64,000 nucleotides of DNA, taken from positions 280,427 through 344,426 of the forward strand of contig NZ_WKJI01000004.1 of NCBI RefSeq assembly GCF_009674685.1. The letters are read 5' to 3'. This DNA is from Pedobacter puniceum. GTDB taxonomy: Bacteria; Bacteroidota; Bacteroidia; Sphingobacteriales; Sphingobacteriaceae. Shown in pieces: positions 1 to 64,000 of this stretch. Every line of letters begins with the position of its first letter. Within the stretch, counting starts at the first letter, position 1. A model generated the notes under the pieces. It worked only from the letters and a program-made list of their open reading frames with translations. It was not told the DNA's origin and searched no databases. Made by a program: the position numbers and the translations under genes.

Positions 1-268
1 AGCGTTATTTAAATCTGATATAAGCGAGGCACATTTTTTTTGTTGTTTTATTGTTTGTAAAAAAAGCGAGTCTCTAAAAGGCTTATTTTAGTTCAGATAT
101 AAAGGGTTTAAGAAATTAAGTTTGATATGCTGATTTAGCTTTAATACATCCACACTTAGGGTATGAGATTTAGACTTCATACCTTTAACTTCATTATCTC
201 TCTAATTCTCCACACATCATTCAAAATCAACAATAATATCACTAAATTGCTTCAACCAATTTTTAAGC

Positions 269-1447
269 ATGAGAGAAGTAGTCATTGTTTCGGCAGTAAG
301 AACGCCTATAGGAAGTTTCGGAGGGAGTTTAGCAAGCTTTACCGCTACCCAGTTAGGTGGTTTTGCCATTAAAGGCGCTTTAGACCAGATAGGTTTAGAG
401 GCCAATAAGGTAGAAGAAGTTTATATGGGTAATGTGCTTTCTGCCAATATTGGGCAAGCACCGGCTACACAAGCGGCAAAATTCGCAGGCTTGCCTGATA
501 TTCCGGCAACTACTATCAATAAAGTATGTGCATCGGGTATGAAAGCGGTGATGTTAGCTGCACAAGCCATAGCCTCAGGAGATAAAGATATTGTTGTGGC
601 AGGCGGTATGGAGAGCATGAGTAATGTGCCGTATTACTTAGATAAAGCAAGAAATGGTTATCGACTGGGGCATGGCCAGTTGACAGATGGTTTGGTAAAA
701 GATGGTTTGTGGGATGTTTATAACAATTACCACATGGGTAACGCAGCAGAACTTTGCGCTAGCGAATGTAACATCAGTAGGGAAGAGCAGGATGCTTATG
801 CCATACAATCTTATAAAAGGTCTCAACAAGCCACTGCTGATGGTTTGTTTGCAGATGAAATCATCCCGATAAGGCTAACAGATAAAAAAGGGAATGAAAT
901 AGCTATAGCTACAGATGAAGAAATTTCTCAAGTATTTTTTGATAAAATCCCTAACCTAAAACCAGTATTTAAAAAAGATGGTACCGTTACAGCTGCCAAT
1001 GCCTCTACCTTAAATGATGGTGCAGCAGCCCTTATTTTAATGAGCAAAGAAAAAGCATTAGCATTAGGTTTAACGCCTTTAGCCCAGATTGTTTCTTTTG
1101 CAGATGCGCAGCAAAGTCCAGAATGGTTTACTACAGCTCCGGCAAAAGCAATTCCTTTAGCATTGCAAAAGGCAAGCTTAAAAATATCAGATATTGATTA
1201 TTTTGAAATTAACGAAGCTTTTTCTGTGGTGGCTTTAGCAAATAATCAGGCTTTAAGTTTAGCAGAAAATAAAGTAAATATTAAAGGTGGGGCAGTATCT
1301 TTGGGGCATCCACTGGGGGCGTCGGGTGCTCGTATCTTGGTAACGCTTATCCATATATTAAAACAAAATAATGCTCGTTATGGTGTTGCTGGTATTTGCA
1401 ACGGCGGTGGTGGTGCTAGTGCTATAGTTATTCAAAATCATACATAA
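269..1447 (+). CDS. acetyl-CoA C-acetyltransferase (thiolase)
   Basis: Full-length 392-residue thiolase, expected to condense two acetyl-CoA to acetoacetyl-CoA or run the reverse cleavage in the cytoplasm. The nucleophilic Cys is at about residue 87 in NKVCASGMKAV. The NEAF motif lies in the C-terminal half, the catalytic His at about 347 in GHPLGASGAR, and the second Cys at about 377 in CNGGGGA. These three motifs and the length are standard for the family. The ATG at 269 gives the normal N-terminus (REVVIVSAVRTPIG). The next gene starts on the base after the stop codon, so the two are probably co-transcribed. Whether it is degradative or biosynthetic cannot be told from sequence. Confidence 0.95.
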   Translation: MREVVIVSAVRTPIGSFGGSLASFTATQLGGFAIKGALDQIGLEANKVEEVYMGNVLSANIGQAPATQAAKFAGLPDIPATTINKVCASGMKAVMLAAQAIASGDKDIVVAGGMESMSNVPYYLDKARNGYRLGHGQLTDGLVKDGLWDVYNNYHMGNAAELCASECNISREEQDAYAIQSYKRSQQATADGLFADEIIPIRLTDKKGNEIAIATDEEISQVFFDKIPNLKPVFKKDGTVTAANASTLNDGAAALILMSKEKALALGLTPLAQIVSFADAQQSPEWFTTAPAKAIPLALQKASLKISDIDYFEINEAFSVVALANNQALSLAENKVNIKGGAVSLGHPLGASGARILVTLIHILKQNNARYGVAGICNGGGGASAIVIQNHT

Positions 1448-2344
1448 ATGAAGTTTTACAGTATTTTAACTGTCTTATTTTTAGGGTTTCATAGCCTTTT
1501 TGCTCAGCTTAAGCCAGAAACGATGCAGAGTTACGAGCTTAGCCTTCAAAAGTTAGGAGAAGTGATGACTAACGATTCGCTAGAGCAAAATCGCATCAAA
1601 GCGAATTACCAATTTGTAAGAACTTTAATCAGTGCTTTAAAAGAGAAAAATTCTTTTGCTTATCCATTTGATAGTCTATCCACCTACATCACAGTGAAGA
1701 CTGCTGATGATAAAAAGTTTAAACTCTTCACTTGGTTTTTGATGTTAGATGATGGTTCTTTTAGGTATTATGGCGCTATACAATTGAATAATCCTAATCA
1801 GTTAGAACTTATCCCGCTAACAGATAACACTTCTGAAATACTTGATAACAGTCTGATTTTATCTAATAAGCAATGGTACGGGGCAGTTTATTATCAAATT
1901 ATACCGGTTTTAGGCATCAAAGACCCTTATTATATTTTGTTAGGATGGAAGGGTAAATCTTTAACCACTTCATCTAAAGTAATAGAGATACTATCTTTCA
2001 GTGGAAAAGATGCTGTTTTTGGAAAGCCTGTTTTACAGGATGATGCAAAAAGTAAACTCTTTTTAAACCGTAAAGTATTTGATTATAGCAGTAGCGTTTC
2101 TATGCTATTACGTTACGTAAAAGACGATAAATTGATTGTTTTAGACCATTTGGCAGCACCAAATGAAGAGGCCTCTGGCATAGCCTCTATGTATGGGCCC
2201 GATTTAAGTTACGATGCTTACCGTTTTAAAAATGGTAAATGGCAATTGCAGGAAAATGTAAAACTGCAAAACAGCCCTGATATTAGTGATGAACTGTTTA
2301 TAGACCCTACAAAATTGGCTCCACCTGTTAATCAGCAGAAGTAA
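1448..2344 (+). CDS. secreted protein of unknown function
   Basis: 298 residues with a clear signal peptide (hydrophobic residues 4-17, cleavage likely after FA in SLFAQL). The rest is soluble and rich in beta-type sequence, with no catalytic motif I recognise. The start codon abuts the thiolase stop, which suggests translational coupling, though a functional link to thiolase is not obvious. Similar short exported proteins are common in Bacteroidota. I do not assign a function. Confidence 0.8.
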   Translation: MKFYSILTVLFLGFHSLFAQLKPETMQSYELSLQKLGEVMTNDSLEQNRIKANYQFVRTLISALKEKNSFAYPFDSLSTYITVKTADDKKFKLFTWFLMLDDGSFRYYGAIQLNNPNQLELIPLTDNTSEILDNSLILSNKQWYGAVYYQIIPVLGIKDPYYILLGWKGKSLTTSSKVIEILSFSGKDAVFGKPVLQDDAKSKLFLNRKVFDYSSSVSMLLRYVKDDKLIVLDHLAAPNEEASGIASMYGPDLSYDAYRFKNGKWQLQENVKLQNSPDISDELFIDPTKLAPPVNQQK

Positions 2345-2446
2345 GTCAAATTTGTAATATTTTCGTTTCTCAAGAATACAAGTTATACAATTACATAGCA
2401 ATTAATTAATATTGAAATAGTAGAGGTTGTCTCAAAGCAACTATAT

Positions 2447-2517
2447 TGTCAGGCTGAGCGGAGTCGAAGCCTTTTTTGGGTAAGTCAGTAAACATTTCGA
2501 CTCCGCTCAATGTGACA
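2447..2517. repeat. interspersed palindromic repeat, copy 1
   Basis: Imperfect inverted repeat. The left arm, 2447-2468, contains CTGAGCGGAGTCGAA and the right arm, 2496-2517, contains TTCGACTCCGCTCA. The 22-base arms differ at 3 positions. A weaker outer symmetry (GGTTGTCTCAAA on the left, TTGAGATAAT on the right) suggests the element runs from about 2425 to 2535. A degenerate copy lies at 56553-56626. It sits between two genes like a REP or MITE-type element and could form a hairpin in the transcript. Confidence 0.75.
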
Positions 2518-2559
2518 AAAAAATTGAGATAATAATTTTCAAATTATCCTTAGATATTT

Positions 2560-4338
2560 ATGGCTAGTACGCATCTTCAATCTTCAGAAGAAGATTTTTT
2601 TAAATCTAAAGTTTTAGGGCATCCGGCAGGGCTTTTTGTACTCTTTTTTACCGAAATGTGGGAACGCTTTTCTTATTACGGAATGCGAGCCTTATTGGTA
2701 CTGTTTCTAACCTCGTCTATCATGGGTGATAACCCAGGTTGGGGCTGGCCACGTGAACATGCTTTGGCCATTTATGGTTCTTACACTTCTTTTGCTTACC
2801 TCACACCCATTTTAGGTGGTTATATTGCCGATAGAATTATTGGTTATCGCTGGGCTGTAGTTGTTGGCGCTTTACTAATGACTTTAGGCCATTTGTCTAT
2901 GGCGATAGAGGTAGATCCAATTTTTATGTATCTGGGTTTAGCTTTATTGGTGTTTGGTAACGGTTTTTTTAAACCTAACATGACTTCTATCATCGCACAG
3001 ATGTATAAAAATTATCCTGAAAAGAAAGATGGTGCTTATACCATTTTCTATATGGGTGTAAATTCTGGAGCCTTTTTAGGGATGCTTTTATGCGGTTATA
3101 TAGGCGAAAGTCCGGATTGGGGTTGGAGCTATGGTTTCGGTTTAGCCGGAATTTTTATGCTGATAGGTATGCTGCAATTTTACTTTACACAAAATATTTT
3201 TGGTGATATTGGCTTAAAGCCGATAAAAGAAGAGGCCTCAAATATAGCTGGTGCAGCGGTAAATGATGATGAAAAACTGAATCCATTCTCTAAGTTTGAT
3301 TTAGCGATTATAGGCTTGATATCTATCATCGGCCTAACGTGGGTTATTAATGATCCGGTATCAAAAATCACCAGTTTAAATGCTTTTAATTTTGAGTTTG
3401 TGGGTTTAAGCGGTAGCAATTTCATGATTATCACCGCTTTGGTATTATTCTTATTCATCTTAATCAAAAGAATTTCGCAATACACACCTATTTTAAAAGA
3501 TAAAATGATTGCAGTGATCATCTTAGCTTTCATCACTATTTTCTTTTGGGCTTCTTTTGAGCAGGCTGGTGGCTCTATGACCATTTTCGCTAGTGATTAT
3601 ACTGCCCGTGTTTTAACAGGCGATTATAAACTGATTTTTAATATTGCCAATACCCTTATAACAGTAGTGCCTTTAATCATCATTTCCTATGTTTTATTTA
3701 AGCTTTTCGCTAATACTTTTAAAAGATTTGCTTTAGGAAATATCATCTTGGCTATAGGTTTTATCATCGTTTGGGTAATTGTTATTTACATGTTATCTCA
3801 GCAGTATAGCGATGTGAAATCTGAAGTTCCGGCAACTTGGTTTGGCGTTTTAAACTCTTTATTCATCATCAGTTGTGCACCTTTGGTTTCTAAAGTTTGG
3901 GAAAGTAAGTATAACCCGCCTGCAACGGTTAAAAACGGTGTAGGGATGATGTTATTAGGAACCGGTTTTGCAGTTTTAGCTTATGGTGCAAGTGATATTC
4001 CACAAGGGGCACAAACAGCAGCAGTTAGTATGATTTGGTTAGTGTTGGCATACTTTTTCCATACCATGGGCGAGCTTTGTATATCTCCAGTAGGTTTATC
4101 TTACGTAAGTAAACTAGTACCGGGTAGGATGATAGCCATTATGTTTGGTATTTGGTATTTAGCTATTGCTATAGGTAATAAAATAGCAGGTACCATGGGA
4201 GGGATGATAGACCAGATTACGGCTAACTACTCTATGTCGGCCTTCTTTTTAATCTTTACTATTATTCCAGTTGCTTTAGGGGTATTTATTATTTTACTAA
4301 CACCATTATTGAAAAAATTAATGCATGGGGTAAAATAA
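2560..4338 (+). CDS. POT/PTR-family peptide transporter (MFS)
   Basis: 592-residue polytopic membrane protein of the proton-dependent oligopeptide transporter family, importing di- and tripeptides across the inner membrane. The family signature ExxERFxYY is visible as EMWERFSYYG near residue 31, and the second signature FYMGVNSG follows about 135 residues later. The C-terminal half carries MGELCISPVGLS, also typical of POT proteins. It is followed 70 bp downstream by a second, shorter POT gene, so this is a paralogous pair. Which peptides each carries cannot be told from sequence. Confidence 0.92.
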   Translation: MASTHLQSSEEDFFKSKVLGHPAGLFVLFFTEMWERFSYYGMRALLVLFLTSSIMGDNPGWGWPREHALAIYGSYTSFAYLTPILGGYIADRIIGYRWAVVVGALLMTLGHLSMAIEVDPIFMYLGLALLVFGNGFFKPNMTSIIAQMYKNYPEKKDGAYTIFYMGVNSGAFLGMLLCGYIGESPDWGWSYGFGLAGIFMLIGMLQFYFTQNIFGDIGLKPIKEEASNIAGAAVNDDEKLNPFSKFDLAIIGLISIIGLTWVINDPVSKITSLNAFNFEFVGLSGSNFMIITALVLFLFILIKRISQYTPILKDKMIAVIILAFITIFFWASFEQAGGSMTIFASDYTARVLTGDYKLIFNIANTLITVVPLIIISYVLFKLFANTFKRFALGNIILAIGFIIVWVIVIYMLSQQYSDVKSEVPATWFGVLNSLFIISCAPLVSKVWESKYNPPATVKNGVGMMLLGTGFAVLAYGASDIPQGAQTAAVSMIWLVLAYFFHTMGELCISPVGLSYVSKLVPGRMIAIMFGIWYLAIAIGNKIAGTMGGMIDQITANYSMSAFFLIFTIIPVALGVFIILLTPLLKKLMHGVK

Positions 4339-4408
4339 TCGGCTTTTAATATTTATAAAATCCAGCTAAATTCAATATCTTTCAAAAACACACTAACAAA
4401 ACGATTGA

Positions 4409-5908
4409 ATGGAAAAGCAAAAAGAATTATTTGGCCATCCCATAGGGCTATATATCTTGTTTCTTACAGAAATGTGGGAACGCTTCAGTTATTATGGTAT
4501 GAGAGCCATTTTGGTACTTTATCTAGTAGCTAAAACAAGCGATTTAAATGCAGGTTTAGGATGGACAGAAGGCGAGGCTTATGCACTTTACGGTTGGTAT
4601 ACCATGTTTGTTTATGTGGCCTCTATCCCAGGTGGTATTATAGCTGATAAATATTTAGGTCAAAAGAAATCGGTAATGCTAGGCGGTTGGTTATTGGTTG
4701 CGGGGCATGGTATTTTAGCTATTGAGCAAATGTGGGCTTTTTATACAGGCTTAATATTAATTGTTGCCGGTGTAGGATGCTTAAAACCTAATATTTCTAC
4801 TATGGTAGGCGGTTTATATGCCAATGGCGATAGAAGAAAAGATATGGGTTTCTATATTTTTTATATGGGGATAAATCTTGGTGCTGCTATTTCTGCTTTA
4901 GCCGTTGGTTATGTTGGCGAAACTTATGGCTGGCATTATGGCTTTGGGATGGCAGGTGTGGGTATGGCTTTAGGCCAAATGGTGTACCTATACGGACAAA
5001 AATATTTAACTCATGTTGGGGATTTAGCTGTGGTAGAGAAAACCTCTGGCGAGCCTCAACAAAATTTGTTTCTAGACATCTTTAAAAAGAAAAACTCTCT
5101 GTTCTCAACCCTAGCAGTTTTAGCTTTAGGATTAGTTGTTTTTGCAACTTCTAGCTGGCAATATGGCTTGTTAATTATGGGCTTAAGCTTTGCCGTAGGG
5201 GTTGCTATGGTGATGTATAACGAGTGTAATGCCATAGAAAAAGATAGGATGAAAGTTGTTTTTCTATCTTTTTTAATCATTATTGTTTTTTGGGGAGCTT
5301 TTGAACAAGCAGGCGGTTTAATGAATGTTTATGCCGACCAAAAAACCAACCGTATGATAGGTTTAAGTTTCTTACCTGAAGTTCCGGCATCTTGGTTCCA
5401 AAGTGTGAATGCTATTTTTATTTTACTTTTTGCTACCCTAGTGGGTACTTTTTGGATAAAATGGGCTAAAGCAGGTAAAGAAGCCTCTTCTATTTTTAAA
5501 ATGGCCGTTGGAGTGATCATCATGGGGTCGGGCTTTTTGTTTATGACAGCTGCCGCTTTAGAATATCAAGAAGTTGGTAAATCTGCTATGCACTGGTTAA
5601 TTCTAGCTTATTTATTTCATACCATTGGCGAGCTTTGTGCATCTCCGGTTGCACTTTCTTTCATCACCAAGCTATCGCCAGAAAGGTATGTAGCTTTTAT
5701 GATGGGTGCTTACTTTGCAGCTACTGGTTTAGGAAATAAAGTTGCTGGTATTTTATCAGAAGCATCTGCAGAAGCTGGCGAGCTTACTATTTTTGCGGGC
5801 ATTGCTATCTTTTGTGTGCTATTTGGTTTATTGGTCTTCTTAATTATTAAGCCTTTAAAGAGACTTACACATGGTGCAGAAGAAGGTCTAGAACCAGCAA
5901 CACATTAA
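4409..5908 (+). CDS. POT/PTR-family peptide transporter (MFS), second copy
   Basis: 499-residue paralogue of the preceding transporter. It starts almost at once with the ExxERFxYY signature (EMWERFSYYGMRA) and has FYMGINLG and IGELCASPVALSF at the matching later positions. It lacks about 90 residues of extra loop and membrane sequence present in the upstream copy, which is closer to the classical 14-helix form. The 70-bp gap with no terminator suggests one operon with 2560-4338. A perfect hairpin at 5941-5968 may end the transcript. Confidence 0.92.
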   Translation: MEKQKELFGHPIGLYILFLTEMWERFSYYGMRAILVLYLVAKTSDLNAGLGWTEGEAYALYGWYTMFVYVASIPGGIIADKYLGQKKSVMLGGWLLVAGHGILAIEQMWAFYTGLILIVAGVGCLKPNISTMVGGLYANGDRRKDMGFYIFYMGINLGAAISALAVGYVGETYGWHYGFGMAGVGMALGQMVYLYGQKYLTHVGDLAVVEKTSGEPQQNLFLDIFKKKNSLFSTLAVLALGLVVFATSSWQYGLLIMGLSFAVGVAMVMYNECNAIEKDRMKVVFLSFLIIIVFWGAFEQAGGLMNVYADQKTNRMIGLSFLPEVPASWFQSVNAIFILLFATLVGTFWIKWAKAGKEASSIFKMAVGVIIMGSGFLFMTAAALEYQEVGKSAMHWLILAYLFHTIGELCASPVALSFITKLSPERYVAFMMGAYFAATGLGNKVAGILSEASAEAGELTIFAGIAIFCVLFGLLVFLIIKPLKRLTHGAEEGLEPATH

Positions 5909-5940
5909 TACGATAAAAAGAGAATAAGAATTGATGTATA

Positions 5941-5968
5941 AGCTTCCAAAAATGTATTTTTGGAAGCT
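5941..5968. terminator. perfect hairpin after the POT genes
   Basis: AGCTTCCAAAAA, four-base loop, TTTTTGGAAGCT: a perfect 12-bp stem 33 bases after the POT stop codon. No T-run follows the stem, so it is not a textbook intrinsic terminator. It overlaps the only upstream ATG codons of the next gene and argues that the true start of that gene lies downstream. Confidence 0.5.
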
Positions 5969-5981
5969 AAAAATTTACAAA

Positions 5982-6719
5982 TTGTCTGATAGCTTAGTTA
6001 TAATTCCTACCTATAATGAAAAAGAGAATATTGAAAAAGTTATTCACAAGGTTTTTTCATTAGCTCAGCCTTTTCATGTTTTAATTATTGATGATGGCTC
6101 GCCGGATGGTACAGCATCTATTGTTAAACATTTGCAAAGCATATATCCCGAAAGGCTTTTTATAGAAGAGCGCAGCGGAAAGCAAGGTTTAGGCACTGCT
6201 TACATACATGGTTTTAAGTGGGCTTTAAACCACACTTATGAATTTATTTTTGAGATGGATGCCGATTTCTCTCATAACCCTGATGATTTAGTTCGGTTAA
6301 GAGAAGCTTGTGTAGCTGGGGCTGATGTTGCTATAGGTTCTAGATATATTAAAGGTGTAAATGTGGTAAATTGGCCTATGGGCAGGGTTCTGATGTCTTA
6401 TTTTGCATCGGTATATGTTCGTTTAATTACAGGTATTGATATACAGGATGCTACGGCTGGTTTTAAATGTTACCGTAAACAAGTTTTAGCAACTATAGAG
6501 TTTCATAAGATAAAATTTGTGGGTTATGCCTTCCAAATAGAAATGAAATTTACAGCCATTAAACACGGTTTTAATGTGATAGAAATTCCTATCATTTTTA
6601 CGGATAGGACTGAGGGGACTTCTAAAATGTCGACTAAAATCTTCAGAGAAGCTTTTTTAGGGGTGATTGAAATGAAAATAAGAAGTTGGTTTAGAACTTA
6701 TAAGCAGAAATCAAAATGA
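5982..6719 (+). CDS. polyprenol-phosphate mannosyltransferase-like GT2 glycosyltransferase
   Basis: Family 2 glycosyltransferase of the dolichol-phosphate-mannose synthase (DPM1) type, transferring a sugar from a nucleotide donor to a polyprenyl phosphate at the membrane. Visible motifs are IIPTYNEKENI, DDGSPDGT, the metal-binding DADFSHNPDD and GSRYIKG. There is no C-terminal membrane domain, as in short soluble DPM1 forms. The frame is open from 5931, but in-frame starts at 5934 and 5952 fall before or inside the hairpin at 5941-5968. I prefer the TTG at 5982, which gives a standard MSDSLVIIPTYNE start and 245 residues. The ATG of the next gene overlaps the stop (ATGA). Confidence 0.85.
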   Translation: MSDSLVIIPTYNEKENIEKVIHKVFSLAQPFHVLIIDDGSPDGTASIVKHLQSIYPERLFIEERSGKQGLGTAYIHGFKWALNHTYEFIFEMDADFSHNPDDLVRLREACVAGADVAIGSRYIKGVNVVNWPMGRVLMSYFASVYVRLITGIDIQDATAGFKCYRKQVLATIEFHKIKFVGYAFQIEMKFTAIKHGFNVIEIPIIFTDRTEGTSKMSTKIFREAFLGVIEMKIRSWFRTYKQKSK

Positions 6720-7789
6720 AAAAGTGCTTCCTTATATTCTTTATTTGGATCATTAACTATACTTCTTTTGCACAACAAAAATTAAATCCGCAGCATAAAG
6801 CTATTGCATATCAAGGGAGAATTAAAAAAGATAAAGCTATTGCTGAGTTATATTGGTCGGCCACAAGTGTAAAGCTTAATTTTAAGGGGAGTGCAATCTC
6901 AGCAACATTTCAAGACGAAACTGGGAACAATTATTATAATATCATTATAGATGGTGATAGTAGCTATATTTTTAGACCAGAAAAAGTAAAGAAAACTTAT
7001 ATACTTGTCCAAAACTTAAAGCCTGGTAAACATCAAATAGAAGTTTTTAAAAGAACAGAATGGACAAGGGGTAAAACCTTGTTTTACGGGTTTGATATAC
7101 CGAAGAATGCTAAAGTTTTACCTGTTGATAAACCTAAAACAAGAAAAATGGAGTTTTACGGGAATTCTATTACAGCGGGTTATGCGGTTGAAGATTTTTC
7201 TGGTAATGATTCTCCTGATAGTACTTTTACCAATGCTTATTTGAGTTATGCTCATTTAACGGCAAAGCATTTTAATGCGCAATATCATAGCATTTGTAGA
7301 AGTGGCATAGGTATCATGATTAGCTGGTTCCCTTTGATTATGCCACAAATGTATGATCGTTTAGATCCTAACGATGCCTCAAGTAAATGGGATTTTAAGC
7401 AGTATACACCAGATGTAGTAATTGTTAATTTATTCCAGAACGACTCTTGGCTAGTAAAGAAAACCAATACCGAAGGCTTTAAAGCTACTTTTGGAACACA
7501 GCCACCTACAGAAGATTTCATCATCAAATCCTATCAAAATTTCTTAACATCCATCAGAAATAAATATCCTAAAGCTAAGCTAGTATGTATTTTAGGAAAT
7601 ATGGATATCACCAGAGAGGGCTCGCCTTGGCCTGCTTATGTTAAAAAAGCGGTAGCTGGTTTAAAAGACGAAAAGATTTATACACATTTTATTCCTTACA
7701 AGAATTCGGGTGGGCATCCTAGTATCAAAGAGCAGCAAGATTTAGCAAACAGTTTGATTGAATTTTTAGCGGGAAAGATGAACTGGTAA
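6716..7789 (+). CDS. SGNH/GDSL esterase with N-terminal jelly roll (CE2-like)
   Basis: 357 residues with a signal peptide (hydrophobic 4-18, cleavage near FAQQ). The N-terminal ~130 residues look like the beta-sandwich of carbohydrate esterase family 2. The SGNH hydrolase follows: block I FYGNSITAGY with the nucleophilic Ser, a Gly-containing block (CRSGIGIMISW), NLFQNDSW as the Asn block, and C-terminal GGHPS with the catalytic His. The role is probably removal of acetyl groups from polysaccharide in the periplasm or outside. It overlaps the upstream glycosyltransferase by 4 bp, so the pair is translationally coupled. The substrate is not deducible. Confidence 0.82.
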   Translation: MKKCFLIFFIWIINYTSFAQQKLNPQHKAIAYQGRIKKDKAIAELYWSATSVKLNFKGSAISATFQDETGNNYYNIIIDGDSSYIFRPEKVKKTYILVQNLKPGKHQIEVFKRTEWTRGKTLFYGFDIPKNAKVLPVDKPKTRKMEFYGNSITAGYAVEDFSGNDSPDSTFTNAYLSYAHLTAKHFNAQYHSICRSGIGIMISWFPLIMPQMYDRLDPNDASSKWDFKQYTPDVVIVNLFQNDSWLVKKTNTEGFKATFGTQPPTEDFIIKSYQNFLTSIRNKYPKAKLVCILGNMDITREGSPWPAYVKKAVAGLKDEKIYTHFIPYKNSGGHPSIKEQQDLANSLIEFLAGKMNW

Positions 7790-8004
7790 ATATTTATGAA
7801 GAATTATTGAAAATAAAACTTTGATATTTCTACAGGCTTTTCAATCATAAACCTGATATAAGCGGATACCGGCCTTGTGTTTAATGACTGGCAGGCGTAT
7901 GAGCGTTTAGCAGGACTGGCGGTGAATAGCAGCATTTCATTTGCTTTCTAAAAAATCTTCTACACTTATTCTAAACCAGAAGTGTTTTTATTAACTTCAT
8001 CCCC

Positions 8005-9027
8005 ATGAATGAAAATCTTGATCCCAATAAAGATCGATTAAATCCTACAGATAAGGAGATTGAAAAAGTGTTGCGTCCGCAGGAGTTTGAAGATTTTACC
8101 GGACAAGATAAGATACTAGAGAATCTTAAAATCTTCGTGAAGGCTGCTCGTTTAAGAGGCGAGGCTTTAGATCATGTTTTATTGCATGGTCCTCCGGGTT
8201 TGGGTAAAACTACACTTTCTCACATCATCGCTAATGAAATGGGTGTGGGTATTAAGATAACCAGTGGCCCGGTGTTGGATAAACCTGGAGATTTAGCTGG
8301 TTTGCTTACCAATTTAGATACAGGTGATATTTTATTTATTGATGAGATACACCGTTTAAGTCCGCTAGTAGAAGAGTATTTATACTCTGCCATGGAGGAT
8401 TTTAAGATAGATATTATGCTAGAAACTGGGCCCAATGCTCGGTCGGTACAAATATCTTTAAACCCTTTTACCTTGGTTGGCGCCACTACTAGGTCTGGTT
8501 TGTTAACATCGCCTTTAAGGGCAAGATTTGGTATAAACTCGAGACTGCAATATTACGATGCTAAGTTGTTGACTTCTATTGTGATGCGCTCGGCAGATAT
8601 TTTAAAAACACCTATTACAGAAGAAGGCGCTTACGAAATAGCCAGAAGGAGCAGAGGTACGCCACGTATAGCTAATGCCTTATTAAGAAGAACCAGAGAT
8701 TTTGCGCAGATAAAAGGTAACGGAAAAATTGAAACCGAAATAGCCCGTTATGCGTTAAATGCACTTAATGTAGATGAACATGGTTTGGATGAGATGGATA
8801 ATAAAATTTTATCAACCATTATAGATAAGTTTAAAGGCGGGCCTGTAGGTTTAAAAACTATAGCCACTGCAGTAGGTGAAGATGAGGGTACGATAGAAGA
8901 AGTTTACGAGCCTTTTTTAATACAAGAAGGCTATTTAATGCGTACAGCAAGAGGAAGAGAAGCTACAGAAGCTGCTTATCATCATTTAGGTAAATTAAAA
9001 TCCGGCAGTACCGGAACACTTTTTTAA
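8005..9027 (+). CDS. ruvB: Holliday junction branch-migration helicase RuvB
   Basis: 340-residue AAA+ motor that, with RuvA, drives branch migration of Holliday junctions. Walker A is GPPGLGKT at residues 62-69, Walker B includes IDEIHRL at about 112-118, sensor 1 lies in GATTRSG, and the arginine finger region follows in SPLRARFG. The C-terminal winged helix begins with [10 protein letters not shown]. Length and order of motifs are normal. The preceding 215 bp (7790-8004) show no gene. Confidence 0.98.
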
Positions 9028-9050
9028 TTCATAATTATTATATTCGAGGC

Positions 9051-9680
9051 ATGCAGCAACATAATTTTGACGTTGATATCGTCATCCCTTCATCGAAACA
9101 GAAAGTAAAAATCAATAAAGAATTTATTGAGGTTAACCAAAGCACTATAGCTTGTGCTGATGTTTCGGCAATACGTTACGGCGTTTCTTTAATTGGCTCG
9201 GCAAAGAAGCCCGAAAGGAAAGAATACACCATTGATGTGCAGGCTAAGGATGGAAAAAACATTAGTATAAAGTTTAGTAGTAGTAAGGTTGAGGAACTTT
9301 TAGAAGAAGATCATACTTATTATTATATCATGTCTGGCTTGTGGCAGTATGTTAAAAAGTATTTGGTAAACCATTTTATTGAAGTTTTAAATGCCGGTGA
9401 GACTTTTGATATCGGGAATACAACCGTAAGTAATCAAGGTTTTATGATGACTTACAAAACTTGGTTTTGGGGTAAAATAAAAACAGAGCTTGTTCATTGG
9501 AACGATATTAAATATTACCTAGATAAAGGTATTTTACATGTGGATAGCATCAGCGATAAGCGTAAAAAAGTAAAATTAAGCTTACACCACGATTGGAATG
9601 CTGTAGTTTTGAATACCCTGATGCATTATCTATGGCAAGATCACAGGAAAGAGAAACTCGCCAAAGGAGAAAAAATATAA
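9051..9680 (+). CDS. conserved hypothetical cytoplasmic protein
   Basis: 209 residues, no signal peptide and no membrane segment. The middle and C-terminal parts (KTWFWGKIKTELVHWNDIKYY, split here as KTWFWGKIKTE and LVHWNDIKYY) resemble the strand pattern of small PH-like domains, but I do not recognise a named family. It begins 23 bp after ruvB and ends at a strong terminator, so it is the last gene of the ruvB transcript. Confidence 0.75.
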   Translation: MQQHNFDVDIVIPSSKQKVKINKEFIEVNQSTIACADVSAIRYGVSLIGSAKKPERKEYTIDVQAKDGKNISIKFSSSKVEELLEEDHTYYYIMSGLWQYVKKYLVNHFIEVLNAGETFDIGNTTVSNQGFMMTYKTWFWGKIKTELVHWNDIKYYLDKGILHVDSISDKRKKVKLSLHHDWNAVVLNTLMHYLWQDHRKEKLAKGEKI

Positions 9681-9687
9681 TCAGAAG

Positions 9688-9708
9688 CCCGCAGATGCGG
9701 GTTTTTTT
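9688..9708 (+). terminator. intrinsic terminator after 9051-9680
   Basis: CCCGCA, two-base loop, TGCGGG, followed directly by seven T. Classical rho-independent terminator 7 bases after the stop codon. Confidence 0.9.
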
Positions 9709-9805
9709 ATGCTCAAAAAAATAGGCTTAGCCTTTGTTGGCATTAAAAGATAAATAATGCTGATATTCTTCTAAGATGTAAATCGGTATTTTATAATTAA
9801 TATCC

Positions 9806-9813
9806 TATTTTTG
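9806..9813 (+). promoter_or_regulatory. Bacteroidota -7 promoter element
   Basis: TATTTTTG matches the Bacteroidota TAnnTTTG -7 consensus and lies 14 bases before the GTG start at 9828, leaving a very short leader. No clear -33 TTG is seen. Confidence 0.5.
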
Positions 9814-9827
9814 AACAAATTATACAA

Positions 9828-11915
9828 GTGGCTACTATCAACAGAGATTCGCACAAGATTATTTACAGGAAATATGCCTATGCCCTTAAATATGTTTTAA
9901 TGGTGCTTAGCATCCTGTTTATCACTGCTATACTACCCAAACAAGCTAGATTCAAATATGAATTTGAAAAGGGTATAGTTTGGATGCATGATGATTTAAT
10001 ATCGCCCTATAATTTTGCTATTAGAAAAACTACACAAGAAATAAAATCTGATAAAGACAATATTTTAAAGTCTATTTTACCTGTTTACCGTTTAGATGAA
10101 AAAGTTTTAGAAGTTCAATTAAGTGAGTATCAGGCAGATTTTGAAGCCAAATGGCGTTCGGCAGGATTACCCGATGATGATTACAAAGAAAGAACTTTTG
10201 AATTTGGTTTCGAGCTCTTAAAAAACATCTATCAAAAAGGTGTTATTGGGTTAAATAAGAATTATCAGAAAGAAAAGGATAATGCTAATTATTTAATCAT
10301 GTTGTTGAAAAACAACGTGAAAACAGAGGTAAGTACAGCAACTTTATTAACTACAACATCGGCCTTTTCTTTGGCAAGCGAGCGTGTAGTAGAAAATAAA
10401 AAAGTGAGGACTGATATTTTGGTAAATGTTCTTAAAGATAGAATAACGCCCAATATTTTATTAGACGAACGCTTTACAGAAAGCTTACAAAAGCAAGCTA
10501 TAGAAAATGTTTCCTCTACAAGAGGTATGGTGCAAAAGGGTGAGGTCATTATTGAAAATGGTTCTACCATTAATGATGAAGTTTATCAAAAGCTAGAATC
10601 TTTACGTTTGGCTTATGAAGAGAATGCTCGTGTTACCGGAGATAGAAATTTGGTGCTTTTAGGGCAGTTTTTGCTAGTTGCGCTTATTGTTTCTTTATTG
10701 ATGGTTTTTCTTTACCTATTTAGAAAAGATATTTTTCAGGATAACAGGCAGATCTCGCTTATTTTAATGGTTGTAACAGGTATGCTGGTATTTCTTTCTT
10801 GGTCTATCCGGATGAAGTTGCCGAGTTTGTATTACATTCCTTATTGCATAGTACCTATCATCATCAGGATATTATTTGATACTCGTTTAGCTATGAATAT
10901 CCATTTATTAGTGGTATTGATAGCAAGTTTTTTTGTGCCAAATAGTTTCGAGTTTGCCTTCTTGCAAATTTCTGCAGGTATGGTTTCTATTTATAGTATT
11001 AAAAATCTGGTACGTAGAGAGCAGTTTTTAATTAGTGCTTTATTGATATTACTTACCTATTTTATTTCTTATTTAGGAATCTCGCTAATAAGAGAAGGGG
11101 CTTTAGCATCTGTAGAATGGCTCAAATTCTTACCATTTATTTTTAGTGTATTACTTTCTTTATTGGCTTATCCTTTAATTTATTTGTTCGAGAAGATGTT
11201 TGGCATCACCTCAGACATTACTTTAATGGAGCTAACCAATACCAACTCTACTTTATTAAGAGAACTCGCCTATAAGGTTCCTGGTACCTTTCAGCACTCG
11301 TTACAGGTAGCTAACTTGGCAGAATCGGCCATTTTTAAAATAGGAGGGAATGCGCTGCTAGTGAGAGCTGGAGCACTTTATCATGATATTGGCAAGATGG
11401 AAAACCCACAGTTTTTTATTGAGAACCAGAATAAAGGTTTAAATCCGCATGATAAATTACCCTATGAGGAAAGTGCCCAAATTATCATCAGACATGTGGT
11501 AAATGGTGTAGAGCTTGCTCGTAGACATAATTTACCTGAAGTGATTATAGATTTCATCAGGACGCATCATGGAAACACTAGGGTGGATTATTTTTACCAG
11601 TCGTTCTTGAAAAATTTCCCAGAGAAAATTGTTGATGAGAATACTTTCCGCTACCCGGGGCCAATTCCGTTTAGTAAAGAAACTGCGGTATTAATGTTAG
11701 CAGATTCTGTTGAAGCAGCTTCTAGAAGCTTAAAAGAACCCGATGCAGAAAACATTAATAACCTAGTTGAGCGTATTATTGATTATAAATTGGAGCAAAA
11801 TCAATTAAATGATAGTAATATTACATTGAAAGAAATTGAGACTATCAAGCTGATTTTCAAAACAATGCTAATGGGTATCTACCATGTTAGGATAGATTAC
11901 CCACAACAGAATTAA
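9828..11915 (+). CDS. 7TM-HD family membrane phosphohydrolase (PgpH-like)
   Basis: 695 residues. An N-terminal membrane anchor (about 20-40) is followed by an extracytoplasmic 7TMR-HDED-type region, a block of about seven membrane segments (roughly 280-460), and a cytoplasmic HD domain with HDIGK, then HH and HGNT motifs. Proteins of this architecture (Listeria PgpH) hydrolyse cyclic di-AMP; that activity is inferred from the family. The start is GTG at 9828, just after a TATTTTTG promoter box. It ends shortly before the tRNA-like remnant. Confidence 0.9.
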   Translation: MATINRDSHKIIYRKYAYALKYVLMVLSILFITAILPKQARFKYEFEKGIVWMHDDLISPYNFAIRKTTQEIKSDKDNILKSILPVYRLDEKVLEVQLSEYQADFEAKWRSAGLPDDDYKERTFEFGFELLKNIYQKGVIGLNKNYQKEKDNANYLIMLLKNNVKTEVSTATLLTTTSAFSLASERVVENKKVRTDILVNVLKDRITPNILLDERFTESLQKQAIENVSSTRGMVQKGEVIIENGSTINDEVYQKLESLRLAYEENARVTGDRNLVLLGQFLLVALIVSLLMVFLYLFRKDIFQDNRQISLILMVVTGMLVFLSWSIRMKLPSLYYIPYCIVPIIIRILFDTRLAMNIHLLVVLIASFFVPNSFEFAFLQISAGMVSIYSIKNLVRREQFLISALLILLTYFISYLGISLIREGALASVEWLKFLPFIFSVLLSLLAYPLIYLFEKMFGITSDITLMELTNTNSTLLRELAYKVPGTFQHSLQVANLAESAIFKIGGNALLVRAGALYHDIGKMENPQFFIENQNKGLNPHDKLPYEESAQIIIRHVVNGVELARRHNLPEVIIDFIRTHHGNTRVDYFYQSFLKNFPEKIVDENTFRYPGPIPFSKETAVLMLADSVEAASRSLKEPDAENINNLVERIIDYKLEQNQLNDSNITLKEIETIKLIFKTMLMGIYHVRIDYPQQN

Positions 11916-11923
11916 AATTTCTT

Positions 11924-11953
11924 TTTGTAGATATATTGGGATTGTTATATTTG
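11924..11953 (+). promoter_or_regulatory. putative promoter ahead of the tRNA-Ser remnant
   Basis: TTTG at 11924-11927 and TATATTTG at 11946-11953 with 18 bases between them, close to the Bacteroidota TTTG-N19-TAnnTTTG arrangement. It lies 16 bases upstream of the tRNA-like 5' end, where a tRNA promoter should be. It probably was, and may still be, the promoter of the tRNA-Ser locus. Confidence 0.55.
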
Positions 11954-11982
11954 CAGACCCATAAGGGAAGGAGAGGTGCCTG

Positions 11983-12004
11983 TCCCGAAGGGATTCCCTC
12001 GGAA
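11983..12004. repeat. hairpin-pair insert 1 (D loop of tRNA relic)
   Basis: 22-base insert made of two tiny hairpins back to back: TCCC-GAA-GGGA and TTCC-CTC-GGAA. It is absent from the intact tRNA. It matches the later insert in design and largely in sequence. Confidence 0.8.
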
Positions 12005-12026
12005 AGAGGCCGAAATGAACAGTTTG

Positions 12027-12070
12027 TCCCAAAGGGACTCCTTCGAATTCCCAAAGGGACTCCTTCGGAG
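12027..12070. repeat. hairpin-pair insert 2, two tandem units (anticodon of tRNA relic)
   Basis: 44-base insert holding two tandem copies of the same double-hairpin design: TCCC-AAA-GGGA then CTCC-TTC-GA, followed by TTCCC-AAA-GGGA then CTCC-TTC-GGAG. It interrupts the tRNA relic after the first anticodon base. Confidence 0.8.
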
Positions 12071-12093
12071 CTAAACTAAAATTGTGATAAGAT

Positions 12094-12336
12094 ATGTATA
12101 TCACTTACATTTTAAAATCTATTAAAGACGGTAGATATTATTATGGTAGTTGTGGAGATATGGACAAAAGATTAACTATGCACAATAGTGGCAAAGTCAA
12201 GTCTACAAAGAGCAGAACACCATTTGTACTCATCTATAAAGAAGAATACGAAACGAGGTCAGAAGCTCAAAAAAGAGGGTATTATTTTAAATCAATAGAT
12301 GGTTACATTTGGTTGAAACAAAATAATATCATTTAA
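12094..12336 (+). CDS. small GIY-YIG nuclease domain protein
   Basis: 80-residue single-domain GIY-YIG protein of the UPF0213/YhbQ-like type. It begins YITYILKS and the YYYG of RYYYGSC supplies the YIG-like half; downstream are RLTMHNSG with the conserved Arg, and a Glu within RSEAQKR. The ORF lies exactly between a truncated copy of tRNA-Ser (ends 12077) and the intact tRNA-Ser (starts 12344). This suggests the gene is, or was, part of a tiny mobile unit that targeted the tRNA. Family members are DNA-cleaving in other contexts; activity here is inferred. Confidence 0.88.
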   Translation: MYITYILKSIKDGRYYYGSCGDMDKRLTMHNSGKVKSTKSRTPFVLIYKEEYETRSEAQKRGYYFKSIDGYIWLKQNNII

Positions 12337-12343
12337 TAAAAAC

Positions 12344-12430
12344 GGAGAGGTGCCTGAGAGGCCGAAAGGAACAGTTTGCTAAACTGTCGTACTGGAAACG
12401 GTACCGCGGGTTCGAATCCCGCTCTCTCCG
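12344..12430 (+). tRNA. tRNA-Ser (anticodon GCT)
   Basis: 87-nt class II tRNA. Acceptor stem GGAGAGG/TCTCTCC with discriminator G. Anticodon stem ACAGT/ACTGT with loop TTGCTAA, anticodon GCT at 12378-12380, reading AGC/AGT. Long variable arm, and T arm GCGGG-TTCGAAT-CCCGC. CCA is not encoded. The gene starts 7 bases after the stop codon of the GIY-YIG gene. Confidence 0.97.
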
Positions 12431-12441
12431 CGAACTACAAG

Positions 12442-12468
12442 AAAGCAGCTTTAAAAGCTGCTTTTGTT
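12442..12468 (+). terminator. terminator after tRNA-Ser
   Basis: AAAGCAGCTTT, one-base loop, AAAGCTGCTTT followed by a T-rich run. Perfect 11-bp stem, 11 bases after the tRNA 3' end. Confidence 0.85.
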
Positions 12469-12626
12469 GTTTTGGTATTACAGTCAACCAATAAAATATA
12501 ATCCAATTGGTAATTCTTTTAATCTTACAACTATTTCCTGATAGAAATTAAATTATTTCCTTAAATTAGTTTTAATAAACCAAGCCATTTATAAACTCAG
12601 CAAGCAAGATTATTAGAAGGGTTTTT

Positions 12627-15600
12627 ATGAATCAGATGAAGAGTTTAACTACTAAAAGATATTCTTTTTTACTACACTATCCTAAAATCCTTTTCTATAC
12701 AGGATTAATGTTTTTGCTTGTGTTGAGCACATTTTCCAATGCACAAATTCATTATTATTCTCAAAGATTAGATAACAGTACAGGTTTATCTAACAGTTGT
12801 TTAAATGTTATTTATGAAGATTCTGATAATTTAATTTGGTTAGGAACCTGGGATGGTTTAAATGTTTTTGATGGTTCTTCTTTTCATGTTTTCAATTACA
12901 GCCAAGGTAATCCAATTAAAAGTATAGGTAGTAATGTGATTTATGAAATTAAAGAAGATAAAGAAAAGAATATTTGGATTGCTACCATAGAAGGCGTCTC
13001 TAAATACAGTAAAACAACGGGTAACTACAAGCACTATTTTTATAATAGAAACAGTAAAAATAAAGTTATTGATAAAGGTTTTATTATAGATATTGATGCA
13101 GATGGTGTTATTTATGGTACAGCAAAGTCTGAGCAGAAATTAAATGTTTATAATGAAGAAGAAGATGTTTTTAAGCCTCTAAATCTTAAAGGTTTACAGC
13201 CCGGTATAATCAATAAGATTATTATTGATAAACAAAACAGATTATGGATTCATCAAGCTAACGGTAACTTACAAGCGTTTCAGAAAACTAAATCAGGATT
13301 TGTCAAGATTCATTTGAATTTAGGTCAAGAAATTAGTGATATATACTATACCAATAATCAGCTTTTTTATACCAGTAATGATAAAAAACTTTACCAAGGC
13401 AAGGGTTTAAATTTTAAGCAAGTAGCTAGTTTGCCTTTTGCAGTAAGGGCTATGGCTTATTATAAAGGAAATTACTTTTTAGCATGGTCTTCTAAAGGTT
13501 TGGGCGAGTATAGTAAGGATTTTAAAACGCTTACTACGGTAAATAAAGAAATCCCTGCTATAGCTAATATGCGTGTAACCTCTCTACAAATAGGTAACCA
13601 AGGTATGCTTTGGGTAGGTACTGATGGTAGCGGAGTATTAAAACTTTCAGAAGAAGAAAATCACTTCGGTTCTGTAAAACAATTACCAGGGGGAAACAGC
13701 ATTAATATTCCTATAAGGGCTTTTAATGAGGTAAATGATGAACTTTGGATTGGGACTAAAGGAAATGGTATCATCACTATTAAAAACCTTGGTAAAGAAA
13801 ACGCTTCTTATAACATGATAAGAAGTTTTTACTCAGTTTCTGATTTACTAGATAATTGTGTTTATGCTATAGAAAAAGCGGCAAATGACTATGTTTATGT
13901 AGGCTCTGATGCTTTGGGTATTACCATTTATGATTTAAAAGATAAAAAATGGTATAAATGGAATGAGGTTAAAGGTCATGACCGTTATCCTTTATTTAAC
14001 TCGATACATAGTATATTAATAGATAGAGATAGTTCTGTATGGCTTGGTTTAGAAACTTACGGATTAATTCATCTTAAAATAAAGAAGTCGGCCAGTGGTT
14101 CTCCAGAAATCACTTACCTCAAAAGATATCCTTATACTGGTGATAATCTGGGTCCAGGTAACAATGTTATTTATACCTTAGAAAATGGTAGTAAAAACCA
14201 ATTATTAGTAGGCTGCCGATATGGTGGATTAAGTGTTTTTGATAAAAAAACAAAGAAGTTTAAAACACTAAAGGCATTTTCATACGAAGGTAGTTTATCT
14301 AATAACGATGTTTTATCGGTTTATAAAGACAAAAGTAATACCATTTGGATTGGTACCAGTTACGGACTTAATTATATAACAGAACAAGATTTAAGTACTG
14401 AAAAACCAATTTTCAAGAAAATTACTACTGAAAATGGGTTACCTAATAATACCATACATACCATTACACAGGATAATGAGGGGTTTATTTGGGCAAGTAC
14501 TAATAAAGGTTTAGTAAAGATTAATCCAAAATCTTTACAAATTGTAAGGTTTAAAGCAACAGACGGCTTGCAAAGTGATGAGTTTAGTGATAATGCCGTT
14601 TATAAAAATAAGCAAGGTTATTTGTTTTTTGGAGGTATTTATGGCTTCAATTACTTCTTACCAGAAAAAATAAAATCCAACAGCTATTTACCTAATCTAT
14701 TATTAACAGAGGTTCAAATGGCTGGTAAATTAGAAAAGCAATCTGGCTTTCATGTCTTAAATTATAAAGTTAATGAGGCAACTCCAAAATATACATTAGA
14801 ACCCGGTGACGATTTTTTTGAACTGAAATTAAAAGCTATTGATTATGTAGGAGCAGAAAAATGCCAATATGCTTATTTTCTTGAGGGTAATGATAAAGTA
14901 TGGCATTATTTAGGGGAAGATAATAGAATAAGTTATAGTAATATTACGCCGGGTAATTATACTTTAAAAGTGAAATGGTCTAACGGTAGTGGGGTATGGA
15001 CAAATGAAATTGCCGCTTTCGATATCCATATTAAACAATATTTTTGGTTAACGTGGCCAGCTTTTCTAGTTTATTTCTTGATTATTTTAGGTGCAGGCTT
15101 AGCTTTTTATCGTTACAGAAAAAATAAAGTAATGATGCAATATAAATTATCTATGGAGCACATGCTACGTGAAAAAGACGAAGAAATACACCAAGAGCAG
15201 CTTAATTTCTTTACCAATATTGCACATGAACTACAAACGCCATTAACTCTTATTTTAGGGGCTTTAGAGCGTTATTTAATCAAAACTAAAACCGATCTAA
15301 AATCTAAAAATGATTATTTTTTGTCTATTGTAAATCAACAAGCATCTCGCTTAAATTATTTGGTTTATCAATTATTAGAATTTAGAAAAGCAGAATCAGG
15401 GCATCTTAAAAATCATTACAGTTACTTAAATGTATCTAAGCTCTTATCTAATATTACCGAGTTGTTTTCACAGCTAAACGACCAAAATAAGTTTGATTTT
15501 TCTGTGAAAATTGAGGGAAATATTGAACTCTGGATAGATAAGGATAAGCTCGAAAAAATTATTTTTAACCTATTATCTAACGCTTTTAAACACACGCTAC

Positions 15601-16802
15601 CAGGTAAGCAAATAACTTTCTCTGTTAAACAGTTAAAGGATGATAATCAGTTAGAAATTATTGTGGCTAATTCTGGTAATAATCTCTCTGAAGAAGAACT
15701 TAACAGTTTATTTGATAGATTTTTTGTAGTAGATGATACCCAACAAAGTAAGATAAGCTCTGGTATTGGTTTGGCTTTTACGCGTGAATTGGTGTCCTTA
15801 TTAAAAGGTAGTATTCATGTAGCTTCAGAAAACGATTGGATTTCTTTCAAAGTTTTGTTGCCACTTTATTATATCCCTACAGAACAAGAAAAATTAGAGG
15901 ATAACATAGAAAAACTTGAGGTGCCTTCTTATTTATTAACCTCTATGGCTATAGAACAAGAAAAGGGAGAAGAAAAAGTTATCACAGAGAATAATAAACA
16001 AGCTGTTTTAACAGCACTAGATAAGCAAGAAAAGAAAAGTATCTTGATTATAGAAGATGAGCCTTCTATCAGATTCTTATTAAAAGACATTTTAAAAGAT
16101 ACTTACAATATTTATGAAGCTAGCAATGGTAAAAAGGCACTTGAAATAGTCAGAAAAGTTATTCCTAATTTAATTGTGAGCGATGTGATGATGCCCGATA
16201 TGAGCGGTTTAGAAGTTTGTAATATCATTAAAAATACTCCTGAAACTTGTCATATACCTTTCGTAATTTTATCTGCCCGAGGAACCATGGAGCATAAAAC
16301 AGAAGGCTATGAGGCAGGTGCCGATGCTTACATTCCTAAGCCTTTCCAAACAGAGCATTTATTGGTGAGGATAAGGAAATTATTAGAATATCAACAAAGG
16401 CTACATGATTTGTTTAACAAAGAACAATCGCCAATAAAAATACCCGATGTAGGGATGAAAGATGGTGATAAAGAGTTTCTAGAGCAAATTATTACACTTA
16501 TAGAAGTCCATTTGGATGATGAAAATTTAGATGCTGTTATGCTTGAAGAGAAGTTAGGGATGAGTAAAGCCAACTTCTATAGAAAGTTGAAAGCTTTGTC
16601 TAATATGACGCCAGGCGAGTTAATCAAAAATATCAGATTACAACATGCAGCTACTTTATTAGAAAACTCTGATTTCTCAGTTTCGGAGATTTTCTATAAA
16701 ACAGGTTTCAGTAATCAGTCTCATTTTTATAGAGAGTTTAAGAAAAAGTATAATTGTTCGCCTGCTGAGTATAGAGCCGGTTACAGGTTACCAAGTAGCT
16801 AA
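12627..16802 (+). CDS. hybrid two-component system sensor/regulator (HTCS)
   Basis: 1391-residue one-protein signalling system that senses a glycan fragment in the periplasm and activates its utilisation locus. In order: signal/anchor segment (about 14-37); periplasmic beta-propeller with many IWIGT-type Reg_prop repeats; a Y_Y_Y domain (about 720-800); membrane helix about 808-832; histidine kinase with the phospho-acceptor His867 in NIAHELQTPLTLI; ATPase lobe; receiver domain with Asp1186 in SDVMMPDMSG; and a C-terminal AraC-type helix-turn-helix. All catalytic residues are present. It lies directly upstream of the locus. The repeated operators upstream of seven transcription units are the likely targets (inference). 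Confidence 0.96.
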   Translation: MNQMKSLTTKRYSFLLHYPKILFYTGLMFLLVLSTFSNAQIHYYSQRLDNSTGLSNSCLNVIYEDSDNLIWLGTWDGLNVFDGSSFHVFNYSQGNPIKSIGSNVIYEIKEDKEKNIWIATIEGVSKYSKTTGNYKHYFYNRNSKNKVIDKGFIIDIDADGVIYGTAKSEQKLNVYNEEEDVFKPLNLKGLQPGIINKIIIDKQNRLWIHQANGNLQAFQKTKSGFVKIHLNLGQEISDIYYTNNQLFYTSNDKKLYQGKGLNFKQVASLPFAVRAMAYYKGNYFLAWSSKGLGEYSKDFKTLTTVNKEIPAIANMRVTSLQIGNQGMLWVGTDGSGVLKLSEEENHFGSVKQLPGGNSINIPIRAFNEVNDELWIGTKGNGIITIKNLGKENASYNMIRSFYSVSDLLDNCVYAIEKAANDYVYVGSDALGITIYDLKDKKWYKWNEVKGHDRYPLFNSIHSILIDRDSSVWLGLETYGLIHLKIKKSASGSPEITYLKRYPYTGDNLGPGNNVIYTLENGSKNQLLVGCRYGGLSVFDKKTKKFKTLKAFSYEGSLSNNDVLSVYKDKSNTIWIGTSYGLNYITEQDLSTEKPIFKKITTENGLPNNTIHTITQDNEGFIWASTNKGLVKINPKSLQIVRFKATDGLQSDEFSDNAVYKNKQGYLFFGGIYGFNYFLPEKIKSNSYLPNLLLTEVQMAGKLEKQSGFHVLNYKVNEATPKYTLEPGDDFFELKLKAIDYVGAEKCQYAYFLEGNDKVWHYLGEDNRISYSNITPGNYTLKVKWSNGSGVWTNEIAAFDIHIKQYFWLTWPAFLVYFLIILGAGLAFYRYRKNKVMMQYKLSMEHMLREKDEEIHQEQLNFFTNIAHELQTPLTLILGALERYLIKTKTDLKSKNDYFLSIVNQQASRLNYLVYQLLEFRKAESGHLKNHYSYLNVSKLLSNITELFSQLNDQNKFDFSVKIEGNIELWIDKDKLEKIIFNLLSNAFKHTLPGKQITFSVKQLKDDNQLEIIVANSGNNLSEEELNSLFDRFFVVDDTQQSKISSGIGLAFTRELVSLLKGSIHVASENDWISFKVLLPLYYIPTEQEKLEDNIEKLEVPSYLLTSMAIEQEKGEEKVITENNKQAVLTALDKQEKKSILIIEDEPSIRFLLKDILKDTYNIYEASNGKKALEIVRKVIPNLIVSDVMMPDMSGLEVCNIIKNTPETCHIPFVILSARGTMEHKTEGYEAGADAYIPKPFQTEHLLVRIRKLLEYQQRLHDLFNKEQSPIKIPDVGMKDGDKEFLEQIITLIEVHLDDENLDAVMLEEKLGMSKANFYRKLKALSNMTPGELIKNIRLQHAATLLENSDFSVSEIFYKTGFSNQSHFYREFKKKYNCSPAEYRAGYRLPSS

Positions 16803-16812
16803 ATGTCATTTT

Positions 16813-16877
16813 GGAACTCCTGTACATAACTCTGTTACTCTGGTACAAATCTTAGTTATCGCACAAAGCTATTTTTG
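16813..16877 (+). promoter_or_regulatory. shared operator-promoter, site A (GH3 unit)
   Basis: Two direct half-sites of the type ATAC-N5-GTACATAA: GTAC at 16822 and at 16843, exactly 21 bp apart. A perfect -7 box TATTTTTG (16870-16877) starts 27 bp after the second GTAC. Same layout as sites B to G in this window. Confidence 0.75.
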
Positions 16878-16918
16878 AATGAACCTAATTAAGACTATCA
16901 GTCTGTTCATTCAAAAAT
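16871..16918 (+). promoter_or_regulatory. 14-bp leader hairpin next to the GH3 start
   Basis: ATTTTTGAATGAAC (16871-16884) and its exact reverse complement (16905-16918), with an inner AGACT/AGTCT stem extending it. The right arm ends one base before the ATG at 16919 and the left arm overlaps the -7 box. It could fold in the mRNA leader or be a dyad operator. Confidence 0.6.
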
Positions 16919-19078
16919 ATGATGAAAATTTTTACTAAGTATCTTGTCCCGATAGGGCTTAGTTTGTTCTTGGTGCTTGCTGCAAAAGCCCAAGTTTACA
17001 AAGACATTCACCAGCCCTTAGAAAACCGTGTTCAACATTTAATTAGCCAATTAACTTTAGAAGAAAAGGTTTCTTTGCTAGGCTATCAAAGTAAAGAAGT
17101 ACAGCGCTTAGGCATACCAGCTTATAACTGGTGGAACGAAGGTTTGCATGGTGTTGCCAGAGCAGGTAAGGCCACTGTTTTTCCTCAAGCCATAGCTATG
17201 GCAGCTACTTTTAATGATGGATTGGTACAGCAAATAGCCGATGTTATCTCTACCGAAGCCAGAGCTAAATATAATTTGGCCGTTGCCCGTGGTAACCGTA
17301 GCCAGTATATGGGCTTAACTTTTTGGTCGCCCAATATTAATATTTTTAGAGACCCACGTTGGGGGCGTGGACAAGAAACTTACGGCGAAGACCCTTTTTT
17401 AACCGCTAAAATGGGGGTTGCTTTTGTTAAAGGTTTGCAAGGCAATCATCCAACCTATCTTAAAACAGCAGCATGTGCTAAACATTTTGCAGCCCATAGC
17501 GGGCCAGAGGTGGTGCGTCATTCTTTTAATGCACAAGTAAACGAGAAAGATCTAAGAGAAACTTATCTGTATGCTTTCAGAAAATTAGTTGATGCGGGTG
17601 TAGAATCTGTGATGTGTGCTTATAACCGTTTAAATGATGTGCCTTGCTGCTCTAATAACCTTTTGCTGAATAAGATTTTAAGAGAAGAATGGCAATTTAA
17701 AGGACATGTAGTTGCAGACTGCTGGGCTTTGGATGATATTTATAAAGGTCATCAGGTATTGAAAAATCCAGTTGAAGTTGCTGCAGCAGCTTTAAAAGCA
17801 GGTGTAAACCTTGATTGTTCTGAGCTTGTACAGAAAGATTTACTAGAAGCCGTAAAGCAAAAACTTATTACAGAAAGTGAAATCAATAAGGCTTTGGCAG
17901 GCTTATTAAGAACACAATTTAAATTAGGTTTTTATGATGATGCTAAAAGTAATCCTTACAGTTATTTAAACGAGCAACATATACAGTCTGCACAGCATAT
18001 CGCTTTAAGCAGAAAAGCAGCGCAGCAAAGCATGGTTTTGCTAAAAAACGACAAGCAATTATTGCCTTTAGCAGCTCAAAAATATCAATCTATTGTGGTT
18101 ATTGGCCCCAATGCAGGTTCTGTAGGGCCTTTATTAGGCAATTATCATGGGGTATCAGAAAACTTAGTCACTTTTATTGAAGGTATTACTACTGCTGCTG
18201 GTCCTGCTGTAGCCGTACAATATGAACAAGGTAGCGATTATACAGATACCTTAAGATTTGGTGGTGTTTGGGCAGCCGGACAAAGCGATTTAACCATTGC
18301 CGTTGTAGGTTTAACCCCTGTTTTGGAAGGCGAAGAGCATGATGCTTTTTTATCTGAAAAAGGTGGCGATAAAAGTGGTTTGGATATCCCTAAAGCTCAT
18401 GTAGCTTTATTAAAAGAGTTGAAGACAAAAAATCCAAATAAGCCTTTGGTTGCAGTAGTAACCGCTGGTAGTGCAGTAGATATAGCTGCTATTCAGGCTT
18501 ACGCCGATGCTATAATTTTAGCTTGGTATCCTGGCGAACAAGGAGGAAATGCTTTAGCAGATATCTTGTTTGGTAAGGTTTCTCCATCCGGAAAACTGCC
18601 TGTTACGTTTTACCAGTCTTTGGCAGATTTACCTCCTTATGAAAGCTATGATGTTAAAGGACGTACCTATCGTTATTTTAATGGCAAAGTGCAATATCCT
18701 TTTGGTTTTGGTTTAAGCTATACTTCTTTTACCTATAACTGGGTAATACCTCCTACTCAAAATATAAAAATGACTGCTAAGGGTATTTCTTTTTCTGTTA
18801 AAGTTAAAAATACAGGGAAGGTAGATGCCGATGAAGTTGTACAAGCTTATATCAAATATCCAACAAATCCAGATTTTCCTTTAAAAGAGCTTAAAGCTTT
18901 TAAGAGAATAAGTTTAAAAGCTGGAGAAGAGCAAACGCTTAGTCTAGAAATACCGGTAGAAGAACTAAAAAAATGGTCGATAAAACAAAAGAAGATGTTG
19001 TTAAATCCTGGTCAGTACGAGTTGGTTTTGGGTAGCCATGCTGCTGATGAAAAACTCAAAACTACTATCAAATTTTAA
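16919..19078 (+). CDS. GH3 family glycosidase (beta-xylosidase/beta-glucosidase type)
   Basis: 719 residues with a signal peptide (cleavage near AKAQV). The N-terminal GH3 barrel contains WWNEGLHGVARAG, typical of the GH3 branch that includes beta-xylosidases. KHFAAHSGPE follows, and the nucleophile Asp267 is in VVADCWALDDI, where many relatives have SDCGAI or SDWGAV. The alpha/beta sandwich domain and a C-terminal fibronectin-III-like domain follow. Expected to release single sugars from non-reducing ends in the periplasm. Preceded by operator site A and followed 21 bp later by 19100-20932. The exact sugar specificity is open. Confidence 0.93.
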   Translation: MMKIFTKYLVPIGLSLFLVLAAKAQVYKDIHQPLENRVQHLISQLTLEEKVSLLGYQSKEVQRLGIPAYNWWNEGLHGVARAGKATVFPQAIAMAATFNDGLVQQIADVISTEARAKYNLAVARGNRSQYMGLTFWSPNINIFRDPRWGRGQETYGEDPFLTAKMGVAFVKGLQGNHPTYLKTAACAKHFAAHSGPEVVRHSFNAQVNEKDLRETYLYAFRKLVDAGVESVMCAYNRLNDVPCCSNNLLLNKILREEWQFKGHVVADCWALDDIYKGHQVLKNPVEVAAAALKAGVNLDCSELVQKDLLEAVKQKLITESEINKALAGLLRTQFKLGFYDDAKSNPYSYLNEQHIQSAQHIALSRKAAQQSMVLLKNDKQLLPLAAQKYQSIVVIGPNAGSVGPLLGNYHGVSENLVTFIEGITTAAGPAVAVQYEQGSDYTDTLRFGGVWAAGQSDLTIAVVGLTPVLEGEEHDAFLSEKGGDKSGLDIPKAHVALLKELKTKNPNKPLVAVVTAGSAVDIAAIQAYADAIILAWYPGEQGGNALADILFGKVSPSGKLPVTFYQSLADLPPYESYDVKGRTYRYFNGKVQYPFGFGLSYTSFTYNWVIPPTQNIKMTAKGISFSVKVKNTGKVDADEVVQAYIKYPTNPDFPLKELKAFKRISLKAGEEQTLSLEIPVEELKKWSIKQKKMLLNPGQYELVLGSHAADEKLKTTIKF

Positions 19079-19099
19079 TCAATAAAATAAACCTACAAC

Positions 19100-20932
19100 A
19101 TGAAAAAACTTTTAATAGTTATTTGCTTCATCTTGTCTTATGTACATGTAAAAGCACAAGCCGAGTGGAATTTTGCTACCTCTACAGAAGGCTGGGGAAG
19201 TGCAAATAACTTAACAAGTAGTGTCAATAATGGTGTTTTAACATTAACAGCTACAGGTACAGATCCTTATATTTACTCGCCCAATAACCTAAACATCAAT
19301 GCATCGTTGATTAAAACCATTAGAATAAGGGTTCAAAATAACACCAATCAGTCGGCCTTTCAGATTTACTGGATTACCAATACAGATCAAACTTATAACT
19401 CGGCTAAACTGATTCAGATACCTGTAACCCCTAATTTGGCTACACAAAAAGAATATGTTTTTGATTTTAGCTCGGTAACAGGTTGGCAAGGTACTATCAA
19501 GCAAATTAGGTTAGATCCTGGGAATCCGGCTAGCAATACCTCTATAGCTATAGATTATATCAAACTTACAAATGATGCCTATACACTTGTGGTGGATAAT
19601 GGTATTTTAAAAGTTAAGGCCGATTTATTAATGGGTGGCGCTATTTCTTACCTTTCAAAATCATCAGATAATAAGAATTTGGTTAATATTTATGATAGAG
19701 GTAGATATATACAGCAATCTTACTATGCAGGCTCTGCCATTAATAGGCTGGCAGAAGGGCAGCATCCGTCATGGTCGCCATGGAACTGGAACCCGATACA
19801 AGTAGGCGATGTTTACAATAATTCATCGCCAGTATTGGCAAGCTCTTTTACAGATAGCACCATTTATACTAAAACACAGCCATTGTTATGGGATATGAAT
19901 AATGAATTGGCACAATGCCACATGGAAATGTGGTTGTCTTTAAGGGGTAGTACCGTACATGTTAAGAATAAACTTACCGTATTTAGAACAGATAACCGAT
20001 GGAGCGATATTCCTAGACATCAGGAGCTTCCGGCAGTGTATATTATTGGAGATTTATATAATTTATATACTTATACAGGTAATGCGCCTTTTACCAGTGC
20101 TGCGCCAAACAAAATTACCAATGCTGGGCCACCTTGGGCTTATTGGACAACGCCAGAACATTGGGCTGCTTTGGTAGATGCTAATAACTGGGGAGTAGGA
20201 GTTTACAACGGCTTATCAACTTATTTTGTTGGAGGTTATAATGGTGCACAGGGTGGAGGCGCTACCAGCTCATCTACAGGTTATATGTCGCCTTTAAGAA
20301 CAGAAACCATTGGTAAAAATGCTGTTTACGAGTATGAGTACGATCTAATAGTAGGTACGCTTACGCAGATAAGAGCTTTTGCTTATGCCAAAAAGAATTA
20401 TGTTTTACCAGTAACTTTAAAAGATGTAAGCATTAAACAAGGTTTTAATAAGAATACCATTGTTTGGGAAACTTTAAGCGAGCACAATGTGAAACATTTT
20501 GTGGTAGAGAAATCTGTTAATGGTAAAGATTTTAATGCTATACATACCCAAATAGCAACAGGAAACAGTACTACTTTAAAGCGTTATAGCTTTGATGATT
20601 ATCATCAGGATAGAGGAACAGTTTATTACCGTATTGTTACTTATGACCAAGATGGAGCGTATAATACAAGTAAAATAGTAGCCAGCAAGGCTAAAGCCGA
20701 TGATAGCTATCATGTTAGAGTAGAAGACGGGAAGTTGAAGATGATGTTTTATGAGCCATTTTTAGGTACATTTTCTATGATAGATATGTTGGGTAGAGAA
20801 GTGTTTAAGCAAGAATTAAAACAGCAGATTGGGAGTTATGAGACATTACTTCCTGCCTTGCAAAAAGGCATTTTTGTTATTAAACTATCTGGTGATAATT
20901 TAAATGAAACCAAAAAAGTAGTGTTAAAATAA
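19100..20932 (+). CDS. T9SS-exported carbohydrate-associated protein, unknown core domain
   Basis: 610 residues with a signal peptide (cleavage near VKAQA). Residues about 20-155 look like a carbohydrate-binding beta sandwich (EWNFATSTEGW start, IDYIKL end). A central region of about 280 residues (MGGAISYLS, IYDRGRYIQQSYYAG, WSPWNWNP) is rich in Trp and Tyr and resembles no family I can name. A fibronectin-like stretch (IVWETLSEHNVKHF) and a C-terminal T9SS type A sorting domain (residues ~535-610) follow. Probably displayed or secreted, binding or cutting the target glycan. It shares the GH3 transcript. Confidence 0.8.
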   Translation: MKKLLIVICFILSYVHVKAQAEWNFATSTEGWGSANNLTSSVNNGVLTLTATGTDPYIYSPNNLNINASLIKTIRIRVQNNTNQSAFQIYWITNTDQTYNSAKLIQIPVTPNLATQKEYVFDFSSVTGWQGTIKQIRLDPGNPASNTSIAIDYIKLTNDAYTLVVDNGILKVKADLLMGGAISYLSKSSDNKNLVNIYDRGRYIQQSYYAGSAINRLAEGQHPSWSPWNWNPIQVGDVYNNSSPVLASSFTDSTIYTKTQPLLWDMNNELAQCHMEMWLSLRGSTVHVKNKLTVFRTDNRWSDIPRHQELPAVYIIGDLYNLYTYTGNAPFTSAAPNKITNAGPPWAYWTTPEHWAALVDANNWGVGVYNGLSTYFVGGYNGAQGGGATSSSTGYMSPLRTETIGKNAVYEYEYDLIVGTLTQIRAFAYAKKNYVLPVTLKDVSIKQGFNKNTIVWETLSEHNVKHFVVEKSVNGKDFNAIHTQIATGNSTTLKRYSFDDYHQDRGTVYYRIVTYDQDGAYNTSKIVASKAKADDSYHVRVEDGKLKMMFYEPFLGTFSMIDMLGREVFKQELKQQIGSYETLLPALQKGIFVIKLSGDNLNETKKVVLK

Positions 20933-20960
20933 TCAAAACTACATCTAACTATGAAAAACT

Positions 20961-21503
20961 ATGAAAACATTAAAATACATCATCATCATTATAAGCTATC
21001 TCAGCTTAAGTGCATCTTCTTGTAAAAAAGATAACACCGGAATAGATGCTTTACCAGCAGCTACACAAGAAGGTAAAAATACCTTTGGCTGCTTGGTTAA
21101 CGGGGAGGTTTTTATTGCAAGAACCAGAGGGTTATTTGGCCCACCTTACTTTGCTTGTGAATATGGTTTCAACTCTGTAACTAATTCTTTAAGATTTCTA
21201 CTAAAGGGTACAGATAGTATCAGAGAACCTTTTAGTTCAATAACAATTTCTTCTACTGGTATTTCATTAATTTCTGGTACCAAGCTAAACTTAAGAGAAT
21301 TAAAAGATGGTAATGCCAATGCAAGATATTCTGAAACTTTAATAGATGAATTTAATACAAACGCTATATCAAAAGGAGAAATTACAATTACCAAGCTGGA
21401 TGAAAGTAAAAGGATTATATCAGGCACCTTTTGGTTTGATGCAGTAAATGAAACTGGAGAAAAGGTAGAAGTGAGAGAAGGGCGTTTTGATATGAAATAT
21501 TAA
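20961..21503 (+). CDS. small lipoprotein, ATQxGxNTFGCLVNG family, copy 1
   Basis: 180 residues with a lipoprotein signal peptide (lipobox SASSC, Cys about 21). The mature start carries ALPAATQEGKNTFGCLVNG, a motif found in a widespread Bacteroidota lipoprotein family of unknown function. It is followed by a near-copy at 21561. The first ~54 and last ~42 residues of the two proteins are almost identical and the middle differs. It follows the GH3/T9SS genes with 28 bp spacing. Confidence 0.82.
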   Translation: MKTLKYIIIIISYLSLSASSCKKDNTGIDALPAATQEGKNTFGCLVNGEVFIARTRGLFGPPYFACEYGFNSVTNSLRFLLKGTDSIREPFSSITISSTGISLISGTKLNLRELKDGNANARYSETLIDEFNTNAISKGEITITKLDESKRIISGTFWFDAVNETGEKVEVREGRFDMKY

Positions 21504-21560
21504 TTATAAAATAATACCAACTACAGAAAGAAATCAAATAAAAAAATAAAAGCAAACATC

Positions 21561-22109
21561 ATGAAAACATTAAAATACATCATCATACTTATAAGCTATC
21601 TCAGCTTAAGTGCATCTTCCTGCAAAAAAGATAAAACTGGAATAGATGCTTTACCAGCAGCTACGCAGGAAGGTAAAAACACCTTTGGTTGCTTGGTTAA
21701 TGGGGAGGTTTTTATTGCAAGAAGTAGAACTGGATTTGGTCCGCCATACTTCGCGTGTGAATATGGTTTTAATTCAGAGACTAATTCATTTAGATTTTAT
21801 TTAAGAGGAAGTGATAGAATTCAAAGTTCAAATAGAAATACAATAATAATTTCTTTTAATGGTATTTCATTAATTTCTGGTACTAGGCTCGATATACGAG
21901 AATTGCAAGATGGGTATGCTAATGCCATTTATTTTAAGACCTCGATAGATGAATTTAATACAAACGCTACATCAAAAGGAGAAATTACAATTACCAAGCT
22001 GGATGAAAGTAAAAGAATTATATCAGGCACCTTTTGGTTTGATGCAGTAAATGAAACTGGGGAAAAGGTAGAGGTTAGAGAAGGGCGTTTTGATATGAGT
22101 TATCGTTAA
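21561..22109 (+). CDS. small lipoprotein, ATQxGxNTFGCLVNG family, copy 2
   Basis: 182-residue tandem paralogue of 20961-21503. Signal peptide and first ~54 residues match except for two changes, and the last ~42 residues before the terminal two or three are identical, while residues ~70-135 are diverged. The sharp edges suggest duplication followed by gene conversion of the ends or diversifying change in the middle. Function unknown. Confidence 0.82.
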   Translation: MKTLKYIIILISYLSLSASSCKKDKTGIDALPAATQEGKNTFGCLVNGEVFIARSRTGFGPPYFACEYGFNSETNSFRFYLRGSDRIQSSNRNTIIISFNGISLISGTRLDIRELQDGYANAIYFKTSIDEFNTNATSKGEITITKLDESKRIISGTFWFDAVNETGEKVEVREGRFDMSYR

Positions 22110-22140
22110 TATCACTTAGTTATATTTATAACAACATATT

Positions 22141-22305
22141 ATGAAACTAATTTTTAACTTTAAAATAACCATAATCATATTTTTAGCTATCTTATTTACA
22201 GGGTTAAAAGTATGGGCACAACCAATGGGTGCTACCATTAGCAATCCTATTCAAGCAGGTACATTAACACCAGGTGTAACTTATCCTGATACTAATAGAA
22301 AGTAA
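22141..22305 (+). pseudogene. N-terminal remnant of a large secreted protein
   Basis: 54 codons: a complete signal peptide (cleavage near WAQP) followed by GATISNPIQAGTLTPG, a start I associate with much longer Bacteroidota surface proteins, then a stop. The following 166 bases (22306-22471) have no continuation in any frame that I can see. Best read as the stub left by a deletion. Confidence 0.6.
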
Positions 22306-22471
22306 TATTATTAAATACATGACATTCCTTAAAAAAAATGGTGGGTTTGATTTTAAAATAAACGCCTGTTTATGCGATTAAATTAACCTTATAAGCATGA
22401 AAAAATTATTTCTACAAAAGCAGCCTATTACAAAATTAATATCATTAGATAAAAATACCTATTGATTATCT

Positions 22472-22536
22472 GATACCCTCATACATAAATTTCATACCTC
22501 AGTACATAAGTTTAGTTTTTCAATAGGGTAATATTG
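22472..22536 (+). promoter_or_regulatory. shared operator-promoter, site B (22611 unit)
   Basis: Half-sites at ATAC 22481 and GTAC 22502, 21 bp apart. The -7 box TAATATTG at 22529-22536 starts 27 bp after the second. ATACC precedes both half-sites. Same arrangement as the other six sites. Confidence 0.72.
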
Positions 22537-22610
22537 GTATAACCAATTGTAATAAGTAGAGTATTTAAAAATTATCTCTCAAAACATCTTTCATTTAAAA
22601 ATTAAACATT

Positions 22611-23243
22611 ATGAAAAAATTAATTTTTTCCTTTTTAGGATTAATCTGCGCATTGGAAACCTTAGGACAATGCTCTTCATGGAGTGCGAGCGTTAATTGT
22701 GTGGAACAACCACAATATACGAGTTTTGCGAATGGTTCTCCTCTAGTCGCCTACACAGCGGAAGTAAGTCCTTATGCTGGTGCTTACAACTATTTATGGT
22801 CAATTTCTCCTTATCCAAATACTCAATACTATATCGATAATAATTTACCTATTCCTAGTGGAAATATATCAGGAAGTGGTACCACTGCCATTTTTTACTC
22901 TGAAAATGAAGGTGATTTTTTGATTGAAGTTACAGCACAATCTGAATGTGGGAATATAGGAGCTAGCTCTCCAATGTTATTTGTTTCATATAATTCTTAT
23001 AGTATGTATGATACAAAATTAAATTATTTGAACCAATCTTTAGAAGTTTATACTAATAATAAATCTCTTGATTTTAAAGGTTATAAAGCTTCTCTCTTTG
23101 ATCAATCAGGTAAAGAAATTAGTTCTGTTATATCTCAAGTAAATAAAAAGTCTACTATGAAAATTGGGAATTTATCTAAAGGAGAATACGCTTTATTTAT
23201 TATCGAGGGAAAGAAATTATACCGGTATAAAGTAATTATTTAA
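22611..23243 (+). CDS. secreted PKD-like protein with T9SS-like tail
   Basis: 210 residues with a signal peptide (cleavage near LGQC). The middle has a PKD/Ig-like fold signature: YLWSISPYPNTQYYI, PIPSG and GDFLIEVTAQSECG. The last ~75 residues (KASLFDQSGKEI, LSKGEYALFII) look like a T9SS type A sorting domain without the usual YPNP start. The central module is clearly related to the last module of the frameshifted gene at 54584-56360. It has its own copy of the shared operator (site B). Probably a small surface-displayed binding protein; function inferred. Confidence 0.75.
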   Translation: MKKLIFSFLGLICALETLGQCSSWSASVNCVEQPQYTSFANGSPLVAYTAEVSPYAGAYNYLWSISPYPNTQYYIDNNLPIPSGNISGSGTTAIFYSENEGDFLIEVTAQSECGNIGASSPMLFVSYNSYSMYDTKLNYLNQSLEVYTNNKSLDFKGYKASLFDQSGKEISSVISQVNKKSTMKIGNLSKGEYALFIIEGKKLYRYKVII

Positions 23244-23321
23244 TTCTTATCAAAGAGATATTAAATACCCTACCTATTACAGTGGCCATATTTTTTTTAT
23301 CAATTATAAACCAAAATTCTC

Positions 23322-24143
23322 ATGAAAAAACTAAAACAGGCAGGCTATATAGCTGCTGCAATTCTATTCAGTTTATCAGCTTGTAAAAAAAGCGAAAGCG
23401 TAGCGGTAAAAGAAGAAAAACTACCTAAAACCAAACCGGGGACTAACAATCAGGTATTATGGACAGATTTTATGAACGATGGCTTTGATACTGGCTGGAC
23501 ACAAGATGTAGAAAACGGTGGAAGCTGGTGGTTGCAAACTTCTACTGGCATCAATTGGGCAATTGTACATAATACCACGCCTAACGTTAAGGGTAGGGCA
23601 GAAGTTTCCAGAAGGCTTACTTATTATACTGGCGTAGACAAAACAGTAATTGTTAAAGGTAAATTTAAGCTAGAAACTACAGCAGATGGCTTTACTAATA
23701 CAGGTGGCTGGATATTACAAACCATGGCTTGGAGTTTTACAGCGCCTTCCGGAAAAAAAGAATATAAACCATTAGTAGTTGCCCGTATGCTTCCCAATGC
23801 ACTAGAGTATCTCGTGTATGATTATGTTTGGGATGCAGGCGGTAATCCAGTTGTGAAATCAGGTTTTCCAATAGTTAGAACTGTGAGTGCAGCAAATATG
23901 CTAGGGCAAACGGTAGAATTGGCTTTAACCATTAAATTTAGTAATACCTCGGCAGGTTCTGTAAGAGCAAATTTAAATGGTACTAATGTTACGGCTGCCA
24001 ATTACGATGGCATAACCTATCCAACTATTTTCCCAACAGCCAATCAACAAATACAATGGAAGGGTGGTAATTATCCATCTTACCCAGGTACTGCACATTC
24101 TAAGATTGGTGTATTCTATTTATATACAGATCAAGCTCAATAA
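23322..24143 (+). CDS. jelly-roll lipoprotein, possible polysaccharide lyase, copy 1
   Basis: 273 residues with a lipoprotein signal (LSACKK). The mature protein is all-beta by appearance: GRAEVSRRL, VKGKFKL, GGWILQTMAW, PLVVARML, LVYDYVWD, SVRANLNG, WKGGNY, HSKIGVFYL. The order of an Arg-Glu pair, a Gln-bearing strand, an NLNG turn and a final KxGxYY-like strand resembles concanavalin-like lyases such as heparin lyase I or glucuronan lyase. This is inference and no family can be assigned by eye. A clear paralogue is at 45417-46229. A terminator-like hairpin follows at 24153-24192. Confidence 0.75.
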   Translation: MKKLKQAGYIAAAILFSLSACKKSESVAVKEEKLPKTKPGTNNQVLWTDFMNDGFDTGWTQDVENGGSWWLQTSTGINWAIVHNTTPNVKGRAEVSRRLTYYTGVDKTVIVKGKFKLETTADGFTNTGGWILQTMAWSFTAPSGKKEYKPLVVARMLPNALEYLVYDYVWDAGGNPVVKSGFPIVRTVSAANMLGQTVELALTIKFSNTSAGSVRANLNGTNVTAANYDGITYPTIFPTANQQIQWKGGNYPSYPGTAHSKIGVFYLYTDQAQ

Positions 24144-24152
24144 ATAAGCTTG

Positions 24153-24197
24153 AGTTCAATTATCTATTTCTAAAAGAAAAGGTAATTGAACTTATTT
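24153..24197 (+). terminator. probable terminator before the SusC promoter
   Basis: AGTTCAATTA (24153-24162) pairs with TAATTGAACT (24183-24192), with TATTTT after it. The 10-bp stem has a 20-base loop. The rest of the 312-bp gap to 24456 holds operator site C and no gene. Confidence 0.5.
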
Positions 24198-24283
24198 TCA
24201 TCTCTGTATTAAATCTAAAGTAAGACTATAATAATTTACATTTTCTCCAAAATATGCCAATAAGTAGCATTTTTAAGTATTTC

Positions 24284-24349
24284 TATACTGCTGTACAGAA
24301 CAATGATACTACAGTGCATAAGGTTGGGGGCTTATTGCTTGTAATATTG
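24284..24349 (+). promoter_or_regulatory. shared operator-promoter, site C (SusC1 operon)
   Basis: Half-sites GTAC 24293 and GTGC 24314, 21 bp apart, both preceded by ATACT. The -7 box TAATATTG at 24342-24349 starts 28 bp after the second. Confidence 0.75.
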
Positions 24350-24455
24350 TATCAATTAAACAAACCAAATCTCTTTCATTAAAAGAGATAAACCTAAAAA
24401 TGTAATCCTCGATAATAAGTTGAATGCATTTTTATAAACCAATTTAAATATATAT

Positions 24456-27400
24456 ATGAAGAGAAATTTTACCTTAAGGAATGTTCCCTTTGAAAAGGAA
24501 TCTTGTCCTCAATGGTTGCTGAAATTTTTGAAGAGCACTTCATTAGCTCTCATCCTGCTCAATTTACTCACGTTCTCTGCCTTGGCACAAACCAGGCAAG
24601 TTACAGGAACTGTAGTTGATGATAATGGAGAGCCTCTGATTGGAGTAGGCGTACAAGTAAAAAATTCATCTATAGCAACCCAAACCAATGTAGAAGGTAA
24701 GTTTAGCATTAGGGTAGCAGAGCCTAATGCCGTTTTAGTTTTTACCTATGTTGGTTACAACAGAAAAGAAGTTACCGCAACAAGCAACACCATCAATGTA
24801 ACCTTATTAACAGATGTAAAAGCCTTAGATGATGTGGTTGTTATTGGTTATGGTACACAATCTAAGCCAACTATTACCGGAGCTATTTCTTCTATCAGTG
24901 GTAAAGAAATTTTAAGAGCACCTGTTTCTAATATTGCCAATGCTTTAGCAGGTAGGGCAACAGGTATTACCGCAACCCAAAGAAGTGGAGAGCCTGGACG
25001 AGATGTGGCTAATATTTTCATTAGAGGTTTAGCTACTATCAACTCAGCAAATGCTAGACCTTTAATTTTAGTAGATGGGGTAGAACGTGAATTAGCTACC
25101 ATAGACCCCTATACCATAGAATCTTTAAATATTTTAAAGGATGCATCAGCAACAGCTGTATTTGGGGTAAGGGGTGCAAATGGTGTCATCATCATCACCA
25201 CCAAAACAGGTAGTGTAGGTAAGCCTCAGTTTTCTTTCTCTAGCAATTTGGCCATGCAAAATCCTATCAGGTTACCAGAAATGCTAAACTCTTATGATTT
25301 TGCAACCTTAAGAAATGAAGCTGGTGTTAATGAAGGTTTACCTCCAATTTTTAGTGCTTATGATTTAGAGCGCTACCAAAAAGGAGATGACCCTTATTTT
25401 CACCCAGATGTGGACTGGATGGAGTATATGTTAAAAGATTATTCGCCACAACAGCAATACAACCTAAATGTAAGTGGTGGTTTTCAGGATGCTAAATACT
25501 TTGTGTCTTTAGGTTATCTGAACCAAGACGGTGCTTATGAGCTAGGAGATATTTTTAATGAATTTAGTGCCAACCCTAACTTTAAAAGATATAACATTAG
25601 AACCAATTTTGATTTTAATGTAACCAAGAAATTGACATTATCTATTAAAGCTGGTACCGATTTAACCAACTCAAACTATTCTAGAAGCTCTACCAGTGAT
25701 ATCTTTGGTACCATACTTTCTGCCAGCCCGGTAATGTCGCCAGTTTTGTATGATGGTAAAGTTATCAGGAATGTAAGAGGTGTAGCAGGGGCTTTTCAGG
25801 TTTCAAATACACCATTATTTCAGATGCTAACTCAAGGTTTCAATACCAATTTTAGTAGTAATTTAAATACTAATATTGGTTTAAAATATAACCTTGATGC
25901 CGTAACGAAAGGTTTAAGTGTAAGAGCTATGGGGGCTTATGATAATTTTTATGCTCAAACAGCTTCAAGGAGTAAACAAATTCCATTATGGGATTTAGAT
26001 TATAACCCTAATGCACAAAATTTTCAAGACTCTATTGTACCAGTTGCTACAATAAATCAGTTTGAAGGTCCTGTTTCTTTTATAGGAGAATCTTTTACCA
26101 AGTTTAGAAGGATTTATGGGGAACTAGCTATAGATTATAATAGAAGTTTTGATGGAGGACACAGCGTATCGGCATTAGCTTTAGGTACTATAGAGCGTTC
26201 TTACAACGGACGTAATAATAGTTTACCAAATACCTTTATCCAATTACCATATAATTATTTAGGAGTAGTAGGTAGGATAACCTATAATTATAAAACTAAA
26301 TATTTGGCAGAATTTAATATGGGTTATAATGGCTCTGAAAATTTTGCCAGAGGTAGGCAATTTGGTTTCTTCCCTGCGGGCTCTTTAGGCTATATTTTAT
26401 CAGAGGAATCATTCATTCCTAAAAATAATTACCTCACCTACGTGAAGCTAAGAGGCTCCTTAGGTAAGGTGGGAAATGACAAAGCTGGAGAGCCTTGGGA
26501 TAACCGCTTCTTATTTATTCCTTCTGCATTTGTGCCAGGTCCAACTTATTTCTTTGGTCAAAACAGAAACGGTGTGTCAGGGTTCAGAGAAGGTACTATT
26601 GGTAATCCTGATGTAACCTGGGAGACTGCTGTGAAACTGAACTTAGGGGCCGATTTAAAATTCTTTAAAGATAAATTATCCATAACAGGAGAATACTTTA
26701 CAGAGTCTAGAAGCGGAATTCTACTCAGATTAAACAATATCCCTGTAACTTTTGGGCCAACCGGTTTAGTAGCACCATTAAATGTAGGACAGGTAGAAAA
26801 TAAGGGATTTGAGTTCGAATTAGGCTATGATGATAAAATAGGTAAGGATTTTACTTATTCCATAAAAGGAAATTATTCATTTGCTCGTAACAAGATCCTT
26901 TACCAAGATGAAATTCCTCAACAATTTCCAAACCTAGTTTTTACAGGAGGCAGATTAGGCCAAATGAAAGGTTTACAAGCTAATGGTATTTATAATACCG
27001 TTGAAGAAATACAAAATGACGGGCTTACCTCAACTTACGTAAACCAAGCTTTTGGTATAAGACCCGGAGATATACGTTATGTAGACCAACCAACAGTTGA
27101 TACTGATGGGGATGGTATTTTTGATTCTGGAGATGGTATTATTGATTTTAACGACTTTGTAAATATCGGTAACCCAAATATTCCAGAAGTTACTTATGGC
27201 CTTAATATAGGTTTGAAATATAAGGGCTTTGAGCTAAATACCTTATTTCAAGGAGCTTCAAATGTTTCTACCTATTTAACTGGAGAAGCAGCATGGCCAT
27301 TTATGGCTGGTACTAAAACAGCATTTGAAAATGCAAAAGAAAGATGGACACCAGAACGTTATGCAAATGGCGAGAAAATTACCCAGCCTCGTTTAACAAG

Positions 27401-27674
27401 TAATCCAGGAGGAAATCAACACAACTACATTACTTCTTCTTTTTGGATGCAAGATGCCAGTTATTTAAGGTTAAAAAACGTAGAAATTGCTTACACATTT
27501 AATCCTCAATTAATCAAAAAGATAGGTTTAAAATACGCAAGAGTATTTGTAAACGGCCAAAACTTGTTAACCTTCTCTAAAATGAAATATTTCGATCCAG
27601 AGATAGCTAACTCTAACGGAGCGGTATATCCTATGGTAAGAGTATTTAACCTTGGAACCAATATTCAATTTTAA
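24456..27674 (+). CDS. SusC/RagA-type TonB-dependent outer membrane transporter, pair 1
   Basis: 1072 residues. A long N-terminal signal segment (cleavage near SALAQ, about 45) is followed by a carboxypeptidase-regulatory-like domain (VTGTVVDDNGEPLIGV). Then come the TonB-box region (VVVIGYGTQ), the plug (IFIRGLATINS, LVDGVERE, LKDASATAVFGVRGANG) and a beta barrel ending in the aromatic tail NLGTNIQF. Imports oligosaccharides together with the SusD lipoprotein 10 bp downstream. Transcription is expected from site C. Confidence 0.96.
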   Translation: MKRNFTLRNVPFEKESCPQWLLKFLKSTSLALILLNLLTFSALAQTRQVTGTVVDDNGEPLIGVGVQVKNSSIATQTNVEGKFSIRVAEPNAVLVFTYVGYNRKEVTATSNTINVTLLTDVKALDDVVVIGYGTQSKPTITGAISSISGKEILRAPVSNIANALAGRATGITATQRSGEPGRDVANIFIRGLATINSANARPLILVDGVERELATIDPYTIESLNILKDASATAVFGVRGANGVIIITTKTGSVGKPQFSFSSNLAMQNPIRLPEMLNSYDFATLRNEAGVNEGLPPIFSAYDLERYQKGDDPYFHPDVDWMEYMLKDYSPQQQYNLNVSGGFQDAKYFVSLGYLNQDGAYELGDIFNEFSANPNFKRYNIRTNFDFNVTKKLTLSIKAGTDLTNSNYSRSSTSDIFGTILSASPVMSPVLYDGKVIRNVRGVAGAFQVSNTPLFQMLTQGFNTNFSSNLNTNIGLKYNLDAVTKGLSVRAMGAYDNFYAQTASRSKQIPLWDLDYNPNAQNFQDSIVPVATINQFEGPVSFIGESFTKFRRIYGELAIDYNRSFDGGHSVSALALGTIERSYNGRNNSLPNTFIQLPYNYLGVVGRITYNYKTKYLAEFNMGYNGSENFARGRQFGFFPAGSLGYILSEESFIPKNNYLTYVKLRGSLGKVGNDKAGEPWDNRFLFIPSAFVPGPTYFFGQNRNGVSGFREGTIGNPDVTWETAVKLNLGADLKFFKDKLSITGEYFTESRSGILLRLNNIPVTFGPTGLVAPLNVGQVENKGFEFELGYDDKIGKDFTYSIKGNYSFARNKILYQDEIPQQFPNLVFTGGRLGQMKGLQANGIYNTVEEIQNDGLTSTYVNQAFGIRPGDIRYVDQPTVDTDGDGIFDSGDGIIDFNDFVNIGNPNIPEVTYGLNIGLKYKGFELNTLFQGASNVSTYLTGEAAWPFMAGTKTAFENAKERWTPERYANGEKITQPRLTSNPGGNQHNYITSSFWMQDASYLRLKNVEIAYTFNPQLIKKIGLKYARVFVNGQNLLTFSKMKYFDPEIANSNGAVYPMVRVFNLGTNIQF

Positions 27675-27684
27675 ATAAAAGATT

Positions 27685-29640
27685 ATGAAAATTATAAGAA
27701 ATACAATCATTGGTTTTGCAGGTGCTTTATTAGCGTTAAGTACCTCATGTCAAAAATATTTAGAACAACCTAGTGATAGTTTTATCACAGTAGACTCTGT
27801 TTTTAATAATCCTGATAATGCCATGCGTAGCTTATTTAATGTTTATGCTACTTGTGTGGTTGATGGTTTTATTACCGGAAGCGGTGGTACTGGAAGATCG
27901 GATGCTGGAACCAATGATGGATTATTACTGGCAGCATCAGACGAAGGAGACCAGATAGGTACAGCCAGTGTAGCCAATACTTTTACACAAGGTTCTTGGG
28001 GACCAAACAACCAAAACGAGTTCAACCTGGGTAGGGTTACTTTAGGAATAAGAAATGCCTGTATCTTTTTAGATAATGTAGATAAAGTACCTTTTATAAA
28101 TGGTACCCAATTTAACTGGACTCCACAGCTAAAAGCACAAACCATTGCAGAGGCTAAAGTTTTAAGAGCCATGATGCATTATGAGATGATGATTAGATAT
28201 GGGGGTATTCCAATTACAGACCGTACTCCAGAAATTGTAATTGTAGAAGAAAATGGTATCAAAAAAGCTGTCGTTATTCCTGATGCTCGTCGTCGTCCTT
28301 TACAAGAAGTAATAGATTTTATTGTAAGAAGTTGCGATGAAGCAGTACCCGATTTACCTAATACATATCCATCAGCAGATTTAGGTCGTATCACTAAAGG
28401 TGCAGCTCTGTCTCTAAAAGCAGTTACTTTATTGCATGCTGCTAGTCCTTTATATAGCTCAGACACCCCTCCAGTGGATTTTGGTGCTAATAATAACCTT
28501 TTGGTATTAGGCGGTAATCCAAGTGATGTAGAAAACAGGTGGAGAGCAGCCGCAGTAGCAAATAAAGAAGTTATTGATTGGGCTGCTGCAAATGGTAAAG
28601 AATTGTTAGATGATGCTTCTTTAGGAAAAAGAGAAAGTTATAACTATGCTACCGGTAGGGTATTAGATCCTATAAATAAAGAAATTATTCATTTTGATTT
28701 TTCTAGATCTACACTTCCAGCAGGAAATAATTTAATCAGATGGGGATGTCCTATTTATTTCTCATGGGGTAATACTGTTATGGCTTTGCCTATGAATTTT
28801 ATTACGAAGACTTATCGGGATGTTAATGGTAATGATATTGTTTTACCAACTGAGGGAAGCTTTACACAGTTTAAAAACATTATGAGAAGGGTAGAACCAA
28901 GATTTCATGCAACAGCATGGGCACCTGGCTTTCAGTATACTTATACAGGTTTAATGAACACTCAAGGAGGGAATGATACCGCTAAGTTTTTAATTAGAAG
29001 AGGTGGTCCAACAGGTGCTTTTGAAGCGATGGGGGCTGGTCCGCAATTATTAGTTAACGGAGTTCCTAATGGTATCCATCATAAAAAGTTTATTAACTTG
29101 GTTAGCGGTATAAACGGTACTATAGATGCTTATTGGCCAATATTTAGATTAGCGGAGTTTTACTTGAACTATGCCGAAGCTTTAAATGAATTCCAACCAA
29201 CCAATCCAGATATCATTACTTACTTAAACCTTATCAGAAGAAGAGGGGGTTTGCCAGATTTAGCTCCGGGTAACGCTACTTATGACCAAAATTTTGGTAA
29301 TAAAGAAAGAATGCGTGAGGTGATAAGAAGAGAAAGAGCAGTAGAGCTTTACGGAGAAGAACATCGGTTTTTTGATGTAAGAAGATGGAAAATAGCAGAG
29401 CAAGATGGTGTGATGAAAGGCGAATTTTTCTCTTTTTTCTTGTTTGAGAGGAATGCAAGCGATAGATATATAAATCCTAGTCCAACGATGACTCAAGCTC
29501 AAAGAATCGCAAATGATAACAGGCTTAACTATAGGATTGTAAGATATGAGACAAGGATCTTTGAGCCTAAACATTATTTCTATCCTTTCCCAGTTGCCGA
29601 GGTTAATAAAGGGTTTTTAGTTCAAAATCCAGGTTGGTAA
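27685..29640 (+). CDS. SusD/RagB-type glycan-binding lipoprotein, pair 1
   Basis: 651 residues with lipobox STSCQ. The TPR-type alpha-helical SusD fold is shown by LRAMMHYEMMIRYGGIP, the FRLAEFYLNYAEALNE helix, and the C-terminal signature RRERAVELYGEEHRFFDVRRW (split as RRERAVELYGEEH and RFFDVRRW). It ends PFPVAEVNKGFLVQNPGW, the standard SusD tail. It binds glycan at the outer surface and caps the SusC barrel. Slightly longer than most SusD proteins. Confidence 0.95.
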   Translation: MKIIRNTIIGFAGALLALSTSCQKYLEQPSDSFITVDSVFNNPDNAMRSLFNVYATCVVDGFITGSGGTGRSDAGTNDGLLLAASDEGDQIGTASVANTFTQGSWGPNNQNEFNLGRVTLGIRNACIFLDNVDKVPFINGTQFNWTPQLKAQTIAEAKVLRAMMHYEMMIRYGGIPITDRTPEIVIVEENGIKKAVVIPDARRRPLQEVIDFIVRSCDEAVPDLPNTYPSADLGRITKGAALSLKAVTLLHAASPLYSSDTPPVDFGANNNLLVLGGNPSDVENRWRAAAVANKEVIDWAAANGKELLDDASLGKRESYNYATGRVLDPINKEIIHFDFSRSTLPAGNNLIRWGCPIYFSWGNTVMALPMNFITKTYRDVNGNDIVLPTEGSFTQFKNIMRRVEPRFHATAWAPGFQYTYTGLMNTQGGNDTAKFLIRRGGPTGAFEAMGAGPQLLVNGVPNGIHHKKFINLVSGINGTIDAYWPIFRLAEFYLNYAEALNEFQPTNPDIITYLNLIRRRGGLPDLAPGNATYDQNFGNKERMREVIRRERAVELYGEEHRFFDVRRWKIAEQDGVMKGEFFSFFLFERNASDRYINPSPTMTQAQRIANDNRLNYRIVRYETRIFEPKHYFYPFPVAEVNKGFLVQNPGW

Positions 29641-29672
29641 TTAATTTTTCTATATCCAAGAATTATCATAAA

Positions 29673-32540
29673 ATGATTATAAATAAATTAAATAGCATAT
29701 TACTGGGAGGTATTTTAACACTTAGCCTCCCTGCTATTGCTCAAGACAATAAAGTGGTGTCTGCAGCTAAGCCAGATACCACCACTCAAGAAAAGAAACA
29801 AACTTTTTTAGAGTATGATGTAAATGTTTTGTTTGGCCCTAGGGTTAAAAGGTCTGCGCTATCATCAGCCATATCAACTGTTAAAGCAGAAGATACTAGA
29901 AGTTTTAATACACCAAAATTTGGTAATACCTTATTAGGTCAGTTAAGTGGCTTATATGTTTCTGCTGCCGCTGGTGCACCAGGTGATAATGATAACCCGG
30001 GTTTATCTATCAGAGGCCGACAAACTTTTGGTGATAATGGTTTAGTTGTTTTGGTTGATGGTTTTGAAACCGATTATAATAACCTACTTGCCGATGAGAT
30101 TGAGAGTGTATCTGTACTAAAAGACGCTGGTTCTTTGTCTATTTATGGTTTAGATGGTGCTAATGGTATCGTTTTAATTACGACCAAGAGAGGTAAAGTG
30201 GCAGATAAAAACCAAATTACATTTAATGCCAGAGCAGGTTTACAACAAGCAAGTGTTTTACCTAATTTTTTAGGTAATGGCGATTTTGCTGAACTATATA
30301 ATGTAGGTATGCTAAGCGATGGTAAAGTGATTAGTTCAGGTTTATTTCCTAGTCAAGCTATTGTAGACTATTATAAATCTGGAGAATATCCCTTTCTTTA
30401 TCCAGATGTAAATTGGTATAATGAGGTTTTAAAGCCTACTACTAATAGTCAGGATTATAACTTAACTTTTAGAGGAGGTAAACCTAATGCTAAATATTTT
30501 GTGGCTTTAGGTTTGGCAGATTATAACGGACTTTATGACAATACCGATAAAGATCGCTTAATCAATAGCAATTATAAATTTAGAAGGTATAATGTTAGAG
30601 CTAATTTTGATGTAGATATTACTGATTTTTTAAGCTCAGAATTTAGTTTAAGAGGTACTACATTAGATAAAAAATATCCCAATATTGCCGAAACTGCTAT
30701 TTGGCAAACACTTGGTACTTTTAATCCTTACCCGGTACGTACGCCAAGCGGAAGATTTGGTGGCGCACAAGGTTACAGGGCCAACCCAGTTGCCTCAATT
30801 TTACAAGGTGGTTTTGGTTCTTTAAACGATAGAACAGTTGATGCTAACGTTAAAGTAATAGGTAAGCTAGACTTTATTACACCAGGTCTAAAAGCCTTTG
30901 CACAATTAAACTTTAATAATTTCTATTTTTCTTTTTATAATAAAACCAGAGGTTTTGCTTTTGAAGAAATTATTCCTTTACCAAATCAAGCTATACCAGG
31001 CGAACCTATTCCTTTCAATACTATCCTTAGAGGTGATAATAATCCTAATTTTGCATTTAGCCAACCTTCAGGAACACAAATAAATAGAACAACGTTTATT
31101 TCGGGTACTGAATATGAAAGAGCGTTTGGCAATCATCAAGTTTATGCTTCTGCTATGTATTTGCAAGAAAAATTTGAGTTTGCTGCATCGCAAATTCCTT
31201 TTGCAAAGCAGAATATTATGGGACGTTTGTCTTATAACTTCAAAAGTAAATATTTTGGTGAGTTTACTTATGCTTTTAGCGGCTCAGAAAGTTTTCCTAG
31301 AGGAAGTAGATTTGGTTTCTTTCCAAGTATTGCCGGTGGATGGGTACTAAGTGAAGAAAATTTCTTAAGAGGGAACAAAACTGTTGATTTCTTGAAGTTA
31401 AGAGGTTCTGTGGGTTTAACTGGTAATGATAGGGCAGGTAGCACAGGAAGATTCATTTATAACCAATTTTATTTAAGATCTGATAATTATTTATTGGGCA
31501 ATAACTTAGGTGTAGATGCTACAACTTTTGAACAAGGTCCTTTAGCAAATCCCGATGTTACATGGGAAAAAGCTTTGAAATATAACATTGGTTTTGATGC
31601 TAGCCTTTATAAGCGTTTAAATGTTGCAGTTGATTATTTCTATGAGTATAGAAATGATATTTTTATCAGTCCTTCAAATTTTATTCCAGCTGTTATAGGT
31701 GCAACTTTTAATAATCTTAATCGCGGCGAAACAGAGAATAGAGGTGTTGATTTAACTTTATCTTACAATGGTAAAGTTAAAAATGTAGAGTATTATTTTG
31801 GAGGTAATGCTTCTTATGCTAAAAATAATATCATTAATATAGAAGAACCTTTAAGAGCTGATACTTATTTGTATGCAAAAGGCAATCCTATCAACCAACC
31901 TTTTATTTTAGAAGCTGTAGGTTTTTTTCAAGATGCTGCAGATATAGCTAATAGTCCGCAACAATTATTTGGTAGAGTTTTACCAGGTGATATCAAATAC
32001 AAAGACCAAAACAATGATGGTTTTATTGATGATAACGACCGTATCCCAGTAGGTAATACTAGTTATCCAAGTTTTTGGTATGGCTTTAACGGTGGCTTTA
32101 AATTCAAAGGGTTTGATTTAAACGCCTTTTTTCAAGGTGTTGCTGGTAGAGATGTTTCTATACAAGGTGCAGTAACGCCAATCTTGAATAATATCAAACC
32201 TACGCAATGGGTAAAAGATAACTACTGGACCCCAGAGAGAGGAAACAGTGCACAATTCCCAAGATTAACAACAGAAGCTAATGATAACAACTACAGAGCT
32301 TCAACTTTATGGCAGCGTTCTGGTAATTTCTTAAGATTAAGAACTTTAGAGTTGGGCTATACCTTCCCAAAACAGTTAACGCGTAAAATTAATGTTAATA
32401 ATTTACGCTTATACATCAGTGGTAATAACCTATACACTTGGGATAACATAGATGAAATAGATGTAGATCCGGAAATTTTAAATCCTTTAACGCATCCAAT
32501 GCTTAAAAGCTACAATGTTGGATTATCTCTACAATTATAA
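29673..32540 (+). CDS. SusC/RagA-type TonB-dependent transporter, pair 2
   Basis: 955 residues from the ATG at 29673, which opens a clean signal peptide (LPAIAQD). The frame is open from 29634 but that start would overlap the upstream SusD. Unlike pair 1, there is no carboxypeptidase-regulatory-like domain. After ~50 residues the protein enters the plug (LGQLSGLYVSAAAGAPGDND, LSIRGRQTFGDNG, LVDGFE, LDGANGIVLITTKRG) and ends with NVGLSLQL. It is co-transcribed with pair 1 (33 bp gap) and with its own SusD. It probably imports a second oligosaccharide form. Confidence 0.93.
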   Translation: MIINKLNSILLGGILTLSLPAIAQDNKVVSAAKPDTTTQEKKQTFLEYDVNVLFGPRVKRSALSSAISTVKAEDTRSFNTPKFGNTLLGQLSGLYVSAAAGAPGDNDNPGLSIRGRQTFGDNGLVVLVDGFETDYNNLLADEIESVSVLKDAGSLSIYGLDGANGIVLITTKRGKVADKNQITFNARAGLQQASVLPNFLGNGDFAELYNVGMLSDGKVISSGLFPSQAIVDYYKSGEYPFLYPDVNWYNEVLKPTTNSQDYNLTFRGGKPNAKYFVALGLADYNGLYDNTDKDRLINSNYKFRRYNVRANFDVDITDFLSSEFSLRGTTLDKKYPNIAETAIWQTLGTFNPYPVRTPSGRFGGAQGYRANPVASILQGGFGSLNDRTVDANVKVIGKLDFITPGLKAFAQLNFNNFYFSFYNKTRGFAFEEIIPLPNQAIPGEPIPFNTILRGDNNPNFAFSQPSGTQINRTTFISGTEYERAFGNHQVYASAMYLQEKFEFAASQIPFAKQNIMGRLSYNFKSKYFGEFTYAFSGSESFPRGSRFGFFPSIAGGWVLSEENFLRGNKTVDFLKLRGSVGLTGNDRAGSTGRFIYNQFYLRSDNYLLGNNLGVDATTFEQGPLANPDVTWEKALKYNIGFDASLYKRLNVAVDYFYEYRNDIFISPSNFIPAVIGATFNNLNRGETENRGVDLTLSYNGKVKNVEYYFGGNASYAKNNIINIEEPLRADTYLYAKGNPINQPFILEAVGFFQDAADIANSPQQLFGRVLPGDIKYKDQNNDGFIDDNDRIPVGNTSYPSFWYGFNGGFKFKGFDLNAFFQGVAGRDVSIQGAVTPILNNIKPTQWVKDNYWTPERGNSAQFPRLTTEANDNNYRASTLWQRSGNFLRLRTLELGYTFPKQLTRKINVNNLRLYISGNNLYTWDNIDEIDVDPEILNPLTHPMLKSYNVGLSLQL

Positions 32541-32558
32541 TACGCTAACCATAAGGTC

Positions 32559-34382
32559 ATGAAAATGAAAAAATATATATCAATTATACTCTTAGCTGCA
32601 ACTACTTTTGTGGGTTGTCAGAAAGATTTTCTGGATACAGAAATACAGCAAAACTTTGATGAGGAATTGTTCTTCAGATCAGGCTTTAACAACCTGAAAG
32701 CACTAGGAATGGAGTCTTACAATTACCTACCACAATTTAATAGATTTGGTAATGGTATGTTGGCTGCAGCTAGTGATGAGGCTGATTTTGCTATCCCATC
32801 AAATTTACAGCGTTTCAATACCGGTGCTTTAAGCCCTTTTACCAATCCAGATGATGTTTATGCTAATTATTATCGAGGAATACGCCATGTAAATCTTTTT
32901 TTGGAAAAAACAGAAGATTACAGAAATCAAATTGTACAAGATACCATTGGTCCAGAAAAAGCTATTTACATAGATAATCTTGATGATTTTACCAAACTTA
33001 GAGCAGAAGCAAGAGTGCTAAGAGCTTTCTTTTATTTTGAGTTGATAAAACGTTATGGCGGTGTACCTTTAGTAACTACCGTTTTAAACGAGCAGCAATC
33101 TAGAGAAGTTACTAGAGCTACTTTTGATGAGGTTGTAAACTATATCGTAAGCGAGTGTGATGCTGCTTATCCTATTTTAACCAATCATTATGTAAATTAT
33201 GGTATACCTACTGGCGAGACTGTAGGTAGAGGTGATGCTCCGGGCAGTACAGATATCAGCAGAATTGGACGTATAGAAAAACCTGTGGCTTTAGCCCTTA
33301 AATTGAGAGCTCTGCTTTATGCCGCTAGTCCTTTACATAACCCTAGTAATGACGTTACTAAATGGCAAAAGGCTGTAGAAGCTGCTATGCAGTTGTTTTC
33401 AGATCCTAATAGTGCTCATGTAAGGCACATCTTTGGTAATTTCAAAGATTTATTTCAATCTCAAAATACAGCTAATACTTTAACACCAAGAAAAGGGGCT
33501 AATACGGGTATTATATTAACCAGACCATTTGCTAGAAGCTCCAATGCTTTTGAAAGAGCTAATTACCCTGTAGGGATGACAAATGCCGGAGGCGCTGTAA
33601 CAGCACCTTCACAAAATTTAGTTGATGCCTTTGAAATGCGTACTACAGGTTTACCGATTACTGACCCAGCATCGGGTTATAATCCTAATGATCCTTATGC
33701 GAATAGAGACCCAAGATTAGCTTTTACTGTTGCTGTAAATGGATCTAACATGGGGGTAGTAGGTACAACACCTAGACCAATACAATCTTTTGTAGGTGGA
33801 GTAGATGGTATAGGAGCAAAATTTGGAGCAACAACCACAGGTTATTACTTAAGAAAAATGTTGGTGGAGAATTTTGATCCTAGCAGAACTGATGGTAGAC
33901 CAAAAGCCTGGGTTTTAATGCGCTATGAAGAGGTTTTATTAAACTTTGCCGAAGCAGCTAATGAAGCTTATGGGCCAGATGTTGTTCCGCCAGCTTCTAA
34001 TGGCTTTAGTACTACTTTAACTGCAAGAGCAGCAGTAAACCTTATTAGAGCGAGACCAGGGGTGGCTATGCCAGCTATACCAGCAGGTTTAAGTAAAGAG
34101 CAAATGAGAGAGCGTATACGTAACGAAAGAAGGGTAGAACTTGCTTTTGAAGAACACCGTTTCTTTGATGTAAGAAGATGGAAAATTGCTGAAGTTACCG
34201 AGAATCAGCCGCTTAGAGGTATGCGTGTGCTTCCTAATGGTTTAGGTGGATTTACTTATCAGGTTTTTGAAGTAGAACCAAGAAGCTTTGATGCAACAAA
34301 TAATAAAATGTATTTATATCCTATACCTTTCCAAGAAATTGCAAAGAGTAATGGTAAACTCACTCAAAACCCAGGGTGGTAA
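32559..34382 (+). CDS. SusD/RagB-type glycan-binding lipoprotein, pair 2
   Basis: 607 residues, lipobox FVGCQ. SusD hallmarks are LRAFFYFELIKRYGGVPL, LMRYEEVLLNFAEAANE, NERRVELAFEEHRFFDVRRW and a C-terminal QNPGW. It is the partner of the SusC-like protein 18 bp upstream. Followed 30 bp later by the IPT-lyase gene in the place where a SusE-like surface binding protein is often encoded. Confidence 0.95.
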   Translation: MKMKKYISIILLAATTFVGCQKDFLDTEIQQNFDEELFFRSGFNNLKALGMESYNYLPQFNRFGNGMLAAASDEADFAIPSNLQRFNTGALSPFTNPDDVYANYYRGIRHVNLFLEKTEDYRNQIVQDTIGPEKAIYIDNLDDFTKLRAEARVLRAFFYFELIKRYGGVPLVTTVLNEQQSREVTRATFDEVVNYIVSECDAAYPILTNHYVNYGIPTGETVGRGDAPGSTDISRIGRIEKPVALALKLRALLYAASPLHNPSNDVTKWQKAVEAAMQLFSDPNSAHVRHIFGNFKDLFQSQNTANTLTPRKGANTGIILTRPFARSSNAFERANYPVGMTNAGGAVTAPSQNLVDAFEMRTTGLPITDPASGYNPNDPYANRDPRLAFTVAVNGSNMGVVGTTPRPIQSFVGGVDGIGAKFGATTTGYYLRKMLVENFDPSRTDGRPKAWVLMRYEEVLLNFAEAANEAYGPDVVPPASNGFSTTLTARAAVNLIRARPGVAMPAIPAGLSKEQMRERIRNERRVELAFEEHRFFDVRRWKIAEVTENQPLRGMRVLPNGLGGFTYQVFEVEPRSFDATNNKMYLYPIPFQEIAKSNGKLTQNPGW

Positions 34383-34412
34383 AATATTAAAGATTTAAAA
34401 GTGGTAATAGTT

Positions 34413-36743
34413 ATGAGAAAGTTAGTTTATTTATTTGTAGTGTGTTTAATGCTTACTTCTGCTTGCAAAAAGAAAGAAGTTGATGGCGGGCAAGTGAAGG
34501 GATTAACCATTAATGATTTCTTTCCTGTATCTGGTAAAGATTCTACTATAGTTACGATAAATGGAGCAAACTTTAGTGCGGCTGCTAATTTAAATTTAAT
34601 TACCATAGGTGATTTTAGCACTACCCCAACAACAGCATCTGTAAATAAATTGGTTTTTGTAATTCCTCCCGGAATTCCATTGGGTACTTATCCCATATCG
34701 GTAAAAGTAAATGGGGTAACCGTAATAGCTAGTGCTAAATTTACGGTTACCCAAACCAGTGGAGGTAGTGGTATTGTGAGTACGGCTAAATTACCCATTG
34801 ATGCTGCTATAGTTAATAAAAGCTTTATGGATTGGGGTAAAGCAGGGGTACATCCTAGATTATTGTTTTCAACAACAGATATTTCTAGAATTAAATCCTT
34901 AGCACTTACAGATGCTTTTGCAAAACCTACTTATGATAATATCATTTCAAGAGCGAATACGATTTTATCATCTCCATTATTAACATACGGTTTAGATGGT
35001 GCTAGATTAAGAATAAACAATATTCACACTTTTTCTAATGATCAAGTGCCATTTTTAGTATTGGCCTACCAATTTACTAAAGATGTAAGGTATGCTAAAA
35101 GGTGTTGGGATCAGTTTAACGCTATGACAACCTGGCCAGATTGGGGTGGCACACGTCATTTCCTAGATGCGGGTATTGCTGCTAAAGCGGCTGCTATGGC
35201 TTATGATGGCTTATATGATTACTTAACCGCAGATCAAAGAGCGAAATTAGTTAAAGCCGTAAGAGATTTTGTTTTAACCCCAGGTATGAATTTGATTGAA
35301 AGAGGCGTTGGCCCTTTTAGATGGAATTTATCTAATGATAACTGGAATGGTATTTGTCACGGTGGAATGATTATGGCAGCTCTAGCGATGTATGAGACAG
35401 ATGCGGCCTACATGAGCCGAGTGATTGCTCTATGCGCTAATGGCACTTTGAAATATATTCAATCTTTAGATCCTGAAGGAGCTAGCGAAGAAGGAATGTC
35501 TTATTGGAGCTATGGTTTAAGTAATACTTTTCAAGCTTTTGAGTCAATGAAAAGGGTATTAAGTACCACTTATGGTTTAACAGATAATAATGGTTTCAGG
35601 CAAACAGGCTGGTTCCCTTATTATATGTCTGGTCCGGTAGGTACAGCAACTATTGGTGATGATTTTATTTACTCAGGAAAAGCGAATAAATTTTTGTCTT
35701 ATTTCTGGTTTGCCAATCATTTTAACGATGCAGGCTTAGCCAAAGCACATTATGATGCTTGTATGGAGCGTAATGCTGCTTCTAGTATTAAAATGAATGG
35801 CTGGTTAGATTTACTGTACTATAGTCCTCAATTAGTTAGTCAGGGTAGTGCAGCTTCTTACCCGCTTTTTGGTCATTTAGAGGGTATAGAGTATATGTAT
35901 ATTCATGAAAATTTTAATAGCGACCAAGCATTATATGCTGGTATTCACGGTGGAGCTAATGATGCTAGTCACGGGCATTTAGATGCAGGTACATTCTTTA
36001 TTCAGGCTTTGGGCGAAACCTATGCCCAAGGGAATTTAGGTGCAGAAAATCCGTATCCAGGAGATTTTTTCTCTAATGCTACGCCAACTTATGCAGCATC
36101 GCCAACCAATTCCTTAGGTACCATTGGCAGATTTTCTTATTACCGTGTAAGAACAGAGTCTAAAAACTGTTTAGTATTTAATCCAGATGCCAGACCAGAG
36201 CAAAATCCAAGTGGCAGAGCTACTATTAGTAAACAAGGTCATGATGCCTCAGGCGGATATTTCGTATTGGATTTAAGTTCTTGTTACAGTAGAGATGTAA
36301 GCTCCTATAAAAGGGGAATGAAAATGAATAGAAATACAGGTATAATTACCATACAGGATGAGTTTACGCCAACACGTAGCTCAACTGTTTATTGGATTAT
36401 GCACAGCCCTGCAACAGATGGTTTACAAATAAGTAGCGATGGAAAAACTGCTGCCATGAATAGAAATGGTAAACTTTACTATGCTGTTATTAAATCACCT
36501 TCAAATGCCACTTTTACTAAAATAGATAGGTCTGAAACGTTACCACTTTATTTGCCGGAAACTGTTAATATTTTTTCTACAGCAATGGCCAATAAGAATT
36601 CAGCAAATAGGTGGTATGGTAAATTACAGATTAGACTTTCTGGCGTAAATAGTGCTACAAGAATAAGGGTGGATTTTGTTAAGTCTGCATCAGCAAATAC
36701 ACCAGCTATGGCAGATTTAGATACATGGACAAGCACTAACTAA
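34413..36743 (+). CDS. heparinase II/III-type polysaccharide lyase lipoprotein with N-terminal IPT/TIG domain
   Basis: 776 residues from the ATG at 34413; the frame extends to 34401, but the lipoprotein signal (LTSACKK) fits 34413. Residues ~35-115 are an IPT/TIG Ig-like domain (DFFPVSGKDSTIVTINGANF). Next is the alpha-toroid with WNLSNDNWNGICHGG and the catalytic-type Tyr364 in EEGMSYWSYGL. The C-terminal beta sandwich carries NDASHGHLDAGTF (His520, His522, Asp524), the heparinase II/III motif. Expected to cleave a uronic-acid polysaccharide by beta-elimination. The lipid anchor and IPT domain suggest it works at the cell surface. Strong terminator after it at 36766. Confidence 0.9.
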   Translation: MRKLVYLFVVCLMLTSACKKKEVDGGQVKGLTINDFFPVSGKDSTIVTINGANFSAAANLNLITIGDFSTTPTTASVNKLVFVIPPGIPLGTYPISVKVNGVTVIASAKFTVTQTSGGSGIVSTAKLPIDAAIVNKSFMDWGKAGVHPRLLFSTTDISRIKSLALTDAFAKPTYDNIISRANTILSSPLLTYGLDGARLRINNIHTFSNDQVPFLVLAYQFTKDVRYAKRCWDQFNAMTTWPDWGGTRHFLDAGIAAKAAAMAYDGLYDYLTADQRAKLVKAVRDFVLTPGMNLIERGVGPFRWNLSNDNWNGICHGGMIMAALAMYETDAAYMSRVIALCANGTLKYIQSLDPEGASEEGMSYWSYGLSNTFQAFESMKRVLSTTYGLTDNNGFRQTGWFPYYMSGPVGTATIGDDFIYSGKANKFLSYFWFANHFNDAGLAKAHYDACMERNAASSIKMNGWLDLLYYSPQLVSQGSAASYPLFGHLEGIEYMYIHENFNSDQALYAGIHGGANDASHGHLDAGTFFIQALGETYAQGNLGAENPYPGDFFSNATPTYAASPTNSLGTIGRFSYYRVRTESKNCLVFNPDARPEQNPSGRATISKQGHDASGGYFVLDLSSCYSRDVSSYKRGMKMNRNTGIITIQDEFTPTRSSTVYWIMHSPATDGLQISSDGKTAAMNRNGKLYYAVIKSPSNATFTKIDRSETLPLYLPETVNIFSTAMANKNSANRWYGKLQIRLSGVNSATRIRVDFVKSASANTPAMADLDTWTSTN

Positions 36744-36765
36744 TATAAATTAAAGAAAAGTTGAA

Positions 36766-36808
36766 GTCTGCCATTTATTTCATCATGAAATGAATGGCAG
36801 ACCTTTTT
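36766..36808 (+). terminator. strong terminator between lyase and sulfatase
   Basis: 18-bp stem (36766-36783 with 36785-36802, one G-T mismatch, one-base loop) containing GTCTGCCATT and AATGGCAGAC, followed by CTTTTTATTTTT. It covers the in-frame ATG at 36790, so the sulfatase must start further down. Confidence 0.88.
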
Positions 36809-36819
36809 ATTTTTATAAC

Positions 36820-38382
36820 ATGCTAAAACGTCAATTAAAAATCACTGTTTTTTGGATATTGTTTTGGAGTGGCAGTTCGCTATTTGCCCAAAATGCTATC
36901 GTTCAACAAAAAAATGCTTCTCTAAAGTTAGAAAGTATTAAGGGGCAACAACCTAACAATATTGTTTTCATTTTAACTGATGATCATCGTTTTGATGCAC
37001 TTGGTTTCTTAAAAGCTCAAACTTTTATTAAAACCCCAAACTTAGATTTTTTGGCCAAAAATGGGGCTTACCTACCTAATGCTTTCGTGACTACTTCTTT
37101 GTGTTCGCCTTCGAGGGCTTCTATTTTAACAGGTTTATATGCGCATAAACATAAAGTGGTAGATAATCAGAATCCAGTATCGAAAGATTTGGTGTTTTAT
37201 CCCCAGTATTTACAAGCCAAAGGTTACCAAACAGCATTGATAGGTAAGTGGCATATGGGTGGAGACTTTGATGACCCGCAACGCGGTTTTGATTATTGGG
37301 TGTCTTTTAAAGGGCAAGGATCTTATCTGCCAGATGCCCATGGCTTAAATGTAAATGGTAAGCATGTAAAGCAAAAGGGCTACATTACCGATGAGTTGGC
37401 AAATTATGCCATAGATTTTATCCAAAGCAGAAAAAAAGATAAGCCATTTATGCTTTACCTTTCACACAAAGGTGTACATGCCGATTTTATACCGGCAGAT
37501 AGAGATAAAGGGATGTCTGCAAATCATCAATTTATTGCACCTAAAACCATGCTTAATGGCACACATCAGGGAGCGCCCATGTGGTTACAAAACCAACGCA
37601 ATTCTTGGCATGGGGTAGAGTTTCCTTACCATAGTAATTTAGATATTGGCGAATATTATAAAAGATATGCTGAAACGCTTTATAGTGTAGATGCATCCGT
37701 AGGTAAAGTAATAGAAACTTTAAAGCAGCAGGGTTTATTAGAATCAACCCTTATTGTTTATATGGGAGATAATGGTTTCCAATTTGGTGAGCATGGTATT
37801 ATTGATAAGCGTACAGCTTATGAAGCATCTATGCGAGTACCTTTGTTAGCTTATCATCCTGCATTAATTAAACCAGGCACTATAGTAAAAGAAGTGGTAG
37901 CTAATATTGATATAGCTCCAACATTTTTAGAACTAGCAGGTTTAAAAGCACCTTCTTATATGGATGGACAAAGCTTTTTACCTCTTTTACAAGGTAAGCA
38001 GCTAAATTGGAGGTCGGGATTGATGTACGAATACTATTGGGAAAGAAATTATCCGCAAACACCAACCATACATGCTTTACGTGGCGATAGGTATAAATAC
38101 ATTCATTATCATGGAATTTGGGATACCGATGAATTGTATGATTTACAGGAAGATCCAGAAGAAGCAGTTAATTTAATTAGAAGTCCTAAGCATCAAGAAA
38201 TTGCTAAGCAAATGAATCAAGAATTATTTTCGAAATTGATGCAATCATCAGGAATGTATATTCCACTTTATCCAGATAGTGGGGGACAGAGTATTTTAAG
38301 ATACGAATATGGCTCACCAGCTGCAGAATTTCCATCTAATCTTAAGAGGAAAGAAACAGTAAATAACGCAGAGCACAAATGA
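36820..38382 (+). CDS. type I (formylglycine) sulfatase
   Basis: 520 residues from the ATG at 36820, which opens a proper signal peptide (SLFAQN). An earlier in-frame ATG at 36790 lies inside a terminator stem and is rejected. Metal-binding DD at 54-55 (ILTDDHR); the formylglycine motif CSPSRA begins at Cys95; YMGDNGFQFGEHG is further on and the C-terminal part carries YDLQEDPEEAVNL. Hydrolyses sulfate esters on glycans after Cys to formylglycine conversion. The Cys-type active site needs an anaerobic-type or FGE-type maturase, none of which is in this window. Substrate position is not deducible by eye. Confidence 0.93.
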   Translation: MLKRQLKITVFWILFWSGSSLFAQNAIVQQKNASLKLESIKGQQPNNIVFILTDDHRFDALGFLKAQTFIKTPNLDFLAKNGAYLPNAFVTTSLCSPSRASILTGLYAHKHKVVDNQNPVSKDLVFYPQYLQAKGYQTALIGKWHMGGDFDDPQRGFDYWVSFKGQGSYLPDAHGLNVNGKHVKQKGYITDELANYAIDFIQSRKKDKPFMLYLSHKGVHADFIPADRDKGMSANHQFIAPKTMLNGTHQGAPMWLQNQRNSWHGVEFPYHSNLDIGEYYKRYAETLYSVDASVGKVIETLKQQGLLESTLIVYMGDNGFQFGEHGIIDKRTAYEASMRVPLLAYHPALIKPGTIVKEVVANIDIAPTFLELAGLKAPSYMDGQSFLPLLQGKQLNWRSGLMYEYYWERNYPQTPTIHALRGDRYKYIHYHGIWDTDELYDLQEDPEEAVNLIRSPKHQEIAKQMNQELFSKLMQSSGMYIPLYPDSGGQSILRYEYGSPAAEFPSNLKRKETVNNAEHK

Positions 38383-38419
38383 AAATAAGCCCCGACTTGA
38401 TAAGTATCGGGGCTTATTT
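38383..38419. terminator. terminator after the sulfatase
   Basis: AAATAAGCCCCGA (38383-38395) pairs perfectly with TCGGGGCTTATTT (38407-38419). A T-rich end on both strands makes it potentially bidirectional. Confidence 0.88.
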
Positions 38420-38493
38420 ATAAGATGATAAATAGGTTTAACTTGTATATAAACTCCTAAGGGAAATAGACAAAACTTCTATACTACTAATAA

Positions 38494-38998
38494 CCCCAAC
38501 GGGGTTTAATTCTTACAAGAAAATCATCGTCGAGATACTAACCCCAACGGGGTTCAATTCTAATAAAGAAACTCATCGTCAAAATACCAACCCCAACGGG
38601 GTTCAATGTCAATAAGAAACTCATCGTCGAGATACTAACCCCAACGGGGTTCAATGTCAATAAGAAACTCATCGTCAAAATACCAACCCCAACGGGGTTC
38701 AATGTCAATAAGAAGCTCACCAACAAGTTATCAACCCCAACGGGGTTCAATTTTAATAAGAAGCTCACAAACAAGTTATCAACCCCAACGGGGTTCAATG
38801 TCAATAAGAAGCTCACCAACAAGTTATCAACCCCAACGGGGTTCAATTTTAATAAGAAGCTCACAAACAAGTTATCAACCCCAACGGGGTTCAATGTCAA
38901 TAAGAAACTCACCAACAAGTTATTAACCCCAACGGGGTTCAATGTCAATAAGAAACTCACCAACAAGTTATCAACCCCAACGGGGTTCAATTTTAATA
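38494..38998. repeat. 48-bp minisatellite with palindromic core, 11 units
   Basis: Eleven copies of the palindrome AACCCC-AAC-GGGGTT. CCCC starts are at 38494, 38542, 38591, 38639, 38687, 38735, 38783, 38831, 38879, 38927 and 38975: period 48 except one step of 49. The 33-bp stretches between cores are near copies of each other in a few variants, with a C-D-C-D alternation from 38735, so expansion also occurred in 96-bp steps. Because 48 is a multiple of 3, both strands stay open (154 codons on -, 90 on +), but this looks incidental. It lies in the 684-bp gap between two convergent terminators. Not a CRISPR: the spacers are not unique. Confidence 0.9.
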
Positions 38999-39006
38999 AC
39001 AAAAAA

Positions 39007-39037
39007 AAGGTGCTTCATCAATAGATAAAAGCACCTT
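39007..39037 (-). terminator. terminator of the minus-strand T9SS gene
   Basis: On the minus strand AAGGTGCTT, a 13-base loop, AAGCACCTT followed by a run of T. It lies about 30 bases past the stop codon of 39067-40209. Confidence 0.85.
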
Positions 39038-39066
39038 CTAACAAAAACCAAACTATTAAATTAAGA

Positions 39067-40209
39067 CTACTTCACTACTTTTTGCGAGCCAAGTACTTTT
39101 CCATTTAAAGAGATACTAACCAAATACACTCCTTTATTTAAGCTACTTGTGTTTATAACCGCTTGGTTATCACCACTAGCAGCATTTACTTTAGTTTGAC
39201 TGATAGTTCTTCCTTGTAAATCCTGAAGAGAGATGATAGCCTCACCTGTAGCACTTGCATTAAAGCTGATATTTAATTGGTCTGTAACTGGATTAGGATA
39301 GCATGTTATCTTAACATCAGCGTTAGCTAAACCATATTGCACAACTTCAATATCAGAGTATTCAAAAGTACCATCTTGGTCTACCATTTTCAATCTGTAA
39401 TAGTTGTTGCCATTTACCGGATTGTTGTGCGTGTAGCTGTAAGTATTTTTACCACCGCTGATAAATGCACCATTAATAGCTTTAAAATCAGAATTGTCTG
39501 TTCTATGTTCAACCTCAAAACCATTGAATTTCTCTTCTGAAGCAGTTTTCCAATTTAATACAACACCATTTGAAGCAGCTTCAGCTACAAAATCAGTTAA
39601 GGTAACTGGTAAGGTAGTAGCTGCATGGAAATAAATATTATCAACATAATAATCAAACAAGCCTGTTCCTTCTATCAAGATTTTCCACACATTACTTTTT
39701 TGAGCAACTGAAGTAATTAAAAAATCATAGCTATTCCATGCGCCTTGAGTAAAGGTTGTAGGAGTTAATAAGGTTTCAGAATTAGGAGTTGCACTTACTC
39801 CATCAGGCCCATAGTCAATAATTTTAAATTTAGGCATCCCACCATTTGGAGTGAAAATATCAATATGTAAGTATCTAGCAGTAGATGCATTAATTGTTGT
39901 AGCCAATAATATTGGCGTAAAAAATCCAGTTGTATTAGTAAAAGTATATCTTAATATTTGATTTCCGTTGATACTTAAATTTGGATTTAATGTTCCAGGA
40001 TTAGCGGCATTTAAACCATTTAAATTCGCTCGCCCCGTACTCTCATTAAACTGTGAAACAGTTACCGCAGGTGTATAAGTATCACTAAAAATAGATTGTA
40101 CAATAGATGCGTTGTAAGGAGGTGTTGGAGCATTAACAGTAGGTGCTTGCGCCTGTACACTAAAAGTTGCCGCTAATAGTCCAAAAAAAGTTAAGTAAGT
40201 TTTTTTCAT
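39067..40209 (-). CDS. T9SS-exported protein with CBM-like domain
   Basis: 380 residues, the only minus-strand gene here. Signal peptide (VQAQA). Residues ~35-195 form a beta-sandwich with a carbohydrate-binding look (ILRYTFTNTTGFF, YLHIDIFTP, WNSYDFLI, YVDNIYFH). A fibronectin-like segment follows (LPVTLTDFVAEAASNGVVLNW) and then a T9SS type A sorting domain beginning CYPNPVTDQLNISF at ~305. No catalytic motif is visible. Probably a surface or secreted glycan-binding protein. It has its own divergent copy of the shared operator (site G), placing it in the same regulon. Confidence 0.85.
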   Translation of the reverse strand: MKKTYLTFFGLLAATFSVQAQAPTVNAPTPPYNASIVQSIFSDTYTPAVTVSQFNESTGRANLNGLNAANPGTLNPNLSINGNQILRYTFTNTTGFFTPILLATTINASTARYLHIDIFTPNGGMPKFKIIDYGPDGVSATPNSETLLTPTTFTQGAWNSYDFLITSVAQKSNVWKILIEGTGLFDYYVDNIYFHAATTLPVTLTDFVAEAASNGVVLNWKTASEEKFNGFEVEHRTDNSDFKAINGAFISGGKNTYSYTHNNPVNGNNYYRLKMVDQDGTFEYSDIEVVQYGLANADVKITCYPNPVTDQLNISFNASATGEAIISLQDLQGRTISQTKVNAASGDNQAVINTSSLNKGVYLVSISLNGKVLGSQKVVK

Positions 40210-40277
40210 GTTGTATTAATTAAGTTTAAAAAAATGTATTCTAATAAATTTTATGAGCACTTTATAATTGATGTATA

Positions 40278-40342
40278 CAAAAGTATTTCAAATACTTTTT
40301 TTGCTTATGTATACAGGTATTAGAGTTATGTACAGGATTCTC
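40278..40342 (-). promoter_or_regulatory. shared operator-promoter, site G (minus strand, 39067 gene)
   Basis: Read on the minus strand: first half-site GTAC at 40333-40330, second ATAC at 40312-40309, 21 bp apart. The -7 box TACTTTTG is at 40285-40278 and starts 27 bp after the second. It lies back to back with site D in the 401-bp intergenic region 40210-40610, which holds no other gene. Confidence 0.72.
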
Positions 40343-40451
40343 TTTTTATAAAATCTTTTAAAAATTTTCTTTTCAGAAAGGCAGTTTTTAGAAATGCTAG
40401 CACAGCAAAAACCTGCTTTTTAACATTAAAACATAGTTTTTTTAACTTTTC

Positions 40452-40516
40452 TATACTGCTGTACACTATATAGATACTGTGGTATATAAGCTAGGCGGTA
40501 TTTAAAGCTAATATTG
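40452..40516 (+). promoter_or_regulatory. shared operator-promoter, site D (GH2 unit)
   Basis: Half-sites GTAC 40461 and GTAT 40482, 21 bp apart, both preceded by ATACTG. The -7 box TAATATTG at 40509-40516 starts 27 bp after the second. Confidence 0.75.
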
Positions 40517-40610
40517 CATCTACAACCAATTGCTAAAAATCAGGTATTTTAAAAAAGAGACAATGCATATTGTTTATTTTGAAAATCCCAGAAGAACGAC
40601 GAAAAAATTT

Positions 40611-43508
40611 ATGAATCATTACAGTACAAAAAGGATGCTTTGGAGTGGGTTTAAAAAAACTGCTTTAACAAGTTTGTTAATCTTGGGGGCTACACAATTA
40701 AACGCTCAGCAATACAAACTCAATTATGGTTTATCTCAACCTCAAGATCCTGCTACCTTACCAAAATCTAAGGCCGCAGTGGTTTTACCCGTTAAAAAAG
40801 AAAAAGTAGAAGCAAAAACCATCTTAAAGCCTTTGGCTAATGATGAATTACAAATAACCGGCGGTTGGGAAATGATTCAGGCATCAGCAGTACAGGCTTC
40901 TGGTGAATATATCTCAACAGCAGCGGTAAACACCAAAAGCTGGTACAATGCAACAGTACCGGGTACGGTGTTAACTACTTTGGTAGATCAAGGCGTTTAT
41001 CCAGATCCATATTTCGGTTTAAACAATATGTATATTCCTGAAGATTTATGCAGACAAAATTGGTGGTACCGTACTACCTTTAAAACACCTGTTTTAAACG
41101 ATAAAAAACAGCTTTGGTTAGTTTTTAATGGTATCAATTATCAAGCAGACATCTGGATGAACGGCCATTTATTAGGTAAAATGAGCGGTGCTTTTAAAAC
41201 TGCCACTTATGATATTAGCAAGCATTTAAACCCGAAAGGGGAGAACGTGGTAGCGGTGCGTATTATTCCTCCGCAAAATCCGGGTATTCCGCATGAAGAA
41301 TCTGCAACAGCAGGCAGAGGGCCAAATGGTGGTTTATTGGCAGTGGATGGACCTACTTTCATCTCTTCAGAAGGTTGGGATTGGGTACCGGGCATCCGCG
41401 ATAGAAATATTGGTATTTGGCAAGATGTAAGGTTAAAATTAAGTGGTCCGGTGGTTATAGAATATCCACAAGTAATAACAGATTTACCTTTGCCAGATAC
41501 CAGCAGAGCAGCTATAACTGTAAAAACAGAACTCCATAATACCAGCAAAACAGCTCAAAAAGTTACCTTAACAGGTAAAATAGAAAATATCACTTTCTCC
41601 AAAACGGTTGATTTAGCAGCCGGAGAGCGTAAAATAGTAAGCTTCTCTCCAACAGAATTTGCTCAATTAAACCTGAAGAACCCTCGTTTATGGTGGCCAA
41701 ATGGATATGGTAAACAAGCACTATATCAGTTAACCTTAAATGCTCAAGTTAATGGCCAAAGTAGTGATGATAAAACTACCCGCTTTGGTATCAGAGAATT
41801 AACTTATGATTTAACTGTTGATTTTCCTCAAGAAAAAAACAAAAGGGTTGAGCTTAACCCGATAACGGCTTTAAAAGATGGTAAAGCCCTTTTTGATAAT
41901 GCTAATAGAAGAGAAGTAGCTAATAATGTTACTATCCCAAGTTTATTACCCGGTATTAACCCAGCTGTACTACAGAATAGTAAAGAAACTTCTACAGCAC
42001 CATTTTTAGTAATTAAAGTAAACGGACAAAAAATATATTGCAAAGGCGGTAACTGGGGTATGGATGACGCAATGAAACGTGTATCCAGAACGCAGCTTGA
42101 GCCTTATTTTAGATTGCATAAAGACGCTAATTTTACCATGATAAGAAACTGGACTGGCGAAAGCACAGAAGAGGTTTTTTATGAATTATGTGATGAATAT
42201 GGCATGTTAGTTTGGAACGATTTCTGGCTTTCTACAGAAGGATATAATCTGGAAGTTAATGATGAACATCTTTTTGTAGAAAACGCCAGAGACGTAGTAA
42301 AACGTTTCAGAAACCACCCATCTATTGCTATTTGGTGCCCTCGTAATGAAGGTTATGCGCTACCAAAATTAGATTTTGAATTGGCAACCTTAATTGCTAA
42401 AGAAGATGGAACTCGCCATTATCATGGCAACTCCAGATTAATGAATTTAAGAGCTAGTGGTCCGTGGGATTATGAAAAAGATCCTAGCGTTTATTTTACT
42501 AAAATGGCCGATGGTTTTAGTACCGAGTTAGGTACACCATCTGTACCAACAGCAGCATCCATGCGTAAAATGATGGCGAAAGAAGATGTTTGGCCTATTA
42601 GTGATGCTTGGTATTATCACGATTTACATTTCGGGCAACATGATTATCGCAGAGCGATAGATTCTTTATATGGCCCTGCTACCAACTTAGAAGATTTTTG
42701 CAAGAAAGCACAAATGATAAATTATGATAGCCACAGAGCTATGTTTGAGTCTTGGAATAGCAAATTATGGCAAAATACCAGTGGTTTATTGTTATGGATG
42801 ACGCATCCGGCTTGGCCAAGTACCGTTTGGCAAGTTTACTCTTGGGATTTTGAAACTTTTGGTTCTTACTTTGCTTCCCAAAAAGCTTGCGAGCCTGTTC
42901 ACGTTCAAATGAATTTACATAACGATGAAGTGGTAGTCGTGAATACATCTTTAAACGCTTATAAAGATGCCAAACTTCATTTAAATGTGTATGATTTAGA
43001 TGGGAAGCAAATCCATCAGCAAAAAGCTATTATAAATGTGCTTGCAAACCAATTAAACAAAGGCTTTAAAGCGCAATTACCAGCAAATTTACCTGCTAAT
43101 TATCTGGTAAGGTTAAAGCTTACCGATAGAAATGGTAAAACCCTTTCTGATAACGACTATTGGAAAAACAACGGTAAAGAAGCCAATTTCTTAGCTTTTA
43201 ATAAACTGGCAAACGTAAAGTTAGATATCAAGATAAACGATAAAAAAACCACCGAAACGGTGAAAACCTATTTTACTGTAAGTAATCCATCTGCTACAAC
43301 AGCTATTGCGGTAAAGCTTAATTTAAAATCTTGCACTACCAAAGAAATTATTTTACCAGCTTATTTTTCTGATGGTTATTTCAACCTTTTACCAGGCGAA
43401 AGCAGAAAACTAATGGTAGACTATCCTATACAAAACGGCGAGGTAGAAATTGCGGTTGATGGTTATAACATCGATTCATCTAAAAACATCAAAATAGCTG
43501 CTAAATGA
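40611..43508 (+). CDS. GH2 family glycosidase (exo-beta-glucosaminidase/mannosidase type)
   Basis: 965 residues from the ATG at 40611, which gives a normal signal peptide (TQLNAQQ). In-frame starts at 40530 (TTG) and 40563 (ATG) would put a 16-27 residue hydrophilic stretch first. Sugar-binding domain (SWYNATVPGTVLTTLVDQG, DPYFGLNN), Ig-like domain (LWWPNGYGKQALY), then the catalytic barrel with acid/base Glu580 in WCPRNEG and a nucleophile-region Glu713 in MFESWNS. The overall pattern matches exo-beta-D-glucosaminidase-like GH2 proteins, which would suit an amino-sugar polymer; mannosidase activity is the alternative. It overlaps the next gene by 4 bp. Confidence 0.9.
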   Translation: MNHYSTKRMLWSGFKKTALTSLLILGATQLNAQQYKLNYGLSQPQDPATLPKSKAAVVLPVKKEKVEAKTILKPLANDELQITGGWEMIQASAVQASGEYISTAAVNTKSWYNATVPGTVLTTLVDQGVYPDPYFGLNNMYIPEDLCRQNWWYRTTFKTPVLNDKKQLWLVFNGINYQADIWMNGHLLGKMSGAFKTATYDISKHLNPKGENVVAVRIIPPQNPGIPHEESATAGRGPNGGLLAVDGPTFISSEGWDWVPGIRDRNIGIWQDVRLKLSGPVVIEYPQVITDLPLPDTSRAAITVKTELHNTSKTAQKVTLTGKIENITFSKTVDLAAGERKIVSFSPTEFAQLNLKNPRLWWPNGYGKQALYQLTLNAQVNGQSSDDKTTRFGIRELTYDLTVDFPQEKNKRVELNPITALKDGKALFDNANRREVANNVTIPSLLPGINPAVLQNSKETSTAPFLVIKVNGQKIYCKGGNWGMDDAMKRVSRTQLEPYFRLHKDANFTMIRNWTGESTEEVFYELCDEYGMLVWNDFWLSTEGYNLEVNDEHLFVENARDVVKRFRNHPSIAIWCPRNEGYALPKLDFELATLIAKEDGTRHYHGNSRLMNLRASGPWDYEKDPSVYFTKMADGFSTELGTPSVPTAASMRKMMAKEDVWPISDAWYYHDLHFGQHDYRRAIDSLYGPATNLEDFCKKAQMINYDSHRAMFESWNSKLWQNTSGLLLWMTHPAWPSTVWQVYSWDFETFGSYFASQKACEPVHVQMNLHNDEVVVVNTSLNAYKDAKLHLNVYDLDGKQIHQQKAIINVLANQLNKGFKAQLPANLPANYLVRLKLTDRNGKTLSDNDYWKNNGKEANFLAFNKLANVKLDIKINDKKTTETVKTYFTVSNPSATTAIAVKLNLKSCTTKEIILPAYFSDGYFNLLPGESRKLMVDYPIQNGEVEIAVDGYNIDSSKNIKIAAK

Positions 43509-44749
43509 TTCATCAAAAAATAGGGAAACTGGCAATTTTTGCAATTGCTGGTTTCTTTTATATCAGTGTAAACGCACAAGAGGTACCAAATAAGCTTAAA
43601 CTTAAAGAAGAGTTAAGTATTCTTAAAATTATCGATAAACATAAAATCAGTAAAGGTGCTAGCATCCCTCAAGATATTAAATCTCGTTTAGGGGCTACCC
43701 ACGTAGGAGGTAAATATTTTTTAACTAAAGAACCTTATTTAATAGAAGGTGCAAAGCAATTACATCAATTGGGTTTTGGGGTATGTAAGCTTTGGTTTTA
43801 TAAAAATCCATCGGGTTATCAATACAATTCTAATTGGAATTTAGCACCCAATATCAGTTTAAAGCAATTGGCTCAACATCCTTATTATCAACAAGCTTTT
43901 GATGTTCCTTTTACTACATTTATGCTCAGTACGGGTGGTTCTGGTATCAAAAGTATGGTAAATGTAAGTGATAGCGGTTTGGTGAAAGAGCAACAAGAGT
44001 ATTATGAATTAGCTAAGTATTTACTTCAAAAATATCAGGATAGAGAAGTTAATTTTATCCTTAAAAACTGGGAAGGCGATTGGATTTTACGTGGCGGTGT
44101 TGGCCGATTTGCGCAATGGGGAAGAATAGAGCCTCCTGCTGATGTGGCGGAAAGATTTACCAGTATGATTAAGGCTTTTAAAGCCCGCCAAGATGGGGTA
44201 AACCAAGCCAGAGCAGAAGTGCAAAATACAAAATGTAAAGTTTACCATTCTATAGAAGTGAATAAGGTGATAGATGCCATGTACGGCGTACCTACACTTA
44301 CCAATGATGTTTTACCGCATGTAGAAGTAGATATGGTGTCATGGTCTGCTTATGATGCTACAGATTTTGATAAAAGAGGAGTTGATTTATATCGTGGTAT
44401 TACATACCTCAGAAGCAAAATTAAGCCTACTGCTTATGTGAAAAAGCCCATTGTTTATATTGGCGAGATAGGTATCCCAGAAATGGGAACTAAAAATTTA
44501 CCTGCTGAGTTTGAAGAGCGTTGGGATAATTATTTAGCCGTTTGTTTAGCACAAGATATTCCTTACGTAGTGATGTGGGAATTGTATTGTAATGAAACAG
44601 CCAAAGATGTAAAAATAGAGCAACCCAACTTTACCACCAAAGAAACAGATTTAAATGGTTTTTGGCTATTAAAGCCTGATGGTAAGCCAGGTTATGCGAT
44701 GCAGTATTTTGATAAGGTTTTAAAAAACGCAGGTAAACAATGGAAGTAA
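43505..44749 (+). CDS. putative clan GH-A-like glycosidase, family not recognised
   Basis: 414 residues, signal peptide (SVNAQE). The sequence has the alternating pattern of a TIM barrel. Two Glu sit where clan A enzymes carry acid/base and nucleophile: Glu190 in LKNWEGDW after a strand, and Glu321 in PIVYIGEIGIPE at the end of a later strand, 131 residues apart. The C-terminal WELYCNE fits a final barrel strand. I cannot match it to a named GH family. It is translationally coupled to the GH2 enzyme (ATGA overlap), so it probably acts on the same glycan. Enzyme activity is inference. Confidence 0.72.
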   Translation: MIHQKIGKLAIFAIAGFFYISVNAQEVPNKLKLKEELSILKIIDKHKISKGASIPQDIKSRLGATHVGGKYFLTKEPYLIEGAKQLHQLGFGVCKLWFYKNPSGYQYNSNWNLAPNISLKQLAQHPYYQQAFDVPFTTFMLSTGGSGIKSMVNVSDSGLVKEQQEYYELAKYLLQKYQDREVNFILKNWEGDWILRGGVGRFAQWGRIEPPADVAERFTSMIKAFKARQDGVNQARAEVQNTKCKVYHSIEVNKVIDAMYGVPTLTNDVLPHVEVDMVSWSAYDATDFDKRGVDLYRGITYLRSKIKPTAYVKKPIVYIGEIGIPEMGTKNLPAEFEERWDNYLAVCLAQDIPYVVMWELYCNETAKDVKIEQPNFTTKETDLNGFWLLKPDGKPGYAMQYFDKVLKNAGKQWK

Positions 44750-45000
44750 AACTAAATAAAACTTTATGGATTAAAATAGCGATAGCTTTAGTGGCTTGTT
44801 ATGTCGTTTTTTCATCTTATGATTATTTTATAAATCCTAAAGGCACTTATTATGAGGGTGTTACTAAAGTGATGCTTTTGGTTTTATTGCTAACTTTTTT
44901 AATTAACCTACCCAAATTAATTAAGCTATGTATTTACGGTTTTGTAGCATTTTTTTCTGTTGCAGGCTTTTTAATAAGAATTTTTAGCGGTTTAATGTAA
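44740..45000 (+). CDS. small membrane protein
   Basis: 86 residues with about three hydrophobic segments (10-27, 44-58, 64-83). It overlaps the end of the GH-A-like gene by 10 bp and the next small ORF by one base. No family recognised. It shares the GH2 transcript and may be a passenger. Confidence 0.6.
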   Translation: MEVKLNKTLWIKIAIALVACYVVFSSYDYFINPKGTYYEGVTKVMLLVLLLTFLINLPKLIKLCIYGFVAFFSVAGFLIRIFSGLM

Positions 45001-45131
45001 TGAATAAGAAAAGAGTATGGACAATCATCATCGGCATCGTTACGGTTCTTTTTTTATTGATGATGATAGATTACCTTATGGTACATGAAAATTTAAATCA
45101 AAATAAATCAATAATAGAAAGAGGGGAATAA
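45000..45131 (+). CDS. very small single-pass membrane protein
   Basis: 43 residues: MNKKRVWTIII opening, one transmembrane helix (about 7-27), short polar tail. Its ATG uses the last base of the preceding stop codon, and the following gene begins 4 bp after it. The tight packing supports translation, but the length makes it uncertain. Confidence 0.45.
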   Translation: MNKKRVWTIIIGIVTVLFLLMMIDYLMVHENLNQNKSIIERGE

Positions 45132-45135
45132 AACC

Positions 45136-45387
45136 ATGATTGTGATTTGCTTATGTATGCTATTTTTTCAAATAGCCGTTGTTATGGGACTTTATACTAA
45201 ACTTAGAATTAAGAAAAATGGTTTTTATTCTTTGATACCCATATTTTTTTTAGTGGCTACAATAACAGGTTTAAATAGCTATTTCAAAAATGAATTAAAT
45301 GATAAGATTTTACTTGGAGCATGCTTAACTACTTTTTATCTACTTACTATTTATGTTATTAATAAAATAGGGGTAAGTATCAATTAA
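45136..45387 (+). CDS. small membrane protein
   Basis: 83 residues with three hydrophobic segments (2-19, 30-46, 58-76) and no recognisable motif. Third of three packed small membrane ORFs between the GH-A-like gene and the second jelly-roll lipoprotein. Function unknown. Confidence 0.55.
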   Translation: MIVICLCMLFFQIAVVMGLYTKLRIKKNGFYSLIPIFFLVATITGLNSYFKNELNDKILLGACLTTFYLLTIYVINKIGVSIN

Positions 45388-45416
45388 ATGAATAATAACA
45401 CTTAAACTATATCAAG

Positions 45417-46229
45417 ATGAAAACATTACAATTTTTAACCTGCCTATTTTTATTAAGCTTAAGCTTATTAGCTTGTAAAAAAGACGAAAAAACTCCTGTA
45501 AGGTCAACGCCAACTCCGCCACCTAGTAACCAGCCTACCGTATCTTGGATAGATAACATGAGCGATGGCTTTGCAAACGGCTGGAATCAGGATATATCTG
45601 GAGGTGGTAAATGGCAGTTTGATGCGGTAGAGAAACTCAATTGGTCTATCATCAATAATCCTAGCAACCAAGCTATAGGTAGGGCAGAAGTATCAAGAAG
45701 ATTAACAACTTTTACCAATACCGATAAATTGGTAACCGTAAAAGGAAAATTTAAAATGGCCCTTACTGCCGAGGACAATAAACCTAATGAAGGTGGTTGG
45801 GTTATCCAAACCATGGCTTGGGGTTATAGAGATCCTAATGACTCTATTGTATATAAACCTTTGGTTGTTGCTCGGATTTTAGCAGATAAAGTAGATTACT
45901 TGGTTTATGATTATATCTGGGATGCGCCTAATAAAACATACCGACCAAAAACTGGTTTCCCGGTTTCAAGGATCGTGAGAAATGCTATCACTGCTGGTCA
46001 AACTTTCGAGTTAGCTTTAACCATCAACTTCAGTAAAAATAGTACAGGCTATGTAAAAGCAAATTTAAACGGAGTAGACATTCCCGCTGCTAATTATGTT
46101 GGGGCAACCTATCCTTCTATTTTTCCTCAAGCCAATGTACAATGGAAAGGTGGTACTTACTCCTCTTACCAAGGCGAGCATTATTCTAAAATTGGAGTTT
46201 ATTATTTAGCAACAGACCAACCGCAGTAA
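45417..46229 (+). CDS. jelly-roll lipoprotein, possible polysaccharide lyase, copy 2
   Basis: 270-residue paralogue of 23322-24143. Lipobox LLACKK, Pro-rich linker, then the same conserved blocks: GRAEVSRRLT, VKGKFKM, GGWVIQTMAWG, YKPLVVARIL, YLVYDYIWDA, VKANLNG, TYPSIFP, WKGGTYSSY and SKIGVYYL. The invariant Arg, Glu, Gln, Lys and Tyr positions across the two copies are candidate functional residues. Lyase or binding function is inference. Likely co-transcribed with the GH2 gene. Confidence 0.75.
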   Translation: MKTLQFLTCLFLLSLSLLACKKDEKTPVRSTPTPPPSNQPTVSWIDNMSDGFANGWNQDISGGGKWQFDAVEKLNWSIINNPSNQAIGRAEVSRRLTTFTNTDKLVTVKGKFKMALTAEDNKPNEGGWVIQTMAWGYRDPNDSIVYKPLVVARILADKVDYLVYDYIWDAPNKTYRPKTGFPVSRIVRNAITAGQTFELALTINFSKNSTGYVKANLNGVDIPAANYVGATYPSIFPQANVQWKGGTYSSYQGEHYSKIGVYYLATDQPQ

Positions 46230-46249
46230 ACTTACTTAAAACACACTAT

Positions 46250-46433
46250 ATGAATCATCTAATAAATATTTTAATAGCTATTCACTGCATGATAGTGGTT
46301 TTTTTTTGCTGTAAGAGCATCAGCTAAAGAAGCTATACATTATAGATTTTATTGGTTACTCATCGTCATATTCGTACCCTTTTTAGGGTATGGATATTAC
46401 TATTATGTAAGCAGGCGTAGTCTAAAAGTTTAA
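46250..46433 (+). pseudogene. frameshifted small membrane protein
   Basis: The ATG at 46250 reads MNHLINILIAIHCMIVVFF and then stops within seven codons. In the +1 frame the reading continues through EAIHYRFYWLLIVIFVPFLG and ends YVSRRSLKV at 46433. Removing one T from the nine-T run restores a ~60-residue two-helix protein of the phospholipase-D-N-terminal-like kind. It is either a slippage-prone switch, a decayed gene or a sequencing error. Confidence 0.65.
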
Positions 46434-46461
46434 AAGAAAAATCATTAAAAAACATTTACCT

Positions 46462-46887
46462 ATGCCATTAAACTCCATAAAATTTAAAAGCCAAAAGAGT
46501 TATTTTATTACATTCTTAGTGTTCCTACCTCTAATAGGAATAGCATTTATACTTATTTTTACAACTTGGAAGCTTCCCTTGTATATTTTACCCATGCTGA
46601 TGTTTACTAACATCATCCGTATAGTACGTCTTTGTAGGTGTCATTATGTCATTTCAAACCAAAAAGATTTAATTATAAACTTTGGGCCTAACCGTAAAAC
46701 TATTCCTATAAAGAGTATTACATCAATAACAGAAGTAAACAGGCTTAGCCTTTACAGTTGGTTTGTGAGTTGGAGTAATGATACATCTGGTTTATTAATT
46801 TTTTATCATAAAAGCTCTAAAGTGGTTATCTCCCCTGAAAATAGAGAAGAATTTAAAGCTTTGTTAGAAGCGTTGAGGAAGGTTTAA
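46462..46887 (+). CDS. bacterial PH-domain membrane protein, copy 1
   Basis: 141 residues: two membrane helices (about 14-35 and 36-55) followed by a bacterial PH-like domain (CHYVISNQKDLIINFG, TIPIKSITSI, VVISPENREEF). Related SunI-type proteins give immunity to bacteriocins; that role is only a possibility here. A divergent paralogue lies at 50517-50951, on the other side of the LytTR / O-antigen-ligase block. Confidence 0.75.
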   Translation: MPLNSIKFKSQKSYFITFLVFLPLIGIAFILIFTTWKLPLYILPMLMFTNIIRIVRLCRCHYVISNQKDLIINFGPNRKTIPIKSITSITEVNRLSLYSWFVSWSNDTSGLLIFYHKSSKVVISPENREEFKALLEALRKV

Positions 46888-46923
46888 TTATACTTAATAA
46901 GAAATAAATATCTATTCATACCT

Positions 46924-47244
46924 ATGAAAAAAATAATTATCAATACTCAAGATTATATACATTTTATAAATCAACAAGATATTCTTTATTGTAAATCAGA
47001 CGACTGTTATACAAATATTCACTTAATAAACAATGATAGTTTTATGGTGTGTAAATCATTAGCAATGTTTTCTAAAGAATTGTGCTCGGTAGTTTTTATA
47101 AGAGTAAATCAGTCTTATTTAATAAATAGAAATTTTGTAAAGTTTATAGATAAGAAAAGTAAGAAAATACATCTATATAATAATATGGAAATATCTATTT
47201 CTTTAAATTTCAAAGAAATTATGGGAATTTTTAAAATTCAATAA
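46924..47244 (+). CDS. stand-alone LytTR DNA-binding protein
   Basis: 106 residues consisting of a LytTR domain only (ILYCKSDDCYTNIHL, KSLAMFSKEL, FIRVNQSYLINRNFVK). There is no receiver domain and no membrane anchor, so any control must come through abundance or a partner. Likely regulates its neighbours in this island. The start ATG at 46924 is directly preceded by AT-rich DNA without a Shine-Dalgarno sequence. Confidence 0.85.
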   Translation: MKKIIINTQDYIHFINQQDILYCKSDDCYTNIHLINNDSFMVCKSLAMFSKELCSVVFIRVNQSYLINRNFVKFIDKKSKKIHLYNNMEISISLNFKEIMGIFKIQ

Positions 47245-47392
47245 TTATTGAAGTTAATTAAAATTTAGTTCTTGGTAAGAAACTTATAATTCTTAGTTAA
47301 AGTGTGGTAATACTTAATAAAGTTTTTAAAATTAAAAATTACGATTTAGTTTAAATAGTTTAGAGATGAAATAATTAATTAAACTAAAAATT

Positions 47393-48242
47393 ATGAAAAA
47401 AATCAAGCAGCCAATTACTAATTGCTTATGTTCTCGTAACGGTAACTATATTGGCGACTTTTTATGCATGTGAGAAAGAAACATCAAAGGAGACTTTTAA
47501 AAATGAAATTCAAAACAAGAAAACAGTTTTGAACACAAAAGAGGTGATAGAGTCTTATTCTCAAAATCGCCACCTGATTGCTATTGCAGAAAAACTTAAA
47601 TTGAATAAAAGAATTATTCGTTTTTCTAAAAAGACCAACAAACTGAATCAATCCATAATTAAAGACAAAATCAATCAGCTTAAAAGAACTGAGGATATTC
47701 GACAAGTTTATGCATATATGGGCTACGAGAAAGAAGCCCAAAGCATGGAATTGAATTTAAAAGAGGCTGTAGCTGAAATGTCCGCATTTATTCGTGAAAA
47801 TCCTGAGTTAAGATCATTACAACAAAGCGAAGTAGAGCTCATAATAAAAAGTAGCTTACTACAGATTAATGAAAGACTAAATCCAAAAAAGCGGAACACC
47901 AATTACCTCTTTAAAAAAGTACAAGAATATGCAACTGGGCCATGTGCAGATGCATTTAACTATACAGCAGATGAGCTTGATTATAATTATGACATGACTA
48001 AGAATGAAATTATGGCTTTGAATGGGGCAGCACTAATAGGGTGTTATTATACAGGGCCTGCTGGATACTTAGAATGTGTTGCAGTAGCAGAGCTAGTGAC
48101 CTTTATAGCCTTGTTGTCTAATGATAGTCGATATGAGGATGGATATCAAAGGGCTATGAATGAATATAATTCTTGCTCTACTCAATATAATCCAACAAAC
48201 TTTATAAATCAAAAAAGAAAATCTGTATTATTTAATATATAA
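47393..48242 (+). pseudogene. lipoprotein with a frameshift in its signal peptide
   Basis: An uninterrupted frame from 47451 encodes a lipoprotein body (lipobox FYAC, then ~250 polar residues with late Cys in GPCADAF, GCYYTG, LECV and NSCS), but has no good start. The ATG at 47393 is in another frame. Removing one A from the A7 run at 47396-47402 joins MKKSSSQLL to a perfect lipoprotein signal ending TILATFYAC. Only the start is affected, so slippage could still make protein. No family recognised; four Cys in the C-terminal third could form disulfides. Confidence 0.65.
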
Positions 48243-48267
48243 TTAAAGTAACTGCGATTTTATTTAA

Positions 48268-48720
48268 ATGTTTATTATGAATTATTTTATAGTTTATATA
48301 TTCCTAACAATTACCATTGGTTATCATCAAGTTTGTTTTTCTCAACCAAAACAGGAGAAAATCATTGAGCTTACTAAGTTAATGAAGCAAGATTCACTTA
48401 TGGAAAAGGTAATTAAAAGTACTTTAGGCCCATTATTATCGCAACAAAATAACTTAAAAACGAGGTTGGCGATGGAAAAGAAAATAAACGAAATGTTACC
48501 GCTTATTAATGAAATGAATGAGAAATTATTAGAAAACGATCTCGTAAAAATCTATATGAATTATTTTACAGAGACTGATATAGACGAGTTGATAAAATTT
48601 TATTCAAGCCCAATTGGGAGAAAACTTCATTCGGTGTCTCCGACAATCACAAAGGAATTAATAACAATTGTTAATCAGAAATATTTACCGATAATTTTAA
48701 AAACTGTTAGTCAAAACTAA
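48268..48720 (+). CDS. secreted DUF2059-like protein
   Basis: 150 residues, signal peptide ending near CFSQP. The C-terminal half has the DUF2059 signature YFTETDIDELIKFYSSPIG. The domain occurs in small exported proteins of unknown role. The ATG at 48277 is an equally good start. It directly precedes the O-antigen-ligase-like gene. Confidence 0.78.
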   Translation: MFIMNYFIVYIFLTITIGYHQVCFSQPKQEKIIELTKLMKQDSLMEKVIKSTLGPLLSQQNNLKTRLAMEKKINEMLPLINEMNEKLLENDLVKIYMNYFTETDIDELIKFYSSPIGRKLHSVSPTITKELITIVNQKYLPIILKTVSQN

Positions 48721-48780
48721 TTGCCCGCTAAATTCAATCTAAGACATTTAAAAAAGTCTAATAATACAACTAATATAACT

Positions 48781-50514
48781 ATGCGTGAGTGTTATAAAGT
48801 TACTTTTGATTTCCTTATAATGCTCACTCTTGGCATATTGTTTATTCAAATATTGCTGTGTAATCCTTATCTTTATTATTATCAAGATTATAAAGATAAT
48901 CATTATACATTTGTTTATTTAGCTATTCTTACACTTACGCTAGTATGCATCAAAGGGTTGTTTTTTAAGAATATAATATACAAACTAACATTCTTAGATC
49001 TTCTGCTTAGTATTCTTATGCTCTTAATAATTTTTGCAGGTAAAAGAACGGTATTTTTTTCAGAAATCTTATGCAATTTTCTTGTCGTTTGTATAATTTA
49101 TCTAGCGGTTAGGACTATAAGTTTACAAAATAACATTAAGCTTATTTTTTTTACATCAGTAATCTTTGCCGCTATTCAAATAATACTGATATGTTATAGA
49201 ATGTATGATCTAAGATTTTATAATACCACAATCCTTGCTGGAAGCCTTGGTAATACAGGATTATTAGCAGGATTACTATTAATAGTGTCACCTCTACTTT
49301 TTTATATTACAAACAAAAAAAAGCATAGATTTATATTAGTTACTTTAACGTTATTGATTTTCTTATTAATAATCTTAACAAATTCAAGGGCTGCAATCAT
49401 CGCATATTTGGGAACAATACATCTGATTTTGCTTACATTTAAAAGATACAGAAGACTTCTTAAAATGAGAAAGACTTTCTTTACCTTAATATCTGCACTT
49501 ATCATTTTAATCGTAGTGTGTTTTAGCTTTTTTAAAATTGATTCCATAAACGGAAGATTTTTTATTTGGGACGTCTGCCTGAAAAATTACAAATCTTTTA
49601 TCGTCAATGGAATTGGTTATGGAGAATTTCCGGTTCAATACAGAAGATGGCAGGGCGACTATTTTAAAAGTAACGATAACAGTTATTTTTCTTATTTAGC
49701 AGATTTACCAAAAAATGCATTTAATGAACCATTACAGATATTAATAGAATTAGGAACCAGCGGTTTTATTATTTTTATATCAATTATAATTGCAGTATTC
49801 AGGGCATCCACTAATTTTCCAGTTTTTTTGGAAACTACACTTAAGATTTCCCTTTTAAATGTATTATTATTTTCTTTTTTTTCTTATCCCTTTCACAGCT
49901 TTCCAATATTAATCTATTCTGTGTCTGTACTGGGCTGCTTAGCTTCAGGGTTGAAAAATAATTATATAATGACAAATTATACCGTTCGTTTTAGTTACGT
50001 TATTATGTTATTAATTATTCCGGCTATGACTTATTTTATTTACCAAAGATCAACATCTATTGCTACTTGGAACCTTTTGAAAAAACAACAACCAAAGTTT
50101 GCGTTAATTAAATATAAAGAATTATTATCCGTTCTAGATTACAATAGTCAGTTTTTACTTGATTACGGAAAATTATTACATAGAAACTCTTTATATCAAG
50201 AGAGTACCGACATTTTGCTGAAGACTGAAAAAATATATTCAAATATTGAGATACCAATATTTATCGCATCTAATTACCAATATTTGAATGACTATGTAAT
50301 GGCAGAAAAATATCTAATTTCAGCTAATCAATATATTCCTTCTAAACTGTTACCCAAGTACATGCTATTGAAACTATTTATAGAAACGAGAGACACATTA
50401 AATGCAATCAATATGGCTAAACATATATCTGAAACGCCTCTTAAGGTTAATTCAGACTCTGCTTTTAAGATGCAATTATTTGCTGAAAATTATTTACTTC
50501 ATTTAAAACATTAA
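48781..50514 (+). CDS. O-antigen ligase/polymerase-like membrane protein with C-terminal TPR-like region
   Basis: 577 residues from the ATG at 48781 (an in-frame TTG at 48721 directly follows the previous stop and is less likely). About ten or eleven membrane segments; NSRAAIIAYLG and the large periplasmic loop with GIGYGEFP and ELGTSGFIIF are typical of the Wzy/WaaL family. After the last helix (about 415-432) come ~145 residues of helical, TPR-like sequence. The family joins or polymerises surface glycans, but copies next to LytTR and PH-domain genes may do something else. Confidence 0.8.
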   Translation: MRECYKVTFDFLIMLTLGILFIQILLCNPYLYYYQDYKDNHYTFVYLAILTLTLVCIKGLFFKNIIYKLTFLDLLLSILMLLIIFAGKRTVFFSEILCNFLVVCIIYLAVRTISLQNNIKLIFFTSVIFAAIQIILICYRMYDLRFYNTTILAGSLGNTGLLAGLLLIVSPLLFYITNKKKHRFILVTLTLLIFLLIILTNSRAAIIAYLGTIHLILLTFKRYRRLLKMRKTFFTLISALIILIVVCFSFFKIDSINGRFFIWDVCLKNYKSFIVNGIGYGEFPVQYRRWQGDYFKSNDNSYFSYLADLPKNAFNEPLQILIELGTSGFIIFISIIIAVFRASTNFPVFLETTLKISLLNVLLFSFFSYPFHSFPILIYSVSVLGCLASGLKNNYIMTNYTVRFSYVIMLLIIPAMTYFIYQRSTSIATWNLLKKQQPKFALIKYKELLSVLDYNSQFLLDYGKLLHRNSLYQESTDILLKTEKIYSNIEIPIFIASNYQYLNDYVMAEKYLISANQYIPSKLLPKYMLLKLFIETRDTLNAINMAKHISETPLKVNSDSAFKMQLFAENYLLHLKH

Positions 50515-50516
50515 TT

Positions 50517-50951
50517 ATGCCAACAATCAATAAAAAAGCTAACTCAAAGAGAAGCATCTCAGTAATAGTAATAAAGTTTATACCATCATTATTTCTGATA
50601 CTTGCACTGACTATTGTCCGTTCGCCAATTAATACATTGCTTTTGGCGGTACCTGTTGTCTTTGCTCTGATGACATTGTTTCGATGCCATTATACCATCG
50701 TAGATAACTCCTTCCTGATTTTACACGTTTCGTTCAAGAAAAAAGTAATCCCTCTGGAAAGCATCTACCACATTTCAGGTGAAAAAAGTGTTGGATTTCA
50801 TAACTGGTTTATAAATTATAGTAACTCTTTGAAAGGGGTCGAGATAACTTATGGAGAAAATAGAAAATTAATTATATCACCTGAAAACGGTGAGGATTTT
50901 ATAGCTTTTTTAGAGAAAAGTATTAAAAACCGGGACATTCATAGCAATTAG
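50517..50951 (+). CDS. bacterial PH-domain membrane protein, copy 2
   Basis: 144 residues, two membrane helices then a PH-like domain (CHYTIVDNSFLILHV, VIPLESIYHI, IISPENGEDF). Divergent paralogue of 46462-46887, sharing RCHY and ISPENxE. It begins 2 bp after the O-antigen-ligase-like gene, so it is in the same transcript. Immunity or envelope function is possible but unproven. Confidence 0.73.
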   Translation: MPTINKKANSKRSISVIVIKFIPSLFLILALTIVRSPINTLLLAVPVVFALMTLFRCHYTIVDNSFLILHVSFKKKVIPLESIYHISGEKSVGFHNWFINYSNSLKGVEITYGENRKLIISPENGEDFIAFLEKSIKNRDIHSN

Positions 50952-50973
50952 ATAACTAGTTTAGATAACTAGT
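50948..50973. repeat. 13-bp perfect tandem duplication
   Basis: TTAGATAACTAGT twice in direct succession, the first copy containing the stop codon of 50517-50951. Each contains the palindrome ACTAGT. Too small to interpret. Confidence 0.7.
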
Positions 50974-51177
50974 ACTATAACTTTTAGCTATAAATTATCC
51001 AAAGTTTATTCTTTATTATTCTTTGCAATTTAATTTAATATTTCTGCAACTGTTAATTCAAATTAGCAGCCCAAAAATGGCAATGCATATCAAGATAAGT
51101 AATAGCACTTAAACCTAAAGTGGGAACTATAGAAACAATGTTAATGCAAAAAGAAATTAAGATTTTGGGTTATTAGT

Positions 51178-53235
51178 ATGTTAAATGGTATGTTCAAAAA
51201 ATTAAATAAAGTTATAATATTCAGTTTTTCTCTAACTTATTTAAGTTGTTCTAATGCCTCAAATGATAATGAATTGAAAGAGATTTTAAATTCATCAACA
51301 ACGAACATTTATGAATTAGAAAAAGTGTTATCTCATTATTCATATGGAGATAGTTTAAAGTATAAAGCGGCTGTTTTTTTAATTAAAAACATACCTAGTC
51401 AATATTCGAGAAAATTTATTGATTATAATATGTTTTCTGCTGTTTTTGATTCATTAAATTTTTATGATAGTACTCATCAAAATAAGCTGAAAAAAGAGAT
51501 AAATGTTCTTGCTAAAAGTTTTCATTTAAAAAGGCTTTGGAAGAATATGGAAAATCAGAAAAATGAGTTTAATTTATATGACTTCACATCTCAACAAGAT
51601 ATTAGTACTATTAAATCAGAATATATTATTGAAAACATAGAATATGCTTTTAAAGCCTGGCAATTACCTTGGGCCAAACATTTAAGCTTTGAAGATTTTT
51701 GCAATTATATACTTCCATACAGGTATGGAGCCGAGGAGTTACAGCCCTGGAGAGCAGTATATTTTGAAGAATTTAAATGGGTAATAGATTCTGCAAAAGG
51801 AGAAAAAGACCCTGTTAAAGTTTGTGCCATAATTAACAATCATATTAAGGCAAAATATACTTTTGCGTATAATTCTGGCTTAAAAAATATTTCCAATAGT
51901 ATACGCCCTCTGGATTTATTAAAAGGTAAAGTATTAAGTACTTGTGCAGACCAAAATGCTATAGCCATGTTAGCTATGCGCAGCATAGGAATACCTGTGT
52001 GTCACATTGTTATACCACAATGGGGAGACAGGAGCATGGGGCATGATATTAGTGCCGTTTTAGATACCAATGGTAAATGGATTGACTTTCTAGGAGGTGA
52101 ATTTAATCCCGGTAAGAATATTATTAGGAATAAGGTTCCAAAGGCTTATATTAAACATTTTGCGTTGCAAAAAACAAGTTTGCCTTTTAACGTAGATTCT
52201 ACTTTTGAAATTCCTGCTATTTTAAAAAATAAAAGGTATGAAGACATTACCTCATCAATAGTCCCGGTTACTGATGTACATATAAATTTCAATATTAAGG
52301 ATAAAAGTAAAATAGGCTATCTGTGTGTATTTAATAATCAGGATTGGATACCAGTAGATTATGCTAAAATAAGAAACAGTAGAGCAGTATTTAAAGACAT
52401 GGGAAGAGGAATTGTTTACTTGCCAGCTACGTATAGTTCTGGAGAAATTATTCCGGCCGGAAATCCTTTCTTACTTGATTCCTTAGGGAAAGTAAAACTT
52501 TTCTTTTCATCTTCTAAAACAGAAAATGTAATACTCGATAGAAAGTATCCTTATAATAAAAGATTAATAGAAATGTCTGCCGTTACTATTGGTGGAAGGT
52601 TTCAGGGGGCAAATAGAAAAGATTTTAAAGATGCAGCAGATTTATATGTGATAAAAAAACTTCCACCTCAGTATCCTGTAAAAGAAAAGATCAAGCCAGC
52701 TTCTTATAGATATGTGAGATATGTATTTCCACCATCAGAAATATTACAAGGAGGTATAACCAATATTGGCTTTTATAAAAAAGAAGGAAATAAGACAGTA
52801 CGTTTAAATGGGGAATATTTATCATCAACAGAAGTAAAACCAGGGCAGTATAAAGTCTTGTTTGGAGATAGTACTTCTTACATAGACGATTTAAAATTTG
52901 TTCCCGGAATGGAAAAGATGTCTTTTGATGGCTATATTCTTGTTGATAAATCTGAAGGAAATTTATGGATTGGAATGGATTTTCTACAAAAAGAAAGAAT
53001 AAATGCTATTGGTTATATGCCAAGAAATGATCTTAATGGAATATATGAAGGCCAGACTTATGAGTTGTTTTACTGGCAAAATAAATGGAACTCCTTAGGA
53101 ATTAAAGTTGCAAATGATAAAAAAATCAAATTTGAGAATGTACCTAAGAACTCATTATTGTTATTAAAAAATATATATCATGGTAATGAACACAGAATAT
53201 TTAAGTATGTAAATAATAAGCAAATTTGGTTTTAA
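51178..53235 (+). CDS. transglutaminase-like lipoprotein
   Basis: 685 residues, lipobox LSCSN (Cys about 25). A transglutaminase-like cysteine protease fold at ~230-310: Cys in LSTCADQNAIAMLAMRSIG, His in MGHDISAVLDTNG, Asp in KWIDFLGG. Beta-rich C-terminal domains follow. It could be a peptidase or acyltransferase on the outer surface or in the periplasm. All three triad residues are in place, so it is probably active. The 226-bp upstream gap shows no copy of the shared operator. The ATG at 51190 is an alternative start. Confidence 0.82.
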   Translation: MLNGMFKKLNKVIIFSFSLTYLSCSNASNDNELKEILNSSTTNIYELEKVLSHYSYGDSLKYKAAVFLIKNIPSQYSRKFIDYNMFSAVFDSLNFYDSTHQNKLKKEINVLAKSFHLKRLWKNMENQKNEFNLYDFTSQQDISTIKSEYIIENIEYAFKAWQLPWAKHLSFEDFCNYILPYRYGAEELQPWRAVYFEEFKWVIDSAKGEKDPVKVCAIINNHIKAKYTFAYNSGLKNISNSIRPLDLLKGKVLSTCADQNAIAMLAMRSIGIPVCHIVIPQWGDRSMGHDISAVLDTNGKWIDFLGGEFNPGKNIIRNKVPKAYIKHFALQKTSLPFNVDSTFEIPAILKNKRYEDITSSIVPVTDVHINFNIKDKSKIGYLCVFNNQDWIPVDYAKIRNSRAVFKDMGRGIVYLPATYSSGEIIPAGNPFLLDSLGKVKLFFSSSKTENVILDRKYPYNKRLIEMSAVTIGGRFQGANRKDFKDAADLYVIKKLPPQYPVKEKIKPASYRYVRYVFPPSEILQGGITNIGFYKKEGNKTVRLNGEYLSSTEVKPGQYKVLFGDSTSYIDDLKFVPGMEKMSFDGYILVDKSEGNLWIGMDFLQKERINAIGYMPRNDLNGIYEGQTYELFYWQNKWNSLGIKVANDKKIKFENVPKNSLLLLKNIYHGNEHRIFKYVNNKQIWF

Positions 53236-53354
53236 TGATTAATACTATTATGGACTAATCGATATTATCATAATTTAAACAAAGTCTGTCAAAAATCTCC
53301 ACAAATAATTACTCTTAAAAAGTACAATCATATTTTTATGTTTAGATATAATAC

Positions 53355-53443
53355 TTTTTGAGACTCATGTACACCCTATAGAAACTACAGTACATAATAC
53401 CTAATCATTTAATGGCGTATTATTGTAACATAAACCAATTAAC
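53355..53443 (+). repeat. 89-bp direct repeat carrying the operator, copy 1
   Basis: 89 bases that recur at 56430-56518 with three differences. The repeat contains operator site E and its -7 box. The two copies bracket 53444-56429, that is two outer-membrane barrel genes and the frameshifted T9SS gene. Confidence 0.92.
53360..53425 (+). promoter_or_regulatory. shared operator-promoter, site E (53460 unit)
   Basis: Half-sites GTAC 53369 and GTAC 53390, 21 bp apart. The -7 box TATTATTG at 53418-53425 starts 28 bp after the second. It lies inside the 89-bp direct repeat. Confidence 0.75.
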
Positions 53444-53459
53444 CCAAAACATATAACTT

Positions 53460-54023
53460 ATGAAAAAAACAATAGTGCTATTACTTATTTGTTTTGCCTT
53501 TAAATCCTCTTTTGCCCAATTAGAAAAAGGAAATTGGCTGGTTGGGGGGAGTGGGAGTTTTTCTTCTGAAAAGTACAATTATGGAACAAGCAATTCTAAA
53601 ACAACTAATTTAAATTTATCTCCCGCAATTGGTTATTTCTTTGCCAATAAATTAGCAGGAGGTTTAAAGCCTATTTACAGTTATCAAATAATTGCTGATA
53701 ATTCTGGGTTTTCAAACAACTCAGAAATTAATGAGTTGGGCATAAGTGCTTTTTTAAGTTATTATTTGTTGAAAAAAACTGAACCATTTAATTTTTTAAC
53801 TCAAGTTAGTTATGGCTACTTGTGGCAGAAAGATTCAAGTTCAAACAGTGAAGATTCACAAGACTCTTATGAAATTACAGGAGGGCCTGTATATTTCATC
53901 AACCAATCTATAGGGATAAATCTATTTCTTGGTTACTCTTTAGCAGATTTTAGAGAAATTGAGTATAAGCAAAAAAGATTTTCAACAGGAATAGGTTTTC
54001 AGATCCATCTAACAAAAAAATAA
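53460..54023 (+). CDS. outer membrane beta-barrel protein, copy 1
   Basis: 187 residues with a signal peptide (SSFAQL). The mature protein has the alternating aromatic/Gly pattern of a small 8-stranded OMP barrel: NWLVGGSGSF, LSPAIGYFFANKLAGG, GLSLAD-type turns and a terminal IGFQIHLTKK. Paralogue directly downstream. First gene behind operator site E. Role could be structural or receptor-like; unknown. Confidence 0.82.
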   Translation: MKKTIVLLLICFAFKSSFAQLEKGNWLVGGSGSFSSEKYNYGTSNSKTTNLNLSPAIGYFFANKLAGGLKPIYSYQIIADNSGFSNNSEINELGISAFLSYYLLKKTEPFNFLTQVSYGYLWQKDSSSNSEDSQDSYEITGGPVYFINQSIGINLFLGYSLADFREIEYKQKRFSTGIGFQIHLTKK

Positions 54024-54030
54024 ATACATC

Positions 54031-54561
54031 ATGAAAATTACTTTTTTAACAATTACTATTCTTTTTATATCCCAACTATCTTATTCTCAGATTACTAAAA
54101 ATAGTTGGCTGGTAGGTGGGGGCGTAAGTTTTGCAAATACTATTATTGATGGCGAAAACGCATCAGAAACAATCAATATAGCCATTTCTTCAAATGCAGG
54201 ATATTTCGTTTTGGACAAGCTTGCTTTAGGAACTAAGTTATCATTTACCTCAGATTATATCCCTAAAACGTCAATAAAAACAAATTTTTATACCGTAGGT
54301 CCATTTGTTAGATATTATCTGTTTTCTCCTGAAAAAGTATTTAATATTTATGCTCAAACAGCCTTTGAATTTAAATATAGGAATGATAGCGAAGGAGCAA
54401 TTCGTACTTTTTCAGCCTTAGGTGGCCCTGTTATTTTCTTAAATCAGCATGTTGCATTAGAATTTAATTTGGGTTATGCTAACACTAATTTTAAAAATAA
54501 CGAGCTAAATATTAAAACAATTCAATCGGGTATTAGCCTGCAAATACACTTAACTAAATAA
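54031..54561 (+). CDS. outer membrane beta-barrel protein, copy 2
   Basis: 176 residues, signal peptide (SYSQI), start of the mature part NSWLVGGGVSF and end SGISLQIHLTK match copy 1, while the strands between are diverged. Seven bases separate the genes. A small OMP barrel of unknown role. Confidence 0.82.
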   Translation: MKITFLTITILFISQLSYSQITKNSWLVGGGVSFANTIIDGENASETINIAISSNAGYFVLDKLALGTKLSFTSDYIPKTSIKTNFYTVGPFVRYYLFSPEKVFNIYAQTAFEFKYRNDSEGAIRTFSALGGPVIFLNQHVALEFNLGYANTNFKNNELNIKTIQSGISLQIHLTK

Positions 54562-54583
54562 TTTATTCACCTAAAAACACGTT

Positions 54584-56360
54584 ATGAAAACAATTTATCT
54601 AACTTTTTTATTCTGTTTTTTCTAATCTCCAAAGCAGATTCTTTAAAGGCACAAACAACCGTAATTGATTATACAAATTGGACTGCTGCTATTGGCTGTA
54701 ATATTTTTGCAACAGGGCCATCAATTAATAACTTAGAACATAGAACTGTTCTTGGTACGCCTACTTATGAAACGGTAAATAAATCGATAGTTTTACGATC
54801 AGATATTTCTAACTATCAAGCCAGAGGGACGTCATTTAGAATAAATTATAATTTTAAAAAAGGTTATAAATACAAAATAACAATAAAAGTTTGGAGACAA
54901 AAAAGTAATCCTACCTCTTCTGACATTAGATTACGTTCGGAATTAGTTAACTCAAGTACTACAACAGCACAATGCTTAGGACCAGAGTTTAATAATAATT
55001 ATGATAATGGAAATACAGCAACTTCAATCTTCAATAATATCATTTCTGAAGATGATGCTGATTTATTATATAACTTCAACACTTTACAATCTGCTTTTTC
55101 TTATTTAGTTGTTGGAGCGGTAATTAAAAATAATTCCACTATACAAACAGCATATATCAAAAAAATAACCATAGAAGAAACCGCCCCAGAATTGGTATTA
55201 TCACCTACAACTTTGGCGACAACATGTGGCGTTTCTACTAATCAAACTTTTATGGTAAGCAACCCAAGTGGTATGGCGAGCATTACCTCTTACGAATGGA
55301 ATTTAGGTTCAGCTAATAATGGGTGGTTATATAATGGTAGCCCAGCCCCACAAAATATAACTACAACATCCAATTCTCTCGCTTTAACTTCTGTTTGTAA
55401 TGCTGCAACAGTAAATAATGTTGGGGTAACTATAAAAGTAAATAATGCAAATTACAAAAGTTATACTGCCACAGTTAGCAGAGCTGCTGCAACTTCACCA
55501 ATTATAATTGGTAGTTCAAGCATTTGTAGTGGTAGTGGCACTTATAGTATAAGTAATTTGCCATGTGGAGCTACTGTTAATTGGTCTGCAACGGGAAATA
55601 CCACATTTAATGGGGGTAATGCAACAGGAAACAGCGTAACTATTAATAACAGTGGTACAGAAGTAATTACATTAACAGCAAATATTAGTTCTGCCTGTGG
55701 TAATTTTACGAGAACCAAAAGTATTACCGTAGGTTTACCTCCGCTTAGTGATGGCGTAACTACTGTATGGGATGGCCCAGGAGATTATGTGGTTGGTACT
55801 AATACACCAGTTATCGCTACTTTAACAAACCCTTATCCAAATGCTAGTTATTATAGTTGGATATTAGAGCCCTACCCAGATGCTCAAACTTATATTAATC
55901 AGGGAAAACCAGTTCCTTCAGGCTCTGTATTCAATAATGGAAGTCAAGCAGTTTTTGATTTTGACTATCCGGGAGATTATATGGTAACTGTAAAAGCGTT
56001 TACAGATTGTGGAGAGTCTAACTCAATAAATCTTTTTTATTTAGCTGTTGATACTGCTGATTATGATTGGGGTTATTATACTTATAGTATATATCCTAAT
56101 CCGGCAAACAACGAACTATAGTGTCTTATGATACTCAACAAAAAAATAATAAGAATAATAAGTCTTTATCAGATTTAAGTAATGCAATTAACATTCGGCT
56201 TGTAGATGATAAGGGTAAAGTTTTAAGAGAAGATAAAATTCTACAAACGGAAAAAACTGTAAGTTTAAATACAGAAACAATCCCTCCAGGAATTTATTAT
56301 CTCCATATTTTACAATTAAATAGAAAAATAATAAAAAGGCAAATTGTTATTAAACATTAA
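54584..56360 (+). pseudogene. T9SS-exported PKD-repeat protein, broken by two frameshifts
   Basis: One gene of ~590 codons read in three frames. The ATG at 54584 starts a signal peptide but stops at 54623. Adding one T to the T6 run near 54615 gives a complete signal ending SLKAQTT. The main frame is then open without a stop from 54601 to 56121: a beta-sandwich domain (IDYTNWTAAIGC), two PKD-like modules, and TYSIYPNPANNEL, the start of a T9SS sorting domain. A second shift at 56115-56121 moves the rest (SYDTQQKN to IVIKH, stop 56360) to another frame. Last module related to 22611-23243. Without repair or slippage no exported protein is made. Confidence 0.8.
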
Positions 56361-56375
56361 TTAATGGAGCTTATT

Positions 56376-56407
56376 AAGAAAATTCACCCCTAAATGTGAA
56401 TTTTCTT
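56376..56407 (+). terminator. hairpin after the broken T9SS gene
   Basis: AAGAAAATTCAC and GTGAATTTTCTT form a perfect 12-bp stem with an 8-base loop, 15 bases after the stop. No strong T-run follows. The 305-bp gap 56361-56665 otherwise holds operator site F and the palindromic repeat at 56553. Confidence 0.6.
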
Positions 56408-56429
56408 AGTTTATACCCCCTCTATTAAG

Positions 56430-56518
56430 TTTTTGAGACTCATGTACACCCTATAGAAACTACAGTACATAATAACTAATCATTTAATGGTGTATTATTG
56501 TAACATAAACCAATTGAC
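56430..56518 (+). repeat. 89-bp direct repeat carrying the operator, copy 2
   Basis: Matches 53355-53443 at 86 of 89 positions and ends 147 bases before the ROK kinase gene. Confidence 0.92.
56435..56500 (+). promoter_or_regulatory. shared operator-promoter, site F (ROK kinase unit)
   Basis: Half-sites GTAC 56444 and GTAC 56465, 21 bp apart. The -7 box TATTATTG at 56493-56500 starts 28 bp after the second. Long leader of about 160 bases to the ATG at 56666. Confidence 0.73.
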
Positions 56519-56552
56519 TAAAATTATGGGGCTATCTTAAATCACCATTTTA

Positions 56553-56626
56553 TGTCAGGCTGAGCGGAGTCGAAGCCATTTTTTTTGAGTATATCAGAGA
56601 ATATTTCCACTCCACTCTAGAAGACA
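56553..56626. repeat. interspersed palindromic repeat, copy 2 (degenerate)
   Basis: The left arm contains CAGGCTGAGCGGAGTCGAAG, identical to the left arm at 2447-2471. The right arm, 56605-56626, has drifted (TTCCACTCCACTCTAG), so the hairpin is weaker. It sits in the leader of the ROK transcript. Confidence 0.7.
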
Positions 56627-56665
56627 AATGTTTTTTAAGACAGTTTCCTAGCCGAGAAATAAGAA

Positions 56666-57541
56666 ATGAACAACATCGTATTAGGTGCAGATATAGGCGG
56701 TTCACACATCACAACAGCCTTAATTAATTTAGAAACGCAAGAGCTGGTAGCTCAAACCTTAAAAAGAGAAAGGGTTAACCCTCATGGCAGTCCAGAAGAA
56801 ATTGTAGATGCTTGGGTGGCTTGCATACAAAGTACTATAGCCAAACATACAACAGCCATTCATTACTACGGTATTGCCATGCCAGGCCCTTTTGATTATG
56901 AGGCAGGCATCAGTAAAATTAAAGGTCTTTCTAAATTTGATGCCCTTTATGGTTTAAACATCAAAGAAATGTTGGCAGAAAGGCTTTATTGCAGCAGTGC
57001 TGACATCCGGATGATGAACGATGCAGGTTGCTTTTTACAAGGCGAAGTATTCTCTGGAGCAGCAAAAGGTTATCAGCATGTTATAGGCTTAACATTAGGT
57101 ACAGGTTTAGGTACCGCCCGTTACCATGCAGGCAGTGCAGATGATGCCAACCTATGGTGTTTCCCTTTTAAAGATAGCATAGCCGAAGAGCATATTTCTA
57201 CCCGCTTTTGTGTGAACCGCTATCAACAGCTTAAAGGAAATGCTATTAAAGATGTAAAAGCATTGGCAGAAATTTATGAGCAAGACCCTGCTGCACAGCA
57301 AGTTTTTAAAGAATTTGGCACAAACTTAGGGCAGTTTTTGGTCGAGTTTATCAAAATAGACCAACCACAAGTTGTAATTATTGGAGGTAACATTGCCAAC
57401 GCTTTCTCTTATTTTAAAAATGAAGTAGAACAAGCTCTTATCCATCATGATGTGCTTTTACCTATTTGCCTATCACAGCTAAAGGAAGAAGCGGCATTAA
57501 TTGGTGCAGCAAGTTTATGGGCAGTACAAGAAGCTATTTAG
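56666..57541 (+). CDS. ROK-family sugar kinase
   Basis: 291-residue cytoplasmic kinase. The phosphate-1 loop is GADIGGSHIT near the N-terminus, the catalytic-region Asp is in MNDAGCFLQGE, and GLTLGTGLGTARY is the phosphate-2 loop. It lacks the ROK zinc motif CxCGxxGC that normally follows. It would phosphorylate a hexose or N-acetylhexosamine released by the locus; an amino sugar would agree with the GH2 enzyme, but this is inference. First gene of the unit behind operator site F, followed 12 bp later by the acetylesterase. Confidence 0.88.
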   Translation: MNNIVLGADIGGSHITTALINLETQELVAQTLKRERVNPHGSPEEIVDAWVACIQSTIAKHTTAIHYYGIAMPGPFDYEAGISKIKGLSKFDALYGLNIKEMLAERLYCSSADIRMMNDAGCFLQGEVFSGAAKGYQHVIGLTLGTGLGTARYHAGSADDANLWCFPFKDSIAEEHISTRFCVNRYQQLKGNAIKDVKALAEIYEQDPAAQQVFKEFGTNLGQFLVEFIKIDQPQVVIIGGNIANAFSYFKNEVEQALIHHDVLLPICLSQLKEEAALIGAASLWAVQEAI

Positions 57542-57553
57542 GATAATTAAACC

Positions 57554-59494
57554 ATGAAAAAGTTTTTATTAAGCTTCATCAATTGTTTTTTCTTTGTTTT
57601 GGCTTTCGCCGATGTTAAACTACCCGCTTTGGTAAGTAAAGGTATGGTTTTACAAAGAAATAAGCCTATCCATATTTGGGGTTGGGCCGATGCTGGCGAA
57701 CAAATCACCCTCACATTTAAGGGTAAAACCTACCAAACAGAAGGTCAAGCAGATGGAAAATTCTCCTTAACATTACCTGCTATGGAGGCTGGCGGACCTT
57801 ACCAAATGCAGCTAAAAGCTAAAAATAGCATCACCATAGATGATATTTTAATAGGTGATGTTTGGGTATGCTCTGGCCAGTCTAACATGGAGTTTGAAAT
57901 GTTTAAAGCTCAAAAGCTTTATGCCAAAGAAATTGCAGCAGCCAATTACCCTCAAATTAGGCAGTTTGAAGTGGTAAAGAAATTTTCTTTTACTACAGCT
58001 CTTCAAGATGTTACAGCAACCGAGGGCTGGCAAGTGGCTAATCCGCAAAATGTACTCAATTTTACAGCTGCTGGTTATTTTTTTGCTTTAGAATTGCATC
58101 AAAAATATAAAGTGCCTATTGGCTTAATTAATGCTACTTGGGGCGGTACACCTGCAGAGGCTTGGCTAAGCGAAGACGGTTTACAAAATTTCCCAAATTT
58201 TACCGCTACGGTGAATCAGTTTAAATCAGCACCATACCTACAAGAAGTAAAAAATAAAGACCAACAAGCAATAGCCCAATGGTTTAAAAACATCAAAGAA
58301 CAAGATAAAGGGCATTTAGCCAATGGTTTAAACTGGGCAAGCGCACAAACCAATACACAAGACTGGCCTACTACTAAATTACCTGCCTTCTGGACAGAAG
58401 AAATCTTTAAAAACGTAAATGCAGGTGTAGTTTGGTATCAAAAAGATATTGAAATTCCGGCTGCTTTATCAGGTAAAAAAGCCTTACTTTATTTAGGTAA
58501 TATTTATAACCAAGATTCTACCTGGATAAACGGCATTTTAGTAGGCCATACAGAAGATAAGCATAAGGCTAGGGTTTATCAGCTTAATGATTATATCTTA
58601 AAGCCGGGTATAAATACCATAACTGTTAGAGTATTAGCATGGGCTTCGCCTCCGGGTTTTGTAAAAGATAAGCCTTATAAAATAGAAATAGAAGGCGAAA
58701 CTATAGATTTAACAGGCACATGGAAGTATCAATTAGGGATTGCCGCACAGCCTTTACCTCCTACGACAAATTTAGCCTATCAGCCAGCAGTTTTATATAA
58801 AGGAATGATTGCTCCACTCACACCATATCCTATAAAAGGAGTAATCTGGTATCAGGGTGAGGCTAATAGTGCCAGAGGAAAAGAATATCAGCAACTTTTT
58901 CCTGCTTTAATTACAGATTGGCGTAAGCAATGGAACTTAGGTGATTTTCCTTTTTTATACGTTCAGTTACCTAATTATTTAGCCGTTAAACCTCAACCCT
59001 CGCAAAGCAATTGGGCCGAGCTTAGAGAGGCACAGCTCTTTACCTTATCACTACCTAAAACTGGTATGGCGGTAACTTATGATATTGGTGAGTGGAATGA
59101 TATCCATCCTCAAAATAAAAAAGATGTAGGTTTAAGATTAGCCTTAGCAGCACAAAAAATAGCTTATCAAGAGAAAGTTGTACACTCGGGGCCCATCTAT
59201 CAAAAGATGAAGAAAAAAGAAAATAAGCTTATCTTATATTTCACCAGTACAGGCAGCGGACTCATCTCTAAAGATGGTAAAGCTTTGAAATATTTTGCTA
59301 TAAGTGCTGATGCTCAAAACTTTGTGTGGGCAAATGCCATCATCAAAAATAATAAGGTAGAAGTTTCTCATCCTGATATTAAAAATCCTGTTGCTGTACG
59401 TTACGCTTGGGCAGATAATCCTGAAGGAGCAAATCTTTACAACAAAGAAGGTTTGCCAGCCTCGCCATTTAGAACCGATAAACCTCTTAATTAA
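57554..59494 (+). CDS. sialate O-acetylesterase-like esterase, copy 1
   Basis: 646 residues, signal peptide (LAFADV). The SGNH-type SASA domain starts with Ser110 in VCSGQSNMEFEM and has WGGTPAEAWL, IWYQGEANS and a late EWNDIHPQNK supplying Asp/His. A GH2-like sugar-binding insertion interrupts it (about 285-400, VWYQKDIEIP, LYLGNIYNQDSTWING). Removes O-acetyl groups from sugars. The name does not prove a sialic acid substrate; such genes are common in plant- and animal-glycan loci. Confidence 0.9.
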   Translation: MKKFLLSFINCFFFVLAFADVKLPALVSKGMVLQRNKPIHIWGWADAGEQITLTFKGKTYQTEGQADGKFSLTLPAMEAGGPYQMQLKAKNSITIDDILIGDVWVCSGQSNMEFEMFKAQKLYAKEIAAANYPQIRQFEVVKKFSFTTALQDVTATEGWQVANPQNVLNFTAAGYFFALELHQKYKVPIGLINATWGGTPAEAWLSEDGLQNFPNFTATVNQFKSAPYLQEVKNKDQQAIAQWFKNIKEQDKGHLANGLNWASAQTNTQDWPTTKLPAFWTEEIFKNVNAGVVWYQKDIEIPAALSGKKALLYLGNIYNQDSTWINGILVGHTEDKHKARVYQLNDYILKPGINTITVRVLAWASPPGFVKDKPYKIEIEGETIDLTGTWKYQLGIAAQPLPPTTNLAYQPAVLYKGMIAPLTPYPIKGVIWYQGEANSARGKEYQQLFPALITDWRKQWNLGDFPFLYVQLPNYLAVKPQPSQSNWAELREAQLFTLSLPKTGMAVTYDIGEWNDIHPQNKKDVGLRLALAAQKIAYQEKVVHSGPIYQKMKKKENKLILYFTSTGSGLISKDGKALKYFAISADAQNFVWANAIIKNNKVEVSHPDIKNPVAVRYAWADNPEGANLYNKEGLPASPFRTDKPLN

Positions 59495-59500
59495 ACCAGC

Positions 59501-61300
59501 ATGTTTACAAAATTTAGAATCTTTTTCATAGCATTTATCCTTTGCACTACCCAAACATGGGCGCAAAAAAATAGCATTCCTTATTGGAATAAAAACACAC
59601 AATTATTGCCTTGGCGTTTTGTGCCTAGCATCACCAATATCACTTATGAAGATTTAGATAAAGACGGCGACCCTGATATTTTAAGAGCTTTATTAAATGG
59701 TGAAATCCCAATTATGTGGATTGATGATAACGATAACATGAAATATGGCGATAAAGAAGGCGATACCATAGATGATTGCTTGCTGATAGATAAAAATAAA
59801 GATGGCAAATTTGCTGGTCCGTATGATTTTAGTTTAGATTGGGCCGATGAAGATAAAAATGGCAAAGCAGATATTCAGCTGATTGTAAGTAATGCTGGTA
59901 CCAAAGTGCGTAATTATTTTGATTGGGGTGCAGATTTTATGTATGTCTTAGATGATGATCAAGACAATATCATGCACTATGTAGATTGGAATAAAATTGC
60001 CATGCAAGCCTGGGAGCATAACGGCCATGCTAATTTCTTTTACGATTATAGTGGTAATTCTACCTTTCTTAAAATGCATGGTTCTAGTTTCAGGATAGAT
60101 GATTTACGTTACAACTGGGAAAACCCTTTTATTTTTTATGATGAGGATGGAGATAAACTCACCGAAATGGCTATCCGTTTGGTAGATACACCACATTTTA
60201 GAGATACATCAGCAACAAAAAACACCAAAAATGGCTTTGATAAGGTTCCGCAAGATATTGATATCATCTTTACAAAAAATATAGATTATGCCGCCATTAC
60301 TTGGGATTTAGATAATGATAACGGTCCGGGTAACGAGTTTGATTTTGATATGAGTATGCTTTTTAAAGGAAAAGGTTATAGCTATCAAGACCAAGGGCAT
60401 CATTTTAAAAGTTTAAAAGGTTTACCAGAAGCCAATAAATTTTTTGATGATAACAGATGGAGAAGTATAGATACCTTATTTTACCCAGATAGAGATACGG
60501 CTTATGCCATGACATTTAAACAAGGCGACTGGCAAGAATGTCGTATCGTTTTTGATGAAGATGATGATTGCAACCGTTGGGAGCGGGTAGAGTTTTACGA
60601 CCCTAAAGATATTTTTACCATAGGTGTAGAAAAAGGTGGTTTAGACCATAATAAACAAGCGGATGCTTTAGGTGACCGTGGAGAATTTGATATGGATAAC
60701 TCCGGAAAAGGGCAATTGTATATTGGTGCTTTTGATGGTAGAATACATTTATATGGTGCCGAGTGGGGTGCTTGGCGTATAGACCAAACAGCTTACTCTT
60801 TTCAAGGTTTTGGTGGCCAGTATGATAGATGGGGTAGAGACCGTTTGCAAAGACCGCAAGATAAATTTGCTACTGTAAAATATACCGATACTGATAATAA
60901 TGGCTTTATAGACCAGCTAGAATATGATTTAGATGGCGATAAAGTTTTTGAAGATAAAATCTCCTTATTGGTTTTAGGTATAGATGATAAACAAGCGCTC
61001 ATCAACACAGCAGAAACTTCTTACCAAAACTTTAAAGCTGTTTTTAATACCGTTGCCGAAAATATGTGGTCAAAAGCTCAAAAGGCAGTAGAAAAAGCTA
61101 AGAAATTTAACATCAATACTTTTCATTATGCTTTTTATTTACAACCACATTCTTTACATGAAAAGTATGATTTTGGCTATTGGCTAAATTTCTATCTCTA
61201 TCAGGATATGCGTTACGAAGCAAAAGTTAAAAACGACAAAAAATTAATCCACAGCATAGATAAAGCTTATTATTCTGGCAATTGGGATTTATTAAACTAA
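59501..61300 (+). CDS. acidic secreted protein with EF-hand-like repeats, unknown
   Basis: 599 residues, signal peptide (TWAQKN). Unusually rich in Asp, with several calcium-loop-like motifs: DLDKDGDPD, DKNKDGKF, DEDKNGKAD, DEDGDKLTE, DTDNNGFID and DLDGDKVFED. Trp/Tyr-rich stretches between them (WGADFMYVLDDD, YGAEWGAWRIDQ) suggest a large calcium-stabilised fold rather than a simple EF-hand protein. It lies between an acetylesterase and a lyase with gaps of 6 and 7 bp, so it very likely works on the same glycan. Possible new enzyme or binding protein; no family recognised. Confidence 0.75.
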   Translation: MFTKFRIFFIAFILCTTQTWAQKNSIPYWNKNTQLLPWRFVPSITNITYEDLDKDGDPDILRALLNGEIPIMWIDDNDNMKYGDKEGDTIDDCLLIDKNKDGKFAGPYDFSLDWADEDKNGKADIQLIVSNAGTKVRNYFDWGADFMYVLDDDQDNIMHYVDWNKIAMQAWEHNGHANFFYDYSGNSTFLKMHGSSFRIDDLRYNWENPFIFYDEDGDKLTEMAIRLVDTPHFRDTSATKNTKNGFDKVPQDIDIIFTKNIDYAAITWDLDNDNGPGNEFDFDMSMLFKGKGYSYQDQGHHFKSLKGLPEANKFFDDNRWRSIDTLFYPDRDTAYAMTFKQGDWQECRIVFDEDDDCNRWERVEFYDPKDIFTIGVEKGGLDHNKQADALGDRGEFDMDNSGKGQLYIGAFDGRIHLYGAEWGAWRIDQTAYSFQGFGGQYDRWGRDRLQRPQDKFATVKYTDTDNNGFIDQLEYDLDGDKVFEDKISLLVLGIDDKQALINTAETSYQNFKAVFNTVAENMWSKAQKAVEKAKKFNINTFHYAFYLQPHSLHEKYDFGYWLNFYLYQDMRYEAKVKNDKKLIHSIDKAYYSGNWDLLN

Positions 61301-61307
61301 ATTTAAG

Positions 61308-63266
61308 ATGACTAACCAAACATCCATGCTAAATATAAAAATGAAAGCCTCATTCATCTTGCTTATAGTGGCTTTTACAAGTTTTACCATAAAGCTTAAT
61401 GCACAAATAACAGCTCAGCAGGTACAAGAAAGTTTTCAAAAAACTGGTTTAAGCAATCAATACAGTCGTTTATTTTTTAACCAACAAGATATAGAAAGGG
61501 TAAAAGCTTTATACAAACAGCAAGACCCTATTGTGAAAATTGCTTATGCTGCTTTAGAAGAAAAAGCACAGGAAGTGTTAAAAGAACCCATTCAAACTTA
61601 TGCTTTAGATGCCGCTAAATTAAGAATTCCTTCTATCCATAATTTTGCAACGCAATTGCCAAGTTTAGTGATGATGTACCAATTTACAGGTAATAAAGCT
61701 TACGCTGATAGGGCCTGGGCGCAGTTAGATAAATTTATTGATTATCCAGATTGGGGCGCCAACCGTCATTTTTTAGATGCCGGGATAGGAGCTTTTAACT
61801 TTGCTTTAGCTTATGATGGTTTACATGATTATTTATCTGCCGAGCAAAAATCGAAACTGAAAGCAGCAGTTATGAAGCATGTATTGATGCCTGCTAAAAT
61901 CCAAATGGAAAAAAGAATTTGGTGGCATACTGCACATCATAATTGGAATGGTATCTGTAACGGAGGCATCATCATGGCAGCTTTAGCCATGTTCGAGGAT
62001 GATCCTCAACTCATGAGTCATATCACCTCTTTAGCTGCTAACGCTCTTCCTTATTATATCAATTCTTTTGAGCCTGATGGGCAAAGCGAAGAAGGCTTAA
62101 TGTATTGGAGTTATGGTTTGATGTACACCACCATAGCGCTAGAAAGTATGCAAAGGGTATTAGGTACTACTTATGCTTTAGATGAAGCTCCCGGTTTTAA
62201 AAAAACCGGATGGTTCCCGCTTTATGTTTCAGGGCCAGTAACCAGTTTAAGCATCGGCGATGACCCCCTAAAAAATAAAAGAAGTACCACATTTTTTTGG
62301 TTTGCAAAGCGCTATCAGGATAAAGCCTTAGCTAAATTACAATACGATTTATGTTTAGAAAATAAGCAAGTTACTTGGATGGATATGCTTTATTACCAGC
62401 CTGATATGGTAAATGGTCCGTCACCTTTAGCTGCTTTGCCCACCGATAATTACATCCGCGGAATAGAACTTATGTCTTTAAGAGAAAATTGGGAAGCTAA
62501 GGGTTTATATATAGCCATGCATGGTGGTAAAAACGATGCTAATCACGGGCATTTAGATGCTGGTACTTTTGATATTCAAGGTTTAGGCGAGGTTTGGGCT
62601 TACGGAGATTTAGGAAGAGATAATTATACCTTTCCGGGATATTTTAGTAAAACTACTTTGCCAGATTATTTAGATGCACCTAGCGAGCCAAAAGAAGCCG
62701 GAAGATGGCATTTCTATCGTTTAAGAGCAGAAGGAAAAAACTGCTTGGTTTTTAATCCAGATTATCGTCCAGATCAAAACCCCACAGGCGAAGCTACGCT
62801 ACTAAAACAACATAGCGATAAAACAAAAGGCTTTTATACTTTAAACTTAAGTAATTGTTATAGCAGAGATGTAGAAAGCTATCATCGCGGAATTAAATTA
62901 GACAGACTTCATGGGGTCATTACTGTCAGAGATGAATTTAAAGCTCGCTCATCATCAAACTTATGGTGGAGTATGCATACCAAAGCTAAAATAAAAATAT
63001 CAAAAGATGGTAAAACAGCTATTTTAAGTATCGGTAAAAAGAAAATGTATGCCCAAATAAATACTCCCTTAAATGTAAAATTTGAGATTTTACCCGCTAG
63101 CTATTTACCCGGTCGTACTTTCTCTTTAACACAGAACTCGGCAAATGAAGGTTTCCAGAAATTAGCTATCAGTTTAGCTGATGTTAAAGAAGGTGCTATT
63201 CAGGTAGATTTTTCTTCAAGCAAAGCTAAAGTTCAAACTCAAAATCAATCTCTAAACCAATGGTAA
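61308..63266 (+). CDS. heparinase II/III-type polysaccharide lyase
   Basis: 652 residues, signal peptide (KLNAQI; in-frame ATGs at 61326 and 61341 are alternative starts that fit it better). Alpha-toroid with HTAHHNWNGICNGG, Tyr266 in EEGLMYWSYGL, and the beta-sandwich motif NDANHGHLDAGTF with His413. It is closely related to 34413-36743 over the whole catalytic part but lacks the IPT domain and the lipid anchor, so it is expected to be periplasmic. The pair suggests surface cleavage by one and oligosaccharide cleavage by the other (inference). Confidence 0.9.
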   Translation: MTNQTSMLNIKMKASFILLIVAFTSFTIKLNAQITAQQVQESFQKTGLSNQYSRLFFNQQDIERVKALYKQQDPIVKIAYAALEEKAQEVLKEPIQTYALDAAKLRIPSIHNFATQLPSLVMMYQFTGNKAYADRAWAQLDKFIDYPDWGANRHFLDAGIGAFNFALAYDGLHDYLSAEQKSKLKAAVMKHVLMPAKIQMEKRIWWHTAHHNWNGICNGGIIMAALAMFEDDPQLMSHITSLAANALPYYINSFEPDGQSEEGLMYWSYGLMYTTIALESMQRVLGTTYALDEAPGFKKTGWFPLYVSGPVTSLSIGDDPLKNKRSTTFFWFAKRYQDKALAKLQYDLCLENKQVTWMDMLYYQPDMVNGPSPLAALPTDNYIRGIELMSLRENWEAKGLYIAMHGGKNDANHGHLDAGTFDIQGLGEVWAYGDLGRDNYTFPGYFSKTTLPDYLDAPSEPKEAGRWHFYRLRAEGKNCLVFNPDYRPDQNPTGEATLLKQHSDKTKGFYTLNLSNCYSRDVESYHRGIKLDRLHGVITVRDEFKARSSSNLWWSMHTKAKIKISKDGKTAILSIGKKKMYAQINTPLNVKFEILPASYLPGRTFSLTQNSANEGFQKLAISLADVKEGAIQVDFSSSKAKVQTQNQSLNQW

Positions 63267-63268
63267 AC

Positions 63269-64000
63269 ATGAAATTTAAAAAGCTTCTTTACAGCCTTCT
63301 GTTTTTTATGTTGCATACACAGCTGTATGCTAAACAACAAACTTTTAAACTAGCAACTGCTATACAAAGTAATATGGTGGTGCAGCAAAATAAAGCTTTT
63401 AAAATTTGGGGATTAGCTGAAGCAAATGAGCAAATCAGTGCTCAGGCAAGTTGGGATAATAAAAAGGTAACTGTAACTGCCAGTGTTAATGGCGAATGGT
63501 TATTGCAATTAGCAGTTCCTAAAGCTAAACCTGGTGATTTTAAGCCTCATTATATCATCATTAAACATACAAAAGGAGAAGTTAAACTAGATAACATTCT
63601 AATAGGCGAGGTTTGGTTGTGTAGCGGACAGTCTAATATGGAGATGACTATGTTACCTGCACCGCCTTGGCATAAAGGAGTTCTGGATTATGAAACAGAA
63701 ATTCCTGAAGCTAATTATCCAAACATTAGGCTTTTTAAAGTTAAAAGAGATACCAGTAGTAGTAAAACTATTTTTGTTGATGCTAAATGGCAAGTTTGTA
63801 GCCCAGAAACGGTTGGTACTTTTAGTGGTGTAGCTTATTATTTTGGTGTTGATGTTTTTAAGAAACTAAATATTCCGGTGGGTTTAGTACTTTCTGCTTA
63901 CGGAGGTGCTTCTTGTCAAGCTTTTACAGCTAGAGAAGTTTTAGAAGCAGATCCTCAATTGAAAAAGAAATATCTAAATAAATATCTACTACAACCAGAT
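63269..64000 (+). CDS. sialate O-acetylesterase-like esterase, copy 2 (partial)
   Basis: The ATG at 63269 lies 2 bp after the lyase stop and the frame stays open to the window edge (244 codons seen). Signal peptide (QLYAKQQ), then the SASA signature VWLCSGQSNMEM and AYGGASCQAFTA, with the same N-terminal beta domain as copy 1 (MVVQQNKAFKIWG). The 3' end lies outside the window. Confidence 0.88.
   Translation, partial: MKFKKLLYSLLFFMLHTQLYAKQQTFKLATAIQSNMVVQQNKAFKIWGLAEANEQISAQASWDNKKVTVTASVNGEWLLQLAVPKAKPGDFKPHYIIIKHTKGEVKLDNILIGEVWLCSGQSNMEMTMLPAPPWHKGVLDYETEIPEANYPNIRLFKVKRDTSSSKTIFVDAKWQVCSPETVGTFSGVAYYFGVDVFKKLNIPVGLVLSAYGGASCQAFTAREVLEADPQLKKKYLNKYLLQPD

Follow-up and report, generated by a model that had tools for sequence, protein, structure and literature searches.

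Previous work has described several endonuclease genes that settle at the genes they exploit. Phage SegB is a GIY-YIG homing endonuclease whose free-standing gene is enriched near tRNA genes (within 1000 bp); these belong to many isotypes, with no preference among them, and the accessible text of that report shows it to drive tandem amplification of the tRNA-segB segment (PMC13096335, Nat Commun 2026). In fungal mitochondria, mORFs replace the ends of genes (atp6 in Allomyces; atp6, atp9, cox2 and nad3 in Glomus): according to the available portion of the source, an endonuclease ORF is inserted together with a copy of the gene end and the native end is left behind as a relic, the targets being C-terminal ends of mitochondrial protein genes and the enzymes mostly LAGLIDADG, with a GIY-YIG enzyme in Glomus atp9 (PMC3630166). 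The rRNA insertion sequences of CPR bacteria carry homing genes, mainly LAGLIDADG, and the accessible sections of that study judge the GIY-YIG genes found there to be sparse and outside homing (PMC11270868). A paper on the GIY-YIG superfamily names tRNA three times in its accessible text, in other contexts (PMC1564403).

Here, we analyse a 64-kb stretch of Pedobacter puniceum (hereafter the window; its genome is labelled G000 in comparisons), in which a small GIY-YIG gene lies between a broken and an intact copy of tRNA-Ser(GCT). This unit of relic, ORF and rebuilt tRNA probably belongs to a family of homing-type endonuclease genes that is widespread and whose members are minimal, free-standing and specific for tRNA genes. 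Like segB, the family adjoins tRNA genes. It differs from the phage-borne SegB, for which the accessible text describes no partial tRNA copy that rebuilds the target, and its clades track isotype where SegB is reported to have no isotype preference (PMC13096335); the two are likened by features, not by descent. The window has the arrangement of an mORF, with the ORF separating the rebuilt gene from the native piece that was displaced, but here the targets are bacterial tRNA genes, many in number and rebuilt on the 5’ or the 3’ side. With the CPR rRNA insertions, as far as the available sections describe them, the family has in common that homing-endonuclease-type genes parasitize bacterial structural RNA genes. 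It resembles UPF0213 proteins (1zg2, 1ywl) in consisting of a single small GIY-YIG domain, whereas the two Bacillota neighbourhoods that we inspected are protein operons and not tRNA genes. Among the literature matches listed, a scope outside which preprints and most subscription papers fall, we found no description of GIY-YIG genes that rebuild bacterial tRNA genes.

A partial tRNA duplication around a GIY-YIG gene

The first-pass annotation of this DNA had claimed that nucleotides 1–42 of tRNA-Ser(GCT) are present twice, with the first copy broken. Both copies were recovered (Table 1), the relic agreeing with the intact tRNA at 41 of 42 bases and reaching an alignment score of 52.7, where 1000 shuffled versions of the upstream region gave at most 29.6. 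This identity holds with both inserts set aside, namely the 22-nt and 43-nt double-hairpin stretches that split the relic and on which the annotation was silent. Its description of the gap also agrees with the coordinates: 266 bp separate the end of the relic from the intact tRNA, they hold one 80-residue GIY-YIG protein, and the stop codon of this ORF lies 7 bases ahead of the tRNA. From the start of the relic the distance to the intact tRNA is 374 bp, with one plus-strand ORF of at least 50 aa inside. No second match above 75% identity to tRNA-Ser(GCT) was found in the window genome, so the gene presumably had to remain functional. We take the upstream HD-domain gene to be pgpH from its sequence features, and TAnnTTTGC, present at this locus as TATATTTGC, to be a promoter motif of the Bacteroidota type.

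Table 1. Parts of the tRNA-Ser(GCT) locus, in window coordinates
Feature	Position	Strand	Remarks
pgpH-like HD-domain gene	9828..11915	+	ORF; conserved on the upstream side of the tRNA; marks the flank, outside the element
TATATTTGC motif, putative original tRNA promoter	11946..11954	+	Single TAnnTTTGC match at the locus
tRNA-Ser(GCT) 5’ relic, nt 1-42, in three pieces	11970..12077	+	41/42 bases as in intact tRNA
Relic pieces	11970-11982 (nt 1-13); 12005-12026 (nt 14-35); 12071-12077 (nt 36-42)		
Double-hairpin insert, 22 nt, in relic D arm	11983..12004	+	
Two tandem double-hairpin units, 43-nt insert, at relic anticodon	12027..12069	+	
80-aa GIY-YIG ORF, stop TAA	12094..12336	+	ORF list, Pfam
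Intact rebuilt tRNA-Ser(GCT)	12344..12431	+	

tRNA genes are classic targets of integrative elements and introns, and the locus could be a remnant of one of these. The anatomy already contradicts such an origin, to which we give next to no credence: 374 bp are too short for an integrase gene and hold no ORF of that size, units of both polarities are found in the family (see below), the tRNA is uninterrupted, and no group I intron was among five Rfam matches (E up to 1).

Occupied and empty orthologous sites

A DNA search of 41 genomes gave a match in 40, and the 20 pgpH-tRNA-Ser(GCT) loci that it returned were read. The end of pgpH precedes the tRNA in all 20, and the GIY-YIG gene is absent from 16 and present in four: G000, G011, G013 and G002, the last with a broken ORF and a relic whose score (21) does not reach the shuffle maximum (28). 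The site thus has orthologous alleles with and without the gene, a mark of free-standing homing genes. In G009, a close genome whose site is empty, the upstream flank meets the tRNA where the flank of G000, G011 and G013 meets the relic, and this is the boundary that the first-pass annotation had expected empty sites in relatives to display. It had also placed the old promoter upstream of the relic. TAnnTTTGC occurs exactly once in each of the 20 loci, 23–127 bp from the tRNA in the 16 empty loci and 278–398 bp from it in the four occupied ones, where it stands ahead of the relic as proposed. Since the relic retains the upstream flank and the promoter motif, it is the old 5’ part of the gene, and the intact 5’ part is the addition. 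The earlier proposal that an element entered the tRNA and supplied a new 5’ part is thus upheld by flank and motif as far as the 5’ part goes, and its homing step is a matter of interpretation.

A pgpH tree of 16 genomes nests the empty G009 among occupied genomes (98/96 and 99/98), so that precise loss at G009, with vertical descent, is possible as well as gain. At third codon positions, G000 and G013 agree at 77 of 81 sites of the element ORF and at 280 of 366 sites of pgpH (Fisher p = 5e-5); the excess is weak between G000 and G011 (66/81 and 253/366, p = 0.03), and by eye there is no clear excess between G011 and G013 (76.5% and 71.9%). As the excess identity of the ORF is clear only in the first pair, the comparison supports exchange of the element for G000–G013 only, and precise loss is likely to have occurred too.

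Two more tRNA genes are occupied in G013. At tRNA-Ser(GGA), a second element (56% identical) has relic pieces spanning nt 1 to 74; this locus was matched in G000 (aligned in full), G009 and G011 without the ORF, and no GIY-YIG profile match was found at it in these three genomes. At tRNA-Arg(CCT), which is uninterrupted in G000, G009 and G011, inspection by eye shows broken tRNA copies flanking the intact tRNA and the ORF of a third element, with a duplicated stretch that runs past the tRNA by about 40 bp. Identity between G000 and G013 is 99% downstream of this tRNA and 92% upstream of it; together with the repeat beyond the tRNA, these values suggest that G000 may represent the state after a clean loss.

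Other features of these genomes were recorded. Beyond tRNA-Arg(CCT), the 99% identity of G000 and G013 extends over 1.4 kb (L348 1501-2928 against L043 1-1428), a stretch in which G009 and G011 carry different DNA and which we would read as a recent exchange or as an island whose edge is the tRNA. In G011 (L349 638-844) and G009 (L350 918-1124), the strand opposite tRNA-Arg(CCT) carries another, weaker GIY-YIG gene; it is apparently of an ordinary kind, untied to tRNA relics. Two weak GIY-YIG relatives occur elsewhere in the window genome, one 266 bp past tRNA-Leu(GAG) with no called relic (L026, G000:C1:500712-500891) and one with no tRNA in range (L025, G000:C5:148718-148921). At another locus, L089 (1459-1840), large palindromes appear by eye to interrupt both tRNA-Arg(CCT) copies flanking the ORF, and this locus may have no working tRNA-Arg(CCT) copy of its own.

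A widespread family on the tRNA strand

Within the genus, 13 of 18 genomes contain homologs of the protein (E up to 1e-8); within the family the figure is 99 of 399 (E up to 1e-6), and across the phylum a 21-row profile matched 248 of 395 genomes and 125 of 171 genera (E up to 1e-8). These counts refer to protein matches and not to tRNA units. A scan of genome contigs, from which 80 of 127 relatives were kept, pointed to Pedobacter, Mucilaginibacter, Niabella, Litoribacter, Ignavibacteria, Chlorobi and Patescibacteria, among others. We read 256 loci, a subset of all matches, every one of which matched the profile; dropping 33 at more than 90% identity left 223 non-redundant loci.

A tRNA gene lies within 300 bp on the same strand at 184 of the 223 loci and on the opposite strand at none. 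Significant partial copies of the adjacent tRNA were called across the ORF at 148 loci (own genome 1/3, genus 11/16, family 59/72, phylum 47/67, genome contigs 30/65); a further 36 have a tRNA for which no copy was called, and the remaining 39 lack any tRNA in range. Seven of these 39 were inspected by eye, six of them containing tRNA pieces with no intact gene called; many of the others belong to Patescibacteria. In control loci both features are far rarer. A tRNA within 300 bp on either strand was present at 3 of 30 cold-shock-protein loci of the phylum, one of these three (L304) itself adjoining a GIY-YIG match, and the relic caller was positive at 8 of 55 control flanks, four of them from the L005 cluster, which contains several copies of the same tRNAs. 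The first-pass annotation had asked whether such genes lie beside partial tRNA copies more often than chance, and these comparisons show that they do. Matches to phage records (12 of 50,697) and plasmid records (5 of 72,556; both E up to 0.01) are all below 60% identity, and phages and plasmids were dropped as candidate carriers of the element; one phage relative sits between protein genes.

Both orientations of the unit are common. The order relic, ORF, intact tRNA, with the 5’ side rebuilt as in the window, occurs at 62 of the 148 loci, and its mirror image, with the 3’ side rebuilt, at 86. Rebuilding of the 5’ part and a 42-nt relic, both put forward from the window alone, describe that locus correctly; the family restores 3’ ends as well, and its relics are often longer than 42 nt. 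In both polarities the ORF is on the tRNA strand, which would fit a shared transcript. Where the tRNA starts within the ORF, the stop codon is often the TAG of tRNA nt 8–10, as at 14 of the 79 loci whose tRNA lies downstream. First alignments for Arg(CCT) and Leu(TAA) had suggested a sharp insertion point at tRNA nt 45–48; this candidate was rejected once ORF ends were included in the alignment, which spread the junctions over most of the tRNA.

Target choice follows the protein phylogeny

The copies match their own neighbours: the adjacent tRNA outscores all other isotypes at 136 of 145 loci, and another isotype scores higher at nine; labels such as Tyr(ata) (L121) or Gln(ttg) (L111) might be Val copies read wrongly. 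Called copies carry 28 tRNA labels, a few of them possibly misread, two unassigned labels and, once, tmRNA. On a tree of 209 proteins (83 columns; 116 of 206 inner branches drawn open), isotype requires 39 changes over 169 labelled rows, whereas 100 shuffles average 112 and never fall below 106; polarity requires 27 over 138 rows, where shuffling gives 44 (minimum 38). The starred clades are mainly Ser (joined by a few Glu and tmRNA), Val, Met, Leu(TAA) with Gly, Leu(CAG/GAG/CAA) and one Arg(CCT) group. Judged from this tree, the choice of target passes down with the protein, and polarity does so less strictly.

Three loci adjoin tmRNA. L137 has a 3’ tmRNA relic, with the break in its T loop, and L108 and L110 have none; with a relic at L137 only, tmRNA was rejected as a general target.

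A single-domain protein under purifying selection

The window ORF matches Pfam GIY-YIG (PF01541) at 48.1 bits against a curated cut-off of 22.6 (E = 1.4e-12), and this is the only Pfam domain in the protein; the median ORF length in the family is 81 aa. Characterised GIY-YIG homing enzymes typically have a DNA-binding region beside the catalytic domain, whereas the window protein shows no such separate region. Its nearest solved sequences are the UPF0213 proteins 1zg2 (E = 1.1e-13) and 1ywl (2e-12), followed by SLX1. A PADLOC search returned no match, and PHROG gave only weak matches to homing endonucleases, with no match for the window protein.

Residues Y5, Y16, G18, R26, H30, E62 and K66 are nearly invariant across the family. 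The window protein retains six of these and has Gly at position 62, where the 223 loci have Glu in 212, a gap in eight, Asp in one, Ser in one and Gly in the window only. We take Glu62 to be the catalytic Glu of GIY-YIG nucleases, and its replacement suggests that the window copy is probably catalytically dead. The ratio dN/dS ranges from 0.03 to 0.65 in the 28 pairs that yielded one, 11 of 39 pairs being saturated. It is 0.03–0.65 in 15 Pedobacter-type Ser(GGA) pairs (0.03–0.09 in the nine with dS above 0.5), and 0.04–0.24 in nine Arg(CCT) pairs. A single Met pair gave 0.09, and the trio that includes the window gave 0.06, 0.44 and 0.08. These values point to purifying selection on the pairs that could be scored.

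Isotype fidelity could also mark a protein that acts on the tRNA of its isotype, with the relic or the extra copy serving as decoy or antidote in the manner of an addiction module. The inferred shared transcript and the retention of relics at many loci would suit such a unit. Against it stand the nearest solved relatives, UPF0213 and the DNA enzyme SLX1, the PADLOC result, and relics that are broken and vary widely in extent; GIY-YIG enzymes, to our knowledge, all act on DNA. We consider action at the RNA level very improbable.

Tandem arrays and a proposed homing-type mechanism

At least two profile matches cluster in 65 of the 223 loci and at least three in 15, a count in which a broken ORF can score twice. 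Thirteen array loci were dissected. A tRNA-Leu(TAA) array has eight units of 397–399 bp that are 97.7–99.7% alike, each followed by a relic; arrays at tRNA-Met (six units, 363–364 bp) and tRNA-Asp (five units, 315 bp) likewise have a relic after every unit, and one at tRNA-Leu(CAG) has a relic after five of its six 450-bp units. In the remaining arrays the units are 89.6–100% alike where comparable, except at L140 (57%, irregular).

Arrays of almost identical units would also be expected of an ordinary repair gene carried passively by tandem duplication and recombination at tRNA repeats, with no cutting involved, and the repeat at tRNA-Arg(CCT) of G013, which by eye takes in about 40 bp past the tRNA, and the Bacillota relatives in a protein operon fit that account. 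It is distinctly unlikely given the presence and absence of the gene at orthologous sites of three tRNAs, the spread over about 28 tRNA labels, the neighbours (184 on the same strand and none on the opposite one) and the clades faithful to isotype. The homing-type reading is favoured by the occupied and empty orthologs at these three tRNA sites, by the strand bias and the 148 partial copies, by own-isotype copies and an isotype that tracks protein phylogeny, and by the low dN/dS, the excess ORF identity of G000–G013 and the near-identical arrays of ORF plus relic. Duplication anatomy, empty sites, isotype fidelity, purifying selection and arrays are direct observations. Several findings weigh against this reading: the 80-aa protein lacks a separate DNA-binding domain; the rebuilt tRNA resembles the intact target; junctions are scattered over the tRNA with no single insertion point; excess ORF identity is clear in one pair only, and the empty G009 is nested; and a tRNA in range is missing at 39 of the 223 loci, while phage and plasmid relatives are all below 60% identity.

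Under the homing-type reading, a single-domain GIY-YIG nuclease would cut the unoccupied gene of one tRNA isotype, and repair from an occupied copy would install the ORF together with an extra piece of tRNA. The anatomy shows one tRNA copy left intact, downstream of the ORF in the 5’ type and upstream in the 3’ type, and the other decaying to a relic. Strand bias and promoter position suggest that ORF and tRNA share one transcript from the tRNA’s own promoter. Recombination between the flanking tRNA copies may then delete the ORF cleanly or amplify it, a possible route to the arrays seen. The window copy would be a member of the family that has probably lost catalysis.

If this is correct, tRNA genes across many Bacteroidota have been entered by a selfish gene of one of the smallest kinds, and the host is spared because a working copy of the essential gene stays behind. 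This would account for the tRNA fragments and GIY-YIG arrays of these genomes, provide a natural series of nucleases of about 80 aa with many tRNA-gene specificities, and make target finding by a lone GIY-YIG domain testable.

Double-hairpin inserts in the relics

The inserts of the window relic are double-hairpin units of about 21 bp. A pattern allowing up to three mismatches matches three times in the 64-kb window, each time in the relic, against 0.03 expected, and a looser pattern with no mismatches matches twice in the whole window genome, both times in the relic. Relics of the family are often broken in this way: across 85 of them we found 108 inserts of 12–70 nt, of which 73 measure 19–22 nt; some of those at the short end may reflect natural variation of the arms. 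Inserts recur near canonical nt 11, 21, 26 and 34, and the T loop accounts for 20, placed 18 nt before the 3’ end. By eye, their stems vary between copies with pairing preserved.

It is doubtful, but conceivable, that these nucleases form a phylum-wide selfish class of single-domain enzymes that draw their specificity from the tRNA fold, recognizing cloverleaf-forming DNA of one isotype as a cruciform or single strand in the manner of SLX1, a structure-specific relative, and that the relic with its loop-placed double hairpins is kept to block self-cutting and self-excision. Mitochondrial double-hairpin elements look similar in the accessible part of their description (PMC2800124), and by this analogy the inserts of about 21 bp may be a bacterial counterpart. 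They are rare, with 17 exact-pattern matches in 18 genomes of the genus. By eye, double hairpins occupy the loops of tRNA relics and, elsewhere, the loops of another hairpin repeat (L242, L243, L247, L248, L250 and L251).
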